Assembly (NCBI RefSeq): GCF_004365175.1
Contig: NZ_SOCE01000001.1
Coordinates: forward strand, 1 to 64,000
DNA: 64,000 bases
Origin: Kribbella voronezhensis
Lineage (GTDB): Bacteria; Actinomycetota; Actinomycetes; Propionibacteriales; Kribbellaceae
Reading direction: 5' to 3'
The first letter of the stretch is position 1. Each line of letters starts with the position of its first letter. Made by a program: the position numbers and the translations under genes. Positions 1 through 64,000 of this stretch are shown in pieces. The notes under the pieces are model-generated. The model was not told where the DNA came from. It made no database searches and saw nothing but the letters and a program-made list of their open reading frames with translations.

Positions 1-86
1 CCCCCGAAGAGGCCTTACCGCTCGACTTGCATGTGTTAAGCACGCCGCCAGCGTTCGTCCTGAGCCAGGATCAAACTCTCCGTTGA
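1..86 (-). rRNA. rrs: 16S rRNA gene, 5' end only (partial)
   Basis: Read on the minus strand, the window begins with the universal 5' part of bacterial 16S rRNA: the 27F-type segment AGAGTTTGATCCTGGCTCAG is complementary to 60-79, followed by the conserved GACGAACGCTGGCGGCGTGC and the AACACATGCAAGTCGA block. The mature 5' end is placed near 86 by comparison with other actinobacterial 16S genes; the exact base is uncertain. The rest of the gene, and any 23S/5S, lies outside the window to the left. Confidence 0.97.
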
Positions 87-391
87 AATCTATATACCAA
101 CCCACAAACACAAAGAATGCAGGAAGATAGACTACTTTGAGTGATCCTTTGAACATCAGAGACAATCAAACTGACTTGAATCAATATTTTCAAAGGAATC
201 CGAACACGAACAACAGACAACCCCACACCCAAAACCTCAAAGAGGCCCGGGGCGGATCAGGATCATCCAATGCCGTGAAACGGGTTAATGCTAAATTTCG
301 GCATTGACTTTCGGCACGCTGTTGAGTTCTCAAGAATCGGACGCACACCGCGCTCCACACTCTCGTGTTAAGCTCCGGGGCAACCCGCCAA
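87..391 (-). other. rRNA leader region
   Basis: This AT-richer stretch has no convincing gene and is the transcribed leader between the downstream rRNA promoter and mature 16S. At 313-333 the minus strand reads TTGAGAACTCAACAGCGTGC followed by C. This block recurs in actinobacterial rRNA leaders and spacers, where it is connected with RNase III processing/antitermination. Naming it as a processing element rests on that family knowledge; no fold was computed. Confidence 0.75.
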
Positions 392-420
392 ACATTACTG
401 TCCCGTCCGCAGCCAGTCAA
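392..420 (-). promoter_or_regulatory. rRNA promoter, proximal copy
   Basis: On the minus strand a perfect-looking sigma-70 type pair is seen: -35 TTGACT (complement of 415-420), a 17-base spacer, and -10 TAATGT (complement of 392-397). It lies about 310 bases before the 16S 5' end, which is a normal rRNA leader length in actinobacteria. No transcription start was measured. Confidence 0.7.
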
Positions 421-559
421 ATCGGCTACTTATCCGGTCCAGCCACTCCGCGACCCAGCCACCGAAACCCGCCACAGGCACGTTTCGGCTACCAAAACTT
501 CAGGGAGTGTTCGAAGCGACCGGCCGCTTCCGCGTCCCGCACTCGCTCCAACAAGAAGA

Positions 560-588
560 ACATTAGTGTGATTCGGCCGGAAAACCAA
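560..588 (-). promoter_or_regulatory. rRNA promoter, distal copy
   Basis: A second promoter-like pair on the minus strand: -35 TTGGTT (complement of 583-588), again a 17-base spacer, and the same -10 TAATGT (complement of 560-565). It sits 168 bases upstream of the proximal promoter. Identical -10 boxes and spacers argue that the two form a tandem rRNA promoter array; the weaker -35 makes this one less certain. Confidence 0.5.
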
Positions 589-701
589 ATCGAGGTGGCC
601 GGCCAGTGAAGCCACCGCAGTACCGGCCGTTCTCCGAGTGCTGGGCAAGCTTGAAGTCGGCGTAGCCGACGCCCAGGACGAGTGCGAACCGGGTCATTCC
701 G

Positions 702-2603
702 CTAGACCCCTGCTGCTGAGCCTGACTCGGCGAATTGGGTGCGATAGAGCAGCGCGTACTCGCCGTCCAGGGCGAGCAGCTCCTCGTGGGTGCCGCGTTC
801 GACGATGTTGCCGTGGTCAACCACCAGGATCTGGTCGGCGTTCCGCACGGTCGACAGCCGGTGGGCGATCACCAGCGACGTACGACCTTCCAGGGCCGTG
901 TCGAGGGCTCTCTGCACCGCTACCTCGGACTCCGAGTCCAGGTGAGCTGTCGCCTCGTCCAGAACGACGATGTGCGGCGCTTTCAGCAACAGGCGAGCGA
1001 TTGCCAGTCGTTGCCGCTCTCCCCCGGACAACCGGTGACCGCGATCGCCGACGACGGTCTCCAGCCCATCGGGCAAGGACGACACCAGGTCCCACACCTG
1101 CGCCGAGCGGAGCGCCTCGACCATCTCCTCGTCGGTGGCATCGGGTTTCGCGTACGCCAGATTCGCACGGATCGTGTCGTGGAACATGTGCGCGTCCTGC
1201 GTCACGTACCCGATCGCCTCGTGCAGCGACCGCAGAGTGACCTCTCGAACGTCGTGCCCACCCACCTGCACCGAGCCGCCGGTCACGTCGTACAAGCGGG
1301 CGACGAGGTTCGTGATGGTCGTCTTGCCGGCGCCGGAAGGACCGACCAGTGCGACCATCTGACCGGCCTCGACGGTGAAGCTGATGTCTTCCAGCACCTG
1401 CGAGGAGACCCGCTTGTCGAGGACCGCCACCGACTCCAGGCTGGCCAGCGAGACCTGCTCGGCCGTCGGGTAGGCGAAGGCGACGTGGTCGAAGGTGACC
1501 GTCGAAGCATCCTTGGGAAGCGCTCGCGCGTCCGGGGCGTCCTTGATCATCGGCTCGAGATCCAGTACTTCGAAAACGCGCTCGAACGAGACCAGCGCGG
1601 TCATCACGTCGACCCGCACATTCGACAGGGCGGTCAACGGACCGTAGAGCCGCCCGAGCAGAGCCACCAGGGCCAGCAGCGTCCCGACGGTCAGGGTCTG
1701 CCGAACGGCCAGGTTGCCACCCACGCCGTACACAAGTGCTGTCGCGAGTGCGGCGACCAGGGTGAGCGCGGTGAAGAACACGCGGCCCAGCATCGCGATC
1801 CGGATCCCCAGGTCGCGGACCCGGCCGGAACGTTCGCCGAACTCCCGGTTCTCGATCTCCGGCTGCCCGAACAGCGTGACCAGCAGGGCGCCACCGACGC
1901 TGAACCGCTCGGTCATCGCCGTCGACATCTCCGCGTTCAGCTGCATCTGTTCGCGGGTCATCGCCGCGAGCCGGCGGCCGAGATACCGCGCCGGGAGCAA
2001 GAAGACCGGGAGCAGCAAGATCGCCACCACCGTCAGCTGCCAACTCAGCGCCAGCATCGCGCCGACCACCAGGATCAGGCTGATCACATTGGAGACCACA
2101 CCCGACAAAGTGGAGGTGAACGCCTGCTGCGCACCGATCACGTCGGTGTTGAGCCGGGACACCAGCGCGCCGGTCTGGGTGCGGGTGAAGAAGGCGACCG
2201 GCATCTGCTGGACGTGCGCGAACACCTTGGTCCGCAGGTCGTAGATCAGGCCCTCACCGATGCGCGCCGAGAACCACCGCTGCATCAACCCCAGGCCCGC
2301 TTCGACGAGTGCCAGCAATGCCACGACCAGGGCGAGCGCCGTCACCAGGCCCGCGTTCCCCTTGGTGATGCCGTCGTCCACGATCTTCTTGAACAACAGC
2401 GGCGAGGCGATCACCAGGAACGCCGAGAGCACGACCAGCACCAGGAAGACGCTGATGTGCAGGCGGAACGGCCTGGCGAAGCGCAGGATCCGCCGCAGCG
2501 TCCCCTTGGTCAGCTTCCGCTCCAGAACGGACACGTCCTGGCGCCGCCAGCTGCCCATGCCACCGCCGGGCATCCCGCCGCCCATCCGCATTCCTGAAGA
2601 CAT
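702..2603 (-). CDS. ABC exporter half-transporter (fused TMD-NBD)
   Basis: 633 residues with a six-helix exporter membrane domain (about 45-330) and a C-terminal ATPase. Visible motifs: Walker A GPSGAGKTT near residue 419, signature LSGGERQR near 524, Walker B with VVLDEA near 544, and the H-loop IAHRLST. The N-terminus is Gly/Met-rich. Such single-chain half-transporters act as homo- or heterodimers in the plasma membrane and export lipids, peptides or drugs; the substrate cannot be read here. No partner half-transporter is adjacent, so a homodimer is the simplest reading. It lies upstream of the 16S gene on the same strand but the rRNA promoters follow it, so it is not part of the rRNA operon. 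Confidence 0.93.
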   Translation of the reverse strand: MSSGMRMGGGMPGGGMGSWRRQDVSVLERKLTKGTLRRILRFARPFRLHISVFLVLVVLSAFLVIASPLLFKKIVDDGITKGNAGLVTALALVVALLALVEAGLGLMQRWFSARIGEGLIYDLRTKVFAHVQQMPVAFFTRTQTGALVSRLNTDVIGAQQAFTSTLSGVVSNVISLILVVGAMLALSWQLTVVAILLLPVFLLPARYLGRRLAAMTREQMQLNAEMSTAMTERFSVGGALLVTLFGQPEIENREFGERSGRVRDLGIRIAMLGRVFFTALTLVAALATALVYGVGGNLAVRQTLTVGTLLALVALLGRLYGPLTALSNVRVDVMTALVSFERVFEVLDLEPMIKDAPDARALPKDASTVTFDHVAFAYPTAEQVSLASLESVAVLDKRVSSQVLEDISFTVEAGQMVALVGPSGAGKTTITNLVARLYDVTGGSVQVGGHDVREVTLRSLHEAIGYVTQDAHMFHDTIRANLAYAKPDATDEEMVEALRSAQVWDLVSSLPDGLETVVGDRGHRLSGGERQRLAIARLLLKAPHIVVLDEATAHLDSESEVAVQRALDTALEGRTSLVIAHRLSTVRNADQILVVDHGNIVERGTHEELLALDGEYALLYRTQFAESGSAAGV

Positions 2604-2684
2604 CCAGTCCCCTCCCGCACTCAGCTCGTCAACCTTGACAACACTTCAGGTCAGCGGATGCTTCCCGACCTCACAGACCGCCGG

Positions 2685-3467
2685 TCAGCCGAACGCCGCG
2701 ATCAGCTCAGCGAGCCGCCGTGACTGTGCCTGTCGCTCCGCCTTCAACTGCTCCTCGTACGGACGATCGGCCGCGCCGAGCAGCAACGCCTTGGTCTCCC
2801 GGACAGCACCGACGAGCGGTGTCAGCACGGCATCCGTCAGGTCCTTCACCGTCGCCGCCAGATCATCGGCCGGTACGACGATGTTCGCCAGGCCGAGCTG
2901 ATGTGCTTCGTCGGCCTCGACCCAGCGCGACGTCACGCAGATCTCCAGGGCTCGCGAATAGCCGACCAGCTGCACCAGCGGCTGGGTCCCACCCAGGTCG
3001 GGCACCAAGCCGAGCGCGGGCTCGCGCATGCTGAACTTCGCGTCCGGCGTGATCACCCGCAGATCGCAGGCCAGTGCCAACTGGAAGCCGGCGCCGACCG
3101 CGTGCCCCTGCACCGCCGCGATGGTGATGAGCTCCGGTCTCCGCAACCAGGAGAAGCCGGCCTGGAAATGCGCGATCAGCTCGTCCAGCTCCGCGGCAGG
3201 CTTCTTCCCCAGGGTGAGCAGCGGCTCCTGCCCGTCGACCGGCTCGCCCATCATCAGGTTGCGATCGAGGCCGGCCGAGAACGAAGGACCTTCCCCGGAC
3301 ACGACGACGACCCGCACCTCGTCCGGCAGCGAGGCACCGAAGTCCGACAGCGCGCTCCACATCGCCGGAGTCTGCGCGTTGCGCACCTCCGGCCGGTCCA
3401 GCACCACCCGGGCCACTGGCCCGTCCACCGTCAATCGCAGTCCGAGATCCGTCATGCCATGGAACAT
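2685..3467 (-). CDS. Enoyl-CoA hydratase/isomerase family protein
   Basis: 260 residues, the usual crotonase length. The crotonase fold is recognised from the early block LDRPEVRNAQ, the first oxyanion-hole segment GEGPSFSAGLD and the second GHAVGAGFQLALACDL, then GLVPDLGGTQ. The family hydrates or isomerises acyl-CoA thioesters, typically in fatty-acid or aromatic degradation; the exact substrate is unknown. An alternative start is the internal Met of MTDLGLRL four codons downstream. It sits between two ABC genes on the same strand with 74-81 base gaps and no evident functional link to either. Confidence 0.9.
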   Translation of the reverse strand: MFHGMTDLGLRLTVDGPVARVVLDRPEVRNAQTPAMWSALSDFGASLPDEVRVVVVSGEGPSFSAGLDRNLMMGEPVDGQEPLLTLGKKPAAELDELIAHFQAGFSWLRRPELITIAAVQGHAVGAGFQLALACDLRVITPDAKFSMREPALGLVPDLGGTQPLVQLVGYSRALEICVTSRWVEADEAHQLGLANIVVPADDLAATVKDLTDAVLTPLVGAVRETKALLLGAADRPYEEQLKAERQAQSRRLAELIAAFG

Positions 3468-3541
3468 ACGCGAACCACCCGCACTTTCCGTGCGGTCCTC
3501 GTCACCTGTGGAAAGACTGCTGTGGCGAACTCCCGGAGCCG

Positions 3542-5140
3542 TCAGGCGAGGGAGACCAGGTCGGCGTAGTCGTTGGTCCAGAGGTCTTCGACGCCGTCGG
3601 GAAGGAGCAGCACGCGTTCCGGTTCCAGGGCCTCGACCGCGCCCTCGTCGTGGGTGACCAGCACGATCGCGCCGGTGTACGACCGGATCGCGTTCAGCAC
3701 CTCGGTCCGCGACGCCGGATCCAGGTTGTTGGTGGGCTCGTCGAGCAGCAGGACGTTCGCCGCGGAGACCACGAGAGTGGCCAACGCGAGCCGCGTCTTC
3801 TCGCCACCGGAGAGCACCCGGGCCGGCTTGTCCGCGTCGTCACCCGTGAACAGGAACGAGCCGAGCACACTGCGCGCCTGGGTCTCGTTCAGATCCGGGG
3901 CGGCCGTCTTCATGTTCTCCAGCACGGTCCGGTTGACGTCGAGCGTCTCGTGCTCCTGCGCGTAGTACCCGAGTTTGAGCCCGTGTCCGTCGATGACCTC
4001 GCCGGTGTCGGACTTCTCGATCCCGGACAGCACCCGTAGCAGCGTCGTCTTGCCCGCGCCGTTCAGCCCCAGTACGACGACGCGCGAGCCGCGGTCGATC
4101 GCCAGGTCGACGTCGGTGAAGATCTCCAGCGACCCGTACGACTTGGACAGCTCCTTGGCCATCAACGGCGTCTTGCCACACGGCGCCGGCGTCGGGAACG
4201 AGATCTTCGCGACGCGGTCCGACGCGCGCTCGTCCTCCAGCGACGCCATCAGCTTCTCGGCCCGCTTGAGCATGCCCTGCGCGGCCGTCGCCTTGGTCGC
4301 CTTGGCGCGCATCTTGTTCGCCTGGTCGATCAGCTGGGTGGCCTTCTTCTCCGCGTTCGCCCGCTCGCGCTTGCGGCGGCGTTCGTCGGTCTCGCGCTGG
4401 GTCAGGTACGCCTTCCAGCCGACGTTGTAGACGTCGATCTCGGCCCGGTTGGCGTCCAGGTGGAAGACCCGGGTAACGGTCTCCTCGAGCAGGTTCACGT
4501 CGTGGCTGATCATGATGACGCCGCCGGCATACCCCTTGAGGAAGTCCCGCAGCCACACGATCGAGTCGGCGTCCAGGTGGTTCGTCGGCTCGTCGAGCAG
4601 CAGCGTCTCGGCCTGCGCGAACAGGATCCGGGCCAGCTCGACCCGTCGCCGCTGACCACCGGACAACGTGCCGAGCGGCTGGCCCAGCACCCGGTCGGGC
4701 AGGCCCAGGTTCGCAGCGATCCGGGCGGCCTCCGACTCGGCGGCGTACCCACCGGCGGCGTGCAGGTCCGCCTCGGCCCGTTCGTACCGGCGCATGCCCT
4801 TCTCGCGGGTCTTGTCGTCCGCACTGGCCATCGCCTTCTCGGCATTGCGCAGCCGCCGGACGACCTCGTCCAGACCGCGGGCGGCCAGGATCCGGTCCCG
4901 GGCCAGTACTTCGAGGTCGCCGGTGCGCGGATCCTGCGGGAGATACCCGATCTCACCCGACGAGGTGACCGAACCGCTGGCCGGCAACCCCTCACCGGCC
5001 AGGATCTTCGTCAGTGTGGTCTTGCCGGCGCCGTTGCGCCCGACCAGACCGACCTTGTCGCCGGGACCGACCCGGAAGGAGGCAGGCGCGAGCAGTTGTC
5101 TGGCCCCGACACGCACCTCGAGGTTGGAGACAGTGATCAT
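3542..5140 (-). CDS. ABC-F family ATPase (ribosome-associated)
   Basis: 532 residues with two ATPase domains in tandem and no membrane segments, the definition of ABC-F. Walker A motifs GRNGAGKTT (near 35) and GLNGAGKTT (near 360), signatures LSGGQRRR (near 155) and LSGGEKTR (near 440), and a Lys/Arg/Ala-rich linker between the domains, which in this family enters the ribosomal E site. Members are translation factors (EttA-like) or antibiotic ribosome-protection proteins; which one cannot be decided from sequence alone. A short ORF overlaps its start (see 5137-5283), and its own GAGGA box is rather far, 12 bases, from the ATG. Confidence 0.93.
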   Translation of the reverse strand: MITVSNLEVRVGARQLLAPASFRVGPGDKVGLVGRNGAGKTTLTKILAGEGLPASGSVTSSGEIGYLPQDPRTGDLEVLARDRILAARGLDEVVRRLRNAEKAMASADDKTREKGMRRYERAEADLHAAGGYAAESEAARIAANLGLPDRVLGQPLGTLSGGQRRRVELARILFAQAETLLLDEPTNHLDADSIVWLRDFLKGYAGGVIMISHDVNLLEETVTRVFHLDANRAEIDVYNVGWKAYLTQRETDERRRKRERANAEKKATQLIDQANKMRAKATKATAAQGMLKRAEKLMASLEDERASDRVAKISFPTPAPCGKTPLMAKELSKSYGSLEIFTDVDLAIDRGSRVVVLGLNGAGKTTLLRVLSGIEKSDTGEVIDGHGLKLGYYAQEHETLDVNRTVLENMKTAAPDLNETQARSVLGSFLFTGDDADKPARVLSGGEKTRLALATLVVSAANVLLLDEPTNNLDPASRTEVLNAIRSYTGAIVLVTHDEGAVEALEPERVLLLPDGVEDLWTNDYADLVSLA

Positions 5141-5283
5141 CGCGGGCAGGCGTCCTCAAGGTCGGGGATGTCGGAGAGGTAGCGGACGACAGCGCAGCGT
5201 CGCAAGACGGCACGGTCCCCCGCATCGAGGCTTGTGGCCTCAGCCGGAAGTGATGCTTCAGCCCCGATCTCCAGTGCGCGCAT
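5137..5283 (-). CDS. Possible small upstream ORF coupled to the ABC-F gene
   Basis: A 48-codon frame starting with ATG at 5283 and ending in an ATGA overlap with the ABC-F start (TGA 5139-5137, ATG 5140-5138). The protein begins MRALEIGAEASLP and ends DLEDACPR; no domain is recognised. Third-position GC is lower than in the neighbouring genes, which argues against a long-conserved protein. A GGCGAG box lies 7 bases before the ATG. It could be a regulatory leader ORF, since ABC-F resistance genes are often controlled by upstream ORFs, or merely a chance frame. Confidence 0.3.
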   Translation of the reverse strand: MRALEIGAEASLPAEATSLDAGDRAVLRRCAVVRYLSDIPDLEDACPR

Positions 5284-5349
5284 CGCAGTGCTCGCCTGGG
5301 ACACCGGACAAGTGCCCCTCTTCCGACTCTGGCCTCTAGTGTATGTGCT

Positions 5350-6261
5350 GTGAAATTCAATCCAGACGCCGACTTGGACACCAGTGGTGTCGAGGACACC
5401 CGCGGCAGCGGAGGCGGTGGCGGCGGTCTGCTGCCGGGCGGGATGGGCATCCCGGTCGGGGGCGGTATCGGCGGCATCATCCTGCTCGTCGTCATCCTGC
5501 TGCTGAACGGCGGCCTGCCCGGCGGAGGGGGTGGCGGCAGCGACCAGCCGGTGACGCGCAACACGGCGCCCGGCAACCTGGATTCGTGCAAGAAGGGCAC
5601 CGACCTGACGTCGAACCCCGAATGCCGGTTCGTCTTCTACCAGAACTCGATCGAGGGCTTCTGGGCCGCCGAACTGCCGCGCCGGGGCAAGAAGTACACC
5701 AGGGCCCCGCTGCGCGTCTTCGACGGCTCGGTGAACACCGGCTGCGGTCCCGCCACCAGCGCGGTCGGGCCGTTCTACTGCCCGCCGGACCAGCGCGTGT
5801 ACCTCGACATCGGGTTCTTCCGGACGCTCGAGCAGGAGCTCGGCGCCAAGGGCGGCAACTTCGCCGAGGCGTACGTCGTGGCGCACGAGTACGGCCACCA
5901 CATCCAGAACCTGTACGGCATCCTCGACCGGATCAAGTCCCGCGAGGGCCCGACCTCGGACTCGGTCCGTTCCGAACTGCAGGCCGACTGCCTGGCCGGC
6001 ATCTGGACGCACCACGCGACCACCGCTGTGGACAAGGACGGCGACAAGCTGATCACCGGCCTGACCGAGGACGACATCAGCCGCGGACTCGACGCGGCCG
6101 CAGCCGTCGGCGACGACCGGATCCAGAAGCGCGCCCAGGGCCGCGTCTCCCCCGAGACCTTCAGCCACGGCACCGCCGAGCAGCGGATGAAGTGGTTCAA
6201 GACCGGCATGGACTCCGGCGACATGACCGCCTGCGACACCTGGTCCGCCAACCCGCTCTGA
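5350..6261 (+). CDS. Membrane-anchored neutral zinc metallopeptidase (YpfJ-like)
   Basis: 303 residues, GTG start. The order is a Gly-rich cytoplasmic N-terminus, one membrane segment near residues 38-55 (GGIIGIILLVV-type hydrophobic stretch), another Gly-rich linker, and a protease domain with the zinc motif HEYGHH at about 179-184; the later SELQADCLAG segment supplies the expected acidic third ligand region. This matches the putative neutral zinc metallopeptidase family (Pfam Zn_peptidase), whose substrates are unknown. The catalytic domain should lie outside the membrane. It is divergent from the ABC-F gene and ends in a strong hairpin shared with the convergent tad operon. Confidence 0.9.
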   Translation: MKFNPDADLDTSGVEDTRGSGGGGGGLLPGGMGIPVGGGIGGIILLVVILLLNGGLPGGGGGGSDQPVTRNTAPGNLDSCKKGTDLTSNPECRFVFYQNSIEGFWAAELPRRGKKYTRAPLRVFDGSVNTGCGPATSAVGPFYCPPDQRVYLDIGFFRTLEQELGAKGGNFAEAYVVAHEYGHHIQNLYGILDRIKSREGPTSDSVRSELQADCLAGIWTHHATTAVDKDGDKLITGLTEDDISRGLDAAAAVGDDRIQKRAQGRVSPETFSHGTAEQRMKWFKTGMDSGDMTACDTWSANPL

Positions 6262-6298
6262 TCCGCACGGAAGAACAAGATCGCGCGCGACAGCAAGA

Positions 6299-6334
6299 AG
6301 TTCGGCCCCGGGAGGATTCTCCCGGGGCCGAACT
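6299..6334. terminator. Bidirectional hairpin terminator
   Basis: A perfect 16-bp stem (5' arm 6299-6314, 3' arm 6319-6334) closes a GATT tetraloop, followed by a pyrimidine-rich CTTCT on the plus strand. It lies between the convergent metallopeptidase and LysM/BTAD genes and can serve both. Confidence 0.85.
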
Positions 6335-6350
6335 CTTCTGTACTACGGAA

Positions 6351-9300
6351 CTACGCGACTGCTGCCGGGCGGCGGTAGCCCGGGAGGAGTTCGTCCACCA
6401 GTGCGTCGGTTTCGGCCTCGGCGCCGCGGGGGCCGCCGTGTTTGGCGAGGGCGGTGTACATCTGGGCGGCCACGTTCGTGACGTCGCTGGACGTACCGAA
6501 GTGGGCGGCCAGGCGCAGGGTCGCGCGCCACAGATCCTCGGAGGCCGGGGAGAAACTCAGCCCGGTCTGCAACGCCGTACGGGCCAGGTTGCCGTCGTTG
6601 TGGCGCAGGCTGGCCTCTGCCAGCTTGAGCGCCGCGTCGACGACCGCTTCGGCCATCCGCCGCTCGATCCCGGACGCCGCCAGCCACGAGTAGCGGCCGG
6701 CCGGCAGGTCGGCCCAGGACGGGCCGTGGACGAGGCTCAGCGCCGTCGACAGCGGTCCGCGCGGGTCGTCCATCAACGACGCCTGCTTGGCCAGCGTGCG
6801 GAACACGTCCCAATCGACCCGGACGATGCTGCGATTGAGCATCCAGCGGCCCGACTCGTCGGCGTACATCGCGTCCAGGCCGAGCCAGTTGCGGGTGTGC
6901 TCGAGAGCGGCGTCGCGCAGTTCCTCGCTGATGCCGCGCGGCCAGATCGCACCGGCCAGCACGTTCGGGTGGACGCCGTAGTCCTGGCTGGCCAGGAACG
7001 CCACGATCTCCGTCGACAGCTGCACGCGGCCGTCGTCGATGGGGCCGCGGGCATCGACCTCGACCGGCCCGAGCAGGTCGACCTCGACCGGCGCCGCCTG
7101 GCTCAGGTCCGAGGAGGAGAACTCGTACGCCGGCATGTCCTGCTCGATCCGGCGCTTGTCCAGCGCCTCCGACTCGGCCGTCTTGAACAGCGACACCAGG
7201 TCGGCGAACTGCGCCGGGTTGATGCTGTGGGCATCGACCTCCAGCCCCAGCAGCCGGCAGACCGCGTTGTTCTTCTCGTCCACCACGAACCGCCATGGCG
7301 AACCGAGCACATCACCGACGACGACCACCGCGACACAGCGCTTCGGGTCGGCCGCGAGCCGGGCCAGCCGCTGCTCCTCATCCGGCGAGGGCGGCGCCGA
7401 CACGAAGATGATCTCGGCACCCCACAGCAGCGGATCGGGGTACGCCATCCTCGCGTCCGCCACCGAGTCGGCATCCCGTCGGCCGCACGCCTGCACCTGC
7501 GCGTCCGTACGGCGGGTCACCTCGTGCAGCGCGTCGTCCAGCTTGGTCCAGTAGCTCAGCCGGCTCGGAGCCAGTGTCGACAGGTCGTCGCCGAAGCCGA
7601 CCATGCTGACATGCGCGCCTTCGGACCACAGGTTCGTGGCCAGCTCGGCGGCCACCGAACCGACGACGTCACGCGAAGCGTCGGTGACGCCGCCGAAGCT
7701 GACGATGCCGTTCGCGGTGTCCAGGTCGATGAGGACGGTCGAGCCGTCCGCGTTCTGGCCGAGCGTGACGAGCGTCGGGTACGGCGCGGGTGCGTCCACC
7801 GGACCCTGAGGGGCGTACGCACGTCGCAGCACCCACCTGGTGCCCTCGGCAATGACCTGCCACGGACCGGGCGGCGGCGCCTGGGTCTCCCCCGGTACCA
7901 GCACCAGCGTCAGCGCGCGGTCTGTGACCAGCGCGGCCACCACCTTCGGCATCGTCCGGTTGTCCTCGGCCATGGACGCACCGAGCATCCGCAGCGAGTT
8001 GTCGACGAACTCGGCAGTCGGTACGTCGGCCGCCAGCCGCAGGGCGACCTCGGTCTGGCGATGGCCGGCCGCCTTCGGACCAGGCCCTTGGGCCCAGCCC
8101 CGGCGGCGCTTGAGCGCCAGTGCGATCCCGGCCGCGAGCAGCGTCGCGCCGAAGCCGTAGATCCCTGCCTCGACCGGGTCGACGCCGTGGCTGCCCGCGG
8201 CGACCGGAACGACGTCGGGCACCTTGGTGCCGCCGGCAGCAGGGTCGCCCGGCTGTGCGTCCGCAGTACCGGGGGTGTGGGGCTGGACCGTGCCGACACC
8301 CGGCTGGTCCGGCTCGGCGTTCCTCGCGGTCGGATCGTTGACGGCACTACCGATCCCGATCGACGACGGCTTCTCGACGCCTTGCTCCTCGAACCAGCGA
8401 CTGCCCTTGCCCGCCGCGTCCTCGTGCGAGGTGCGGCTCTCGATGGTGCCGCCGCCCTTGGGCTTGGCCTCGGTCGGCCTGGCCTGGGTCGGCTTGGCCT
8501 GGGTCGGCTTGGCCTCGGTGTGCTTGCCGGGCTGGTCGATCTGCACGCGGACCGTGTGCACGCCCGGACCCTTGGCGTCGGCCGGCAGGCGGACCTGCCA
8601 GCCCGGCATGATCAGGTCCGGGTTCGTCAGCCGCCGGCCGTCCGGCTGCAGCTTGGACTTGTTGAGGTCGTAGATCTCCTTGTACCGCCGGCCCTCACCC
8701 AGGTAGCGCTCGGCGATGTCCCACAGGCAGTCGTAGTTGCGACCCTGCGGCGGCCGGACCTCGGTGTACTTGACGACCTGCCCGGCCTGATGGTCGTTGT
8801 TCGTCCGTACGCCGGTGTGCGTCGTGCCGCTGAGGACCGTACTGCGGGCCTCGGTCTGCCGGAAGTTCGCGCCCTGGCTGTTGTCGCCGCCCTGGGTCAC
8901 GCTGATCGACGACGGAGTCGTGCCGGAGGTCGTCACCGCGTTCGCGGCCGGGAGCGTGACGCTGGTGGCGCCCGCGATCAGCACCACACCGGCGATCAGC
9001 TTGCGCGCGAGGTTCTGCGAGCCGCCGCCGAGCGGGATCCGCGGCGACAACCCGTGGCCGCGGATCTCCGTGACGGCCTCGGCGATCAGGCAGATCACGA
9101 AATGCAGCCAGGCCACCCAGATGAAGAACGCGATGATGCCCAGCACGGTGTCGGTGCTCAACTGGTCGAACAGCAGATCCCGCGTCGGCATCTTGTCCGG
9201 CCACGGCGTCCCGAAGAACCGCAACAGCACATACGGCACCCCACCGACGATCGCCAGGATCGCGACCAGCGAGACCAGCCCTTTCAGCCGATCCGCCCCC

Positions 9301-9362
9301 GCACTCCCCGACCCCCGCTGCGGCAACCGAGCAGACCGCACCGGCTCACTCGTCTTCACCAT
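6351..9362 (-). CDS. Membrane protein with LysM and SARP-like winged-helix/BTAD module
   Basis: 1003 residues. Order: three membrane segments (about 27-50, 72-95, 125-143), a long Thr/Ser/Pro-rich linker, a LysM-type domain (about 205-262, including LWDIAERYLGEGRRYKEIY and MPGWQVRLP), a region with repeated PTQAKPTQARPTEAKP-like units, a fourth membrane segment near 395-415, a cytoplasmic part, and from about 755 a segment reading VEVDLLGPVEVDARG followed by a winged-helix-like stretch and a BTAD-type helical C-terminus. LysM suggests peptidoglycan contact; BTAD is normally found in SARP transcription activators. It is the last gene of the tad operon, so a role in sensing or assembling the pilus is inferred, not shown. 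Confidence 0.85.
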   Translation of the reverse strand: MVKTSEPVRSARLPQRGSGSAGADRLKGLVSLVAILAIVGGVPYVLLRFFGTPWPDKMPTRDLLFDQLSTDTVLGIIAFFIWVAWLHFVICLIAEAVTEIRGHGLSPRIPLGGGSQNLARKLIAGVVLIAGATSVTLPAANAVTTSGTTPSSISVTQGGDNSQGANFRQTEARSTVLSGTTHTGVRTNNDHQAGQVVKYTEVRPPQGRNYDCLWDIAERYLGEGRRYKEIYDLNKSKLQPDGRRLTNPDLIMPGWQVRLPADAKGPGVHTVRVQIDQPGKHTEAKPTQAKPTQARPTEAKPKGGGTIESRTSHEDAAGKGSRWFEEQGVEKPSSIGIGSAVNDPTARNAEPDQPGVGTVQPHTPGTADAQPGDPAAGGTKVPDVVPVAAGSHGVDPVEAGIYGFGATLLAAGIALALKRRRGWAQGPGPKAAGHRQTEVALRLAADVPTAEFVDNSLRMLGASMAEDNRTMPKVVAALVTDRALTLVLVPGETQAPPPGPWQVIAEGTRWVLRRAYAPQGPVDAPAPYPTLVTLGQNADGSTVLIDLDTANGIVSFGGVTDASRDVVGSVAAELATNLWSEGAHVSMVGFGDDLSTLAPSRLSYWTKLDDALHEVTRRTDAQVQACGRRDADSVADARMAYPDPLLWGAEIIFVSAPPSPDEEQRLARLAADPKRCVAVVVVGDVLGSPWRFVVDEKNNAVCRLLGLEVDAHSINPAQFADLVSLFKTAESEALDKRRIEQDMPAYEFSSSDLSQAAPVEVDLLGPVEVDARGPIDDGRVQLSTEIVAFLASQDYGVHPNVLAGAIWPRGISEELRDAALEHTRNWLGLDAMYADESGRWMLNRSIVRVDWDVFRTLAKQASLMDDPRGPLSTALSLVHGPSWADLPAGRYSWLAASGIERRMAEAVVDAALKLAEASLRHNDGNLARTALQTGLSFSPASEDLWRATLRLAAHFGTSSDVTNVAAQMYTALAKHGGPRGAEAETDALVDELLPGYRRPAAVA

Positions 9363-9386
9363 CGTCGTCCCTCCATAACCCCACCG

Positions 9387-10316
9387 TCAGCCACCGATTG
9401 CCTGTACTTCCTGCACAGGAAGGCGCTGCACCGCGTGCACCTTGGCATGATCGACGTTCTTCCAATCCTGGTTGTTCCGCCAGTAGTCGACCTGCCAGGT
9501 GATCGTCAACTTGACCGTGTACATCCCGTCCGGCTGGCTGGCGCTCGAGCGCTTGTAGACGTGGCTGCACGGATTCACCTGGTGGAACGGATCCTTGGTT
9601 TCGTCGTAACCGTCCGAGCCGACCGGAAGGACGCCGCCGAGACAGGTGAACTTCCCCGTACCGTCGCCCGGGTCGATCTCTATCTGGCTGACCAGCGCGC
9701 GCATCGTGAGCCGCTCACCGGGGGCGTAGTTGGCGATGTCCAGATCCGTGCCGAAGTTTTTCAGGACATAGGAGGACTCCGGCGTGAGAGTGAAGTAGGC
9801 CGGGATGTTGACGCGGGGCGTGTAGGTCGGATTGACCTGCAGGACCGGGTCCGGATAGCTCTCGTCGAAGTACGTCCAGAACTTGTCCATGTACGTGCCC
9901 TTGCCCATGCACTGCTTGCGCTCCTCCTCCGAGACCGGCACGATCGCGCGCTCCAGGTGAGCGTTGACACCACCGAAGTTGGAGTTGAGGTCGTACTGAA
10001 CGATGGTCAGCCGCAGGACCCACTGCTTGCCCTCGGGCGGGTCCGGAAGCTTGATGCCCTTCGGAACCTCGAAATCCCGGCACGGAACGAAGACCTGTCC
10101 CGGCTGGAGCCGGTCCTTCCACGGTGGCGGAGCGGGACCGTCGCTGACCTGCCCGTTGCTGCAGTAGGCGCCGAAGCCGACCGAGTTCGCGTACATGCTG
10201 CAGACTCGGTCGCCGGAGTGGACCGTGTCCGCCGTCGCGAGCGACGAGGGCATGGCGATCAGCAAACCGAGCACGGTGCTCAGGGCAATGAAACCGCGGG
10301 CGACCCTGTTTCGCAT
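9387..10316 (-). CDS. Secreted protein of the tad operon, function unknown
   Basis: 309 residues from ATG at 10316, chosen because AGGAG lies just upstream and the protein then opens with a signal peptide (MRNRVARGF, hydrophobic core, cleavage region SSLATA-DT). A longer in-frame extension upstream has no signal and shadows another reading. The mature part has several Cys (CSMYANSVGFGAYC, PCRDFEVPKG, CLGGV, NPCSHVYKR), so disulphides are possible. Aromatic, extended segments such as MYTVKLTITWQVDYW suggest a beta-rich exported domain. No family is recognised. It lies 24 bases before the LysM/BTAD gene and after a lipoprotein gene. Confidence 0.8.
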   Translation of the reverse strand: MRNRVARGFIALSTVLGLLIAMPSSLATADTVHSGDRVCSMYANSVGFGAYCSNGQVSDGPAPPPWKDRLQPGQVFVPCRDFEVPKGIKLPDPPEGKQWVLRLTIVQYDLNSNFGGVNAHLERAIVPVSEEERKQCMGKGTYMDKFWTYFDESYPDPVLQVNPTYTPRVNIPAYFTLTPESSYVLKNFGTDLDIANYAPGERLTMRALVSQIEIDPGDGTGKFTCLGGVLPVGSDGYDETKDPFHQVNPCSHVYKRSSASQPDGMYTVKLTITWQVDYWRNNQDWKNVDHAKVHAVQRLPVQEVQAIGG

Positions 10317-10416
10317 CCTCACTCCTGGTGGTTGTGCTGTCAGTAGGTTAGCGCCGAACGGGTGCATCTTGCCCGCCGAAGCCTGCTGACCGCCACTGAG
10401 TGACGGCCATTCCGAT

Positions 10417-11067
10417 CTAGGCCGGATAGCGCACCTTCGAGCAGTCGATGCCCTTCGGCATCGGCTTGGCCATCTGATACATCGTCCAGCCGTCCCCGGT
10501 CCGCACCATGTCGATCGCCTGCGGTGCGCCGTGTGGGGCGGTGACAACCCATCGCTTCGTCTTCGGATTCCAGTACTGCGCGGTCTGCGAGCGGCACAGG
10601 CTGACCCGTACTACGCCGTTCGGCTGTGGCTTGGCACCCACCACGACGATGCTGGCCGGCGGGCGGAGTACCCAACCGTTGGACTTCGCCGTCTCCACAT
10701 TGATGGCCGTGTCCGCGTAGAGGAAGGCGGGGAAGTTCGCCTTGATCAGCTCCGAATTCCCCTCTGCCATCGCCTGGAAGTACAGCGGGTACTTGGCCAC
10801 GAGCCCTTGGACGGCAGGCGTCGACCCGTAGTTCCCGGTGACGATGGTCAGCTTGGCTTTCCGCGGCGGCGCAGCGGTTCGGGTGGGCGTACCGGGGTTC
10901 GACGGCTCGCTCGTTCTGGGGGCCGGACTGGACAACGTGACAGTCGGCTCGCTGTCGTCGCCCACGCCGACCGGCAGGGTGCCGTTGTTCTTCTCCGACC
11001 CGCCACACCCGGCGAGCAGCAGGATCGCGGTCACGACGCCTGCCAACCTCATCGCTGGACTTCGCAC
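10417..11067 (-). CDS. Lipoprotein of the tad operon, function unknown
   Basis: 216 residues starting at GTG 11067, which has GAGGAG 8 bases upstream; an internal ATG at 11052 is the alternative. The start gives MRSPAMRLAGVVTAILLLAGC, a type II signal peptide with lipobox LLAGC, so it should be a lipid-anchored surface protein. A Thr/Ser/Pro linker follows, then a compact domain with FQAMAEGNSELIKANFPAF and MVRTGDGWTMYQM, resembling SnoaL/NTF2-like accessory domains in size, but this is only an impression. It follows the TadG-like gene after 47 bases. Confidence 0.8.
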   Translation of the reverse strand: MRSPAMRLAGVVTAILLLAGCGGSEKNNGTLPVGVGDDSEPTVTLSSPAPRTSEPSNPGTPTRTAAPPRKAKLTIVTGNYGSTPAVQGLVAKYPLYFQAMAEGNSELIKANFPAFLYADTAINVETAKSNGWVLRPPASIVVVGAKPQPNGVVRVSLCRSQTAQYWNPKTKRWVVTAPHGAPQAIDMVRTGDGWTMYQMAKPMPKGIDCSKVRYPA

Positions 11068-11114
11068 GAAAACAACTCCTCGTGGAGCGGGGACACGCTG
11101 ATGGACCGGGCTCT

Positions 11115-11957
11115 TCATTCGGTACTCCGGACGGCCGGTGCGGCGGGGGCGCCACCACCCGGCGGTGCCGATGACGATCCGCTCTCGGTCGGCTTGGAGC
11201 TGGAAGCGGTGTCGGACGGGTTGGGACCGGACGGGTCGGGACTGTCGGTGGGCGTGATCGTCGGCTTGCAGGACGCCGGGAAGGGAAGCGGGATCGGTGG
11301 TGTCCACGGTGGGGTAGGTGAACCGATCGTCCAGCTCGGGCAGGGGAAGTCGATGGTAGGCGGGTTCGCGGACGTGATCGGGGCCCCAGGACCTTCGAGG
11401 CTGGTCTCGACGACGATCGGAGGGATGGTCGGGCTGTCGTCCGCCTTCTTCACGCCTTGTTCGGCATGTGCTTCGCCCTGGCCCTTCGCGGTCAGGTTCT
11501 TGATCCCGACCATGCCCAGGAAGCTCGTCTTGTTGTCGATCTGCACGTCGACCTTCAGGTGCTCGGCGTCCAGTTCGGTCGCGCCACAGCCGGTGACCGC
11601 CGGGTCGTTCGTCCTCACCTGGGCACAGAAGTTCGCTACCGCGGCACCGGCCTTGGAGACGTCGATCTTCGCCTCGGAGGAGTTGAAGTCGATGGTCGCC
11701 ACCCCTGCGCGGGCGGCTTCTTGGGCGTAGCCGACTGCTCGGGATTTGGCGCCTAGTTGGCGGCCGCCGTCGATGACTAGGCCGGCGAGGGTGAAGATCA
11801 TGACGGCGAGGATCGCCACCGCGGGGCTGAGGGCGCCGCGGTGGTTGCGGAGGGCATCGATCAGGCGGTTGGCGCGGGGGGCGTCGATGCGGAGGTAGGC
11901 GACCGTACGCCGCCACGCGCCACGGCCGGCCCCGGGGTCAGGGAGCATCGCGGACAC
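11115..11957 (-). CDS. TadG-like pilus assembly pseudopilin
   Basis: 280 residues. A class III prepilin-like segment is present (HRGALSPAVAILAVMIFTLAG, about 40-60), but the residue five after the Gly is Ala instead of the conserved Glu, as in TadG-like proteins. The periplasmic/extracellular domain contains two Cys (FCAQVR, GCGATEL) and the tail from about 185 is Pro/Ser/Thr-rich and low-complexity. It overlaps the preceding TadE gene by 20 bases, so translation is probably coupled. TadG proteins support Flp pilus assembly in the envelope. Confidence 0.85.
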   Translation of the reverse strand: MSAMLPDPGAGRGAWRRTVAYLRIDAPRANRLIDALRNHRGALSPAVAILAVMIFTLAGLVIDGGRQLGAKSRAVGYAQEAARAGVATIDFNSSEAKIDVSKAGAAVANFCAQVRTNDPAVTGCGATELDAEHLKVDVQIDNKTSFLGMVGIKNLTAKGQGEAHAEQGVKKADDSPTIPPIVVETSLEGPGAPITSANPPTIDFPCPSWTIGSPTPPWTPPIPLPFPASCKPTITPTDSPDPSGPNPSDTASSSKPTESGSSSAPPGGGAPAAPAVRSTE

Positions 11958-12408
11958 CGCGGTAGGGGTCTAGGGAAGAGCTGAACTTCTTGGTGATCTT
12001 GGTGTCGCCGCCGATGCCGAGCAGGCCCAGGTCGCGGTAGTTGATGGTGCAGGTCACCTCGACCGACAGCGGGCTGCCGGCGGTGAAGGCGGTGGTGATC
12101 GAGCCCTCGGCGGAGGTTTTGCAGGACTCGACCGACTGACCCATCGTTCGGGAGACGGCGTCGTCGACGCGTTTCTGGGCGTCGGACAGGCTGCGGGCCT
12201 GGCTGGCGGCGCGGGCGCCGTCGCGGGCCGCGTTCTCCAGTTGCGAGGAGGTCTGGAAGTAGCGGCCGCAGGCGAGCAGGAACATGAACAGGATCAGCAG
12301 CAGCGGCGCCAGGATCACCATCTCCAGCGCCATCGTCCCCCGCTCCCGCCGCGACCTGCGCGCGGACAGCCGGCGTACCGCGCGGTTCCCCAGGGTCATC
12401 GGGCTCAC
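11938..12408 (-). CDS. TadE family pseudopilin
   Basis: 156 residues, GTG start overlapping the upstream stop as GTGA. After an Arg-rich N-terminus comes the class III prepilin signature RERGTMALEMVILAPLLLIL with Gly at the cleavage site and Glu five residues later. The exported part has two Cys (ESCKTSAEG, EVTCTINY). TadE-like pseudopilins are processed by the prepilin peptidase and take part in Flp pilus assembly. Tight overlap with both neighbours supports one transcript. Confidence 0.9.
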   Translation of the reverse strand: MSPMTLGNRAVRRLSARRSRRERGTMALEMVILAPLLLILFMFLLACGRYFQTSSQLENAARDGARAASQARSLSDAQKRVDDAVSRTMGQSVESCKTSAEGSITTAFTAGSPLSVEVTCTINYRDLGLLGIGGDTKITKKFSSSLDPYRGVRDAP

Positions 12409-12821
12409 TTGTCGTCGGCTTCGAATTGTTCGATCGGGCCGGTGGCCGTCTGGCTCACCTTCAGGGTCAGGCCGGGGACCAGCGAGACGGTCTCGCCGGT
12501 GACCGTGAACGACACCTGGCCCTCGGGGTTGTTGTACGACGGGGTCTTGACCTGGGCGTCGCCGAGGGAGTTACCGCCGAGCTGTTGTGCGTACGCCTCG
12601 ATGTCGGAGCGGACCTTCTCGCCGATCGCCGCGGTGTAGAGCGGCGGCTGGACCAGGCGGAGCCGGGAGACGCCTTCCTGGGCAGCGTTCAGCGCGACCG
12701 ACCGCCCGTACAGCCACAGGGCGGTCTGGATCGAGATGAAGATCAGCGCGAGGATCGACGGCGCGAGGATCGCCAGTTCCAGCGAACTCGCGCCGCGCTC
12801 CGAACGTCGTCGGGGCGGCAA
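12405..12821 (-). CDS. TadE family pseudopilin, second copy
   Basis: 138 residues if TTG at 12821 is used; it begins 5 bases after the stop of the Flp gene with an AAGG box in front. CTG at 12830 is an alternative; further upstream the frame overlaps the Flp gene and is unlikely. The signature SERGASSLELAILAPSILAL has the Gly and Glu of class III prepilins. The remainder has no Cys, unlike the next TadE. Two TadE-type genes in a row are usual in actinobacterial tad loci. Confidence 0.82.
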   Translation of the reverse strand: MPPRRRSERGASSLELAILAPSILALIFISIQTALWLYGRSVALNAAQEGVSRLRLVQPPLYTAAIGEKVRSDIEAYAQQLGGNSLGDAQVKTPSYNNPEGQVSFTVTGETVSLVPGLTLKVSQTATGPIEQFEADDK

Positions 12822-12826
12822 CGGGA

Positions 12827-13045
12827 TCAGCCTTGCTGGATGTCTTTGGACCGCCGGTCGATCACGCCCTTGACGATCCCGCCGATCAGCAGCGCGGCGG
12901 TGACCAGGATCGCGGAGATGATCGCCCACTCCAGGGCGGAGGCGCCGAGCTCCGTCCGGCCTTGTCTGGCGCGGGCCCGCTGGCTGTCGGCTCGGGCCAG
13001 CGCGTAGCCGACCATCACGCGGACGAGCTGAATTTCCGTGTACAT
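12827..13045 (-). CDS. flp: Flp-type pilin
   Basis: 72 residues with a GGGAAGG ribosome site. The N-terminal leader is long and basic, then comes GASALEWAIISAILVTAALLIGG: the Gly/Ala cleavage point, Glu at position 5 and a single membrane helix, as in Flp pilins. Processing would leave a mature pilin of about 38 residues ending in DIQQG. It is placed between tadC (97 bases away) and the TadE genes. It is the only canonical pilin here, so it is likely the major subunit. No prepilin peptidase gene is in the window. Confidence 0.85.
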   Translation of the reverse strand: MYTEIQLVRVMVGYALARADSQRARARQGRTELGASALEWAIISAILVTAALLIGGIVKGVIDRRSKDIQQG

Positions 13046-13141
13046 CAGGTTGCCTTCCCTGTTGAGACCGAACCCGGACCGGGGCTCAGTATGCCCTCTC
13101 CGACGGACAGAATCGCTGCTTGGATCCTTCGGGTACCCATC

Positions 13142-14062
13142 TCAGCTGCCCAGGATCGACGCGCCGGCGGGGTAGCCGAGGAACAGCATGAAGGCGGCAC
13201 ACATCACCAGCTGCGCCACCAGCATCGACTGCGACCGCTCCCCCGCCTTGCCCTCGACGTCCGCGAGTTCCTTGCGCCGCAGCGATGCCGCCCGCGACAG
13301 CAGCGAGGCGCGGATCTTGGCGCCCTCGTCACCGGCCAGCGCCAGCGCGGACGCGAGGTCGCGCAACTCCTCGACGCCGAGGTCCTCGCCGAGGCGCGCC
13401 ATCGCGTCCCAGGGCGTGATGCCGATCAGCCGGGCGTTCGCCAGGGCCTGCCGGATCCGTGCCATCGCCCAGTGGTCGCCGATCGTCGAGGCGGTCATCA
13501 GAGCCTCGGGCAGACCGCGGCCACCGGCCAGGTTCATCGCGACCAGGTCGAGGAAGCTGCCGACCACGTGCCGGAAGTCGCGGCGTCGCTGCTCCGCCTC
13601 CTTGCGCAGCGTCAGGTCCGGCAGGAAGAACGCGAACGTCATCGCGGCCAGCGTCACAACCGCCGGCGACGCGCCCGGCGCGCCGAAGCCGACGTACGAC
13701 GCCAGGAACAGGATGAACGGGATGAACACCAGCGCGCCGAGGGCGAAGAACACCTTGGTGGCAAGCATCGTCGCGAACGGCTGGTTCATCACCGCCAGAT
13801 CGCGGCGGAGCCGGCCGAACGCCCAGCCGCGCGCGTTCGCCTCCTGCTCCAGCCGCCGGCCCAGCGTCTCCCGGGCCTTGTCGACACCACCGAGCACCCG
13901 CTCGCCGGCCGCGCTCGCGGTGGCCGCGCTCGTGTACCCGGCCCGGCCGGCGTCGATCCTGGCGATCGTGGACAGCACGTTCGCGGACGGCCGGATGAAC
14001 ATCCGGACCAGCAGGAACACGCCGAGCCCCGCCAGCGCACCCGTCAGATAAGCCCACATCAT
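13142..14062 (-). CDS. tadC: Tad pilus inner-membrane platform protein TadC
   Basis: 306 residues with a type II secretion F-type domain: membrane segments near the N-terminus (WAYLTGALAGLGVFLL), at about 100-150 and at the C-terminus (VAQLVMCAAFMLFLGY), and a cytoplasmic helical part with GSFLDLVAMNLAGGRGLPEA-like sequence. TadC pairs with TadB to form the platform on which the TadA motor acts. Its ATG overlaps the tadB stop (ATGA), supporting coupling. Confidence 0.9.
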   Translation of the reverse strand: MMWAYLTGALAGLGVFLLVRMFIRPSANVLSTIARIDAGRAGYTSAATASAAGERVLGGVDKARETLGRRLEQEANARGWAFGRLRRDLAVMNQPFATMLATKVFFALGALVFIPFILFLASYVGFGAPGASPAVVTLAAMTFAFFLPDLTLRKEAEQRRRDFRHVVGSFLDLVAMNLAGGRGLPEALMTASTIGDHWAMARIRQALANARLIGITPWDAMARLGEDLGVEELRDLASALALAGDEGAKIRASLLSRAASLRRKELADVEGKAGERSQSMLVAQLVMCAAFMLFLGYPAGASILGS

Positions 14063-14964
14063 CCGCCCACCACCTCCATCCGGTCGTCGCCGGCTCTGGC
14101 GGCCCGCTTGTTGTCCGAGCGGATCAAGAACCGCTCGGGCACCTCGATCTTGGCCAGCCGCCGCAGCCAGACCAGGCCGACGGCGTACAGCAGGATGACC
14201 AGGAACAAGACGAACTGGCCGACGAAGCTGGTGTACGGCTGCACGTACGTCGGGTTGAACAGGACCAGCGTCGCCGCCACCAGCAGGGTGATCGCGACCA
14301 CCACCTGCACGCTGCGCCGGGTCGACCTGCGCTCGGCGGCGACCTTCCGGCGTACGTCGAGTTCTTCGCGGGCCGAGTCGGCCAGGGCGCTGAGCACCTC
14401 GCGCAGACCCGGGCCGCGCAGCCGGGAGTTCAGGACCAGGGCGGCGACGATCAGGTCGGCCGACGGGTCGTCCAGGTCGTCCGCGAACCGCATCAATGCC
14501 GAGGGCAACGGTTCGCGGATCCGCAGCCGGTCGACCAGCAGGTTCAGCGCGGGCTTGATCGCCGGCGCGGCGTTCACCGCGGTCGCCGGGATCGCCTGCT
14601 CCAGCCCGACCGCGCCGGCGATCGTGTCGCGCAGCGCCTCGGTCCAGGTGGCCAGCGCTTCCAGCCGGTCGATCGCGCGGCGTTCCTCACCGGTGCCGCC
14701 GAAGAACCGGTCGGCCAGCGCGGCCAGCAGTCCCAGCGCCACCGCGAGCACGAGCCACTCGGTGACGACGAGAACGAGGAGGCCGACCGCGACGCCGGCG
14801 CCCAGACGGATCAACTGCTTGCGGTTGTCCACGCTGCTGCTCCGCCGGAACAACGACGGCGTCTCTTCCCGCGGCTCGGTACCGCGCAGCGCCACGATCA
14901 GCAGCAGGACCGCGCCGCCGACCACCGCGCCGCAGATCAGGGCCAGCAGAGTTCTGTCCGTCAT
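14059..14964 (-). CDS. tadB: Tad pilus inner-membrane platform protein TadB
   Basis: 301 residues with membrane helices at the N-terminus (LLALICGAVVGGAVLLLIVAL), around 60-85 and at 220-265, and a cytoplasmic F-type domain including LRDTIAGAVGLEQAIPATA and SRLRGPGLREVLSALADSAR. It is the partner of TadC. It starts 9 bases after the tadA stop and overlaps tadC. Confidence 0.9.
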   Translation of the reverse strand: MTDRTLLALICGAVVGGAVLLLIVALRGTEPREETPSLFRRSSSVDNRKQLIRLGAGVAVGLLVLVVTEWLVLAVALGLLAALADRFFGGTGEERRAIDRLEALATWTEALRDTIAGAVGLEQAIPATAVNAAPAIKPALNLLVDRLRIREPLPSALMRFADDLDDPSADLIVAALVLNSRLRGPGLREVLSALADSAREELDVRRKVAAERRSTRRSVQVVVAITLLVAATLVLFNPTYVQPYTSFVGQFVLFLVILLYAVGLVWLRRLAKIEVPERFLIRSDNKRAARAGDDRMEVVGG

Positions 14965-14973
14965 CGGGTCACC

Positions 14974-16284
14974 TCACGCCCAGCGTCCGTGCACCATCGG
15001 CTGATAGCCGAAGTGCTCGAGTTCGTCCATACAGGCGATCGGCGCGTGCGCGGCCGCGCGGCCGTCCGGCCCGGGCGCGAACACCTCACCGGACAGCACC
15101 CGGCCGTCCCAGCCGGTCACTTCACGGATGCTCTCGACGAAGCGGCTCATCGTGCCACCGGTCTGGTAGTCGTTGTGCTTGCGGACGAACACCACGAAGT
15201 CGAGCGCGCCGGAGATCAGCATCTGGGTGGCTTCCATCGGCAGCCGCTCCTGCGACTGGATGGCGTAGGTGCTGATCCGGTTGAACACCTCCAGCGAGCT
15301 GTTCGAGTGGATCGTCGACAGCGAGCCGTCGTTGCCCTGGCTCATCGCGTTCAGCATGGTGACGATCTCGTCGCCGAGCACCTCACCGACGATCACCCGG
15401 CTGGGGTTCATCCGCAGCGAGCGGCGGACCAGATCCGCCATGCTGACCTCGCCGACACCCTCGGCGTTCGGCAGCCGCTCCTCGAACGCGACCACGTTCG
15501 GATGCAGGTCCTTGAACTCACCGAGGCCGAGTTCGAGCGAGCGCTCGACGGTGATCAGCCGCTCGTGCGGCGGGATCTCGTTCGCCAGCGCGCGCAGCAG
15601 GGTCGTCTTGCCGGAGTTGGTCGCGCCCGCGATCATCACGTTCTTGCGCGCGGCCACGGCGGCCCGCAGGAACGAGGCGATGTCCTCCGACATGGTGCCG
15701 TTGGCAACCAGGTCCTTGAGGAACACGCGACCCAGCCGGGCGCGCCGGATCGAGACCGCCGGCCGCGACGTCACGCCCATCACGGCCGACAACCGGGAAC
15801 CGTCGGGCAGCCGCAGGTCCAGCTGCGGGTTCGCCGAGTCGAACGGGCGGCTGGTCAGGCCGGCGTGCGCGGCCAGCACCTGGATCAGCTCGACGAGCTC
15901 CTCGTCGCTCTCGGCCACCGGGCCGGGCCGTTCCTCCCGGCCGTCGCCGTACTGCACGAAGACCTGGTCGTACCCGTTGATGTCGATGTTCTCCACGTCG
16001 AGGTCGTCGATCAGCGGCTGCAACCGGCCGACACCGAACAGCGCCGAGTGGATCGCGCCGGCGATCTGCGCGTCGTCCTCCGGCGTGGGCGGGGTCCGCC
16101 CTTCGGCCAGCTCGTACCGCGCGTGGTCCTCGAGCACCTGCACGATCAGGGACCGCGCGTACTCGCGTTCGTCCTCGGCACTCATCGGCGGTACGCCGTT
16201 CACCTGGTCGCGGCGGCGCTGTTCGTTCAGCCGCTCCGCGACCTGGGTCCGCAGCTTGCGGACCAGTTCCTGGTCGGTGATCAC
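14974..16284 (-). CDS. tadA: Tad pilus assembly ATPase TadA/CpaF
   Basis: 436 residues from GTG 16284, the start that gives a GTGA overlap with tadZ; a longer frame upstream is a shadow. It is a type II/IV secretion ATPase: N-terminal helical domain, then Walker A GATNSGKTT near residue 217, an Asp/Glu box region with ITVERSLELGLGE, Walker B RVIVGEVLGDE near 295 and the His-box SLSTIHSNSS. The hexamer powers Flp pilus extension at the inner membrane. The length fits the CpaF family. Confidence 0.93.
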   Translation of the reverse strand: MITDQELVRKLRTQVAERLNEQRRRDQVNGVPPMSAEDEREYARSLIVQVLEDHARYELAEGRTPPTPEDDAQIAGAIHSALFGVGRLQPLIDDLDVENIDINGYDQVFVQYGDGREERPGPVAESDEELVELIQVLAAHAGLTSRPFDSANPQLDLRLPDGSRLSAVMGVTSRPAVSIRRARLGRVFLKDLVANGTMSEDIASFLRAAVAARKNVMIAGATNSGKTTLLRALANEIPPHERLITVERSLELGLGEFKDLHPNVVAFEERLPNAEGVGEVSMADLVRRSLRMNPSRVIVGEVLGDEIVTMLNAMSQGNDGSLSTIHSNSSLEVFNRISTYAIQSQERLPMEATQMLISGALDFVVFVRKHNDYQTGGTMSRFVESIREVTGWDGRVLSGEVFAPGPDGRAAAHAPIACMDELEHFGYQPMVHGRWA

Positions 16285-17117
16285 CGCCCGTCCCTCCACT
16301 CGTCCGTGGCCGGGCCGTACCCGCTTTCTGACTGCGGGAAGGCGGCCTGGGCCATGTCGAAGTCGCGCTGGGTCGGCCGGGCGGCCACGGCGGCCATCTC
16401 GGCGGCGATGTCGGTGGCCGAGCGAATCAGCGGCGTACGGTCCAGGCGGCCGTGGCCGCGGCCGTCGAAGAACGCGGCGCCGACCGGGTCGTAGGCCAGG
16501 TGCCAGCGGTGCTGGATCGGCATGGACATCGCGTCCAGCACCGACCACACCTGCTTGACGCCGTCGCGCCGCTTCGGGTCGGCGACCACGATCACGCCGA
16601 GCTGGGCGTCGACGTGATGCACCAGCGACGCCAGCCGCTCGCGCAGATGCGCGACGGACGAGCCGGTCGCCGTACAGACCATCACGACCAGCCGGGCGGC
16701 CTGTACGACGGGAAGTTGCGGCGAGGCCGGCCCGATCCGGCCGCAGTCGGCCAGTACGTCGGCGCTGTGCATCTGGTTGAACGAGATCCCCAGCGGGGCC
16801 CACAGGCCACCCATGCCACCGATCTGCTCGGCGGACCGGACCCCGATCATCACGTCCAGCCCACCGTCCAGCTGCTGGCTGTGGGCGAGGATCACGTCGT
16901 CGCCGAGGCCCTTGCGGCCGGCCGCGGCGAGGCTGATCAGCCCGCGGTCGGAGTTCAGCGGCTGACCACCGGGAGCGGTCATCCGGATCGCGACGTCGCT
17001 TCCGGCCGGATCACACTCGGCCAGCAACACCGGCCGCGGCCACAGCGCGCCGAGCACGAGGCCGGCCGTCGTCACTCCCGGCGAGCCCTTGGCGCTCGCC
17101 AATGCGACCAGTGCCAT
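16281..17117 (-). CDS. tadZ: TadZ/CpaE-like ParA-family localisation protein
   Basis: 278 residues from ATG 17117, which shares one base with the upstream TGA. It starts with a deviant P-loop, ASAKGSPGVTTAG, where the Lys normally before Thr-Thr is Val, followed by LLAECDPAGSD, the switch-like Asp segment of SIMIBI ATPases. TadZ/CpaE proteins position the pilus machinery at the pole or septum; loss of the second P-loop Lys is common in this group and suggests weak or no ATP hydrolysis. Position directly ahead of tadA supports the call. Confidence 0.82.
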   Translation of the reverse strand: MALVALASAKGSPGVTTAGLVLGALWPRPVLLAECDPAGSDVAIRMTAPGGQPLNSDRGLISLAAAGRKGLGDDVILAHSQQLDGGLDVMIGVRSAEQIGGMGGLWAPLGISFNQMHSADVLADCGRIGPASPQLPVVQAARLVVMVCTATGSSVAHLRERLASLVHHVDAQLGVIVVADPKRRDGVKQVWSVLDAMSMPIQHRWHLAYDPVGAAFFDGRGHGRLDRTPLIRSATDIAAEMAAVAARPTQRDFDMAQAAFPQSESGYGPATDEWRDGR

Positions 17118-17839
17118 CAACCGTCTCCGTCGGTCTGGGCGATCGACGGCTTGGTGGCCGGCGAGAGCTTCACCAGAACGAGGTTCTTGCCCGCGGCCGC
17201 GGCCGCCACGGCCGTGGAGTTCTCCATCGGCACCAGGACGGTCACGTTCAGCGTCGTGTTCGCGCCGGTCTTGGAATCGGCCACGGTGCCCGTGCTGTCG
17301 GTCACCAGGGCGGCGCCGACCAGGACCTGTGGTGCGCCCTCGGCGTTCGCCGACGGCACCCGGATGACCCTGACGATGTCGCCCTGGCTGACGTCGTCCG
17401 ACGGTGCCCGTCCGCTGTCGAGGCTGACGCCGACCAGCGCGCCGCCTTCGGGGATCGGCTTGGTCGTGAGGTTCGCCTCGGTGAGGAACTGGCCCTTGTA
17501 CACCCAGCTCGTCGTGTACTTCCCGAGCACCTTGTCGGCGTCGGCCCACAGCACCAGTTTCCCGGTCGCGCCGGCCAGGTCGCCGCGAGCCAGGTCCTTG
17601 GAGACCAATTTGTGCCCGGGAGCCAGCGCCTCGGCATCGATGGCGACGAAGTCCTGCCGGTGGCCGCTGCGGACCGCGATCAGCGCGGATCCGGCCGCGC
17701 CGAGCAGGATCAGGATCACCGCCAGGGCGGCCAGGGCGGGGCGGCGCTCACGGCCGCTGGGCAGTCGGGTCGAGCCGGAGACCGGTGCCTTGCCGCGGGC
17801 GCCGGCCGCCGAGGGACGCGAGGAGGACGAGAAACTCAC
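17117..17839 (-). CDS. CpaB/RcpC-like pilus protein with SAF domain
   Basis: 240 residues from GTG 17839 (ten codons shorter than the longest frame). A Ser/Arg-rich N-terminus, one membrane segment at about 35-55 (ALAALAVILILLGAAGSALIAV), then a SAF-like domain with VAIDAEALAPGHKLVSKDL and GALVGVSLDSG. SAF domains of CpaB/RcpC bind carbohydrate and stabilise the secretin or cell-wall passage of the pilus. It is the first gene of the tad operon, facing the giant-protein gene. Confidence 0.82.
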   Translation of the reverse strand: MSFSSSSRPSAAGARGKAPVSGSTRLPSGRERRPALAALAVILILLGAAGSALIAVRSGHRQDFVAIDAEALAPGHKLVSKDLARGDLAGATGKLVLWADADKVLGKYTTSWVYKGQFLTEANLTTKPIPEGGALVGVSLDSGRAPSDDVSQGDIVRVIRVPSANAEGAPQVLVGAALVTDSTGTVADSKTGANTTLNVTVLVPMENSTAVAAAAAGKNLVLVKLSPATKPSIAQTDGDG

Positions 17840-17915
17840 GCGCCTACCGTAATGGCCACATGGTGCCAACGACGCCGTCAGGTCCGGCTCGTGGCAACCC
17901 TGTTACACCTCGCCC

Positions 17916-17954
17916 GCTCCGACCACCCGGTCGGCACGATCTCCCGGTCGGAGC
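17916..17954. promoter_or_regulatory. Inverted repeat in the tad/giant-gene divergent region
   Basis: Perfect 9-bp arms (GCTCCGACC at 17916-17924 and GGTCGGAGC at 17946-17954) separated by 21 bases. The 300-base region 17840-18139 has no supported gene and must hold the promoters of both the tad operon and the giant-protein gene. The repeat may be an operator or a leader hairpin for the cpaB side; this is inference. Confidence 0.4.
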
Positions 17955-18029
17955 AACCCCGCGGAGATCTCCGTTCGGCAACCAAGTGGTCCAGCGAGGT
18001 ACCGGCCGGCGACGCAGGGTTGTAAATCG

Positions 18030-18072
18030 TTGACTGATCGCGAGAATTGACTGGCGGGCGGTTAACCCCGCC
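18030..18072 (+). promoter_or_regulatory. TTGACT boxes and palindrome upstream of the giant gene
   Basis: Two TTGACT hexamers (18030-18035 and 18047-18052) are followed by a perfect palindrome GGCGGG-CGGTTAAC-CCCGCC at 18053-18072. I do not see a good -10 at 17 bases from either hexamer, so these may be -35 boxes of an atypical promoter or part of an operator. They lie 70-110 bases before the chosen GTG. Confidence 0.35.
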
Positions 18073-18139
18073 TTTGCTAACGTCCCGACTGACCGTGACG
18101 GCTGTCCGGCGAACCGGATCCGAACAGGGGGCCCGCCTG

Positions 18140-21100
18140 GTGACGACTCCTGCGATTCGCGCTGCCGCACCGGCCGACCGCGCACATGCGGCGCTCGGAA
18201 CCGCGCTCGGCGTCGTCGCGCCCGAAGCGCTGCTGCTGCAGGACGGTGGCGTCCGGCTGACCGGCGATCGCGATGTCCTCGGCGCCGACGCGATGGGCCG
18301 GCTGGTCGAGCGGCTGACCGCCCGGGCCGCGGACCAGGCTTCCGACGACCGGATCCTGGCCGAGGCGACCGCGTTGCTGGGCGCTGAGATCACTCGCGCC
18401 CGCGGCGGCCGGTTCCCGGCCGATGGGTCCACCGCGGCACTCGATGCCCTGCTCGACGTACCGGATCTCGGTGCGGGGAGTCGGCAAGAGGCGGAGATCC
18501 TGCTGCGCGGCGTACTGGAAGGCAGTGCGGACACCTCGGATTCGGCGGCCGCACGCCTGGCGGAGCTGACTGCGAGGGAGCGCCGGCCGCTGCCTGCCGA
18601 TGTGGTGGACGCAGCGTGGGATATCCACCGCGAGGCCCAGGTGCTGCAGCGGACCCAGCCCAGCGCAGTACGGCGTACCGGCAGCGGGCGGCATCGCAAT
18701 ACGGTCGGCCGTCGCCGCGTCGCGCTCGTGACGGCACCGGAGCAGCGCAAGACCGGATTGGTGGCGGGCGGCCGTCCTGCGGCTCAAGCAGATCTCACCG
18801 ACGACGCAGTACTGCGCGCGCTCGCTCAGGTCCAGCCGGCTGACTTCGCGGGCAGTGTGACCGCCCCGCCGACGGCGCTCGACGTACCGAGGGTCGCGGT
18901 GTTCGAGACCGCCGCGCACGGCAAGCAGCACGTGCGGGTCGAGATCGCCGACCCCGGCTACGGCCGGGTCGCCGCGGCCGATGTCCGCTCGGGTAGCGCG
19001 GACAACCCCCACGTACTACGGGTCGGCGCGCGCGTCGACGATGCGCAGCTGGCCAGGATCTGGGTCAACCAGTTCAGCCGGATCCAGCAGCAGGTCGGCG
19101 TCGACCGGCCGCGCGGTTTCGCGGACCGGCTTCGGGCGCTGGTGAATCACGAGGGCCGCGACCGCCGGCTGGCCGGGCAGTACGACGAGTTCCGGCTGCT
19201 CACCAGGAACTGGCGAGAGGCTCGCGGTCAGGTCGCCTCGACCGGCCAGGTCAGCGGACCGCAGAGCGTCGAAGAGCTCGAGCGCGATCTGCGCGGTCTC
19301 GCGGCCACGATCGGCCGACGAGGCGGCACTCCCCCGGCGTTGCCGTGGACCTCGGGTGCGACCGTCGTCCCGGTGGTCGCCTCGGCCGGGATGACGACGC
19401 CCGCGGTCACCGCGGCGCCGAACACCCCGGCCCATCTCCGCGAGCGGGTCACCGTCGAGATCGCCACCCTCGACCGGTCGATCGACGATCTGACCGGACG
19501 CGTCGCGGCCAAGGAGGAAAGCGCTGCCGCCGCGCGAAAGGAAGGCGGCAAGAAGCGCGACGACGCCGGCGAGGAATCGGCGAAGAACGACCAGGGCGCC
19601 CCGGAGCGGGCCCGGAAGCTGCTGGTCGAGGCCTCGGCCGCCGACGGCAAGGCGAGACGCCACACGGAGCAGGCGGCCGTGCTCCGGTCCGCTCTCGGTG
19701 AGGCGACCGAGGCCAGGGCCGCCTATGTTGCACTGGGCAACGAGTTGGACGCGGTCGTCGCCGATCCGCGCAAGTCGATCGCCGACGTGCTCCCGTTGTC
19801 GCAGGCAGCGGCGGAGCAGACCGAGGCGTTCCAGCGCAGCCTGGCCAAGGCGGCACCCCGCAGGGATGTCTTGCACAGCGGGGCTCCCACCGGCCGGCTG
19901 CCGCATCTGACGGCGCTGACCGCGCACCTCAACCAGGTGCTCGAGGCAAACAACCTTCCGCACCGCTTCACCACCGAGATGCTGCACAGGACGTTGCGGG
20001 CCGAGTTCCGCCGGGTGATGTCGCCGGACGGCCTGGTGCTGCCGCTCGGTGGTGATCCGTCGGACGACGTCCGCGAGCTCGCCCAGGTGCGGTTGAAGTT
20101 GCAGCCAGGTGAACTGGCCGAGGTGATGGATCCCGAGGTGAAGCTGGCCGAGCTGATGGTCGGTCAGCTCGAGCAGGGCGGGCACGGCGTCTCGGCGACG
20201 GCGACCGGGACGTTCGGGCGCACCGGCGGGTTCAGCCTGAAGACGCTGATGGCGATGATGCCGGCCACCGACCCGGTCACGGCGGCGGCCAAGGTCGTTG
20301 CCCCCGGCTACGAGTTCGCCTTCGGCCGGAGCCGTTCGGTGACTACGGCCGCCACCGAGTACGCGCTCGGCGGAGCGGTCGAGGACAACCGGGGCGAATC
20401 GCAGCTGTTCGAAGGCGCGGCGGGCTGGGAGGTCGAAGTACGGACCTCGGCGGTCGGGCCGTGGTCTGCCGCCGGCCGGGTGGACACGTCCGGGCCGCGC
20501 GACTCGGGCTCCCTGAAGGTGTGGGTGTCGGCGGCGTACGTCGTGGATCCGCCGAAGGACACCACCACGATCGCTGAGCTGGGTGAGGCGCGTGACCCGG
20601 CGTTGCCGGAGCACGTCGCGACGGACGTCCGCGGGCTCGGCGACCTGGTGGACAAGACGATCCGCGGTACTCGTGAGCGGCTCAATGTGCTGGACCGGGT
20701 CGCGCACGACCAGATCCGCAACCTGCTCACCGAGGAGTTGCCGAGCAGGCTGGACGAGGCGACGAAGCCGGGCGGGATCGGCCGGTTGATCTACAGCGGC
20801 GGCGAGCCGGTCGCGTACGCGCAGGTCGAGACCGAGGTTGTCTGGGAGAAGGCCGAACTCGTCGGCGAGACCAGTACCGACCACTGGCAGGAACGGCTCC
20901 GGGTCGGCTTCTCCGGTGCCACCGGCAACGAAGGGTTCGCCGCGAACAGCTCGTCCTCGCTCACGCTGGGCTATGCGGGCGACGCGCTGTCGGACCTCGG
21001 ATCGACGAACGTCGACTTCGGGCCGACGGTGAAGGCAGGCCGGAGTACGTCGCGCAGCGACAGCATGAGCGCCGGCGGTACTGCGATTCACCCGAGCGTG

Positions 21101-24100
21101 CAGCGTTACACCGGGCCGACGCAGGGCTACCGGATGACGCTCAAGCACAAGGTGACCGTGCACCAGATCGGCGGCAAGGGGAAGTTCACCGAGAAAGGCG
21201 AGGGCACCGCCCTGCTGCGGTTCCCGGAGAAGGACGCCTTCCGGTACGGGCTCCCGGTCGACAAGGCCGCGGTCGTGCGCGAACCCGACGGAAAGCCGCG
21301 GAAGGACAAGAAGGAGCGGATCCTGCTGCGCGGGGATCCCCAGCCGACCGAGGAAGAGCTGCAGCTTCCGGACTGGATCGGCGACGAGCCGGGTCGGATG
21401 CGAGGGGCCGGCCCCGCTCTGGTCCAGCACGTCACAGGTGCGGACAAAGCACTCGACGCGACTGCCCGTGCTCTGAGCCGGCAGGGGTTGCTGCCGCCGC
21501 TCGACGCCAAGGGTCGGCCGCGCCTCGACGCACTGCCCAAGGACCCGCTCCTGCGAGCAAGCCAGTTGCAGAACTACGAGCGGCTCCATCAGCACCTCTC
21601 TGCCCTGCGGTTGGAGACCGGCTACGACCAGGCGGCTCAGAGTGGCCTGCCGCTCGCCCTGGTGGAACACCGCGCCGGCCACGCCCCGCAGTACCGGACG
21701 TTCCGGATCGGCCTGCAGCAGAATTTCGGCAAGGCCACCTGTCTCGGGGTGACCGACGCCGAGGCCGTGGTGAACCTGGACATCGCGTCGCGGACATCCG
21801 GACGCTCGGGTGGGCGGTCCAAGCGGCTGCCGTGGGGAATCACCTTCGGTTTCAGCGACAATCCGGCCACCGGTCATGCGGGACAGACTCCGCAGGGCGG
21901 TCCCAGCTACGGACGGGCCTCGCTCGGTCGCTTCATGAACTGGGCGACCGGCGGCACTGTCAACCAGGTCGCCCTGGTGGAGAGCACAGCACCGGTCGCG
22001 GTCTTCGACGTACCGCACAAGCTCGTACTCACCGAGGTCACCGCGGCTGGTGACAGCGAGCCGCTGGCCGAGGTGGACGGCAGCGCCTCGGTGCTGCTGG
22101 ACAGCGAATTGCTCAACCAGAAGGACGTCCCGGCCGCCACTCCGTTCCAGGGCCGGACCAGCGAGGCCGTCCTCGATCAGGCCAAACTTCTGCACCTGGA
22201 CATCCGCGACCCGCTCAAGCGGATCCAGGCGGCCCTCCCGGCGGCCTCCCGACCCGACGGTCCCGGCTATCACCACCTTGCCGCGTTCCTCAACGCCAGG
22301 AATCTGATCGCCCACCCGGAGTGGAAGACCACGGAGTACCGGACCAGGATCGGGCTCAGCCCGGCGCCGAGCTCACTCCCCCAGGCGATCGCCCAGCAAG
22401 GGCTTCGCCCTCGGCGGGCGACGGTGTCCCTGACCGCAAAGGTGGAGAATCACACCTTCCTGCGCGCGACCCATCAGGTCTCCGGTGACATCAACCTGAC
22501 GCTCGGCAGCTACAGCACGACCGACGGAAGCTCGACCGGGAACAACGCCGGCGTCTCCGGCGGCAGCGGGATGGCCGGTGCGGACGGCAGCGCCGTCGGT
22601 GGTTCGGCCGGCTGGAGCCGGAGCGGCAGCGAGTCGCGGTCCCGCAGCGAGACCCAGATCTGGGGCTGGGAGCGGCTGCGGATCGAGATCGGCCAGCACT
22701 ACGTGTTCAAGGCCGACGTGAACTTCACCGCCAAGGTCGCCGACGGCGAGTCCGCCGAACCGCAGCAGATCAAGCTCGACGACGGCACCGTGCTGTTCAC
22801 GTTGCCCGAGCGCGACGCCCTGCGGCTGTACGGGCGACGCGAACTCGACCTGCCGCTGCATCAGGTGGCGGATGCCGCCGAGCGGTTCCTCAAGGGCGAC
22901 CTGACCATGGACCGCCGTACTGCGAGTGCCTTCGTCCGGCGCTACGAGTCGGAGAAGTCCGGCGTGACGGACGGGCTGGCCGCGACTCATACCCGAGCCC
23001 AACTGGCGACGAAGGTTCGTGAGCTGGCCGGTATGGGCAGCGCGGCGGCGGGCACTCCGCAGGCCGAGTTGGAGAACACCCTCGACACGGCCGACGAACT
23101 GGTCGCCAAGACGACCGAGGTCTCGCTACCGGAGCACTACAACTCCATGATGGGCGCGGCGCTGATCGAGAAGACCGAGTTCACCAACGAAGCGGGCACC
23201 AGCCTCGACGTCCACGCCGCCGTGAAGTCGGCCGTCGAGCAGGCCGCGCCCGGCCGCTTCGAGAAGGACCCGATCCTGTCCGAGAGCCTGTACGGCGATC
23301 TGGCCGGCAAGCGCTGGCAGGGTCACCTCGACGACATGCTCGACCCGCGCGGCTTCGTCAAGGAGTACCCGGTCAAGACCTCCGGGACCGGGCCACCCGA
23401 GGTACTGCGGCTCCGGGTCCGCGCGGTCTTCGCTGGGCCGGTGGTCGGCGACGGCACCGAGGAAAGCGCGATCAGCATCGTCCAGGGCTACGACTACGAA
23501 GAGTTCAGCCGCAGCCGGTCGCACAGCACCAGTCACTCCTTCAACGTCGGCGGCGCCGGCAACGAAGCCCTCGGTGGCAACGTCGGGGTGAGCACCGACC
23601 AGAGCCGGACGAGCTCGGCCTCCAGTGGCGAGCAGTCGACGATGTTGCAGCGGATGCTGCACGGCAAGACCAGCCGGGTCGAACGGCAGATGCACCTCCT
23701 GGTCGAGGTGGAACGGCTTCCGGTCGCCGGTGGTTCGACGAAGGGCATCCTGCGCCGCAACGCCGATCGGGCGGTGTCCGAGGACCGCGGTGGCTACGGT
23801 GCCGAACTGTTGTCCGGGGGCATGACCCAGTTGGTGCCGACCGCCGTGCTGAACAGCCCGCCCACTCCGAAGTCGACCCCGGAGCGGCAGGACCACCGCG
23901 AGGTCGTCCTGCCCGCGTCGTACTTCGTCGAGGGCACGCGCCCTTACCTGCAAGGCGAACCGGAGACGGACAAGCTGTTCGACACGATCGCCGAGCGGTT
24001 GGCCGCACGCGACATGCTGTCGGTCAACGGTGTCCGGATGCACCGCACGGAACTGGAGAACCAGCTGTCCGCATCGGTCCGGAGTGCCGCCTTCCACCGG

Positions 24101-25138
24101 ATGGCCAGCGACGAGGGCCACCGGATGGTTCGGCTGCCCGTGCCGGGGCACGGCAACCAGGTGGTCGACGTCCGGGTCGCCGCGCGGGTGTCCGACGTAC
24201 AGCTCGTCGGGAACCCGATCGAGGACGGCCAGCTCGGCGTCATCGACCGGATCCAGCGAACGGCCAAGACCTCCGCAACCGCCAACCAGTGGGTGCCCGC
24301 GAGCGGGGCCGGCGGTGGCGGCGCCGGGGCACTCGGCGTCTCGGCCGGGGTGTCCGTCGGCGAACAGGCGTCGTACACCGACTCCGACACCACCGGGAAC
24401 CGCAACGAGCTGAGCAAGTACGAGAAGGGCACCCTGGTCACCGTGCGGGTGCGGGTCGATTACGACCTGACCTTCGAGCGTTCGAAGCTGACCCGAGGCG
24501 GCGACGAGAAGGTGAAGAAGTCCGACTCGATGAGCCAGGTCGCCACCGGCGAGGCCTACCTGACCATGTTCGAACAGCAGTACCTCGAGATGCGCGAGCG
24601 GATGGAGACGGGTGCCTCGCTGTCCGAAGCGTTGGAGGGACTCGATCCGCAGGTCGCGGGACGGCACCAGTTCGCTTTCGACCACACGGAGAACGAGGCC
24701 GGCCAACCGGAGTACCACCCGTATCAGCCGATGCTGGACGCGCTGGCCGAGGCGCGCAAGGACGGCACCACGGTTCAGCTGACGATCCAGCAGCAGGACG
24801 GACAGGTCCGGACCTATCAGGCCAAGCCGGACGGCACGATGCGTGGCCTGAACGACGGCGGCTTCGGGGCAGCGTTCGCGACCCTGCATCCGCGGCTGGC
24901 TCAACTGGCCGAAGGCCGGGTCGATCTGCAGCAACTGTTCAACACGGCGGAGCGGACGAAGCACTTCAGTGGCGCTGTCTCCGAAGCACTGCAGAAGAAG
25001 GGCATTCCGGCCGCAGCATTGACTGAGCTGGACCACTCGCTTGCTGCCCGCGCCGCCGCAAGCCGTACTGCGGGCGACGGTGCCCGGCGGCAGACGCAGG
25101 CCGCTCCCGCTGCCCACGGTGTGGAGATCTCGTCGTGA
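18140..25138 (+). CDS. Giant protein with repeated Ser/Gly hairpin modules, function unknown
   Basis: 2332 residues from GTG 18140, chosen for AGGGGG 9 bases upstream; GTG 18095 or TTG 18047 would add 15 or 31 residues. No signal peptide or membrane helix is seen. Residues up to about 420 are Ala/Arg-rich; about 435-550 are highly charged and probably coiled coil. From about 650 onward beta-rich modules recur, each with a Ser/Arg/Gly-rich stretch: RSRSVTTAATEYALGG near 730, GRSTSRSDSMSAGG near 970, SGRSGGRSKR near 1220, SRSGSESRSRSET near 1495, SRSRSHSTSHSF near 1790, GEQASYTDSDTTGN near 2075. Two modules end in a shared FPEKDAFRYG / LPERDALRLYG block. I count one Cys (near 1201). It resembles, from memory, giant actinobacterial proteins often found beside polymorphic-toxin loci, but no toxin domain is visible at its C-terminus. 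Two small genes follow in the same operon. Confidence 0.9.
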   Translation: MTTPAIRAAAPADRAHAALGTALGVVAPEALLLQDGGVRLTGDRDVLGADAMGRLVERLTARAADQASDDRILAEATALLGAEITRARGGRFPADGSTAALDALLDVPDLGAGSRQEAEILLRGVLEGSADTSDSAAARLAELTARERRPLPADVVDAAWDIHREAQVLQRTQPSAVRRTGSGRHRNTVGRRRVALVTAPEQRKTGLVAGGRPAAQADLTDDAVLRALAQVQPADFAGSVTAPPTALDVPRVAVFETAAHGKQHVRVEIADPGYGRVAAADVRSGSADNPHVLRVGARVDDAQLARIWVNQFSRIQQQVGVDRPRGFADRLRALVNHEGRDRRLAGQYDEFRLLTRNWREARGQVASTGQVSGPQSVEELERDLRGLAATIGRRGGTPPALPWTSGATVVPVVASAGMTTPAVTAAPNTPAHLRERVTVEIATLDRSIDDLTGRVAAKEESAAAARKEGGKKRDDAGEESAKNDQGAPERARKLLVEASAADGKARRHTEQAAVLRSALGEATEARAAYVALGNELDAVVADPRKSIADVLPLSQAAAEQTEAFQRSLAKAAPRRDVLHSGAPTGRLPHLTALTAHLNQVLEANNLPHRFTTEMLHRTLRAEFRRVMSPDGLVLPLGGDPSDDVRELAQVRLKLQPGELAEVMDPEVKLAELMVGQLEQGGHGVSATATGTFGRTGGFSLKTLMAMMPATDPVTAAAKVVAPGYEFAFGRSRSVTTAATEYALGGAVEDNRGESQLFEGAAGWEVEVRTSAVGPWSAAGRVDTSGPRDSGSLKVWVSAAYVVDPPKDTTTIAELGEARDPALPEHVATDVRGLGDLVDKTIRGTRERLNVLDRVAHDQIRNLLTEELPSRLDEATKPGGIGRLIYSGGEPVAYAQVETEVVWEKAELVGETSTDHWQERLRVGFSGATGNEGFAANSSSSLTLGYAGDALSDLGSTNVDFGPTVKAGRSTSRSDSMSAGGTAIHPSVQRYTGPTQGYRMTLKHKVTVHQIGGKGKFTEKGEGTALLRFPEKDAFRYGLPVDKAAVVREPDGKPRKDKKERILLRGDPQPTEEELQLPDWIGDEPGRMRGAGPALVQHVTGADKALDATARALSRQGLLPPLDAKGRPRLDALPKDPLLRASQLQNYERLHQHLSALRLETGYDQAAQSGLPLALVEHRAGHAPQYRTFRIGLQQNFGKATCLGVTDAEAVVNLDIASRTSGRSGGRSKRLPWGITFGFSDNPATGHAGQTPQGGPSYGRASLGRFMNWATGGTVNQVALVESTAPVAVFDVPHKLVLTEVTAAGDSEPLAEVDGSASVLLDSELLNQKDVPAATPFQGRTSEAVLDQAKLLHLDIRDPLKRIQAALPAASRPDGPGYHHLAAFLNARNLIAHPEWKTTEYRTRIGLSPAPSSLPQAIAQQGLRPRRATVSLTAKVENHTFLRATHQVSGDINLTLGSYSTTDGSSTGNNAGVSGGSGMAGADGSAVGGSAGWSRSGSESRSRSETQIWGWERLRIEIGQHYVFKADVNFTAKVADGESAEPQQIKLDDGTVLFTLPERDALRLYGRRELDLPLHQVADAAERFLKGDLTMDRRTASAFVRRYESEKSGVTDGLAATHTRAQLATKVRELAGMGSAAAGTPQAELENTLDTADELVAKTTEVSLPEHYNSMMGAALIEKTEFTNEAGTSLDVHAAVKSAVEQAAPGRFEKDPILSESLYGDLAGKRWQGHLDDMLDPRGFVKEYPVKTSGTGPPEVLRLRVRAVFAGPVVGDGTEESAISIVQGYDYEEFSRSRSHSTSHSFNVGGAGNEALGGNVGVSTDQSRTSSASSGEQSTMLQRMLHGKTSRVERQMHLLVEVERLPVAGGSTKGILRRNADRAVSEDRGGYGAELLSGGMTQLVPTAVLNSPPTPKSTPERQDHREVVLPASYFVEGTRPYLQGEPETDKLFDTIAERLAARDMLSVNGVRMHRTELENQLSASVRSAAFHRMASDEGHRMVRLPVPGHGNQVVDVRVAARVSDVQLVGNPIEDGQLGVIDRIQRTAKTSATANQWVPASGAGGGGAGALGVSAGVSVGEQASYTDSDTTGNRNELSKYEKGTLVTVRVRVDYDLTFERSKLTRGGDEKVKKSDSMSQVATGEAYLTMFEQQYLEMRERMETGASLSEALEGLDPQVAGRHQFAFDHTENEAGQPEYHPYQPMLDALAEARKDGTTVQLTIQQQDGQVRTYQAKPDGTMRGLNDGGFGAAFATLHPRLAQLAEGRVDLQQLFNTAERTKHFSGAVSEALQKKGIPAAALTELDHSLAARAAASRTAGDGARRQTQAAPAAHGVEISS

Positions 25139-25148
25139 AAGGAACGAT

Positions 25149-25664
25149 ATGGCGTTCGCGGTAGCTCGTACGCCGGATGAGGCACTCCTGTACGCCGAGT
25201 TGGCGCCCTGCGAGGACTGCGGCGCGCTGGCGACCGAGTGGAAGCAAGGGCTGACCTCGGTCGATGGCGAGCTCGCGATCAGCTACCTGGCCGCTTGTCC
25301 GGGCTGTGGGGCGGGGCGCGAACTCCTGTTCGGCATGCCTGCGCAGGAGACAGCCCCAGGGCCATTCCCGACCTTCGGTGGCGAGGAGCCGTCCGAGATC
25401 TTCGACGCCGGTCAGTGGCTGGAGATCGCGGACAACGCGGCCCGCGACGTACCGATCGACGACGCTGCCGAGGCGGGCCGGCGGCTGGCGCTGGCGCGGG
25501 CGGCGGTCGACGAGGTGGTCAAGTTCATCCCGGCCGGCGAGCACGCAGTACCGGACGACGCGTTCTGGACCGAGCAGGGGTCGCGGCTACGAGCCGGCGA
25601 ACCGGGTAGGTTCCGGCTGGAACGACTGCTCGTCGTTCGCGACAGCTATCGAGGAGATGCCTGA
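25149..25664 (+). CDS. Small zinc-ribbon protein coupled to the giant gene
   Basis: 171 residues, ATG 10 bases after the giant-gene stop with GAAAGGA in front. It starts with VARTPDEALLYAEL, then has CEDCG (about 21) and CPGCG (about 50), a four-Cys zinc ribbon. The second half (EIFDAGQWLEIADNAARDV, then AVDEVVKFIPAGEHAVP and FRLERLLVVRDSYRG) aligns by eye with the next gene product. No annotated domain is recognised. Immunity protein, chaperone or assembly partner for the giant protein are all possible; the operon order suggests a dedicated partner. Confidence 0.85.
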   Translation: MAFAVARTPDEALLYAELAPCEDCGALATEWKQGLTSVDGELAISYLAACPGCGAGRELLFGMPAQETAPGPFPTFGGEEPSEIFDAGQWLEIADNAARDVPIDDAAEAGRRLALARAAVDEVVKFIPAGEHAVPDDAFWTEQGSRLRAGEPGRFRLERLLVVRDSYRGDA

Positions 25665-26215
25665 TGCTTACCGCACGGACGCTGGCCGAGGCGCACATCT
25701 ATGCGAGCGTGATGGCCGCGGCGGACGCACCGGATGCCACTGCCGCAGCCGCCGAGGAGACGCTGGCCGAGGGGGCCGATACCTGGACCCTGAACGTCCG
25801 TGGTTACGAGATCGAGGTCCCGTACGCCTCGGAGCAGGCGGCGCGGCAGGTCGGCGCCCGGTTCGGGCTGGGCGTGTCGCAACTGGTCGACGCGGGGCAA
25901 TGGGTGCTGGTGGCAACGACGTACGCGCGGCGGGCGCTCGACCTCGATCTGGCCTACGACAACGGACCCGAGTCCGAGCGGCGCAGCATCGAGCTGAACT
26001 GGATGTTCGCGGCCGACGCGCTGACCGAGGCGGTCAAGTTCCTGCCCGAGGACGCCGAGGCGATCCCGGCCGAGGTGCTGTGGTCGGAGCTCGGCCGGCA
26101 GACCTACCGGCAGCAGCCCGAGCTGTTCCAGCGGGCGAAACTGGTCGACGACCTCGAGTACTACCGTGGCACGCTCGACGACTTCCGCGCCCTGCACGGC
26201 GGCCCGTCGGCCTGA
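25664..26215 (+). CDS. Paralogue of the preceding small protein, without Cys
   Basis: 183 residues. Its ATG overlaps the preceding stop as TGATG and has GAGGAG 7 bases upstream, so it is translationally coupled. It shares with its neighbour the opening ARTxxEAxxYA, the central DAGQWxxxAxxxAR and the ending in VKFxPEDAEAIPAEVLW, then PELFQRAKLVDDLEYYRG. The zinc-ribbon Cys are absent and replaced by an Ala/Glu-rich stretch. It looks like a tandem duplicate that lost metal binding. Function unknown; context ties it to the giant protein. Confidence 0.85.
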   Translation: MLTARTLAEAHIYASVMAAADAPDATAAAAEETLAEGADTWTLNVRGYEIEVPYASEQAARQVGARFGLGVSQLVDAGQWVLVATTYARRALDLDLAYDNGPESERRSIELNWMFAADALTEAVKFLPEDAEAIPAEVLWSELGRQTYRQQPELFQRAKLVDDLEYYRGTLDDFRALHGGPSA

Positions 26216-26223
26216 GGCCCGCG

Positions 26224-26317
26224 GCCAGCCGCGGGGGCCATCGGTCAGCCGCGGGTCCGCCGTCAGCTGCGGGTCCGCGGTCAGCCGCGGGGTCCGCCGT
26301 CAGGTGCGGGGTGGCTC
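26224..26317. repeat. Short GC-rich tandem repeat
   Basis: Five imperfect copies of a unit like GTCAGCCGCGGGTCCGCC start at about 26224, 26244, 26262, 26280 and 26299, with a period of 18-20 bases. The array fills the convergent gap after the small paralogue and its last copy covers the end of the NfeD gene. It may act as a terminator or be slippage-prone sequence. Confidence 0.75.
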
Positions 26318-26836
26318 GGAGTCCTTGCCGGACGTCGGGTGCGGGTCCTGGTCGAGCTCCGGGTACTGGTGGCTGAACGGGTCGCCGACCGGATAGACGA
26401 CGGCGGTGGCGCCGTCGATCGACATCACCTCGACGCGCGTGCCGGGCGGGAAGGTGGAGACCTCGTCGTACGGGCGGGCGGTCCACAGCTCGCCGTTGAG
26501 CTTGATCGAGCCGCCGCCGTCGGGGTGGATCTCCTTCACCACCACGCCGGTACGGCCGATGACGTGCGCCGAGCCGGTCTTCAGCTCGCCGCTGTGATGC
26601 AGTTTGCGGACCAGCAGCGGGCGGATCGCGGCCAGCATGGCGGCCGAGGTGATCAGGCCGATGACGATCTGCAGCCAGAGCAGATGCGGGAACAAGGCTC
26701 CTACGCCGGCCGCCGTGATCGCCCCCGCGGCGAGCATCAGCAAGGTGAAGTCGAGCGAGGCGAGCTCGGCCAGACCGAGTACGACGGCGATCCCGAGCCA
26801 GGCCGCCCACACGTTGTCCCGCAGCCAATCCATCAT
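26300..26836 (-). CDS. NfeD family membrane protein
   Basis: 178 residues: three membrane helices in the first 75 residues (AAWLGIAVVLGLAELA, FTLLMLAAGAITAAGVGAL, LWLQIVIGLITSAAMLAA), then an OB-fold NfeD domain (about 85-150) with IGRTGVVVKEI, SIKLNGELWTARP and GTRVEVMSIDGATAVVYP. NfeD proteins usually work with flotillin/stomatin-like proteins; none is adjacent here. The C-terminal tail lies in the tandem repeat. Confidence 0.88.
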   Translation of the reverse strand: MMDWLRDNVWAAWLGIAVVLGLAELASLDFTLLMLAAGAITAAGVGALFPHLLWLQIVIGLITSAAMLAAIRPLLVRKLHHSGELKTGSAHVIGRTGVVVKEIHPDGGGSIKLNGELWTARPYDEVSTFPPGTRVEVMSIDGATAVVYPVGDPFSHQYPELDQDPHPTSGKDSEPPRT

Positions 26837-26946
26837 CTGCCAAGCCTATCCGTCATCGGGCCGTCGGGCAGGCCCGTCGAAGCTCCGACGCAGACCGGGC
26901 CGCCGCGGATTCGTCCCGGCGGCCTCGGCGGAGTGGCCCGGGTGAG

Positions 26947-27729
26947 CTAGAGGGCGCGGGCGAAGTAGCGGCCGTCGGTGTGGGTGAGGCTGAGGGCGAG
27001 GTCGAAGGTGTCGGACAGGTTCTGGTCGGTGAGCGCCTCGTCGATCGGGCCGGCCGCCACGATCCGGCCCTGCTTCAGCAGCAGCGCGTGGGTGAAACCG
27101 GGCGGGATCTCCTCGACGTGATGAGTGACGAGCACCATCGCCGGCGCGCCCTCGGCGGTCGCGATCGCGCTGAGCGAACGGACCAACTGTTCGCGACCCG
27201 TAAGGTCCAGACCCGCGGCCGGCTCGTCGAGCAGCATCAGTTCGGGATCGGTCATCAGTGCGCGGGCGATCTGCACCCGCTTGCGCTCGCCCTCCGACAA
27301 GGTGCCGAACGTGCGCTCGCTGAGGTGCCCGATGCCGAGCTCGGTGAGCAGCACCTTGGCGCGCTGGTGGTCCTGCTCGTCGTACTCCTCACGCCAGCGG
27401 CCGAGGACGGCGTACGAGGCGGAGACGACGACGTCGGAGACGCGCTCCGAGCGGGGCAGCCGATCAGCGAGGGCGGCGCTGGTGAGACCGATCCGGGGCC
27501 GCAGCTCGAACACGTCGACCGCGCCGAGTACTTCGCCGAGCAGCCCGACCACGCCCGTCGTGGGGTGCATCTGGGCCGCGAGGATCTGCAGCATCGTCGT
27601 CTTGCCGGCTCCGTTCGGGCCGATCACGACCCACCGGTCGGTCTCGTCGATGGACCAGTCGATACCGTCCAGCAGGACCGCATCACCTCGGACGATCGAG
27701 ACGCCGGCCAGCTCCACCACAGCAGTCAT
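26947..27729 (-). CDS. ABC transporter ATP-binding protein, soluble
   Basis: 260 residues from ATG 27729; the longer frame upstream overlaps the divergent promoter region and is not supported. Walker A GPNGAGKTT near residue 40, signature LSEGERKR near 145 (Glu replaces the usual Gly in the third position), Walker B MLLDEPAAGLD and H-loop VTHHVEE. No permease gene is adjacent. The arrangement recalls ModF/YlmA-like orphan ATPases, whose role is unclear. Confidence 0.88.
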   Translation of the reverse strand: MTAVVELAGVSIVRGDAVLLDGIDWSIDETDRWVVIGPNGAGKTTMLQILAAQMHPTTGVVGLLGEVLGAVDVFELRPRIGLTSAALADRLPRSERVSDVVVSASYAVLGRWREEYDEQDHQRAKVLLTELGIGHLSERTFGTLSEGERKRVQIARALMTDPELMLLDEPAAGLDLTGREQLVRSLSAIATAEGAPAMVLVTHHVEEIPPGFTHALLLKQGRIVAAGPIDEALTDQNLSDTFDLALSLTHTDGRYFARAL

Positions 27730-27817
27730 GGCGCAAAACCTACGTGGTCGCCGCCGACGGCCGACGCCGACCCTGGTGGTGTCGTCGTCACCGCCGCCGG
27801 ATGGGAGACTGGACGGC

Positions 27818-28552
27818 GTGCTCACCACTGCCGCCTCGATGCGTTTCACCGTCTGGACGAACGCGATGCTGACCGGTGCCTGCGACCCGGACACCGCGGC
27901 GCACAAGATCCTGGGCGAGGACGTGGGCCATCACGTGGCCGGCTTGGCCGCCCACCCCGCGCCGGCGACCTTGCCGGTCGCGCTCAATCTGCTCCGCGCG
28001 GCCGGCGCGACCCAGGCGCACCTGGCGCTGCCGATCCCCGGCGACCCGATCGGGCTCGCCGGGCCACCGCCGTTCAACGAAGCCGCGCTGGAGACGGGCG
28101 AGGCCGTCGTACTGACCGGGGCCGAGATCGGGCTCGTTCCGGCGTACGTCGGACCCGCGGTGCAGTGGACCGTGTTGCCCGCGGCCAGTCCCCCGCCGGC
28201 CGATTTCGGTGAGGCCGATCGCGGGTTGCGGGCAGCGCTGATCGAGGCGGCCGAGTCGCTGGCGGCGCTCGAAGTGGCGCGGTGGAAGCCCGAGGTCGCC
28301 GACGCGTTGATCGACATCCGCCGGATCGGATCGGGCAAAGGCGACGACCTGGCGCCTGGCTACGAGGCCCGGGCCGTCAAGACCGCTGCCACCGCCCGGC
28401 GTTGCCTGGCGATCGCCGACGCGGCTCTCGAGGACGACGGGGCGGCCGTCACCGGCGCCGAGGCCGATGCGCGTCGTCGTGCGTTGCTCGACCTGGCGGC
28501 CGCGGCCCGGCGGGCCCTCGTTGCGGCATGTGGACCGCCCACCTCCCGTTAA
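27818..28552 (+). CDS. Conserved-looking hypothetical protein upstream of serB
   Basis: 244 residues, GTG 27818 with GGGAG about 10 bases upstream; a longer frame runs backwards into the divergent ABC gene and is a shadow. The protein is Ala/Leu-rich with no membrane segment: early RFTVWTNAMLTGACDP, middle GAEIGLVPAYVGPAVQWTVLPA, then a long helical C-terminal half including RWKPEVADALIDIRRI. I recognise no domain. It lies 27 bases before serB and may be co-transcribed. Confidence 0.75.
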   Translation: MLTTAASMRFTVWTNAMLTGACDPDTAAHKILGEDVGHHVAGLAAHPAPATLPVALNLLRAAGATQAHLALPIPGDPIGLAGPPPFNEAALETGEAVVLTGAEIGLVPAYVGPAVQWTVLPAASPPPADFGEADRGLRAALIEAAESLAALEVARWKPEVADALIDIRRIGSGKGDDLAPGYEARAVKTAATARRCLAIADAALEDDGAAVTGAEADARRRALLDLAAAARRALVAACGPPTSR

Positions 28553-28579
28553 CCGGGTTTGGGTAGCGTTCACCTCGTC

Positions 28580-29800
28580 ATGACTGGACAGGCTGAGTAC
28601 GACGCGCACCCCATCGACCGCCCAACCCTGCTGGTCACGCTGACCGGCACGGACCGCCCGGGCCTCACTTCCGCCGTACTGTCGATCCTGGCCGGTCGCG
28701 GCCTGGACGTGATCGACGCCGAACAGGTCGTACTGCGGGGCCGCCTCGTGCTCGGGGTCCTGCTGACCGCGCCACGCGATCACAAGGAACTCAAGAAGGA
28801 CCTCAAGGCCCTCGCCGAGAACCTCGACGTCGAGATCGACGTGAAGAAGGGCTTCGGCGACAACGAGCCGCGGCGCAAGGGCCGGACCCAGGTGACCGTG
28901 ATCGGCAGCCCGCTGACCGCCCAGGGCTTCGCCGCGATCGCCGGCCGGATCGCCGACACCGGCGCCAACATCGACCGGATCAGCCGGATGGCGCGCTACC
29001 CGGTGACGGCGATGGAGATCGCGGTCTCCGGTGCCGATCCGGACTCGCTGCGCGCGGTGCTGGCGCTCGAAGGGGTCAAGCAGGGGCTGGACGTCGCAGT
29101 ACAGGCCGGTGGGCTGTACCGGCGGGCCAAGCGGCTGATCGTGATGGACGTCGACTCGACCCTGATCCAGGGCGAGGTGATCGAGATGCTCGCCGCTCAT
29201 GCCGGCCGGCTGGAAGAGGTTGCCGCGGTCACCGAAAAGGCGATGCGGGGTGAGCTCGACTTCGCCGATTCGCTGCGGCACCGGGTGGCGACGCTCGAAG
29301 GACTGCCCGCGTCGGCGCTGGACGAGGTGTACCAGGCGATCGTGCTCGCGCCGGGCGCGCGGACGCTGGTGCGGACGCTGAAGCGGCTCGGGTACCAGTT
29401 CGCCATCGTCAGCGGCGGGTTCAGCCAGATCACCGACAAGCTGGCGGCCGACCTGGGCATCGACTTCGCCGCGGCCAACGAACTGGAGATCGTCGACGGC
29501 CACCTCACCGGGAAGGTGGTCGGCGACATCGTCGACCGGGCCGGGAAGGCGGCGGCATTGCGGCGGTTCGCGAAGTCCTCCGGTACGCCGTTGTCGCAGA
29601 CCGTGGCGATCGGCGACGGGGCCAACGACCTCGACATGCTGGCGGCGGCCGGGCTCGGGATCGCGTTCAACGCCAAGCCGGTGGTCCGCGCGGCGGCTGA
29701 CACCCACGTCAGCGTGCCCTATCTCGACACCATCCTGTATCTGCTCGGCATCAGCCGCGAAGAGGTCGAGGCCGCCGACGCGGCCAGCAACCCGGCCTGA
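28580..29800 (+). CDS. serB: Phosphoserine phosphatase with ACT domains
   Basis: 406 residues from ATG 28580. Two ACT-type regulatory domains (about 18-90 with TGTDRPGLTSAVLSILAGRG, and 100-175) precede a HAD phosphatase domain: motif I DVDSTLIQGE near 190, motif II IVSGGFSQ, motif III Lys and motif IV IGDGANDLDML. The enzyme makes serine from phosphoserine in the cytoplasm; the ACT domains likely sense serine, as in mycobacterial SerB2-type enzymes. Confidence 0.94.
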   Translation: MTGQAEYDAHPIDRPTLLVTLTGTDRPGLTSAVLSILAGRGLDVIDAEQVVLRGRLVLGVLLTAPRDHKELKKDLKALAENLDVEIDVKKGFGDNEPRRKGRTQVTVIGSPLTAQGFAAIAGRIADTGANIDRISRMARYPVTAMEIAVSGADPDSLRAVLALEGVKQGLDVAVQAGGLYRRAKRLIVMDVDSTLIQGEVIEMLAAHAGRLEEVAAVTEKAMRGELDFADSLRHRVATLEGLPASALDEVYQAIVLAPGARTLVRTLKRLGYQFAIVSGGFSQITDKLAADLGIDFAAANELEIVDGHLTGKVVGDIVDRAGKAAALRRFAKSSGTPLSQTVAIGDGANDLDMLAAAGLGIAFNAKPVVRAAADTHVSVPYLDTILYLLGISREEVEAADAASNPA

Positions 29801-29842
29801 ACTCGTTTGCCCGCAGCGGTGCCGGGCGGCGAAGATCGGGGC

Positions 29843-30760
29843 ATGCCTGTTCCTGTGGTGCTACCGGCCGGATTCAGCAGTCGAGCGGCGACCGACGCGG
29901 ATGTCGAAGCGATCCACGAACTGGTCGCCGCGACCGAACGCGAACTTCACGGCGAGGCCGAGACCGCGCCCGACGGGATCAAGGCGGTGCTGTCCCGGCC
30001 GGGGTTCGACCCGGCGGTGGACTCGGTCGTCGTCCACGACGTCGACGGCCGGCTGGCGGCCTGGGCGTGGCTGAACCGGGGCAAGCGAGCACAGATCGAT
30101 GTCGATCCGGGCCATCGCGGGCTCGGCATCGGCACGGCCCTGCTGGACTGGGCCGAGGCGCGCGCCGTGGAGGTCGGGACGACCGACTGGATCGCGCAGG
30201 CTGTCGACGACAAGGACCAGGCCGGCGTCGACCTGGTCCGCGCCCGCGGGTACGACGTACTGGCGGTGAACTGGCAGCTCGAGCTGCCGATGGACTCCGA
30301 GCCGGTGATCCCGGCGCTGCCCGAGGGGCTCACGGTCCGGCCCTTCGCTGCTGGTGACGCGGCGGCGGCCCATCTGCTGATCGAGGACGCCTTCGACGAG
30401 TGGCAGCCGCGGCGCAAGTCGTACGAGGAGTGGGCCGCGATGATGATCGAGCGCTCCAGCTTCGCCCCCGAGCGGTCGCCGTTGATCTTCGCCGGCGACG
30501 AACTGGTCGGTGCGGCGCTCTGCCTGGACCTCCCCGACACCGACGAGGGCTACATCGAGCAACTCGCCGTACGCCGTGACCACCGCGGCAAGGGCCTCGC
30601 CAGAACGCTCCTCGCCGTCGCCCGCCACGGCTTCTACCGCCGCGGCAAACGCAACCTCACCCTCTGGACCCACTCCGACACCGGCGCCCTCGCCATGTAC
30701 GAACGCCTGGGCATGACCGTCCGCCGCAGCACCACGATGTACCGCGGCGGTCCGTTCTGA
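29843..30760 (+). CDS. Double-GNAT N-acetyltransferase
   Basis: 305 residues from ATG 29843. Two GNAT folds in tandem: the first has the acetyl-CoA loop VDPGHRGLGIGTALLDW near 90-106, the second RRDHRGKGLARTLLAVA near 240-256 and the typical ALAMYERLGM ending. The layout resembles mycothiol synthase MshD, but the substrate cannot be assigned from this and the match is only at fold level. It follows serB on the same strand by 42 bases. Confidence 0.85.
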   Translation: MPVPVVLPAGFSSRAATDADVEAIHELVAATERELHGEAETAPDGIKAVLSRPGFDPAVDSVVVHDVDGRLAAWAWLNRGKRAQIDVDPGHRGLGIGTALLDWAEARAVEVGTTDWIAQAVDDKDQAGVDLVRARGYDVLAVNWQLELPMDSEPVIPALPEGLTVRPFAAGDAAAAHLLIEDAFDEWQPRRKSYEEWAAMMIERSSFAPERSPLIFAGDELVGAALCLDLPDTDEGYIEQLAVRRDHRGKGLARTLLAVARHGFYRRGKRNLTLWTHSDTGALAMYERLGMTVRRSTTMYRGGPF

Positions 30761-30802
30761 GATCCAGGATGCACAGCTGACGTGCCCGGCGTGATCAGTG
30801 CC

Positions 30803-32383
30803 TCAGAGTTGGGCGCTGGTGGTGATGTAGGTGGGTTGGTTCTTCCACCAGGTGGCGGCGGCGCGGGCCGCCAAGGGGGTGGTGGGGTCAGTCTTCAGGC
30901 GCTGAAGTGGGGTTTGGCTTCCGGTGACGCCGGCGCTGTAGGCGAGGCCGCGGAGGGCTGCGAGGCTGGTCGGGCTTTTGCTTCGGTGCCAGTCGGCCAG
31001 GTGTTTACTGATAGCGCTGTCCCACCAGGAGGCCGGTGGGACAGGGGTGAAGTGGCCGATGGCGTAGGCGGCGACCGAGACGGTCGGGCCGGGCAGGCCA
31101 TCGGCCAGAACAATGCGTTCGATCAGGCTGCGCTCCGGACTGCCGCCCACCATACGGAGTGCGGACAGCAGAGTGCCGGACCGCTCAGGGTCGCCGGTGA
31201 GAGTCCGGCCGCGCCTGAGTTCCGACGACAGGGCTTGAGCGATCCCCGAGCGATAGGGACTGGCGGCGATCAGCATGGAGACCTCCAGCCGGGCTTCCTC
31301 GGACGGGTCGAACAGTAACTCCTCGACCAACTGCGGAAACACGTCATCGGTGAAGGTCTCCGGAGCGGTCGCCAGCGCCGCCGCGGCCGCATGCGCGACG
31401 CGCTGAGCCACCAGGGAAACAGGTCCCCGCAGGCTGTACTGCCGACCGGCGCAACCGATCGCGACCGGCCCGGTCAGGGTCCACAGCGCCTGCAGGATCT
31501 CGTCGGCCATCGACCCGAGTGGGCCACCGGCAGCAGCGATCTCACGGAGCGTCCGGGTGGCTCGACGGCGTTGATCCGGGTTGAGCTGCTTCAGGGTGGC
31601 GGCCTCGAACAGTGCGGACAAAGTGCCCCACAGCGCGCGATCATCGGTCGGATTCGTCAACTGCCGCAAGAGAACGGAGATCGAGTCGCGGTGATTGCTG
31701 TGCCCCAGCGCGGCCATGGTCGAGATCATCACCTGGTTGTCGCGATCGGCCGCGGCGACCGCGCAGGCGTCGATCAGCTCGCCCTGCGCCGCTGGGTGAG
31801 CCAGCAGCCGGTTCACCGCTTCGAACCGCTGTAGCCACGCCTGCCCACAGGCGACGAGCATCTCGGCGAGCAGGCGTTGCGCGATCTCCCGCCAGGCGCG
31901 GCCAGGCAGGTACGCCGCCGGTCTCGTCGCCAGCAGTTCGGTGAGGTCGTCCCAGTCGCAGCCGGTCATGACGGCCGGAGCGCAGACCCGATCGAGGTAG
32001 GCGTCCAGCCGTCGATCGAGAGTCCGGGGCTCGACCTGATGATCGCGGGCCAGCGCCGGAGCCGACTCGATCATCGGGCGGTTCGCCCGCAGCTCGTAGT
32101 CGAAGGCGGCCACGAGCCGGCCGGGGGCGAGCTCCAGCAACTCCTCGTACCGCCGGACGGCTGAATGCGGTATCGCCGAGCTGCCGGCTTCCCAGCGATA
32201 GATGGTCGACGGGTTGATCGATCGCGGATCGGGTCCGCTCGGCCAGGCGGCGGCGAACTTGGTCCGCACCGTGAACTCGTGCCGGCTGCCGAGCAAACGA
32301 TTGACCCGCAGCAACCACGCGAGCCGATGGCGCAGTGTCAGTCTTCGCGTCGGCGCTGATCCTGCGGATCGGTCCGTCGGCAT
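30803..32383 (-). CDS. HTH regulator with HEAT-like helical C-terminus
   Basis: 526 residues. The N-terminal 100 residues contain an XRE-like helix-turn-helix (INPSTIYRWEAGSSAIPHSAVRRYEELL). The rest is helical and repetitive, with segments such as MISTMAALGHSNHRDSISVLLRQL, ARLEVSMLIAASPYRSGIAQALSSEL and VSVAAYAIGHF, suggesting HEAT-like repeats for protein contacts. No ligand or target is known. It is divergent from the membrane protein gene at 32580, across a 196-base region with two inverted repeats, and could control it and itself. Confidence 0.75.
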   Translation of the reverse strand: MPTDRSAGSAPTRRLTLRHRLAWLLRVNRLLGSRHEFTVRTKFAAAWPSGPDPRSINPSTIYRWEAGSSAIPHSAVRRYEELLELAPGRLVAAFDYELRANRPMIESAPALARDHQVEPRTLDRRLDAYLDRVCAPAVMTGCDWDDLTELLATRPAAYLPGRAWREIAQRLLAEMLVACGQAWLQRFEAVNRLLAHPAAQGELIDACAVAAADRDNQVMISTMAALGHSNHRDSISVLLRQLTNPTDDRALWGTLSALFEAATLKQLNPDQRRRATRTLREIAAAGGPLGSMADEILQALWTLTGPVAIGCAGRQYSLRGPVSLVAQRVAHAAAAALATAPETFTDDVFPQLVEELLFDPSEEARLEVSMLIAASPYRSGIAQALSSELRRGRTLTGDPERSGTLLSALRMVGGSPERSLIERIVLADGLPGPTVSVAAYAIGHFTPVPPASWWDSAISKHLADWHRSKSPTSLAALRGLAYSAGVTGSQTPLQRLKTDPTTPLAARAAATWWKNQPTYITTSAQL

Positions 32384-32443
32384 AGAGGCCCCCCTCGTGA
32401 ACCAGCCCTAGGACTAGCACGTCCGGTGACTTTCTGCAACGGA

Positions 32444-32471
32444 TTGTGCGCAGCGGACCGCCCACGCACAA
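32444..32471. promoter_or_regulatory. Inverted repeat in divergent region
   Basis: TTGTGCG (32444-32450) and CGCACAA (32465-32471) form 7-bp arms 14 bases apart, between the HTH-HEAT gene and the membrane-protein gene. It is a candidate operator for the HTH protein; this is inference from position. Confidence 0.3.
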
Positions 32472-32516
32472 CCGCGCCGCCTGGTCCGTCGGCAGCAGCA
32501 AGCTGGGCTCGGGGGA

Positions 32517-32550
32517 GGCAAGGCAGGTCCCGCCGATGGCCTGCCTTGCC
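32517..32550 (+). promoter_or_regulatory. Hairpin/operator before the membrane-protein gene
   Basis: Perfect 11-bp arms GGCAAGGCAGG (32517-32527) and CCTGCCTTGCC (32540-32550) with a 12-base loop, ending 29 bases before the ATG at 32580. It may be a leader hairpin or a second operator for the divergent HTH protein. Confidence 0.45.
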
Positions 32551-32579
32551 AACTGTTCACAAGCAGAGATGGGGTCGGA

Positions 32580-33362
32580 ATGGATCTGGTGGTTGGCTTT
32601 CTCGTCGCCTGGGCGGCCGGAAAAGCACGGCGGGTGCTGAAGGTCGTCGACGGGTTGACCGACGATGCGCTGGACGCGGCGGGCGAACGGGTCTGGAAGG
32701 TGGTGGCGCCCAAGCTGGGTGTCGATCCGTCGATCCAGCGGCTCACCGCCGAGGCCCGCGATCTGGGCGACGCGACGGTGGGCACCCGCGCGGACGCAGT
32801 ACGGGCCCTGCAAGCGGCAGCGGCTGCTGACCCGGGCTTCGAGGCACAACTGAAGGCCGCGTTGCCCGCGGTGCAGCACGCCCACAGCGGACCGTCGAAT
32901 TCCGGTGTCATCGCGTCGGGTAACACAGTCGGCCGCGACATGAAGATCGACAACAGCAGCACGTTCGTCAACAAGGTCCGCCAGAACCCGTTCTACGCGA
33001 TCCTCGCACTGGCCGCACTCGCGTTCGTGGTCTGGGGGCTCTCGTCAGCACTCGGCGGGCCGGCCAAGGCCGACGCGAGCACGGTCTTCGGCAACTGGAC
33101 CGCCTCCGACGGTACGGGCAACAAGTCCTTCAGCTCGAACGGTCAATGTGACGGCGTCTTCTACGACAACGGCAAGCCGCTCGACATCGGTGGGCCGATG
33201 TCCTGCGCCCTGTCCGAGAAGCCGGACAGCAGCGGCTTCTACACCCTCCGAGTGACCCAGAGCATGAACAAAGCCACCTACAAACTGCGCTTCGACTCGA
33301 CCGACCACGCCACGGTCTTCGACTCGGCCGGCCGAAAACTCTACGAACTCGAGCGGTTCTGA
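32580..33362 (+). CDS. Membrane protein with Asn/Gly motif, possible signalling partner
   Basis: 260 residues, ATG 32580. The N-terminal part (1-95) is helical and Ala-rich, like the N-terminal regions of actinobacterial effector-associated proteins. At about 104-122 lies NSGVIASGNTVGRDMKID, an Asn/Gly-rich stretch similar in style to bacterial amyloid-signalling sequences. One membrane helix follows (about 137-158, YAILALAALAFVVWGL), then an exported domain (from 163) with a Cys pair (NGQCDG, MSCALSE) and beta-rich sequence ending in LYELERF. Function unknown; the amyloid reading is a hypothesis. Confidence 0.75.
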   Translation: MDLVVGFLVAWAAGKARRVLKVVDGLTDDALDAAGERVWKVVAPKLGVDPSIQRLTAEARDLGDATVGTRADAVRALQAAAAADPGFEAQLKAALPAVQHAHSGPSNSGVIASGNTVGRDMKIDNSSTFVNKVRQNPFYAILALAALAFVVWGLSSALGGPAKADASTVFGNWTASDGTGNKSFSSNGQCDGVFYDNGKPLDIGGPMSCALSEKPDSSGFYTLRVTQSMNKATYKLRFDSTDHATVFDSAGRKLYELERF

Positions 33363-33371
33363 TCGCCGTCA

Positions 33372-33399
33372 CCAAGAGCACCGTGCAGGTGCTACTTGG
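33372..33399. terminator. Hairpin between convergent genes
   Basis: CCAAGAGCACC (33372-33382) pairs with GGTGCTACTTGG (33388-33399) with one bulged base and a 5-base loop. The 3' arm covers the stop codon of the convergent lipoprotein gene. No T-run follows, so it is a weak terminator candidate. Confidence 0.5.
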
Positions 33400-34150
33400 C
33401 GACCTTGTCGATGGGCGGTGCGGCGATGACTACCGGGGTGCCGAAGTTGGTGAAGGTGGAGGTGCCGGTGTCTTCGCCGAGGGTGTAGTCGATCTTGCGG
33501 GGTAGCGAGTCGGCGTCGAGGAGGACCTTGGCGGTCAGTGTGGTGGTCTTGTTCTTCGCGAGGCTCTCGGCGGTGACGGAGTCGCCGAAGGCCTTCGCCT
33601 GGGCCGCCTTCTGCAGGTCGATGGTCAAGTTGTACTGCGTTGTCGCCACACCGTTCACCGCCGGTCCCGCCGCTGTTGTGAACTGGGTGGCGTAAGAAGA
33701 GCCCGCGAGGAACTGCTGCGGCTGGGCCTGCCAGGCGATCAGCTGGATCATCGCTCCGGTCAGAGCGTCGACGCCCGTCTTCTTGGCGTCGTGCTTGACC
33801 CACTGCGGGCCGTCCGAGATGCCCTTGCCCTGGCCGTAGAGCTGGCCACCGGCACCCAGCACGGTCATCCCGTCGGCGGTGACCACGAACTCCGGTGTGG
33901 AGCCGGTCAGCTTCACGTCAGCGGTCAGCGTGCTCGGATCCGCGCCGGCGGTCGTCGACACGACTCGGAAGGTGCCCTTCTTGAGGAGCGCCTCCTGGAC
34001 CTTCTTGCCGAGGTCCGCCTGGGTGAGTGTGGTTGTCGCCGCAGCGGTCGAAGCCGCGGCTGCCTGGGTTCCGGGCGCCGGGGTGTTGCCGCACGCGGCC
34101 AGGACGACGACCGCACCGGTGACCGCCAGCGACATCATGATTCTCTTCAC
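33392..34150 (-). CDS. LppX/LprAFG-like lipoprotein
   Basis: 252 residues with signal and lipobox VVLAACG at about 16-22, hence a lipid-anchored surface protein. The mature domain (TLTQADLGKKVQEALLKKG, ADVKLTGSTPEFVVTADG, QLYGQGKGISDGPQWVKHD) has the look of the LppX/LprAFG family, whose hydrophobic cavity carries lipids to the outer layers in mycobacteria. In non-mycolate actinobacteria its cargo is unknown. Assignment by pattern only. Confidence 0.75.
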   Translation of the reverse strand: MKRIMMSLAVTGAVVVLAACGNTPAPGTQAAAASTAAATTTLTQADLGKKVQEALLKKGTFRVVSTTAGADPSTLTADVKLTGSTPEFVVTADGMTVLGAGGQLYGQGKGISDGPQWVKHDAKKTGVDALTGAMIQLIAWQAQPQQFLAGSSYATQFTTAAGPAVNGVATTQYNLTIDLQKAAQAKAFGDSVTAESLAKNKTTTLTAKVLLDADSLPRKIDYTLGEDTGTSTFTNFGTPVVIAAPPIDKVAK

Positions 34151-34251
34151 AGCGCGGATGATGACACGAGCAGGCGGTCATCGCGAGATTCTTTGCCACC
34201 TCTTGCAAGATGCAGGCCGGCCGAACGCCTCCGACCGCCTATTCTTCGGCT

Positions 34252-35382
34252 ATGTCAGAACAGCAGGGTGGGGTGAATGGTGGCGGGCCGGGTGCCCTGT
34301 TCGCCATCGGTGGCGCCGAGGACAAGCTCAAGAAGCGCATGGTGCTGCAGGAGTTCGTCGAGGCGGCCGGTGGATCGAAGGCCCGGATCGTCGTCGTGCC
34401 GACGGCGTCCGCGCTCGGCCCGGACGTGGTCGACGTGTACTCCGCGCTGTTCGCCGCCCTCGGTGCGGCCAGTGTGGTCGGGGTCCGGCCGGAGAACCGC
34501 GAGGACGCCGACGACCCCGCCTTCATCGAGCCGGTGACCGAGGCGACCGGCATCTTCATGACCGGTGGCAACCAGTTGAAGCTGAGCGGTGTCGTCACCG
34601 GTACGGCGTTCGGCCGCGCGGTCACCGAAGCGCATGCCCGCGGCGCCGCCGTCGGCGGAACCTCGGCCGGCGCGAGCATCCTGGCCGAGCACATGATCGC
34701 CTTCGGCCGGTCCGGGGCAACCCCGCGACAGCGGATGAGCCAGCTCGCCGGTGGGCTCGGCCTGGTGCAGGGCGCGATCGTGGACCAGCACTTCGCCCAG
34801 CGCAACCGGTACGGGCGATTGCTGTCGCTGGTTGCCCAGTCCCCCGGCCTGCTCGGGATCGGGGTGGACGAGGACACGGCCGCCGTCGTACGAGGGTCTC
34901 ACCTCGAGGTTGTCGGCCGTGGTGCCGTGACGATCTTCGACGGCAGCCGGATCACGTCGAACGCGCACTACGCGAAGCGGTCCGAAGCAATCCTGGCGTC
35001 CGGGGTCGTCCTGCACGTGCTTCCGGCCACGGCCACCTTCGACCTGAAGGCGCGCGCGCTGTTGTCGTACGGGCCGCAGCCGCCGGCCGAGGAGCTCGCC
35101 TCGATCGAGGCAGCGGAGGCCGACCTGCGAGCGCTGGCGAAGGAGATCGCCGCTGAGGGAGCGGGACCGGCGTACTACGCCGAGCGCAAGCGCCGGGCGG
35201 GCCGGCGTACGGCCAGGACGGCGAATGCCGGCGAAGCGGTTGGGGAACCGAAGGCGAAGAAGAGGGCTGGTACCTCGGCCGCGGCGGCCCGGTCCAGACC
35301 GGAGGCGACCGAGCCACTGAGCGCGGGCGCCGAACTCAGCACGCCAGACTCCGAGCCACAACCAGACAGTGGGACCGTATGA
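34252..35382 (+). CDS. cphB: Cyanophycinase
   Basis: 376 residues from ATG 34252. The peptidase S51 fold is recognised from ALFAIGGAEDKL, the GIFMTGGNQLKLSG segment and the nucleophile motif GGTSAGAS with Ser near 139. The enzyme cuts the multi-L-arginyl-poly-aspartate polymer into beta-Asp-Arg dipeptides in the cytoplasm. The last 70-80 residues are Ala/Arg/Lys/Glu-rich and low-complexity, beyond the usual family end. The gene overlaps cphA by 4 bases (ATGA), so degradation and synthesis enzymes are made together. Confidence 0.92.
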   Translation: MSEQQGGVNGGGPGALFAIGGAEDKLKKRMVLQEFVEAAGGSKARIVVVPTASALGPDVVDVYSALFAALGAASVVGVRPENREDADDPAFIEPVTEATGIFMTGGNQLKLSGVVTGTAFGRAVTEAHARGAAVGGTSAGASILAEHMIAFGRSGATPRQRMSQLAGGLGLVQGAIVDQHFAQRNRYGRLLSLVAQSPGLLGIGVDEDTAAVVRGSHLEVVGRGAVTIFDGSRITSNAHYAKRSEAILASGVVLHVLPATATFDLKARALLSYGPQPPAEELASIEAAEADLRALAKEIAAEGAGPAYYAERKRRAGRRTARTANAGEAVGEPKAKKRAGTSAAAARSRPEATEPLSAGAELSTPDSEPQPDSGTV

Positions 35383-38255
35383 CAGAGACCGCCCCCGACC
35401 AGCCCGACTCCACCACGACCGGCGCTGCGACGCCCAGCGCCGAGACGACCGGCACCGAGACCTTGGGTACGCCGAGCCCGGATCTGAAGCTCATCGAGAC
35501 CCGCGTGTACCGCGGTCCGAACATCTGGAGCTACGACCCGGCCATTCATCTCGTCGTCGACCTGGGCTCGCTGGAGAACTTCCCGTCGAACACGATCGAC
35601 GGCTTCACCGAACGACTGCTCGAGTACCTCCCGCGCCTCGACCAGCACCACTGCTCGCGCGGCCGGCGCGGCGGGTTCATCGAGCGCCTGCACGAGGGCA
35701 CCTGGCTCGGCCACATCGCCGAGCACGTCTCGCTGCAGTTGCAGCAGGAGGCCGGCCACGACATGCGGCGCGGCAAGACCCGCCAGGTGCGCGGCGTACC
35801 GGGCCGCTACAACATCATCTACGCGTACGCCGACGAGGGCGTCGGCCTAGCGGCCGGCGAGCTCGCCATCCGGTTCGTGAACTACCTGGTCCAGCCGACG
35901 CCCGAGTTCGACTTCACCACCGAGTTGGAGAAGTTCATCCGGGCCGCCGAGCGGAGCGCGTTCGGGCCGTCGACCCAGGCGATCGTGGACGAGGCGGTGT
36001 CCCGGGACATCCCGTGGATCCGGCTGAACAAGGCGAGCCTCGTGCAGCTCGGCCAGGGCGTGCACGCGAAGCGGATCCGGGCCACGATGACGTCCGAGAC
36101 CGGCTCGATCGCGGTGGACGTTGCCAGCGACAAGGACCTCACCACGAAGCTGCTCGCCTCGGCCGGTCTGCCGGTACCGCGGTCCGTGTCGGTCCGCGAC
36201 GTCGAGGACGCCGTCTCGGCCGCGAACAAGATCGGTTACCCGGTCGTCTGCAAACCGCTCGACGGCAACCACGGTCGGGGTGTCTGCCTGGACCTGCAGA
36301 ACGCGGACGCCGTCCGGGAGGCCTTCCCGATCGCGGCCGAGCAGTCGCGCCGCGGCTCGGTGATCGTGGAGAGTTTCGTCACCGGCAAGGACTACCGCTG
36401 CCTGATCATCAACGGGCGGATGGAGGCGATCGCCGAGCGGGTGCCCGCGCACGTCGTCGGCGACGGCGTCCACACGGTCGCCGAACTGGTCGACATCACC
36501 AACGCGGATCCGCGCCGGGGCGTCGGGCACGAGAAGATCCTGACCCGGATCACCGTCAACGCGGCCGCTCGCGAACTGGTCCGCTCGCAGGGCTTCGAGC
36601 TGGACGACGTACCGCCGGAAGACACGATGGTGAAGCTCACCCTCACCGGCAACATGTCCACCGGCGGCATCTCGATCGACCGCACCTTCGAGGCACACCC
36701 GGAGAACGTCGAGATCGCCGAGGAGGCGGCCCGGATGATCGGGCTCGACATCGCCGGGATCGACTTCATCTGCCCCGACATCACCCAGCCGGTGCGCGAG
36801 ACCGGCGGCGCGATCTGCGAGGTGAACGCGGCACCCGGGTTCCGGATGCACACCAACCCGACGGTCGGCGATCCGCAGTACATCGCCAAGCCGGTCGTCG
36901 ACATGCTGTTCCCGCCGGGCGCGACCAGCCGGATCCCGATCGTGGCGGTGACCGGGACCAACGGCAAGACGACCACCTCGCGGATGATCAGCCACGTCTT
37001 CAAGGGAATGGGCCGCAAGGTCGGGATGACGTCCACCGACGGCATCGTGATCGACGAGCGGCTGGTGATCCGGGCGGACGCGTCCGGGCCGAAGTCCGCC
37101 CGGATGGTGCTGCAGAACCCGCGGGTCGACTTCGCCGTGTTCGAGGTCGCGCGGGGCGGGATCCTGCGCGAAGGACTCGGGTACGAGCGCAACGACGTGG
37201 CCGTGGTGCTGAACATCCAGCCCGACCACCTCGGGATGCGCGGGATCGACACGCTGGAGCAACTGGCCGACGTGAAGGGCGTGCTGGTCGAGGCCGTACC
37301 CCGGAACGGGTTCGCGGTACTCAACGCCGACGACCCGCTGGTTCGCAAGATGCGCCGGAAGTGCTCGGGTGAGGTGGTCTGGTTCAGCATCGCCGAGCCG
37401 GGCAGCGAGGTCCGCGAGTACATCGAGGGACACTGCCGGCGGGGCGGGCGGGCCGTCGTCCTGGACCGTTCCGATCTGGGCGACATGATCATCATGAAGC
37501 ACGGCCGGCGGTCGATGCAGCTGGCGTGGACCCACTTGCTGCCGGCAACCTTCGGCGGCCGGGCGATGATGAACGTGCAGAACGCGATGGCCGCCGCGGC
37601 GGCCGCCTTCGCCGCGGGTGCGCCCTTGCACGACATCCGGCAGGGGCTGCGGACGTTCAACACCTCGTACTACCTCTCCCCCGGCCGGCTGAACGAGATC
37701 GAGGTCGACGGCCGGACCGTGATCGTCGACTACTGCCACAACGCGCCCGCGATGCGGATGCTCGGCGACTTCGTGGACAAGCTCGGCGAGAGCCTGAACG
37801 CGTCGTCGGAGCTCGGCAGGCCGTCGCGGATCGGCGTGATCGCGACCGCGGGTGACCGGCGGGACGACGACATGCGGGAGCTCGGCGAGGTCGCGGCCCA
37901 GCACTTCGACGTCGTGATCGTCCGCGAGGACGCGAGGTTGCGCGGGCGTAAGCGCGGCGAGTCGGCCGAGCTGATCATCGAGGGCGTGCGCAGCGCGATG
38001 GAGAACGGGGCTCGCTGCCGCCAGGTCGAGACGGTGCTCGAGGAGCTGACCGCCGTACAGCATGCGTTGTCGCGGTCGAATCGCGGCGATCTGGTCGTGC
38101 TCTGCGTCGACCAGCACCAGTCCGTCCTGTCCGAGCTCGAATCGGTGTCGCATCTGGCCCAGGCCGGCGCACGCTCCGGTGACGAGGGCGGCGACCCGGA
38201 CTTCGTTCAGCCGGATGCCGAAGCCGAGTCCGACGCCGAGCTGTCCGACGAGTAG
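35379..38255 (+). CDS. cphA: Cyanophycin synthetase
   Basis: 958 residues, somewhat longer than the usual 870-900 because of Thr/Pro-rich N- and Asp/Glu-rich C-terminal tails. It has the N-terminal CphA domain (RVYRGPNIWSYDPAIHL, DQHHCSRGRRGGF), an ATP-grasp domain (about 240-500, including GYPVVCKPLDGNHGRGV) and a Mur-ligase domain with P-loop GTNGKTTTSRM near 526 and DYCHNAPAM later. It adds Asp to the backbone and Arg to the side chains of cyanophycin, a nitrogen store. Translationally coupled to the cyanophycinase gene. Confidence 0.95.
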   Translation: MTETAPDQPDSTTTGAATPSAETTGTETLGTPSPDLKLIETRVYRGPNIWSYDPAIHLVVDLGSLENFPSNTIDGFTERLLEYLPRLDQHHCSRGRRGGFIERLHEGTWLGHIAEHVSLQLQQEAGHDMRRGKTRQVRGVPGRYNIIYAYADEGVGLAAGELAIRFVNYLVQPTPEFDFTTELEKFIRAAERSAFGPSTQAIVDEAVSRDIPWIRLNKASLVQLGQGVHAKRIRATMTSETGSIAVDVASDKDLTTKLLASAGLPVPRSVSVRDVEDAVSAANKIGYPVVCKPLDGNHGRGVCLDLQNADAVREAFPIAAEQSRRGSVIVESFVTGKDYRCLIINGRMEAIAERVPAHVVGDGVHTVAELVDITNADPRRGVGHEKILTRITVNAAARELVRSQGFELDDVPPEDTMVKLTLTGNMSTGGISIDRTFEAHPENVEIAEEAARMIGLDIAGIDFICPDITQPVRETGGAICEVNAAPGFRMHTNPTVGDPQYIAKPVVDMLFPPGATSRIPIVAVTGTNGKTTTSRMISHVFKGMGRKVGMTSTDGIVIDERLVIRADASGPKSARMVLQNPRVDFAVFEVARGGILREGLGYERNDVAVVLNIQPDHLGMRGIDTLEQLADVKGVLVEAVPRNGFAVLNADDPLVRKMRRKCSGEVVWFSIAEPGSEVREYIEGHCRRGGRAVVLDRSDLGDMIIMKHGRRSMQLAWTHLLPATFGGRAMMNVQNAMAAAAAAFAAGAPLHDIRQGLRTFNTSYYLSPGRLNEIEVDGRTVIVDYCHNAPAMRMLGDFVDKLGESLNASSELGRPSRIGVIATAGDRRDDDMRELGEVAAQHFDVVIVREDARLRGRKRGESAELIIEGVRSAMENGARCRQVETVLEELTAVQHALSRSNRGDLVVLCVDQHQSVLSELESVSHLAQAGARSGDEGGDPDFVQPDAEAESDAELSDE

Positions 38256-38288
38256 GGCTCTCGTTCCGACAACGCCCCGGGGAGTGCC

Positions 38289-39416
38289 GTGCGGCCTACT
38301 GTCCTTGCCTACTACTTCCCCAACTGGCATCGCGATCCACGCAATGCCGACTGGTTCGGTGCGAACTGGACCGAGTGGGAGCTGGTCAAGGCGGCGACCG
38401 CACGCTTCCCTGGGCACCGGCAACCGCGGGTGCCTGCGCTCGGCTGTCGCGACGAGGCTGATCCCGCGGTCGCCGCGGCGGACATCGACCTCGCCGCGAC
38501 GCACGGAGTCGACGGCTTCCTGTTCGATTACTACTGGTACGACGACGGGCCGTATCTGTCCGGAGCGCTGGACGACGGCTTCCTGCAGGCGCCCAACACC
38601 GACCGGCTGCGGTTCGCCTTGATGTGGGCGAACCATCAACTCGTCGACATCTTCCCCAGCCGGTCGGGCGGCGTACCCGACCTGCTGAAGAGTGGCGCGC
38701 TCGACCGATCGGCCTTCGAAGCGATGGTCCGGCACGTGATCGACCGGTACTTCTCGCGCTCGAACTATCTCGTCATCGACGGCAGACCGTGGTTCACGCT
38801 CTACGACATCGGCAACTTCATCGAAGGTCTGGGCGGTGTCGAGGCGGCTCGGCAGGCACTCGACTGGTTCCGCGAGCAGACCGTGCTCGCCGGCTTTCCC
38901 GGCCTCCACCTCGACGGGGTGCTGTGGAGCGCTCCGGTGCTGCCCGCCTCGGGCGCACCGTCCGCAGTGGCTGACGTGGTCGATCGACTCGGGTTCGACT
39001 CCGGTACGTCGTACGTCTGGCTGCATCACTTCGACGCGTCGACGGCCGGCTTTCCGAACGGATCGATCCAGGACCTGAGGGATTCCGCGTTCCGCGAGTA
39101 CGACCGGTACGCCGAGCAGCTGGGCGTGGACTTCTACCCGAACGTCACCGTCGGATGGGATCCGTCGCCGCGGACCGGCCAGGAGCTGCCGTATCAGCAG
39201 CTGGGCTACCCCTGGACCTCGGTCTGGGACCAGGATCCGGCCGAGTTCGCCACCGGACTGCGGCGCGCGCTCGAGTACCTCGAGCGGCATCGTCCACGGC
39301 ACTCGATCATCACGGTCAACGCCTGGAACGAATGGACCGAGGGCTCCTATTTGTTGCCTGACACAACTCATGGATCGGCTTACCTGCAAGCTGTCCGGGA
39401 TGTGCTGCATTCGTAG
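38289..39416 (+). CDS. WbsX/GH99-like protein
   Basis: 375 residues, GTG 38289 preceded by GGGGAG. The glycosyltransferase WbsX/GH99-like family is recognised from AYYFPNWHRDPRNADWFG, HGVDGFLFDYYWYD, VIDGRPWFTLYDI and the diagnostic NAWNEWTEGSYLLPD near the end. Members sit in polysaccharide loci and are thought to hydrolyse or transfer mannose-type sugars; the true reaction is uncertain. No signal peptide. It follows cphA by 33 bases but has no clear functional tie to cyanophycin. Confidence 0.88.
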   Translation: MRPTVLAYYFPNWHRDPRNADWFGANWTEWELVKAATARFPGHRQPRVPALGCRDEADPAVAAADIDLAATHGVDGFLFDYYWYDDGPYLSGALDDGFLQAPNTDRLRFALMWANHQLVDIFPSRSGGVPDLLKSGALDRSAFEAMVRHVIDRYFSRSNYLVIDGRPWFTLYDIGNFIEGLGGVEAARQALDWFREQTVLAGFPGLHLDGVLWSAPVLPASGAPSAVADVVDRLGFDSGTSYVWLHHFDASTAGFPNGSIQDLRDSAFREYDRYAEQLGVDFYPNVTVGWDPSPRTGQELPYQQLGYPWTSVWDQDPAEFATGLRRALEYLERHRPRHSIITVNAWNEWTEGSYLLPDTTHGSAYLQAVRDVLHS

Positions 39417-39454
39417 CATCCGTCGGGAACTCGGTCACGGAACGCCTCGTTGGG

Positions 39455-39994
39455 GTGTACGTGAAGACGAAGTTGCTAATGGCATCTATTGCTGTTGTCC
39501 TGCCCCTGTTGGTGTCCTGCGGGTCCGGTGAGAAGAAGGCCGGGCCCGCTGTGCAGGATGCCGCGAAGACCACCGGGGTGATCGTGGCGGACGCCTGGGT
39601 GCGGGCGACGGCCGGGGCGAAGGACACCTCGATGACGGCCGCGTTCATGTCGCTGACCAATCCGGGAACGACGGACGTGAAGCTGACCTCGGCGACCTCT
39701 CCGGTCGCCGGGATCGTGCAGCTGCACGAGATGGCGATGAAGGACGGGAAGATGGTGATGCAGGAGAAGGCGGGCGGCATCACCGTGCCCGCCGGTTCGC
39801 ACGCCCATCTCGCGCCGGGTGGTGAGCACGTGATGCTGATGGGGCTCAAGCAGGCGTTGAAGCCGGGTGACGAGTTGCCGCTCACGCTGAAGTTCTCCGA
39901 CGGCTCGTCCCACGATCTGACCCTGCCGGTGAAGGCCTTCACCGAGGAGGAAGAGCACTACCACCCGACCCCGACTCCGACCAGCACGCCTTGA
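39455..39994 (+). CDS. PCu(A)C copper chaperone lipoprotein
   Basis: 179 residues from GTG 39455 (GTG 39461 is equally possible). Signal peptide with lipobox LLVSC, then a PCu(A)C domain with the copper-ligand pattern LHEMAM...M...GSHAHL...EHVMLM (His and Met spaced as in the family). The C-terminus is His/Pro/Thr-rich (EEEEHYHPTPTPTSTP). Such chaperones deliver Cu(I) to cytochrome oxidase or other exported cuproenzymes. The stop overlaps the next start (TTGA), so it is coupled to the DyP peroxidase. Confidence 0.92.
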   Translation: MYVKTKLLMASIAVVLPLLVSCGSGEKKAGPAVQDAAKTTGVIVADAWVRATAGAKDTSMTAAFMSLTNPGTTDVKLTSATSPVAGIVQLHEMAMKDGKMVMQEKAGGITVPAGSHAHLAPGGEHVMLMGLKQALKPGDELPLTLKFSDGSSHDLTLPVKAFTEEEEHYHPTPTPTSTP

Positions 39995-41187
39995 CCGGTC
40001 GACCGTCGCGCCGGCAGCTCTTCGGGTACGCCGGTGCCGCCGCGGCCGGCGCCGCCGTCACGGGCGGGGTTGTCAGCCTCACCGAAGGCGCACCCAGTCA
40101 CAGCCTGGAGGGCGACACGGGTGGGCGCGAGATTTCGCCGTACGGCGTGCATCAGCCGGCTGTCGCGGCAGCCTCGCCCAAGCATGCCGAGCTGGTCGCG
40201 CTCAACCTGCTCGACGGCGTCGACAAGGCGGCACTGGGGCGGTTGATGCGGTTGTGGACCAGCGACATCGTTGCCCTGACTTCTGGTCGACCGGCGCCCG
40301 GTGACACTGCTCCAGAGCTTGCCCTCGGCAACGTTTCGCTGACGGTGACGGCCGGCTTCGGTCCGCGGGTGTTCGCGCTGCCGGGGTTGACCGCGAGGCG
40401 GCCGCGCGGGCTCGACGAGTTGCCGGTGATGTCGCACGATCGCCTGCAGACCGCTTGGAGTGGCGGCGACCTGGTGCTGCTGATCGGCGCCGAGGATCCG
40501 GTGAGCGTGGTCCACACCGTACGGCGGATGGTCGCCGACGCCGCTCCCTTCGCACGGCCGGTCTGGCGGCAGACCGGGTTCTGGAACGGCACCGGCAGCG
40601 ACGGCAAGCCGGTGACGGGCCGCAACCTGTTCGGCCAGGTCGACGGGAGCGGGAACCCGGCCCCGGGGACGCCCGAGTTCGAGCAGACGGTCTGGTCGGC
40701 GGAGCCCGATTGGTTCGCGGGCGGCACGACGCTCGTCGTACGGCGGATCAAGCTCGACCTGGACACCTGGGACGAGCTGACCAGGTCGGAACAGGAACGC
40801 GCGGTCGGGCGCAAGCTGTCGACCGGCGCACCCCTCACCGGCACCGCCGAGCACGACGAACTCGATCTCGAGAGGCGAGACGCCGACGGCCGCCTGGTGA
40901 TCGCCGAGAACGCGCACGCCCGGCTGTCCCATCACTCCAGCAACGACGGCCGGCGGATCTTCCGCAAAGGACTGAACTACGTCCACGACACCGGGGGCAG
41001 CCGCGAGTCCGGACTGATCTTCCTCAGCTATCAGGCGGACATCGCCGGGCAGTTCCTCCCGTTGCTGGCGCGGCTCGACGCGGCCGACGCGCTCAACGAG
41101 TGGACGACCACGATCGGCTCGGCGGTGTTCGCCCTCCCACCCGGCTTCCAGCCCACCGGCTGGCTCGGCCAGGAGTTGCTCGGCTGA
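39991..41187 (+). CDS. Tat-exported dye-decolourising (DyP) peroxidase
   Basis: 398 residues, TTG start in a TTGA overlap with the copper-chaperone gene. Twin-arginine signal PSRRQLFGYAGAAAAG at the N-terminus, so export is folded through Tat. DyP fold marks: LFGQVDGSGNP (the distal Asp segment), then ARLSHHSSNDGRRIFRKGLNY with the haem His and Arg, and LIFLSYQADIAGQFLPL. DyP enzymes oxidise dyes and phenolics with peroxide. In Streptomyces lividans a DyP and copper chaperones work with GlxA in morphology; the coupling here suggests something similar. Confidence 0.93.
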   Translation: MTGRPSRRQLFGYAGAAAAGAAVTGGVVSLTEGAPSHSLEGDTGGREISPYGVHQPAVAAASPKHAELVALNLLDGVDKAALGRLMRLWTSDIVALTSGRPAPGDTAPELALGNVSLTVTAGFGPRVFALPGLTARRPRGLDELPVMSHDRLQTAWSGGDLVLLIGAEDPVSVVHTVRRMVADAAPFARPVWRQTGFWNGTGSDGKPVTGRNLFGQVDGSGNPAPGTPEFEQTVWSAEPDWFAGGTTLVVRRIKLDLDTWDELTRSEQERAVGRKLSTGAPLTGTAEHDELDLERRDADGRLVIAENAHARLSHHSSNDGRRIFRKGLNYVHDTGGSRESGLIFLSYQADIAGQFLPLLARLDAADALNEWTTTIGSAVFALPPGFQPTGWLGQELLG

Positions 41188-41188
41188 G

Positions 41189-41926
41189 TCAGCAGTCCAG
41201 CGCGGCGAAGGTGTATCCCTTCGCCGCCAGGATCGGCAGCACCTTCTCCAGAGCGGCGACGGTCTGACTCCGGTTGCCGCCCGCGTCGTGCATCAGGACG
41301 ACGCTGCCCGAGTGGACGGTGGTCAGGACATTGGCGACGATCGCGTCGACGCCCGGCTTCGTCCAGTCGAGCGAATCCACGTCCCAGAGCACCGGCTTCA
41401 TCCCGGCCGCCTTGATCTCGGCCTTCACCTGGGTGTTCTCCGCGCCGTACGGCGGGCGGAAGCACTTCGACGCGGGTCCGCCGGTGATCTCCCGGTGCCG
41501 CTTGACAGCGGAGACCTTGGTCAACTGCGGATGCGAGTACGAGTGGCTGCCGATCGCGTGGCCGGCGGCCAGGACGGCGTCGTGCAGTTCCGGGTGCCGG
41601 TCGGCCAGCTGACCGAGTTCGAAGAACGTCGCCTTCGCGTTGTTGCGGGCGAGAATGTCCAGGATCTGCGGTGTCCAGGCGGGATCGGGCCCGTCGTCGA
41701 AGGTGAAGTACACCACCTTCCCACCGGCCGCGGGATGCGTGGCCGGGGTCGACGGCGGCGGCGTCGGCTGCTGGGACGGCGACGGAGACGGGGCGGCCTT
41801 GACCTGCGGCCGGGCGGCAGCCTCCGACTCGATCATGTTGGCCGCGCCGATCGTGATGCCGACCGCGGCGGCGACCCCCACCACAGCCACCGTCCGTACG
41901 AAGACCCTGGCGAACTTGCTGGACAT
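41189..41926 (-). CDS. Polysaccharide deacetylase, membrane-anchored
   Basis: 245 residues from ATG 41926; the longer frame upstream crosses the palindromic operator and is not supported. One N-terminal membrane segment (VRTVAVVGVAAAVGITIGAA), a Pro/Ser/Thr linker and a NodB domain with all motifs: TFDDGPDP, GSHSYSHPQL, RPPYG, WDVDSLDW and VVLMHD. It removes acetyl groups from cell-wall peptidoglycan or another polysaccharide outside the membrane. Convergent with the DyP gene (1-base gap). Confidence 0.93.
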   Translation of the reverse strand: MSSKFARVFVRTVAVVGVAAAVGITIGAANMIESEAAARPQVKAAPSPSPSQQPTPPPSTPATHPAAGGKVVYFTFDDGPDPAWTPQILDILARNNAKATFFELGQLADRHPELHDAVLAAGHAIGSHSYSHPQLTKVSAVKRHREITGGPASKCFRPPYGAENTQVKAEIKAAGMKPVLWDVDSLDWTKPGVDAIVANVLTTVHSGSVVLMHDAGGNRSQTVAALEKVLPILAAKGYTFAALDC

Positions 41927-41942
41927 GCCCCATCCCCCGTGA

Positions 41943-41961
41943 CTGACGAACCGTTCGTCAG
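41943..41961. promoter_or_regulatory. Palindromic operator (TetR-type)
   Basis: CTGACGAACCGTTCGTCAG: perfect 9-bp arms around one central C. It lies 16 bases upstream of the deacetylase ATG and 102 bases before the divergent sigma-factor gene. Size and TGAC...GTCA ends fit TetR-family operators. No TetR gene is in the window, so the regulator is elsewhere. Confidence 0.7.
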
Positions 41962-42063
41962 CCCTTGAGACGTCGCCCGGCCCGGTTTTGTTGGACCGGA
42001 GCTGGATCCCGGTTCGTGTCACCCTGAGGTTTCGGCCGACGCGTTCTGGGGGGTGAGGAAGGG

Positions 42064-42579
42064 ATGCCGATGACCAACGACGAGGATTTCGACGCGTTCG
42101 TGCGAGCGCGTTGGACCACGACCGCACGGCTCGCCTACGCGCTCACCCTGGACCACCAGAAGGCGGAGGACCTGGCGCAGGAGTCCTTCACCAAATTGTG
42201 GTTCCACTGGCGGAAGGTGCGCGGCGAGAGCCCCGAGGGGTATCTGAGGAAGATCGTGACCACCACGTTCCTGTCCGGCGCCCGGCGGCGCTGGTCGGCG
42301 GAGCGGCCGACCGAGGTGCCACCGGACACCGCGATCGGGTCCGGGACCGGACAGGTGGACGACCGGCTGGCGCTGCACGCCGCGATGAGCCGGCTCAGTC
42401 CCCGTCAGCGGGCGGCGGTCTACCTGCGGTACGCCGAAGATCTGCCCGAACGGACCGTCGCGACCCTGCTCGGGTGCTCGGTCGGTTCGGTCAAACAGCA
42501 CACGCGAAGAGGGCTGGAAGCACTTCGCCTCGACACCACCGACCAGTTGGCCGATCTGGCCGGAAGGAACATCGCATGA
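42064..42579 (+). CDS. SigE-family (ECF-type) RNA polymerase sigma factor
   Basis: 171 residues with GGAAGGG before the ATG. Sigma region 2 is FDAFVRARWTTTARLAYALTLDHQKAEDLAQESFTKLW; region 4 is LSPRQRAAVYLRYAEDLPERTVATLLGCSVGSVKQHTRRGL, given here in parts: the block LSPRQRAAVYLRYAEDL and the helix-turn-helix SVGSVKQHTRRG. This is the SigE-like small sigma group of actinobacteria. Its stop overlaps the next start (ATGA), so sigma factor and membrane partner are made together. Confidence 0.92.
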   Translation: MPMTNDEDFDAFVRARWTTTARLAYALTLDHQKAEDLAQESFTKLWFHWRKVRGESPEGYLRKIVTTTFLSGARRRWSAERPTEVPPDTAIGSGTGQVDDRLALHAAMSRLSPRQRAAVYLRYAEDLPERTVATLLGCSVGSVKQHTRRGLEALRLDTTDQLADLAGRNIA

Positions 42580-43445
42580 CCGACGACCTGCGGACCAACT
42601 TCGAAGTACTGACCGACGCACGCCCCGAGCCGCCTGACCCGGCCGCGCCCATCCGGCTCCGGATCAAGAGCCGCCGGCGCCGCCGCCGCGGTACCGCGGT
42701 GGTCCTGGTCACGGCTGCCGCCGTCGGCATCACGCTCGGCATCGGACCGGCGCTGCACGCACTCCAGCCCGACGCCACGGGCGGGATCGGGGTTGCCGAA
42801 GTCCCGACGCCGCCGCCGACCTCTCCTTCGAGCTCCGTCCCGAGCTCAGGCCCGAGTTCCGTCCCGACGCAGCCCGCGCACAACAAGGTGCTGCCGCCAC
42901 CGTGGTCCGACAAGCAGTTCACCAAGGTGCCCGACTCGAACAGCTACCGTCCGGCGTATTTCGTGGCCCAGGGCGAGATCCCGACCGAGAAGTGGGCGAT
43001 GATCTCGACTCAGGACAGCTGCCTGGTCTCCGTCGAAGGCAAGGCGAACAGCTTCGGCGGCCTCTACGACTGCTTCACCGACTGGACCAACGGTCAGAAG
43101 GTGTCCTACCGGACCACGCCCGCCTACCAGAAGGAGAAGGACTCCTACAAGATCAACTACACGATGGTGATCGGCGCGACCTCGATCGAGGCACGCACGG
43201 TCCGGATCAAGGCCGGTGGCAAGACCTACGTCACCGACGCCGTCGGTACGCCGACCAGCAACAAGATCCGCTTCTTCTCCGTCGTGATCCCCCAGCGAGA
43301 CGCGAAGCTCACCTCGATCACCCCACTCGATGCCACCGGCCGGCCGGCTCCGGCACCGAGCGACCCGCCGACCGCCCTTCCGTGCAACAACTGCGGCACG
43401 ACCACAGGGAACCCGAGCGCTCCAACCGGCTCCCCCTCGAACTGA
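42576..43445 (+). CDS. Membrane protein coupled to the sigma factor, putative anti-sigma factor
   Basis: 289 residues. A short cytoplasmic N-terminus ends in a RIKSRRRRRRG basic patch, one membrane helix follows (TAVVLVTAAAVGITLGIG), then a Ser/Pro linker and an exported domain with QDSCLVS and YDCFTDW (a likely disulphide) and SYKINYTMVIGA. The tail has CNNCG and is Pro/Thr/Ser-rich. Proteins in this position are usually anti-sigma factors, but I see no zinc HxxxCxxC motif in the cytoplasmic part, so the role is inferred from the overlap only. Confidence 0.75.
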   Translation: MTDDLRTNFEVLTDARPEPPDPAAPIRLRIKSRRRRRRGTAVVLVTAAAVGITLGIGPALHALQPDATGGIGVAEVPTPPPTSPSSSVPSSGPSSVPTQPAHNKVLPPPWSDKQFTKVPDSNSYRPAYFVAQGEIPTEKWAMISTQDSCLVSVEGKANSFGGLYDCFTDWTNGQKVSYRTTPAYQKEKDSYKINYTMVIGATSIEARTVRIKAGGKTYVTDAVGTPTSNKIRFFSVVIPQRDAKLTSITPLDATGRPAPAPSDPPTALPCNNCGTTTGNPSAPTGSPSN

Positions 43446-43450
43446 CGAAA

Positions 43451-43486
43451 CACCTCCCGTACGGCGCATCCGCCGTACGGGAGGTG
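43451..43486 (+). terminator. Hairpin terminator of the sigma-factor operon
   Basis: A perfect 16-bp stem (CACCTCCCGTACGGCG, 43451-43466, with its complement at 43471-43486) around a CATC loop, five bases after the stop. There is no T-run, which is common for terminators in high-GC genomes. Confidence 0.75.
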
Positions 43487-43570
43487 CACCACGTGATCCC
43501 GTACTACGGAGTGCGCTGCATTTCATCCACAGGCAATCACCAGGCAACAGCGCGCTGTCAGGCTGGTGGC

Positions 43571-44431
43571 ATGGAACAACTCCGGAGATCGGTCACCGCC
43601 GGGATGGCGTGTGATGTCTGCGGACGGTTGCCCCATCCGCACCGTCTGCGCCTGACGTTGGCAAAGCTCGCCGCGATCCTGCCGGTCGAGTTCGTGCTGC
43701 ACGCGGCTGTGCTCGCACTGCACCCGCCCTACCTGCTGACCGTCGCGTTGCTCGCGGTGACCACGACCGCCTTGGTGATCTGGATCGTCGAACCGTCCGC
43801 GATGCGCCTGCTCCGCCGCTGGCTCCACGCCCCCGGTCACCACCTCCGGAGGAGGACCAGAGCAGTACTCACGCAGGCACCGTCGTTGTGGCGTATCCGG
43901 GTGACGCTCGACGACCGGGCCGGCGAACTCGAGCGGCTCACCCGCCGGCTGGCCGACCTGGACGCCAACATCCTCGGACTGCACGTTCATCCGGTGGACG
44001 CCGGGGTCCGGGACGAACTGGTCGTGTCGACGCCAGAGGTGGTCGGTGCGGACGAACTGCTGGCCGGGATCGAAGCCGCCGGTGGGCGCGACGTCCATGT
44101 CTGGCCGACCACAGCGCTGGCCTTGGTCGACGGCCAGACCGAGGCGCTGACCCTGGCCGCCCGGGTCGTGGCCGATCCCGCCGAACTGTCGCACGCGGTG
44201 TCCGAACTCCTCGGCGCGCGCCTCGTGACCGATCAACTGGCGGTCGCCAAGGGCTTGCTACCGCAGGACGGGACGATGCTGAAGATCCCGTCGCCGTGGA
44301 GCGGGCTCTTCGTCTTCACCCGCCCCGGCGAGCCCTTCACCCCGGCGGAATCAGCCCGCGCGCACCGGCTGGCCCAGGTCGCCGAACTCGCCCGCGACCT
44401 CGAGGAGGAGCAGCTAGCGGCGGGCCAGTAG
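43571..44431 (+). CDS. Membrane protein with ACT domain
   Basis: 286 residues, ATG 43571. A CxxC (MACDVCGRLPHPH) precedes two membrane helices (about 32-52 and 55-75), then a soluble part with an ACT-like domain (about 98-165, WRIRVTLDDRAGELERLTRRL and DANILGLHVHPV) and a C-terminal region with LLPQDGTMLKIPSPW. ACT domains bind amino acids and control enzymes or transporters; none is attached here. Unusual combination of CxxC, membrane helices and ACT, no family name recognised. It overlaps the convergent gene by 18 bases. Confidence 0.8.
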   Translation: MEQLRRSVTAGMACDVCGRLPHPHRLRLTLAKLAAILPVEFVLHAAVLALHPPYLLTVALLAVTTTALVIWIVEPSAMRLLRRWLHAPGHHLRRRTRAVLTQAPSLWRIRVTLDDRAGELERLTRRLADLDANILGLHVHPVDAGVRDELVVSTPEVVGADELLAGIEAAGGRDVHVWPTTALALVDGQTEALTLAARVVADPAELSHAVSELLGARLVTDQLAVAKGLLPQDGTMLKIPSPWSGLFVFTRPGEPFTPAESARAHRLAQVAELARDLEEEQLAAGQ

Positions 44432-45253
44432 GCGGCGTTTGGGTTCGGTTCGGTCGATCCAGTCCAGGTCGTCGGACAGGACCGCGTCGTTGCCGCGTTC
44501 GTCGTACGGCGGGGGTGGTGGCGGAGGCGGCGGGAGGGCGCGGATCTTGAGCGCGACCATCGGGATCGCGAGCAGGAACGCCAGCGCGAGCCACGGCCAG
44601 TAGTCGTGCAGCAAGGGGGCGAACGCCTTGAAGAAAGCGTCCGTCGCCGTGTTCGCCACGTCGTCGGCCGGGCGGCCACTGGAGCCGACGATCGTCTTGA
44701 TCCCGTCGACGACGGCGAACGACGTCACGTAGGTCGCTGCCAACGGCAACCATGCGTACGCCGAGGGCCAGCCTCGCCGCCAGCACGCGACGTACAGGAG
44801 ACCCGCGAGACCGGCCGCGACCAGCAGACCGTTCAGTTGCCAGAGCCAATGCCAATCCGCGAGCTTCGCGGCCGGGCGGAGTGCATACCAGGCGACCGGC
44901 ATCGCCAGGGCGAACGCCGCGAACACCGAGCTTCGGGTGCCCAGGGCACCGAAGAAGCCTCCGATGGCACTTGCCACCAGCAACGAGATCAGCAGATCCC
45001 TGCTGTGGAACGAGTTCCCGCTCAGCCACCAGGTGCCGACGGCAACCACCAGCACCAGCGGTACGGCGATGCGCACCCGCTGGACCAGCAGACCGGCCAG
45101 CACTCCCCCGGCGAATCCACCCAGCAGCAGCACGTCGAGGCGAGGCGTCACGAAAGCGGTCGCACCTTCGGGCAGCCCCGCCAGATAGGTGGGGCTGAAG
45201 CCGGCCACGAACCAGGCGATCACCGCCGCCGGTACAGACCACAAGTAGCGCAT
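44414..45253 (-). CDS. Multi-pass membrane protein, function unknown
   Basis: 279 residues with about seven hydrophobic segments (for example LWSVPAAVIAWFVAGF, VLLLGGFAGGVLAGLLV, IAVPLVLVVAVGTWWL, LLISLLVASAIGGFFGAL, WPWLALAFLLAIPMVAL), a run of Pro near 242-252, and a charged C-terminal tail. No catalytic motif or transporter signature is evident. It lies 34 bases after the Mur-ligase-like gene on the same strand, but no link is visible. Confidence 0.75.
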   Translation of the reverse strand: MRYLWSVPAAVIAWFVAGFSPTYLAGLPEGATAFVTPRLDVLLLGGFAGGVLAGLLVQRVRIAVPLVLVVAVGTWWLSGNSFHSRDLLISLLVASAIGGFFGALGTRSSVFAAFALAMPVAWYALRPAAKLADWHWLWQLNGLLVAAGLAGLLYVACWRRGWPSAYAWLPLAATYVTSFAVVDGIKTIVGSSGRPADDVANTATDAFFKAFAPLLHDYWPWLALAFLLAIPMVALKIRALPPPPPPPPPYDERGNDAVLSDDLDWIDRTEPKRRLLARR

Positions 45254-45287
45254 GACACCTCGATCCGCCCCGGGCGGAGGCTCGGGG

Positions 45288-46973
45288 TCAGTGCTGTGCT
45301 CGCTCGACCTTGCTCTTCAAGGTCTCCGGGTTATCGACCGTAGCCCCCTCGGACCGCAACCAGGCGTCAAGACTCGCCCGATCCTGCAGAGACATGATCG
45401 CGACCACGTCGCCGGCCTTCGCCTCGGCCACCAGCGCCTGGGCGGCCTCGAGCTCGGTCGGGTACGCCGGTACGTCGTCGACGCCGACCGAACTGGTGCC
45501 TTCGCGGAAGACGGCCTCCAGTTCCTCCGGCGGCCGGCCGCGCAGGTAGTCGCCCTTGTGCCCGATCACCACCCGGTCGGCGCCGCGGGCCCCGATCGCG
45601 CCCATCGCCGACACCATGTCGTCGGCCCGGTCGCCCGGCGAACCGAGCGCGAGCAGCAGCCGGCTGCCCGGTTCGCGCACGCCGTTCATGATCTCGAGCA
45701 GCGCCTCGAGGCCGGCCTCGTTGTGGGCCAGGTCGATGACGACGGTGAAGTCGCGCACGGAGTACATGTTCATCCGGCCCGGGTTGTTCTCGCCCGGCGT
45801 GAACGTGCTCAGGCCCTCGATCACTGCTGCTCGCGGCAGCCCGAGTCCGAGCGCCGCCGAGGCGGCCGCCAGGGCGTTCTCGACGTTGTAGTGGGACAGT
45901 CCGGACAGCGTCATCGGCACGTCCACGACCTTGAGCAACGGCTCGGCGTCGCGGGAGTTGTCGAGGACGGTGATGAACCCGTCGAGCACGGTGGTCGCCC
46001 GGCCGCCTTCGTCGAGCACCGTCCGGATCGACGGCGAGTCGGGGTCGCGGGAGAACACCCAGCACTTGGCCGGCGAGCCGAGCCGCATCCCGAACGTCCG
46101 CGGGTCGTCGCCGTTCACCACACACCAGCCGCGCGGCCGGGTGATCTTGGTGATGACCGCCTTCACCTCGGCGAGCTGATCGACGGTGTCGATACCGCCC
46201 AGGCCGAGGTGGTCGGCGGTGACGTTGGTGACCACCGAGACGTCGTTGTGCGCCACGCCGACGCCGCGACGCAGGATTCCGCCACGAGCCGTCTCGGTGA
46301 CCGCCAGCTGCACACCTGGCTGGGAGAGCACCTGACCGGCGCCGCTCGGCCCGGAGAAGTCGCCGTACTTGACCAGCTCGCCGTCGAAGTACACGCCGTC
46401 CGTGCTCGACCAGCCGACGTGCAGCCCGGCCGCCCGGCCGATGTGCGCGATCATCCGCGAGGTCGTGGTCTTGCCGTTGGTGCCGGTGACCGCGACCACC
46501 GGGATCTTCGGCCGCAACGTCGGCGGCGGGTTGCCGGCCGGCTCGTTGCGGACCCGGTCACCGACCGTGGCGATCAGTTCGGGCAGTTCCTCGGCGCCGA
46601 AGGCGTCCACGACATCAACGATCGCCTGGCCGAGCGCCCGCGCGCGGCCCTCGTGCGCCCAGGGGAAGGCCACGACCAGCCGGTGCACATCGGACTCGGA
46701 CCGCACCCGTACGCCGATCCGCCCGATCCCGGCCTCGCGGGCGATCCGCCGGACGATGTGCCCGACGACGCGGACCGCGAACCGCTGCCGGAAACCGGAG
46801 CCGATCCGGCCCGGCCGGGTGGCCCCGAGCCCGAGTGCCGACGCGTACGCCTTGGCCGCCGGAGCCGGCGCGTCGATCAGTGCGGTGAGGTCGAGCGTGA
46901 GCTTGACCGCCGCCCGGCTGAAGTAGAGGTTGGCCCCGTCCAGAACGCGGAGCTCGACCAGAGAACCGGACAC
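45288..46973 (-). CDS. Mur-ligase family protein related to cyanophycin synthetase, no ATP-grasp
   Basis: 561 residues. After an N-terminal 150 residues without recognisable ATP-grasp blocks comes a Mur-ligase core: P-loop GTNGKTTTSRMIAHIG near 162, TETARGGILRRGVGVAHND, NVTADHLGLGGIDTVDQLAEVK and later DLAHNEAGLEALLEI. These blocks match the Mur half of CphA in this window nearly motif for motif. Its reaction is unknown; it could attach an amino acid to an unidentified carboxylate. It lies 5 bases after fabI, in the same operon as the FAS-II genes. Confidence 0.85.
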   Translation of the reverse strand: MSGSLVELRVLDGANLYFSRAAVKLTLDLTALIDAPAPAAKAYASALGLGATRPGRIGSGFRQRFAVRVVGHIVRRIAREAGIGRIGVRVRSESDVHRLVVAFPWAHEGRARALGQAIVDVVDAFGAEELPELIATVGDRVRNEPAGNPPPTLRPKIPVVAVTGTNGKTTTSRMIAHIGRAAGLHVGWSSTDGVYFDGELVKYGDFSGPSGAGQVLSQPGVQLAVTETARGGILRRGVGVAHNDVSVVTNVTADHLGLGGIDTVDQLAEVKAVITKITRPRGWCVVNGDDPRTFGMRLGSPAKCWVFSRDPDSPSIRTVLDEGGRATTVLDGFITVLDNSRDAEPLLKVVDVPMTLSGLSHYNVENALAAASAALGLGLPRAAVIEGLSTFTPGENNPGRMNMYSVRDFTVVIDLAHNEAGLEALLEIMNGVREPGSRLLLALGSPGDRADDMVSAMGAIGARGADRVVIGHKGDYLRGRPPEELEAVFREGTSSVGVDDVPAYPTELEAAQALVAEAKAGDVVAIMSLQDRASLDAWLRSEGATVDNPETLKSKVERAQH

Positions 46974-46978
46974 GTGTA

Positions 46979-47755
46979 TCAGGCACCCATCGCGTGGTAG
47001 CCGCCGTCGACGTGGATGATCTCGCCGGTGGTGGAGGGGAAGAAGTCACTGAGCAGGCCGACGATCGTCTTACCGGTCGGCTCCAGGTCGGACGGGTCCC
47101 AGCCCAGCGGGGCCCGGTCCAGCCACGGCTCCTCGAACTTCTCGAAGCCCGGGATCGCCTTCGCGGCCAGCGTCTTCAGCGGACCGGCCGAGACCAGGTT
47201 GCAGCGGATGCCCTGGGCACCGAGATCGCGGGCCAGGTAGCGCGAGGTCGACTCCAGCGCGGCCTTCGCCACGCCCATCCAGTCGTACCCCGGCCAGGCC
47301 ACGGTCGCGTCGAAGGTCAGCCCGACGACGCTGCTCCCCCGGCTCATCAACGGCGCGCAGGCCACCGCCAGCGCCTTCAACGAGTACGCCGAGACGTGCA
47401 CCGCGCGGGACACGTCGTCCCACGGACCCTCGAGGAACTTGCCGCCGAGGATCGTCTCGGGGTTGCCGTAGGCAATGGAGTGCACGACGCCGTCCAGGCC
47501 GTCGACGTGCTCGCGGATGGCGTCGGGCAGTGCGGCCAGGTGGTCCGCGTCGGTCACGTCCAGTTCGAGCACGGGCGGCTCGACCGGCAACCGCTTCGCG
47601 ATCCGCTTGGTGATGCTCAGCGCACGGCCGAAGTTCGAGATCAGCACGGTCGCGCCTTGTTCCTGCGCCACCTTGGCCGTGGCGAAACCGATCGAGGAGT
47701 CGAGGGTGACTCCGGCGACCAGGATCCGCTTGCCGTCGAGGATGCCCACCGGCAT
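46979..47755 (-). CDS. fabI: Enoyl-ACP reductase (InhA/FabI type)
   Basis: 258 residues, the normal length. An SDR with the divergent cofactor motif LVAGVTLDSSIGFATAKVAQEQGA, the DGVVHSIAYGNPE segment, and the catalytic block WPGYDWMGVAKAALES with the enoyl-reductase Tyr-x-x-Met-x-x-x-Lys pattern. It carries out the last step of fatty-acid elongation (FAS-II) with NADH. It follows fabG after 25 bases and precedes the Mur-ligase-like gene. Confidence 0.95.
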   Translation of the reverse strand: MPVGILDGKRILVAGVTLDSSIGFATAKVAQEQGATVLISNFGRALSITKRIAKRLPVEPPVLELDVTDADHLAALPDAIREHVDGLDGVVHSIAYGNPETILGGKFLEGPWDDVSRAVHVSAYSLKALAVACAPLMSRGSSVVGLTFDATVAWPGYDWMGVAKAALESTSRYLARDLGAQGIRCNLVSAGPLKTLAAKAIPGFEKFEEPWLDRAPLGWDPSDLEPTGKTIVGLLSDFFPSTTGEIIHVDGGYHAMGA

Positions 47756-47780
47756 GCCCTTTCTTCAGTGTTTGAGGGAG

Positions 47781-48485
47781 TCAGTGGCCCATGCCGATGC
47801 CGCCGTCGACCGGGATCACCGCGCCGGTGATGTAGCCGGCCTCGTCCGAGGAGATCCAGCGGACCGCGTTGGCGATCTCCTCGGTCAACCCGAACCGGCC
47901 GAGCGGGATCTGGCCCAGGTACTGCTTCTGGGTCTCTTCCGGCAGGACGGCGGTCATGTCGGTCTCGACGAAACCGGGCGCGACCACGTTGGTGGTGATC
48001 CCGCGGCTGCCGAGTTCGCGTGCCATCGAGCGTGCCATCCCGATCAGGCCGGACTTGCTGGCCGCGTAGTTCACCTGGCCGGGCGAGCCGAGCAGGCCGA
48101 CCACCGAGGAGATGAACACGATCCGGCCCCGGCGCAGCCGCAGCATTCCCTTGGCCGCCCGCTTGGCGACCCGGAACGAGCCGGTGAGGTTGGTGGAGAT
48201 GACCGAGTCCCAGTCGTCGTCGGTCATCCGCAGCAGCAGCGTGTCGCGGGTGATGCCGGCGTTCGCGACCAGTACCTCGACCGGGCCGTGCTCGGCCTGG
48301 ATCGTCTCGAACAGCGCCTCGACCTGCTCGGCGTCGGTGATGTCGCACTTGACCGCGAGGAAACCGTCCGGCGGCGGACTGCTGTTGTAGGTCACGGCGA
48401 CCTGGTCGCCCGCCTCTTTGAAGGCGGTCGCGATGGCCAGTCCGATGCCCCGGTTGCCACCGGTGACCAGTACCGATCTCGACAC
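47781..48485 (-). CDS. fabG: 3-oxoacyl-ACP reductase
   Basis: 234 residues. Classical SDR: VLVTGGNRGIGLAIA at the start, NAGITRD, catalytic Ser in VFISSVVG, YAASK (Tyr and Lys in place) and VAPGFVETDM. It reduces 3-oxoacyl-ACP with NADPH in FAS-II. Together with fabI it forms the usual actinobacterial fabG-fabI pair. Confidence 0.95.
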   Translation of the reverse strand: MSRSVLVTGGNRGIGLAIATAFKEAGDQVAVTYNSSPPPDGFLAVKCDITDAEQVEALFETIQAEHGPVEVLVANAGITRDTLLLRMTDDDWDSVISTNLTGSFRVAKRAAKGMLRLRRGRIVFISSVVGLLGSPGQVNYAASKSGLIGMARSMARELGSRGITTNVVAPGFVETDMTAVLPEETQKQYLGQIPLGRFGLTEEIANAVRWISSDEAGYITGAVIPVDGGIGMGH

Positions 48486-48559
48486 GTCTGAAGTCTCCTC
48501 ACTCGGCTGAACGGCGTACTGCCGGACGAACGGTATCGCAGCCGTTCGCCGTACTGCGG

Positions 48560-48772
48560 TCAGGCGTCCTCGAGGCGGAAGCCGACCTTCAGACCGACCT
48601 GGTAGTGGTCGATCGCGTTGTCGACGATGTGGCCGCGGATCTGGGTCACCTCGAACCAGTCCAGGTGCCGCAGGGTCTCCCCGGCCCGGCTGATGGCGTT
48701 CGTGATCGCCGCGTCGATGCCCTCCTTGGACGTGCCGACGATCTCGGTCACTCGGTAGGTGCGATCGGTCAT
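48560..48772 (-). CDS. Dodecin (flavin-binding)
   Basis: 70 residues, the usual size. MTDRTYRVTEIVGTSKEGI, then RAGETLRHLDWFEVTQIRGHI and DHYQVGLKVGFRLE are the dodecin pattern, including the Trp that stacks on the flavin. Dodecins assemble into 12-mers that store or buffer flavin, or coenzyme A in some bacteria. It stands alone, divergent from the DUF3099 gene. Confidence 0.95.
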   Translation of the reverse strand: MTDRTYRVTEIVGTSKEGIDAAITNAISRAGETLRHLDWFEVTQIRGHIVDNAIDHYQVGLKVGFRLEDA

Positions 48773-48846
48773 GTCAGTTCCCCTTCGCCGGGGTACGCAT
48801 AGGTTCTTCGAGCCGGGCGTACCGTTGGTCCTGGTGAGGAGAATAG

Positions 48847-49218
48847 ATGTCGCGACGTAGTGAACGGGCCGACGAAACGGTCATCTCGGTGACCAGTGCG
48901 CAACCGGGCCGTTCGGAGGACCTGGAGAGCCGGATCGCGCGGTACGCGTGGATGATGTCGATCCGCATCGTCTGCTTCGTGCTGGCGGTGCTGACGCCGT
49001 CCCCGTGGCGGTGGATCTTCCTGGTCGGCGCCGTCTTCCTGCCGTCGGTCGCGGTGGTGCTGGCGAACGCCCGCAAGACCACGAAGGTCGACGCCGCGGC
49101 GTCCTACGTACCACCGGCCAGACCCCAGATCGGCCCGGACTCTGCACACGATTCCAGGTCCTTCACCGGCCCCGAGGTGATCCCCGATCCGGGCCCCGAT
49201 CGCGACACCGAAAAGTGA
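48847..49218 (+). CDS. DUF3099 membrane protein
   Basis: 123 residues with GAGGAG before the ATG. Opens with [20 protein letters not shown], then two membrane helices ([17 protein letters not shown] and [22 protein letters not shown]), typical of the DUF3099 family of actinobacteria. Function unknown. Ends about 85 bases before a terminator hairpin. Confidence 0.88.
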
Positions 49219-49303
49219 TCTTCGCCGGGACTGGATTCTCAAGACTGATCCGTGTCAGAATCTGCGTGCTCTGAAGTTCATGGATGGAATTCAGGGACTT
49301 GAT

Positions 49304-49352
49304 GCGGCGTCGGACGGCTCCCCCCGTGGCTGTCCGACGTCGCTTCATTTTC
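49304..49352 (+). terminator. Terminator after DUF3099 gene
   Basis: GCGGCGTCGGACGG (49304-49317) pairs with CTGTCCGACGTCGC (49330-49343) with two wobble/mismatch positions, then TTCATTTT follows. Stem plus T-rich tail make a good rho-independent terminator on the plus strand. Confidence 0.8.
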
Positions 49353-49393
49353 TCCACGCTATTGATAATTGAGCGATCAGGGACAATTGCCGG

Positions 49394-49597
49394 ATGACCG
49401 AAGAAGTAGTGCCGTCCGGCTGCTCTGCAAGGGGATGCGGCCGGCCCGCCCTGTGGGCGTTGCGCTGGAACAACCCGAAGATCCACACGCCCGACCGGCG
49501 CAAGACCTGGCTGGCCTGCGAGGAACACAAGGACAGCCTGTCCGACTTCCTCGCACAGCGGTCATTCCTGCGCGAGGTGGAGCCATTCACCGGCTGA
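49394..49597 (+). CDS. Small Cys/His protein, conserved-looking
   Basis: 67 residues. Cys residues in CSARGCGRPALWALRWNN and CEEHKDSL (C-x3-C ... C-x2-H) could bind one zinc. From memory, similar short actinobacterial proteins next to moaA are sometimes annotated as acetone carboxylase-related without good reason; I do not assign a function. It ends before a hairpin and converges with moaA. Confidence 0.75.
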   Translation: MTEEVVPSGCSARGCGRPALWALRWNNPKIHTPDRRKTWLACEEHKDSLSDFLAQRSFLREVEPFTG

Positions 49598-49635
49598 AAG
49601 CCGGCGTTACAGCAGAAAAAGTAAATTTCCCGTTC

Positions 49636-49668
49636 AGAACCGGCCGCGAAGTGGTGCAGGCCGGTTCT
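49636..49668. terminator. Hairpin between convergent genes
   Basis: AGAACCGGCC (49636-49645) and GGCCGGTTCT (49659-49668), perfect 10-bp arms, 13-base loop. On the minus strand a TTTTT run lies further downstream. It can end both the small Cys/His gene and moaA. Confidence 0.7.
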
Positions 49669-49683
49669 TCTGCGGCACCGACT

Positions 49684-50700
49684 TCAGCCGCCGATGGCCG
49701 ACATCGGACGCGCCGGTTGCAGGAAGCTGGGGTCGGCGATGCCATGGCCGGGGAGTTTTCCACGCATCGCGGTTCGCCACCGGTCGGCGAGTTCCGCATC
49801 CGGGGCACCGGCGCGTAATGCGGTCCGAAGATCCGATTCTGTTCGTGCGAAGAGACAATCGCGGACCTGGCCGTCGGCCGTCAGCCGGACCCGGTCGCAG
49901 TCGCCGCAGAACGGCCGGGTCACCGACGCGATGATGCCGACGGTCGCCGGACCGCCCAGGACGGTGAACGACTCCGCCGGTGCGCTGCCCCGGGCGGCAG
50001 CGCCGACCGGCTCGAGACCGAACCGGTCACCCAGCATCCCGAGGATCTCCTCGGCGGTGACCATCGTGTCCCGGTTCCAGCCGTGCTGGGCGTCCAGCGG
50101 CATCTGCTCGATGAAGCGCAACTCGTAGTCGTGGTCGAGGCAGAACTGCAGCAGTTCGCCCGCCTGGTCGTCGTTCACCCCGCGCATTAGGACGGCGTTG
50201 ACCTTCACCGGCGCCAGGCCGGCCCGCCGCGCCGCTTCCAGGCCGGCCAGCACGTCCTTGAGCCGGTCCCGCCGGGTCAACTGCTGGAAGGTGTCGGCGC
50301 GGACCGTGTCGAGGCTCACATTCACCCGGTCCAGCCCGGCTTCCTTCAGCGCCTCCGCCTGCCGGGCCAGCCCGATCCCGTTGGTCGTGATCGAGATCTG
50401 GGGACGCGGCAGCAGTTCCGCCGTACGGGAGACGATCCCGACCAGGCCCCGGCGCAGCAGCGGCTCGCCACCGGTGAAGCGGATCTCGTCGACGCCGAGC
50501 TGGGTGACGGCCACCGCTACGAGGCGAACGACCTCGTCGTCGGTGAGCAGCTCCGGCTTGGCGAGCCAGTCGAGACCTTCTTCGGGCATGCAGTACGTGC
50601 AGCGGAGATTGCAGCGGTCCGTCAGCGACACCCGCAGATCGGTGGCCACCCGGCCGTAGTTGTCGGCTAGGCCCAGTGGCGAAGTGCTCGGCCTGGTCAT
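49684..50700 (-). CDS. moaA: GTP 3',8-cyclase (molybdenum cofactor)
   Basis: 338 residues from ATG 50700. Radical-SAM cluster Cys in DRCNLRCTYCMPEEGLDWL, the GTP-site Cys cluster in FCGDCDRVRLTADGQVRDC, and the C-terminal double Gly (MSAIGG) needed for activity. It converts GTP to 3',8-cyclo-GTP with S-adenosylmethionine, the first step of molybdopterin synthesis. No other moa gene is in the window. Confidence 0.96.
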   Translation of the reverse strand: MTRPSTSPLGLADNYGRVATDLRVSLTDRCNLRCTYCMPEEGLDWLAKPELLTDDEVVRLVAVAVTQLGVDEIRFTGGEPLLRRGLVGIVSRTAELLPRPQISITTNGIGLARQAEALKEAGLDRVNVSLDTVRADTFQQLTRRDRLKDVLAGLEAARRAGLAPVKVNAVLMRGVNDDQAGELLQFCLDHDYELRFIEQMPLDAQHGWNRDTMVTAEEILGMLGDRFGLEPVGAAARGSAPAESFTVLGGPATVGIIASVTRPFCGDCDRVRLTADGQVRDCLFARTESDLRTALRAGAPDAELADRWRTAMRGKLPGHGIADPSFLQPARPMSAIGG

Positions 50701-51501
50701 ATCGACCAGGGTACGTGGGTGCGCGCAGCGCATTTCAGCCGATGGCTTAAGTTCGAACTGTGCCCAGTGCTCCACGCAGCGCCTCGAAGACCCTGCTGAA
50801 CCCTCGGTGGATCGTCACCGCGCTCCTGGTGCTGCTCCTCGCGGGTGTCTGTGTGCAGCTCGGACGGTGGCAACTGCACCGGCTCGACGAGCGGAAATCC
50901 CGCAACGAGGTGACCAGGTCCAACCTGGCCGCTCCGCCGGCACCGATCGCGGACATCGTCGGCCCGGACCATGTGATCGGCCAGCAGCACGACTGGCGCA
51001 CGGTCGTCGTCACCGGCCGGTACGAGGCCGCCAAGCAGGTGGTGATCCGCTACCGGAACCTCTCCGACCGGCCCGGCTTCGAGATCGTCACCCCGCTGAA
51101 ACTGGACGACGGTACGGCGATCCTGGTCGACCGTGGCTTCCTCCCCCGTCAGGGCAGTGAACTCGCGCCCACGAGCATCCCGGCCGCTCCGAGCGGTGAG
51201 GTGACGGTCACGGGCCGCCTGCGCCGTAGTGAACACGGCGGCCACACCAGCGGCGGCGTACCCGTCGACGGCACCGCCCGGCTGATCAACGGGCCCGACT
51301 TCAGCAAGGCGCTGGGGCTTTCCCTGTACGACGGGTATGTGACCGTCGACAAACAGCAGCCCCCGTCCGACCCGGCGTTCGACACCTTCCCTGGGCCTGA
51401 GATCGACAACGGGCCACACTTCTTCTACGCGCTGCAGTGGTTCTTCTTCGCCCTGATGGCCATCGGCGGCTTGGTCTACTTCTCCAGACGGGACGTTCAG
51501 G

Positions 51502-53385
<1,884 letters not shown>

Positions 53386-53500
53386 CGGGGCGGCTTCGCC
53401 GGGTGCGTCGGTGAGATCGCCGTCCGGTGAGTGAGATCGATGCCACGCGTGGCGGCGCGCGGATCAGCGAGACCTGGTGCGGTACGGCAGGATGGGGTTC

Positions 53501-54256
53501 GTGGACCTCGGACTTCGCGATCGCACCTACATCATCACCGGCGCCAGCGGTGGGCTCGGCTTCGCCACCGCGAAGGCCCTCGCGGCCGAAGGCGCCCGGC
53601 TGGTGATCTCCAGCCGCAACGAGGAGTCGATCGCCCGCGCGGCCGCCGAACTCGGCGACCAGGTGGTCGGCATCCCGGTCGACAACGCCGATCCGGAGAG
53701 CGCCGAGCGGCTGGCCGCGACCGCGATCGCCAAGTGGGGCGCACTGCACGGCGCGCTGATCAGCGTCGGCGGCCCGCGGCCCGGGACGGCGCTGGACACC
53801 GACGAGGCCGACTGGCGGGCAGCGTTCGACAGCGTCTTCCTCGGTGGTCTGCGAATCGCCCGCTCGGTCGCCCGCGCCGGAGCAGACGGTACGTCGATCG
53901 CCTTCGTGCTCTCCTCGTCGGTCAAGTCGCCGATCGCCGGACTCGCGATCTCCAACGGCCTGCGGCCCGGTCTCGCGATGGTCGCCAAGACGCTCGCCGA
54001 CGAGCTCGGCCCCAACGGGGTCCGGGTGAACGGGCTGCTGCCCGGCCGGATCGCGACCGACCGGTTGAAGGAACTGGACGGGAAGGGTGGCGACCCCGAA
54101 GCCGCCCGCCGCGCCGCTGAGAAGACCATCCCGCTGCGTCGCTACGGCACCCCGGACGAGTTCGGCCGCGTCGCCGCGTTCGTCCTGTCCCCCGTCGCCT
54201 CCTATCTCACCGGCGCGATGATCCCGATCGACGGCGGCGCCCTCCGCACCCTCTAG
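53501..54256 (+). CDS. SDR family protein with altered catalytic residues
   Basis: 251 residues from GTG 53501 (AGG 9 bases before); longer starts at 53492 (ATG) and 53477 (GTG) exist. Cofactor motif ITGASGGLGFATAKAL is intact and the ending LTGAMIPIDGGALRTL is typical. Aligning with fabG in this window, the Tyr-x-x-x-Lys block reads SNGLR: Tyr is Ser and Lys is Arg. So the usual SDR chemistry is doubtful. Stop codon lies on a palindromic CTAG shared with the convergent gene. Confidence 0.85.
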   Translation: MDLGLRDRTYIITGASGGLGFATAKALAAEGARLVISSRNEESIARAAAELGDQVVGIPVDNADPESAERLAATAIAKWGALHGALISVGGPRPGTALDTDEADWRAAFDSVFLGGLRIARSVARAGADGTSIAFVLSSSVKSPIAGLAISNGLRPGLAMVAKTLADELGPNGVRVNGLLPGRIATDRLKELDGKGGDPEAARRAAEKTIPLRRYGTPDEFGRVAAFVLSPVASYLTGAMIPIDGGALRTL

Positions 54257-55353
54257 TCCTCTTGCGGCTTGGCCTTCTCGATCCGGTTGCCGCTCTCGTC
54301 CCAGTGGCCCTCGACCTTCTTGGAGGGCTGGACCCGGGGCGGTTCGCCGGGCATCTTCGGGTAGTCCGGCGGATAGGGCATCTCGCCTTCGCCGTAGTCA
54401 CGTTCGTGCTTGGCGGACAGTTCCAGCAGCGAGTCCAGCGAGAACGCCTTCTCGGCCACGGCCGCGTGCAGGTCGCCGACCTCGGCGAAGCGGGCCGGCA
54501 TGGTGAGCACGTCGAAGTCGTCCGGGACGACCTGGTCGACCTCCTCCCAGCGCAGCGGCGCGGACACCCGGGCGCGCGCGTTCGGGCGGACGGAGTACGC
54601 CGAGGCGATCGTGCGGTCCCTGGCCATCTGGTTGTAGTCGATGAAGACGCGTTCGCCGCGCTCCTCCTTCCACCAGTTCACCGTCACCTGGTCGGGCAGC
54701 CGCCGGGACAGCTCCCGGCCGACCGCGATCACGGCTCGGCGCGCCTCGACGAAGGTCCAGCGCGGCTCGATCGGCACGTACACGTGCAGCCCGCGCCCGC
54801 CCGACGTCTTCGGGAACCCTTCCAGGCCGTGCTCAGCCAGCAGCTCACGCAGTACGGGGGCCACCGCGGCAGCGCTCTTGAAGTCCGTGCCCGGCTGCGG
54901 GTCGAGGTCGATGCGGAGCTGGTCGGGTGAGTCGAGCTCCGGCCGGCGGACCGGCCAGGGGTGGAAGGTCAGCGTGCCGAGGTTGACCGCCCAGGCGACC
55001 ACGGCCAGCTCGGTCGGGCACACCTCGTCGGCGGGCCGGCCGCTGGGGAACTTGATGGTGGCGGTCTCGACCCAGTCGGGAGCGCCCTTGGCGACCCGCT
55101 TCTGGTAGAACGCGTCGCCCCTGTTGTCCATCCGGGTGGACAGCTTCGCCCCCTCGAACCAGCCACCGGGCCAGCGCTCGAGGGTGGTCGGCCGGTCCCG
55201 GAGCGCGCCCAGGATGCCGTCGCCGACCGAGATGAAGTAGTTCACGATGTCCAGCTTGGTCAGACCCCGGTCCGCGAAGTACGGCTTGTCCGGGTTGCTG
55301 ACCCGGACCGTCCGTCCCGCGACCTCCAGCTCGATTGCCTTCGTCGCCGCCAT
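54253..55353 (-). CDS. LigD-type polymerase/primase, stand-alone
   Basis: 366 residues from ATG 55353; a much longer frame upstream is antisense to the M4 protease gene. The archaeo-eukaryotic primase-like Pol domain of bacterial NHEJ LigD is seen: VSNPDKPYFADRGLTKLDIVNY, LSTRMDNRGDAFYQKRV, LRIDLDPQPGTDF (catalytic Asp pair), TSGGRGLHVYVPI and FIDYNQMARDRTIASAYSVR. Nuclease and ligase domains are missing. The C-terminal tail is charged. No ku gene is in the window. Confidence 0.92.
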   Translation of the reverse strand: MAATKAIELEVAGRTVRVSNPDKPYFADRGLTKLDIVNYFISVGDGILGALRDRPTTLERWPGGWFEGAKLSTRMDNRGDAFYQKRVAKGAPDWVETATIKFPSGRPADEVCPTELAVVAWAVNLGTLTFHPWPVRRPELDSPDQLRIDLDPQPGTDFKSAAAVAPVLRELLAEHGLEGFPKTSGGRGLHVYVPIEPRWTFVEARRAVIAVGRELSRRLPDQVTVNWWKEERGERVFIDYNQMARDRTIASAYSVRPNARARVSAPLRWEEVDQVVPDDFDVLTMPARFAEVGDLHAAVAEKAFSLDSLLELSAKHERDYGEGEMPYPPDYPKMPGEPPRVQPSKKVEGHWDESGNRIEKAKPQED

Positions 55354-55524
55354 GCCGGTGACGCTACCGCCCGGGTCGGACCAAACTGTGCGGGGCCGGC
55401 CCGCGAAAAGACGGAAAGGCAACTTTTCTCGACCTCTGGCCACCCTAGGTGACCGAGCGGTAACGTTCCTGCACCTCGTTCCTGGGGCGTGAGGCCCCCG
55501 GGACACTCTTGAAGGAGCGCGAGG

Positions 55525-57120
55525 ATGAACAGATCCGCCCTGCTCGCCGCTGCCACCGCAGTGGCCACCGCAACCGCTCTGGGGCTCACGGGCGCCACTA
55601 CGGCGTCCGGAGCTCCGAAGACCGCCCCCCTGCCGACGCCTGCCGCGGCGGTCGCCCGGGCCAAGGCCGCCATCACCCACAACCTGGGAACCCTTCGAGC
55701 CACCAGCGCCGACACGTTCGCCGTACGGGACGTCATCGTCGACTCCGACGGCTCCACTCACGTGCGGATGGACCGGAGCATCGGTGGGCTGCCGGTGCTC
55801 GGCGGCGACGTCGTGCTGCACCAGGCCAAGGACGGCTCCTGGAAGGGCGCCAGCCTGACCCTGGCCAAGCCCGCGAACGTCGGCCGGACGCCCAAGGTCA
55901 GCATCGCGACGGCGACCAGCAAGGCGCTCGGCAAGGGATACCAGACCGAGGGCAAGCCCACCCTGGTGATCGAGGCTCGCAAGGGCGCGCCCCGGCTCGC
56001 CTACCAGGTCACCACGGTCGGTACCCAGGCCGACGGTACGCCGAGCAACATCAGCACCACGATCGATGCTCTCACCGGCGCGAAGCTGATCAGTGAGCAG
56101 CACATCGAGACCGTGACCGGCGACGGCAAGAGCCTGTACTCCGGCACGGTGCCGCTCGACACCAGCGCGGTCACCGGCGGCTTCACCTTGACCGACACCG
56201 TTCGCGGCGGCGGAGTGACCCAGGACGCGCAGAACAAGACCGACTCGATCCTGTGTCAGTTGTTCGGCTTCGGCTGCCCGAAGGCGGTCAACTTCGTCGA
56301 CGCCGACAACCACTGGGGCACCGGGCTGAACTCCGACCGCGCCTCGGCGGCGGTCGACGCGCACTACGGCGCGGCAACCACCTTCGACTACTACAAGAAC
56401 GTGCACGGCCGGAACGGCATCTTCAACGACGGCAAGGGTGTCCCGAGCCGTGTCCACTACGGCACCAACTACGTGAACGCCTTCTGGGACGGCAAGAAGA
56501 TGACGTACGGCGACGGCGACAACGTCGTCGCGGGACCGCTCGTCTCGATCGACGTGGCCGGCCACGAGATGTCCCACGGCGTCACCTCGGCGACCGCGAA
56601 CCTGACCTACTCCGGTGAGTCCGGCGGCCTGAACGAGGCCACCAGCGACATCTTCGGCACGATGGTCGAGTTCTACTCCAACAACACCAGCGACCCCGGC
56701 GACTACTACATCGGCGAGGAGATCGTGAAGGACCGGCCGGCCCTTCGGTACATGGACAAGCCGAGCAAGGACGGGAACTCGCCGGACTGCTACTCCTCGG
56801 GCGTCGGCAACCTGGACGTGCACTACTCCTCCGGCATCGCCAACCACTTCGTCTACCTCGCCTCCGAGGGCAGTGGCGCCAAGACGATCGGCGGCCTGCC
56901 GCACAACTCGCCCACCTGCAACGGCTCGACGGTCGCCGGTATCGGGCACGACAAGGTCGGCAAGATCTGGTACCGCGCGCTGACGACGTACTTCACCACG
57001 GGGACCACCTACGCGCAGGCCCGGACCGCCACGCTGAACGCGGCGACCGACCTGTACGGCGCGAGCAGCCCCGAGCGCGCCGCCGTCGCGGCCGCCTGGT
57101 CCGCCGTCAGCGTCAACTGA
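55525..57120 (+). CDS. Secreted M4-family neutral metalloprotease
   Basis: 531 residues. Signal peptide (MNRSALLAAATAVATATALGLTGATTASGA), an FTP/PepSY-type propeptide (about 40-200), then a thermolysin-like domain: zinc motif HEMSH near 347, NEATSD near 370 with the third ligand Glu, and the later VHYSSGIANHF segment with the catalytic His. It degrades proteins outside the cell after removal of the propeptide. AAGGAG precedes the ATG; a perfect 18-bp terminator follows. Confidence 0.95.
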   Translation: MNRSALLAAATAVATATALGLTGATTASGAPKTAPLPTPAAAVARAKAAITHNLGTLRATSADTFAVRDVIVDSDGSTHVRMDRSIGGLPVLGGDVVLHQAKDGSWKGASLTLAKPANVGRTPKVSIATATSKALGKGYQTEGKPTLVIEARKGAPRLAYQVTTVGTQADGTPSNISTTIDALTGAKLISEQHIETVTGDGKSLYSGTVPLDTSAVTGGFTLTDTVRGGGVTQDAQNKTDSILCQLFGFGCPKAVNFVDADNHWGTGLNSDRASAAVDAHYGAATTFDYYKNVHGRNGIFNDGKGVPSRVHYGTNYVNAFWDGKKMTYGDGDNVVAGPLVSIDVAGHEMSHGVTSATANLTYSGESGGLNEATSDIFGTMVEFYSNNTSDPGDYYIGEEIVKDRPALRYMDKPSKDGNSPDCYSSGVGNLDVHYSSGIANHFVYLASEGSGAKTIGGLPHNSPTCNGSTVAGIGHDKVGKIWYRALTTYFTTGTTYAQARTATLNAATDLYGASSPERAAVAAAWSAVSVN

Positions 57121-57128
57121 CCGCCTGA

Positions 57129-57173
57129 CTTCGCCGGGTCCTGTCCCACTGGGGCGGACAGGACCCGGCGAAG
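57129..57173 (+). terminator. Terminator after M4 protease gene
   Basis: CTTCGCCGGGTCCTGTCC (57129-57146) and its exact complement at 57156-57173 form an 18-bp stem with a 9-base loop, then GTTCCCC. Very stable, shortly after the stop. Confidence 0.88.
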
Positions 57174-57257
57174 GTTCCCCCCTGTGGTTGCACGCAGTTT
57201 CAGCTGTTCACCCGTTGGGCCTTGGCCCGGCCTGGTACGGGTGTGAGAATCCGGCTC

Positions 57258-59663
57258 ATGTCTGCCCAGAACCGATCACGGCGCCGCCTGGGCGCCCTCG
57301 TGATCACTTCCAGTCTCATCGTGTCAGGAGCGGCCGTGATCGCGGCCGCGCCGGCACTCGCTGCCTCGTCCACCGTGGTGATCACCGAGGTGTACGGCGG
57401 CGGCGGCAACTCCGGCGCTCCCTACACGAACGACTTCGTCGAGCTGACCAACAACAGCAGCTCTCCGGTCGACCTGACCGGCTGGTCGATCCAGTACGCG
57501 TCCGCCACCGGCACTTCGTGGACCAACAAGATCGCACTCACCGGCAGCATCGCTCCCGGCGGCGTCTACCTCGCCCAGGGCGCCTCCGGTGGAGCCAACG
57601 GCCAGCCACTGCCGGCCCCTGACGCCACGGGCAGCGTGAACATGTCCGCCACCGCGGGCAAGGTCGCCCTGGTCACCTCCACGACGAGCCTGTCCTGTAC
57701 GACGGCCTGCGCCACCGCGGCCGGCGTCGTCGACTTCGTCGGGTACGGCGGCGCGAACGACTCCGAGACGAGCCCTGCTCCGGGCACCTCGAACACCACC
57801 TCGGCGACCCGCAAGGACCCGACCAAGGACGCGGACAACAACGGCACCGAGTTCGCGGCGGTCAACCCGTCACCCAAAACGCTGACCTCGACCCCGCCGG
57901 ACCCCGACCCGATCGACGCCAGGATCCACGACGTCCAGGGCGCCGCGCACCGGTCGCCGCTGACCGGCAAGCTCGTCGGCAACGTCACCGGCGTGGTCAC
58001 CGCGAAGAGCGGCAACGGCTTCTGGTTCCAGGACCCGCAGCCCGACGACAACCCGGCCACCAGCGAAGGCGTATTCGTCTTCACCAGCTCGGCTCCGACC
58101 GTTGCTGTCGGCGACGCCGTGTCGGTCAAGGGCACGGTCGCCGAGTTTCGGCCCGGCGGCTCGGGCGGCACCACCAACCTGACCACGACCGAGATCACCA
58201 ACCCGACCGTGACCGTCACCGGCACCGCGCCGGTTCCGGCGGCGACCATCGTCGGCCCGGGCGGCCGGGTTCCTCCGTCGACCGTGATCGACGACGACTC
58301 CACCGGCGACGTCGAGACCACCGGCACGTTCGAGCCGGCCACCGACGGCCTCGACTTCTGGGAGTCGCTCGAGGGCATGTGGCTGGGGATCAACTCCCCT
58401 GAGGTGACTGGCCCGACCAGCTCCTTCCGTGAGCTTTCCGTAGTACCGGCTGGTTCGAGTGTCCGGACCGTGCGCGGCGGCATCCTGCTGCAGAAGACCG
58501 ACAGCAACCCCGAGCGGATCCTGCTCGACGACGTGCTGGCTCCCGTCCCGGACGCCAAGACCGGTGACAAGCTCGCGGCCGCCGACGGATCCCCGACGGT
58601 CACCGGCGTGCTGGACTACGGCTTCGGCAACTACAAGTTCCTCCTCACGCAGACTCCGACTGTCATCGACGGCGGCGTCCAGCGCGAGAAAACGACGGCC
58701 TCCTCTGCTCTGCAGGTCTCGGTGGCGACGTTCAACGTGGAGAACCTGGACCCGTCCGACGGCCCCGCCAAGTTCGACGGGCTGGCCCAGGCGGTGGTGA
58801 AGAACCTCGCCGCACCGGACATCCTCGGTCTGGAGGAGGTGCAGGACAATGACGGCGCTGTGAACTCGGGCAGCACTGCCGCTGACCTCACCCTGAGCAC
58901 GCTGGCCACCGCGATCCAGAACGCGGGCGGCCCGAAGTACGCGTGGCGGCAGATCGACCCGGTGAACAACGCCGAGGGCGGCGAGCCGGGCGGCAACATC
59001 CGGGTCGCGTTCATGTACCGCACCGACCGGCCGGTGAAGTTCGTCGACCGGGCCGGCGGCGGTTCGACCACGGCCACCACGATCACCACCGACCGGTTCG
59101 GCCGGCCGCACCTGAGCTCGTCGCCGGGCCGCGTCGACCCGGCCAACCCGGCCTGGGCGGCCACCCGGGTCCCGCTGGCCGGCGAGTTCACCTGGCTCGG
59201 TCAGTCGCTGTTCGTGGTGGTCAACCACTTCAGCTCCAAGGGCGGCGACGACCCGCTCTGGGGCCGGTTCCAGCCGCCGGTCCAGTCCAGCGCCCCGAAG
59301 CGCCACCAGCAGGCGCAGGCCGTGCGTGGGTTCGTGGACCAGATCCTCGCCAAGGACACCGGCGCGAACGTGATCGTGCTCGGCGACCTGAACGACTTCG
59401 ACTTCTCCGAGACCGCGGACATCCTGATCGGCTCGGGCAAGACGAGCCTGATCAGCCTGCCGAAGACACTGCCGTTGCCGCAGCGCTACAGCTACGTCTT
59501 CGAGGGGAACAGCCAGATCCTCGACCAGATCCTGATGTCGAAGAACCTGCAGCCGGCGTCGTCGTACGACATCGTGCACATGAACGCCGAGTTCCCCGAC
59601 CAGATCAGCGACCACGACCCGCAGGTGGTCAAGGTCATCCCGCTGCCGTCCTGGTACCGGTGA
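57258..59663 (+). CDS. Secreted endonuclease/phosphatase with lamin-tail domain
   Basis: 801 residues from ATG 57258. Signal peptide with RSRRRLGALVITSSLIVSGAAVIAAAPALA, kept short here as RRRLGALVITSSLIVSG plus cleavage near LAA; then a lamin-tail domain (about 38-175, VVITEVYGGGGNSGAPYTNDF-type start), an OB-like central part, and an endonuclease/exonuclease/phosphatase domain from about 490: VSVATFNVENL, LGLEEVQDND, VVVNHFSSKGGDD, VIVLGDLNDFDFSE and DQISDHDPQVV (catalytic His/Asp). ExeM/NucH-like extracellular DNases have this layout. It probably degrades extracellular DNA. Confidence 0.9.
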   Translation: MSAQNRSRRRLGALVITSSLIVSGAAVIAAAPALAASSTVVITEVYGGGGNSGAPYTNDFVELTNNSSSPVDLTGWSIQYASATGTSWTNKIALTGSIAPGGVYLAQGASGGANGQPLPAPDATGSVNMSATAGKVALVTSTTSLSCTTACATAAGVVDFVGYGGANDSETSPAPGTSNTTSATRKDPTKDADNNGTEFAAVNPSPKTLTSTPPDPDPIDARIHDVQGAAHRSPLTGKLVGNVTGVVTAKSGNGFWFQDPQPDDNPATSEGVFVFTSSAPTVAVGDAVSVKGTVAEFRPGGSGGTTNLTTTEITNPTVTVTGTAPVPAATIVGPGGRVPPSTVIDDDSTGDVETTGTFEPATDGLDFWESLEGMWLGINSPEVTGPTSSFRELSVVPAGSSVRTVRGGILLQKTDSNPERILLDDVLAPVPDAKTGDKLAAADGSPTVTGVLDYGFGNYKFLLTQTPTVIDGGVQREKTTASSALQVSVATFNVENLDPSDGPAKFDGLAQAVVKNLAAPDILGLEEVQDNDGAVNSGSTAADLTLSTLATAIQNAGGPKYAWRQIDPVNNAEGGEPGGNIRVAFMYRTDRPVKFVDRAGGGSTTATTITTDRFGRPHLSSSPGRVDPANPAWAATRVPLAGEFTWLGQSLFVVVNHFSSKGGDDPLWGRFQPPVQSSAPKRHQQAQAVRGFVDQILAKDTGANVIVLGDLNDFDFSETADILIGSGKTSLISLPKTLPLPQRYSYVFEGNSQILDQILMSKNLQPASSYDIVHMNAEFPDQISDHDPQVVKVIPLPSWYR

Positions 59664-59744
59664 GACGCCGCTCACAGTGCGATGACGGGAGGCTTACGGC
59701 GGTCGTCCTGACGGGGTTTCGTTTGTCGGGCCGCCGATAATGGA

Positions 59745-59788
59745 GAGGAGCCGGTAGACCTTGGGTCGCCGGCTCCTCGACTGAGGAG
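59745..59788 (+). promoter_or_regulatory. Possible two-state leader hairpin of msrB
   Basis: GAGGAGCCGG (59745-59754) can pair with CCGGCTCCTC (59769-59778). The CTCCTC of that arm can instead pair with the ribosome site GAGGAG (59783-59788) across a GACT loop. Thus two exclusive hairpins exist, one leaving and one hiding the ribosome site of msrB. A GATAAT box at 59736-59741 could be the -10; if so the transcript would start around 59748 and trim the first arm. Confidence 0.5.
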
Positions 59789-59793
59789 GACGC

Positions 59794-60216
59794 ATGACAG
59801 AGGGCAACACCCGGCAGTACGCCGTACAGAAGACCGACGAGCAGTGGCGGGCCGAGTTGTCGCCGGCGGAGTTCCAGGTGCTGCGCAAGGCCGGCACCGA
59901 GCGGCCCTTCACCGGTGAGTACACCGACACCAAGACGGTCGGGGTCTACAAGTGCCGGGCGTGTGACGCGGAGTTGTTCCGCAGCGAGACCAAGTTCGAC
60001 TCGCACTGCGGCTGGCCGTCGTTCTTCGCTCCACTGGCCGAGGACCGGGTCGAGTACATCGAGGACCACGACCTCGGCATGAAGCGCGTCGAGGTCCGCT
60101 GCGCCAACTGCGGCTCCCACCTCGGCCACGTCTTCGAGGGCGAGGGCTACGGCACGCCCACCGACCTGCGCTACTGCATCAACTCCGTCAGCCTCTCGCT
60201 GGCTCCCGCGGAGTAG
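59794..60216 (+). CDS. msrB: Peptide-methionine (R)-S-oxide reductase
   Basis: 140 residues. Two zinc CxxC pairs (CRAC near 54 and CANC near 103) and the catalytic Cys in RYCINSVSL near 128, with the conserved HCGWPSFF block and GSHLGHVFEGEG. It reduces methionine-R-sulphoxide in proteins using thioredoxin. Expression may be controlled by its leader (see 59745-59788). Confidence 0.96.
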   Translation: MTEGNTRQYAVQKTDEQWRAELSPAEFQVLRKAGTERPFTGEYTDTKTVGVYKCRACDAELFRSETKFDSHCGWPSFFAPLAEDRVEYIEDHDLGMKRVEVRCANCGSHLGHVFEGEGYGTPTDLRYCINSVSLSLAPAE

Positions 60217-60224
60217 TCACTCCC

Positions 60225-60261
60225 TCAGCGCGTCACTCCGTACTACGGGGTGGCGCGCTGA
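60225..60261. terminator. Bidirectional hairpin terminator
   Basis: TCAGCGCGTCACTCCGT (60225-60241) pairs with 60245-60261 through 17 positions including two G-T wobbles, with an ACT loop. It separates the convergent msrB and glyoxalase-like genes. Confidence 0.8.
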
Positions 60262-60302
60262 CCTTTGCCCGCGGGGGGACGAGCTGTGTGCGGCGCGCGC
60301 TG

Positions 60303-60686
60303 TCAGATCGGGGTGGCGAGGGCTACCGGGTTGCCGTCGGGGTCGGCGATGTAGGCCTGGCGTTCGCCCCAGGGCATGGTGGCCGGGGGCTGGAGGACGG
60401 TGTAGCCGGCTGCGCGGAAGGTCTCCACGTCGGTGTCGACCTCGTCGACGTACACGAAGAGCTCGAAGCGCGGCGCGGTGCCGACGGTGATGCCGAGCTG
60501 GGCTTCGGGCCAACTGGAGTCGGCGATGCCCAGGGAGGACTCGCCGCGTTCCAGGCCGACGTAGTGCGGCTCACCTTCGAGCGGGAACTGGTAGCGCAAC
60601 TCGTAGCCGAGCAGGACGTAGAACTCCACCGACCTGCGGACGCTACCGACGTACAGGACCGGGAAGGCCTTGCGCTGACTGGTCAC
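60303..60686 (-). CDS. Glyoxalase/bleomycin-resistance fold protein
   Basis: 127 residues from GTG 60686, which overlaps the hemQ stop as GTGA. A single VOC domain: [52 protein letters not shown] and [16 protein letters not shown]. Members bind or modify small metabolites at a metal site; the substrate is unknown. It is the last gene of the haem operon but probably not a haem enzyme. Confidence 0.9.
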
Positions 60687-61381
60687 GCGAGGTTCGCGAC
60701 CAGCTCGCCGAGCTCGGTCCGTTTGCCGGTGTAGAAGGGGATCTCCTCGCGCACGTGCCGCCGTGCCGTCGAGGCACGCAGGTCGCGCATCAGGTCGACC
60801 ATCCGGTGCAGCTCGTCGGCCTCGAAGGCCAGGATCCACTCGTAGTCGCCCAGCGCGAACGACGCCACCGTGTTGGCCCGTACGTCGGGGTAGGTGCGCG
60901 CCATCTTCCCGTGCTCGGCCAGCATGAACCGGCGCTCCTCGTCCGGCAGCAGGTACCACTCGTAGGACCGGACGAACGGGTACACGCAGATGTAGGCCCG
61001 CGGCTCCTCGTCGGCCAGGAACGCCGGGATGTGACTCTTGTTGAACTCGGCCGGCCGGTGCAGCGCGAACTGCGACCAGATCGGCGCCAGGTGCCGCCCG
61101 AGCCGCGAGCGGCGCAGCGCGTGGTACGCCTTCTGCAGGGCATCCGAGGTCGGCGCGTGCCACCAGATCATGAAGTCGGCGTCCGCGCGGAACCCTTCGA
61201 CGTCGTAGAAGCCGCGGATCACCACGTCGTCGGCGGCCAGCTTGCCGACCAGCTCCGCCAGCTCGGCGGCCAGCTCGTCCCGGTCCACGTCACCCAGCGG
61301 CGTCTCCACCTTGAACACCGACCACAGGGTGTAGCGGATCACGTTGTTCAGTTCGCGCGCCTTCGGCTTCGTCTCGGTCAC
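60683..61381 (-). CDS. hemQ: Coproheme decarboxylase (chlorite-dismutase family)
   Basis: 232 residues from GTG 61381, overlapping the hemY stop as GTGA. Marks: [64 protein letters not shown] in parts ([18 protein letters not shown] holds the key Tyr region) and the ending [14 protein letters not shown]. In actinobacteria it turns coproheme into haem b with peroxide, the final step of the coproporphyrin pathway. Confidence 0.94.
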
Positions 61382-62802
61382 CTGGCCATTGTCCCTAACG
61401 CGTCCAGGTGAGCCTGCACCTGGGTTGCTGCTTTGGTGGCGGCGGCGACGCAGGCGGCGATGCCCACGCCTCTGTACGCCGCGCCGCACACCGCTAGCCC
61501 AGGATGCGCCGCCACAGCGGCTTCAACGCGGTCTACGCGGCCTAGATGACCTACGGCGTACTGCGGAAGCCCGCCGCCCCACCGTGTCACCAGAGACGCG
61601 ACTACGGGCGTCTGCAGGCCGATCGCGGTACGCAGGTCGGCAGCGGCGAGTGCTGTGAGCTCTTCGTCGGAGCGCTGGAGCACGTACTCCTCACCGAGCC
61701 GCCCGACCGAGCACCGCAGTACTGCGAGGTCTCCCCCGGCCTCGGCGCTCCACTGCCACTTGGCGTGCGAGTAGGTCGACGCCTTGATCGTGTGGTCTTC
61801 CACTGTCGGTACGAGGAACCCCGAACCCGTTGCCCCGGCAGGCCAGTCCTCCTTGCGCACGGCCAGGGTCACGATTGCCATGCTCGCGTACTCGATCGCT
61901 GCCAGCTCCGTAGAGGCCTGTGGCGCCAGGTCGGTCAGCATGCGCCCGGCCGGGGTGGCTGGGACAGCGACGACCACGGCATCCGCCTGCAGGAGCCTGG
62001 GTGCAGGCACAGGTCCGGTCTCGAGCTCGTAGCCGCCGGACTGCTCTCGGCTGATCCGCCGTACGGTCGCGTTGCGCTGCAGTACGACTCCGCGCGCCGT
62101 CAGGTCCTTCTCCAGCGCCTCGATCAGCCGGTGGACGCCCCCGCGGATCCCAGCGAAGACGGGAGCGCCTTGGGCGGCCTTGCGTTGGCTCAGCTCGCGC
62201 AGCTCGGCGGTGGCCGCGAGCAGGCTCGGCGCAGTCCTCAGCTTGGCGAAGAGGTCGGGCACCGCGGCGGCGAGGGAGATCTCGTCGGCTCGGCCGGCGT
62301 ACACGCCACCCAGCAGCGGGTCGACCAGCTTGTCGGTCACCGCGGACCCCATGCGTTCGGCGACGAAGCGGCCGATGGCGACGTCCTCGGTGAGCGCCGG
62401 CTCGGGCAGCGACGACTCGGCCGCCACCGTCGCGGCAGCCTCAGCACCCAATACGTCGACAGTCGCGTCGGCTGAGGTCGGCACGCCCATCACCGTCGGC
62501 GGGATGGCGCGGATCCGGTCGCCGATCCACAGGCCGGCCGAGGTCGTTGCCGGATGCACCAGGTCGTCGGCCAGTCCGACGGCCTCGATCAGGTCGACGG
62601 CCTCGGGACGGCGAGCCAGGACGGACTCGGCGCCCAGATCGACCGGCACGCCCTCCAGTTCGGCGCCCGCCAGCTTGCCGCCCAGCCGCGGAGACGACTC
62701 CAGCACGGTGATCCGGGGCGGATTCGGCCCCGTCGCCAGCGCGTACGCTGCCGCGAGCCCGCTGATCCCGCCACCGACAACGACTACCGATCCAGTCTCC
62801 AC
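61378..62802 (-). CDS. hemY: Coproporphyrinogen III oxidase (HemY/CgoX type)
   Basis: 474 residues. N-terminal FAD-binding motif [17 protein letters not shown], then RLGGKLAG and [14 protein letters not shown], and near the C-terminus [19 protein letters not shown] and [16 protein letters not shown], typical of the protoporphyrinogen/coproporphyrinogen oxidase family. With hemQ downstream and hemE upstream it belongs to the coproporphyrin-dependent haem pathway, so oxidation of coproporphyrinogen is the likely reaction. Confidence 0.94.
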
Positions 62803-62823
62803 AGGCCCATCACATCAGACTGC

Positions 62824-63441
62824 TCAACCGTCCAGCCGACGGGTGTAGAAGACCTGGGGGCGGTCGCCCGTCGTGGGCTCGCCGACCTGCACGAAGCCGT
62901 TCCGCTCGAGCACAGCTCTCGAGGCTTTGTTGGCGGCGCTCGTGCCTGCTCGCAGGTCGGTCAAGCCGTAGTCTCGGGCCGCCAGGATGCACATCTCGCG
63001 CACGGCCGCGGTCGCGAGTCCACGACCGGTCGCACGATCCGCGATCCGGTAACCGAGCTCGGCTGACCCGTCGGCCACGTCGACCAGATTCACCCGGCCG
63101 ATCACGCGGTCTTCGTCGTCCACCAAGACGTGGAAGTGGAGCTCGCCGGCCTCCTGGTCAGCCACCAGCGCAGCGTGCCGCTCGGTGAACTCGGCGAAGT
63201 AGGCGTCGCCACGGTCGGCGATCCGCGCCGCGAAGAACTCCCGATTCTCAACCTCGAAAGCAAGCACCGCCTCAGCATGGTCCCCCCGCAACCGCTCGAG
63301 GCGAACGCCAACCGGAAGCCCCCCACCCGAGGGTGCTGAGGTGGCAGCGGTGGCCGCCGAAGCGCCCGTGCCCGCCGGTGGCGTGCTCGGCACAGGCGGC
63401 TCCGGGGGCGCAGGATTCGACGCAGGCCGAGTGTCAGCCAC
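62824..63441 (-). CDS. GNAT family N-acetyltransferase
   Basis: 205 residues, GTG 63441, overlapping the hemE end by 8 bases. A Pro/Ala/Ser/Thr-rich N-terminal 45 residues precede a RimJ/RimL-type GNAT domain: VRLERLRGDHAEAVLAFE, ELGYRIADRATGRGLATAAV (acetyl-CoA loop), NKASRAVLERNGFVQVGE. Usual targets are protein N-termini or small amines. It is placed between hemE and hemY, probably as a co-transcribed passenger. Confidence 0.9.
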   Translation of the reverse strand: MADTRPASNPAPPEPPVPSTPPAGTGASAATAATSAPSGGGLPVGVRLERLRGDHAEAVLAFEVENREFFAARIADRGDAYFAEFTERHAALVADQEAGELHFHVLVDDEDRVIGRVNLVDVADGSAELGYRIADRATGRGLATAAVREMCILAARDYGLTDLRAGTSAANKASRAVLERNGFVQVGEPTTGDRPQVFYTRRLDG

Positions 63442-64000
63442 GGGTGGACTTTGCCTGGACCGCCTTCACGATGCGGTGCAGGACGTCGGGGTCGGCGGTC
63501 GGCGGTACGCCGTGGCCGAGGTTGAAGATGTGGCCGGGGGCTGCCTTGCCCTCGGCAAGGATTCGGTCGATCTCGGGCTCGATGGATTCCCAGCCCGCGG
63601 AGAGCAGGGCGGGATCGAGGTTGCCCTGGACCGGCTTGGGCGATCCGCCGGCCGCGGTGATCCGGCGTACGGCCTCGTCGAGCGGGACCCGCCAGTCGAC
63701 CCCGACCACGTCGGCGCCGGCCTCGCTCATCAGACCGAGCAGCTCACCGGTGTTCACCCCGAAATGCAGCTTCGGTACGCCGTACTGCTCGAGTGCCGCG
63801 AACACCTTCGCGGAGTGCGGCTGCACGAACTGGGCGTAGTCGCGCGCGGACAGCCCACCGGCCCAGGAGTCGAAGAGCTGGATCGCCGAGGCGCCGGCCT
63901 CGATCTGGATCGACAGATAGGCGATCGCCACGTCCGCGAGCCGGTCCGCCAGCGCGTGCCAGAGGTCCGGGTCGGAGTGCATCAGCGCCTTGGTCTTCGC
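63434..64000 (-). CDS. hemE: Uroporphyrinogen decarboxylase, C-terminal part (cut by window end)
   Basis: 188 codons remain, the 5' half lies beyond the right edge. Seen: QIEAGASAIQLFDSWAGGLS, KLHFGVNTGELLGLMSEAGADVVGVDWRVPL in parts (GADVVGVDWRVPLDEA), VQGNLDPALL and HIFNLGHGVPP, all diagnostic of HemE. It decarboxylates uroporphyrinogen III to coproporphyrinogen III, the step before hemY. First gene of the haem cluster in the window. Confidence 0.95.
   Translation of the reverse strand, partial: AKTKALMHSDPDLWHALADRLADVAIAYLSIQIEAGASAIQLFDSWAGGLSARDYAQFVQPHSAKVFAALEQYGVPKLHFGVNTGELLGLMSEAGADVVGVDWRVPLDEAVRRITAAGGSPKPVQGNLDPALLSAGWESIEPEIDRILAEGKAAPGHIFNLGHGVPPTADPDVLHRIVKAVQAKSTRG

What the first reader, a model, noticed from the sequence alone, without database searches (positions are those of the whole stretch)
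18140..26215. Three-gene locus: giant repeat protein plus two coupled small paralogues
A gene of about 7 kb for a soluble 2332-residue protein is followed after 10 bases by a zinc-ribbon protein and, in a TGATG overlap, by its Cys-free paralogue. Such tight coupling suggests a dedicated system, for instance a secreted or contact-dependent effector with chaperone or immunity partners, or a structural assembly. From memory, similar giant actinobacterial proteins occur with small proteins opening in an AEAHxY-like way, but I cannot name a described function. This is my leading candidate for an undescribed system.
Basis: partly seen in the sequence, partly recalled or inferred. Interest (0 to 1): 0.8.

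Follow-up and report, generated by a model that had tools for sequence, protein, structure and literature searches.

The report
Tad-linked giant beta-module with dedicated partners
A soil actinobacterium carries a giant protein and two small partner proteins beside pilus genes; relatives of the giant are fused to export tags and toxin-like heads in type VII secretion loci, while this copy has lost those parts but stays conserved, which suggests that a weapon module was turned into something else.

Summary
The three genes are real and under purifying selection. Giant (2332 aa), zinc-ribbon protein and Cys-free paralogue pass no Pfam, NCBIfam or PADLOC cut-off. Giant and paralogue occur in the same 34 of 37 genomes of the genus (Kribbella), the zinc-ribbon protein in 32 of these, and none of the three in 21 others of the order; 45 of 47 strong zinc-ribbon and 35 of 35 strong paralogue hits lie near a giant.

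The giant is the stand-alone form of an undescribed ~2000-residue module. In 17 of 17 long rows the module lies 19-28 kb from EccB, a type VII secretion (T7SS) gene; heads found there are WXG100_2, SecA-like and nuclease domains. Of 49 short rows 47 lie beside an orthologous Tad pilus cluster, in 14 genomes without any EccB, this one included. A zincin-like domain keeps HExxH in 10 of 23 long or other copies, in 0 of 19 short ones. AlphaFold2 predicts strands up to ~50 residues; resemblance to beta-barrels and pores is weak.

My reading: a T7SS effector module, stripped and domesticated beside Tad, probably a surface beta-tube. Function is untested.

The parts
18140..25138 (+). giant protein, 2332 aa; stand-alone form of the module
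   Evidence: homologues in 34 of 37 genus members
18140..18709 (+). N-terminal region N1 (residues 1-190), also found by profile in L055, L104 and L106
   Evidence: HMM hits
18728..19399 (+). domain D2 (residues 197-420), zincin-like by motif in relatives; site lost here
   Evidence: alignment A5; HExxH...NE in relatives, NQFSR here
19067..19081 (+). degenerate HExxH site (NQFSR, residues 310-314)
19937..24619 (+). core beta-module (about residues 600-2160), shared with the T7SS-linked giants
   Evidence: boundaries approximate
20903..21052 (+). Gly/Ser/Thr/Asn-rich stretch (residues 922-971)
   Evidence: outside the folded segment
21752..21928 (+). Gly/Ser/Thr/Asn-rich stretch (residues 1205-1263)
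22481..22630 (+). Gly/Ser-rich stretch between two predicted strands of 33 and 32 residues (residues 1448-1497)
23492..23641 (+). Gly/Ser-rich stretch at the turn between predicted strands of 53 and 49 residues (residues 1785-1834)
24236..24406 (+). Gly/Ala/Ser-rich stretch between predicted strands of 44 and 41 residues (residues 2033-2089); low model confidence at the turn
25149..25664 (+). zinc-ribbon partner (P0002), 171 aa; ribbon plus helical C-terminal domain
   Evidence: pLDDT 91.8
25664..26215 (+). Cys-free paralogous partner (P0003), 183 aa
10417..17839 (-). Tad/Flp pilus cluster, divergent from the giant: TadG-like, two TadE, small pilin-like, two T2SSF (TadB/C), T2SSE ATPase (TadA), and two genes labelled TadZ and CpaB/RcpC by position
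   Evidence: Pfam; labels TadZ, Flp and CpaB are inference (a CpaB homologue in L036 gives RcpC at E 0.005, below cut-off)

Best explanation
The giant is a stand-alone, stripped derivative of a module that elsewhere forms the C-terminal ~2000 residues of giant T7SS (ESX-type) effector-like proteins. Shown by sequence: the shared module, its clean split between Tad-linked short and T7SS-linked long forms, the absence here of WXG100_2, SecA-like and nuclease heads, the lost zincin motif, and the conserved small partners. Inferred: the module folds as one chain of diverged repeats whose long hairpins build a beta-tube or pore. In the long forms it would carry or deliver the N-terminal head (nuclease or SecA-like motor) at a target membrane. 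In the short, Tad-linked form it would be a non-catalytic surface structure working with the Tad apparatus at cell contact. The zinc-ribbon protein and its paralogue would be cytosolic partners (export chaperones or former immunity proteins), possibly binding the D2 region.
For: Module shared with frames of 3741-7523 residues. WXG100_2 in 3 of 3 Kribbella long frames whose start was scanned whole (L055, L065, L067) and in 2 of 2 f92 starts scanned (L106, L107); L058 and, by frame length, L061 are cut at their start and showed heads only. SecA-like heads with GEGKT in 4 fetched loci, one of them in another clade, so heads were swapped. EccB within 30 kb of 17 of 17 long and 1 of 49 short rows; TadA orthologue within 30 kb of 0 of 17 and 47 of 49. 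No EccB in the window's genome. HExxH in 10 of 23 long or other copies; Gln for the Glu in 19 of 19 short copies. In f92 genomes G521 and G556 EccB directly follows the giant, zinc-ribbon, paralogue series. A partner directly downstream in 29 of 33 giants with D2's first half, 5 of 13 without (recount 111). Fold: pLDDT 80.8, strands of 53, 49, 44 and 41 residues; best Foldseek row PlyB pore E 4.5e-5, best VIA rows EspP Z 10.2 and AIDA-I Z 10.1, 169 and 180 residues aligned.
Against: Structural matches are weak: TM-scores 0.05-0.12, aligned parts under a fifth of the model, and Z near 10 is not far above the typical best Z of 7-8 that the tool states; I could not see coordinates. Strand faces are not strongly amphipathic: 3 of 16 strands pass p 0.05 (0 of 10 helices used as control). 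Tad does not need the giant: G028 keeps the Tad and SUF flanks without it. The Tad link is one orthologous locus in one genus, and the SUF flank is widely conserved too. SecA-headed giants have no partner gene in the fetched stretches, so the partners are not universal chaperones of the module. HExxH is also missing from 13 of 23 long or other copies (7 of them HExxD). The tree is unrooted, so loss rather than gain is inferred. No export route for the short giant was shown.
Confidence: 0.4

Rival explanations
1. Cargo-free pore-forming toxin: the stand-alone giant is itself released and perforates competitor cells; the two small proteins protect the producer or chaperone it.
For: Weak pore-like fold matches; Gly/Ser-rich turns of long hairpins; both partners follow 31 of 49 short rows; a zinc-ribbon homologue lies in one frame with a SUKH domain, a known immunity fold (recalled), in L108.
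Against: No clearly hypervariable region except the last ~30 residues, and dN/dS about 0.10-0.14; no export tag and no EccB in this genome.
Confidence: 0.2
2. Structural or adhesive protein of the Tad system, such as a giant pilus- or surface-associated adhesin, with no pore function.
For: 47 of 49 short rows within 30 kb of the orthologous TadA; Tad pili of Myxococcus carry interchangeable tips needed for killing (PMC12075869, abstract seen).
Against: The Tad cluster persists without the giant in G028; the same module serves T7SS-linked proteins.
Confidence: 0.2
3. Cytosolic decoy or regulator: a dead homologue that binds partners or incoming related effectors.
For: Zincin motif lost in 19 of 19 short copies; no membrane segment; present in 14 genomes without EccB.
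Against: 2332 residues under fairly even constraint is costly for a decoy (inference); no defence-model match.
Confidence: 0.15
4. Tad adjacency is a coincidence of vertical inheritance; the giant has an unrelated role.
For: One locus in one genus, with the SUF cluster also conserved; empty site in G028.
Against: Link kept although the other flank differs in the window, L003 and L034; a second Tad type sits beside an EssC-like ATPase in 9 of 9 loci fetched, one partial.
Confidence: 0.25

Closest known systems
WXG100_2 (PF25547), CpnT-type T7SS effectors
   Same: Long relatives of the giant begin with WXG100_2 and lie near EccB.
   Different: The window's giant has no WXG100_2 and no recognised toxin domain; in CpnT the toxin is C-terminal (PMC8092274, abstract seen), whereas here heads are N-terminal and the module follows.
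Giant actinobacterial multi-toxin proteins noted by Zhang et al. 2012 (PMC3482391; passages seen)
   Same: Giant size, actinobacteria, lethal-factor-like metallopeptidase domains; D2 is zincin-like by motif.
   Different: No module, small partners or Tad link in the passages seen; whether D2 equals their domain was not tested.
T7SSg and T7SSh clusters next to Tad pilus genes (PMC11217815; passages and abstract seen)
   Same: Tad genes beside T7SS-related genes, link of unknown meaning.
   Different: Those are Bacillota secretion machines; here an effector-derived module, and separately an EssC-like ATPase, lie beside Tad in Actinomycetota.
Kil/Tad contact-killing system of Myxococcus (PMC12075869 abstract; PMC8460266 passages)
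   Same: Tad apparatus tied to contact-dependent action with accessory proteins.
   Different: A homologue of the giant there was not looked for.
Beta-barrel pores: PlyB/MACPF pores, autotransporter barrels (EspP, AIDA-I)
   Same: Long strands in a barrel-like arrangement by weak fold matches.
   Different: No sequence match in the PDB; one chain with strands up to ~50 residues.

Membership tests
T7SS effector with WXG100_2 targeting domain | N-terminal WXG100_2 domain | tested here: not met
   No Pfam hit up to E 1 in the window giant; present in long relatives
T7SS effector with WXG100_2 targeting domain | Encoded in or near an ESX/T7SS locus | tested here: not met
   No EccB in the window's genome; met for 17 of 17 long rows
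T7SS effector with WXG100_2 targeting domain | YbaB-like/Esx-size genes upstream | tested here: not met
   Upstream is the divergent Tad cluster; YbaB-like gene present in L059, L065, L104
Polymorphic toxin system | Recognisable toxin domain | tested here: not met
   No Pfam/NCBIfam hit; zincin-like D2 has lost its motif
Polymorphic toxin system | Downstream immunity gene | tested here: inconclusive
   Two conserved small genes downstream; a homologue in one frame with SUKH; no immunity assay
HExxH zincin metallopeptidase (active) | HExxH with downstream acidic ligand | tested here: not met
   Window NQFSR; 0 of 19 short copies
Tad/Flp pilus component | Member of a Tad protein family | tested here: not met
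   No Pfam hit; only a neighbour of Tad genes
MACPF/beta-barrel pore former | Membrane-inserting beta-barrel | tested here: inconclusive
   Predicted long hairpins; weak fold matches
MACPF/beta-barrel pore former | Pore activity | not testable with these tools
   needs experiment
Zinc-ribbon protein | Two CxxC knuckles | tested here: met
   C21, C24, C50, C53 in P0002; metal binding itself not tested

The most novel reading that the evidence does not exclude
A single-chain beta-barrel translocon in a Gram-positive phylum: diverged repeats in one polypeptide donate giant hairpins to one barrel, so that in T7SS-linked forms the N-terminal nuclease or SecA-like motor is threaded through the protein's own C-terminal channel (an autotransporter-like effector), and the Tad-linked form is a domesticated, cargo-free channel working with a pilus at cell contact.
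Probability: 0.15. Interest if true: 0.93.

Novelty: new variant of a known kind. Interest (0 to 1): 0.72.

Why it matters
It defines a ~2000-residue module with no family entry in the libraries searched, which moved between T7SS-linked effector-like proteins and a Tad-linked stand-alone form, with dedicated partners. It bears on an open question that Garrett et al. 2024 state for Bacillota (PMC11217815): whether Tad and T7SS genes lie together for a functional reason. Kribbella offers two kinds of Tad neighbourhood with T7SS-related genes, a headless natural variant and an empty site, which make the question testable by gene removal. If the single-chain barrel is real, it would be an unusual way of building a pore or conduit.

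Tried and rejected
Families: Pfam, NCBIfam and PADLOC gave nothing usable for the three proteins; weak Zn_ribbon_LysW and HVO_0649 matches to the ribbon are far below cut-off. PDB by sequence: no match for the giant profile (E up to 1), weak rows for P0002 (best Churchill protein E 0.007, and RNA polymerase zinc ribbons), one chance-level row for P0003, designed helical proteins for D2 (best E 7e-4, taken as chance because only a charged helical stretch matches). Fold of P0002: no convincing match; MIT-like and FliS-like helical rows at Z 7.4 or below are common arrangements.

Considered and dropped: RHS-type shell (no RHS match; RHS was found only near an orphan in L112); anti-phage defence system; obligatory Tad component (G028); universal chaperone of the module (SecA-headed giants have no partner gene in the fetched stretches). 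NCBIfam on two pieces of the 12,373-residue protein of G302: no match; Pfam on three pieces: WXG100_2 only. Six paper searches listed no paper that I could recognise as dealing with this module; only listings were read except for the papers named, and nothing wider is claimed.

Counts, limits and dropped rows: one search looks only for residues 1388-1787 of the giant. G003 and G014 hit the zinc-ribbon profile only by such a cross-match, hence 32 of 34. One search looks 4.5 kb past a fragment's end, so two long rows (G035, first G032 copy) count as partnerless although a zinc-ribbon gene follows the frame (L066, L068). The 33/13 table (typed, recounted by script) takes L065/L066 and L067/L068 as one gene each and leaves out L042_13950 and L043_13924 (cut at the locus end), L060 and the core-less L108 and L116. 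Rows are related, so p-values are not independent tests. In one search few candidates per genome were scored, so 2 of 396 is a lower bound.
Full report
Observation. The three reading frames are as described: giant 18140-25138, zinc-ribbon 25149-25664 after 10 bases, Cys-free paralogue 25664-26215 with a TGATG overlap. The two small proteins are paralogues (33% over 98 residues). dN/dS is about 0.10 and 0.14 for the giant against L003 and L034, and 0.08-0.17 for the small genes. The source is Kribbella by inference: the closest named record is K. monticola, 95% identical.

Distribution. A 400-residue piece of the giant (residues 1388-1787) finds 66 places in 34 of 58 relatives, all in one genus, 34 of its 37 members. 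Over the phylum it finds 2 of 396 genomes, the own one and a 12,373-residue frame in G302. Profiles of the two small families ring in the same 34 genomes; in G003 and G014 the zinc-ribbon profile hits only by cross-match with the paralogue, so that family is in 32. The three members without a giant (G008, G020, G028) have neither. Of the strong hits typed into, 45 of 47 zinc-ribbon genes and 35 of 35 paralogues lie near a giant; a few weaker rows lie elsewhere (see Tried and rejected). Directly downstream, 31 of 49 short rows have both partners, 6 the zinc-ribbon only, 3 the paralogue only and 9 none; of 17 long rows 7 have the zinc-ribbon only, 1 the paralogue only and 9 none (two of these nine are an artefact of the distance limit). 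Over the class, the zinc-ribbon profile hits 15 of 394 genomes in 8 genera, the own one included. In four, all in family f92, a giant of 3215-3321 residues precedes it. In the other ten no core giant is seen in the 8-20 kb fetched; L108 and L116 have the D2 domain only.

Two contexts. Frames split by size. The 17 long rows all have EccB (PF05108) within 30 kb and none has the TadA orthologue there; of 49 short rows 47 have the TadA orthologue within 30 kb and 1 has EccB (G012, a 1486-residue frame, possibly a fragment); G035's second short copy has neither. 14 genomes with short giants have no EccB hit, the window's genome among them. Seven of 24 EccB loci in the genus have no giant within 30 kb. 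In f92 EccB directly follows the paralogue gene in G521 and G556; in G704 it lies beside a paralogue piece at the start of another contig; in G728 it is on another contig than the giant. The Tad cluster was identified by Pfam for TadE, TadG-like, TadB/C and TadA; the names TadZ, Flp and CpaB are positional. G028 has the Tad cluster and the SUF flank but no giant or partners. G008 and G020 lack the TadA orthologue and have a 71-72% paralogue.

Heads. Pfam finds WXG100_2 at the start of L055, L065 and L067 (Kribbella), of L106 and L107 (f92), of G302's giant, and of L108 and L109, which lack the core. SecA-like motor domains occur in L055 and L061 by Pfam and in L056 and L059 by similarity; GEGKT is present in all four. 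A nuclease domain (Endonuclea_NS_2) occurs in L065, L067 and L058 by Pfam and in L069 and L070 by similarity. The window giant has neither. YbaB-like genes precede the giants in L059, L065 and L104.

D2. Residues 197-420 form a mobile domain: a second, C-terminal copy is in the f92 giants L104, L105 and L107 (and its second half in L106), and D2 is in core-less proteins of L108 and L116. Of 23 long or other copies 10 have HExxH, 7 HExxD and 6 other letters; NE follows in most of the first. Of 19 short copies none has HExxH and all have Gln for the Glu. I read D2 as zincin-like from the motif, which is recalled knowledge; no structure or family match confirms it. Of giants with D2's first half, 29 of 33 have a partner directly downstream, against 5 of 13 without it; both partners follow in 19 and 1 (Fisher p 0.0015 for any partner, rows not independent). 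In L108 a zinc-ribbon-like stretch lies in one open frame with a SUKH domain, downstream of a WXG100_2-D2 protein.

Tree. A quick maximum-likelihood tree of 48 cores clusters short and long forms with two changes of label each; five long forms (L054-L057 and L061, three of them SecA-headed) nest inside the short cluster with SH-aLRT support 97-100 and no bootstrap. So the module seems to have passed between the two contexts at least twice. The root is a midpoint, so direction is inference; intact HExxH in the long cluster suggests loss in the short one.

Fold. AlphaFold2 on residues 1130-2320 with 39 sequences gives pLDDT 80.8 and pTM 0.72, with strands of 53, 49, 44 and 41 residues and low confidence at several turns. 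That consecutive strands pair as hairpins is my inference from the strand list. Foldseek's best rows are the PlyB pore (E 4.5e-5) and complement C9 (8.5e-4), with TM-scores of 0.05-0.12. VIA-align's best rows are EspP (Z 10.2, rmsd 3.7, 169 residues), AIDA-I (10.1, 4.2, 180) and FapF (9.5, 3.4, 144), their aligned residues spread over model positions 92-957. This fits a barrel made from several repeats, but I could not inspect coordinates, and such Z values are not decisive. Alternation of hydrophobicity is above the shuffle mean in 14 of 16 strands but passes p 0.05 in 3; in 10 helices used as control it passes in none. P0002 is predicted well (pLDDT 91.8): ribbon plus helical domain, without a convincing relative.

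Reading. The sequence evidence shows a T7SS-linked effector-like module that exists in a stripped form beside Tad. That the stripped form is a surface beta-tube acting with Tad is my preferred inference (0.4 with its parts taken together loosely). Rivals are a cargo-free pore toxin, a Tad-associated adhesin, a cytosolic decoy, and coincidence of place; the confidences overlap because the readings do.

Literature. Zhang 2012 (passages) mentions giant actinobacterial proteins with several toxin domains, including lethal-factor-like peptidases. Garrett 2024 (passages and abstract) reports T7SSg and T7SSh always beside Tad genes and leaves the meaning open. The Kil papers (abstract; passages) deal with Tad-dependent contact killing. 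The CpnT paper was seen as abstract and outline. No paper recognisable as dealing with this module was listed in six searches.

Noticed in passing
L078, L079, L080, L118-L123: A second Tad type (TadA 69-72% to the window's; 10 places, 9 fetched, one from another genus of the order) lies beside an EssC/EccC-like FtsK ATPase frame in 9 of 9 loci (35-79% to that of L078; in L118 only a 227-residue piece at the contig edge, ~10 kb away). Proteins of ~88-114 residues, many with a WxG, lie near: a possible Tad-T7SS hybrid cluster in Actinomycetota.
   Followed up: partly
L074-L076 (G302, contig 23, 38920-76041): Open frame of 12,373 residues with WXG100_2 at its start and the module's core at 8489-9981, 25% identical; EccB lies about 12 kb away.
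   Followed up: partly
L108 1313-3127: A zinc-ribbon-like stretch, a WHH-nuclease match and a SUKH domain in one open frame, downstream of a WXG100_2-D2 protein.
   Followed up: partly
L110, L111, L112, L114: Orphan zinc-ribbon-like genes stand divergent to genes for 787-1044-residue proteins; the three of these scanned by Pfam (L110, L111, L114) have no match.
   Followed up: no
L067 (G032): One giant frame of 6439 residues holds two copies of the core in tandem.
   Followed up: no
L077: Where other genomes have the giant and its partners, G028 has a phosphotransferase-family (APH) gene of 244 residues.
   Followed up: no
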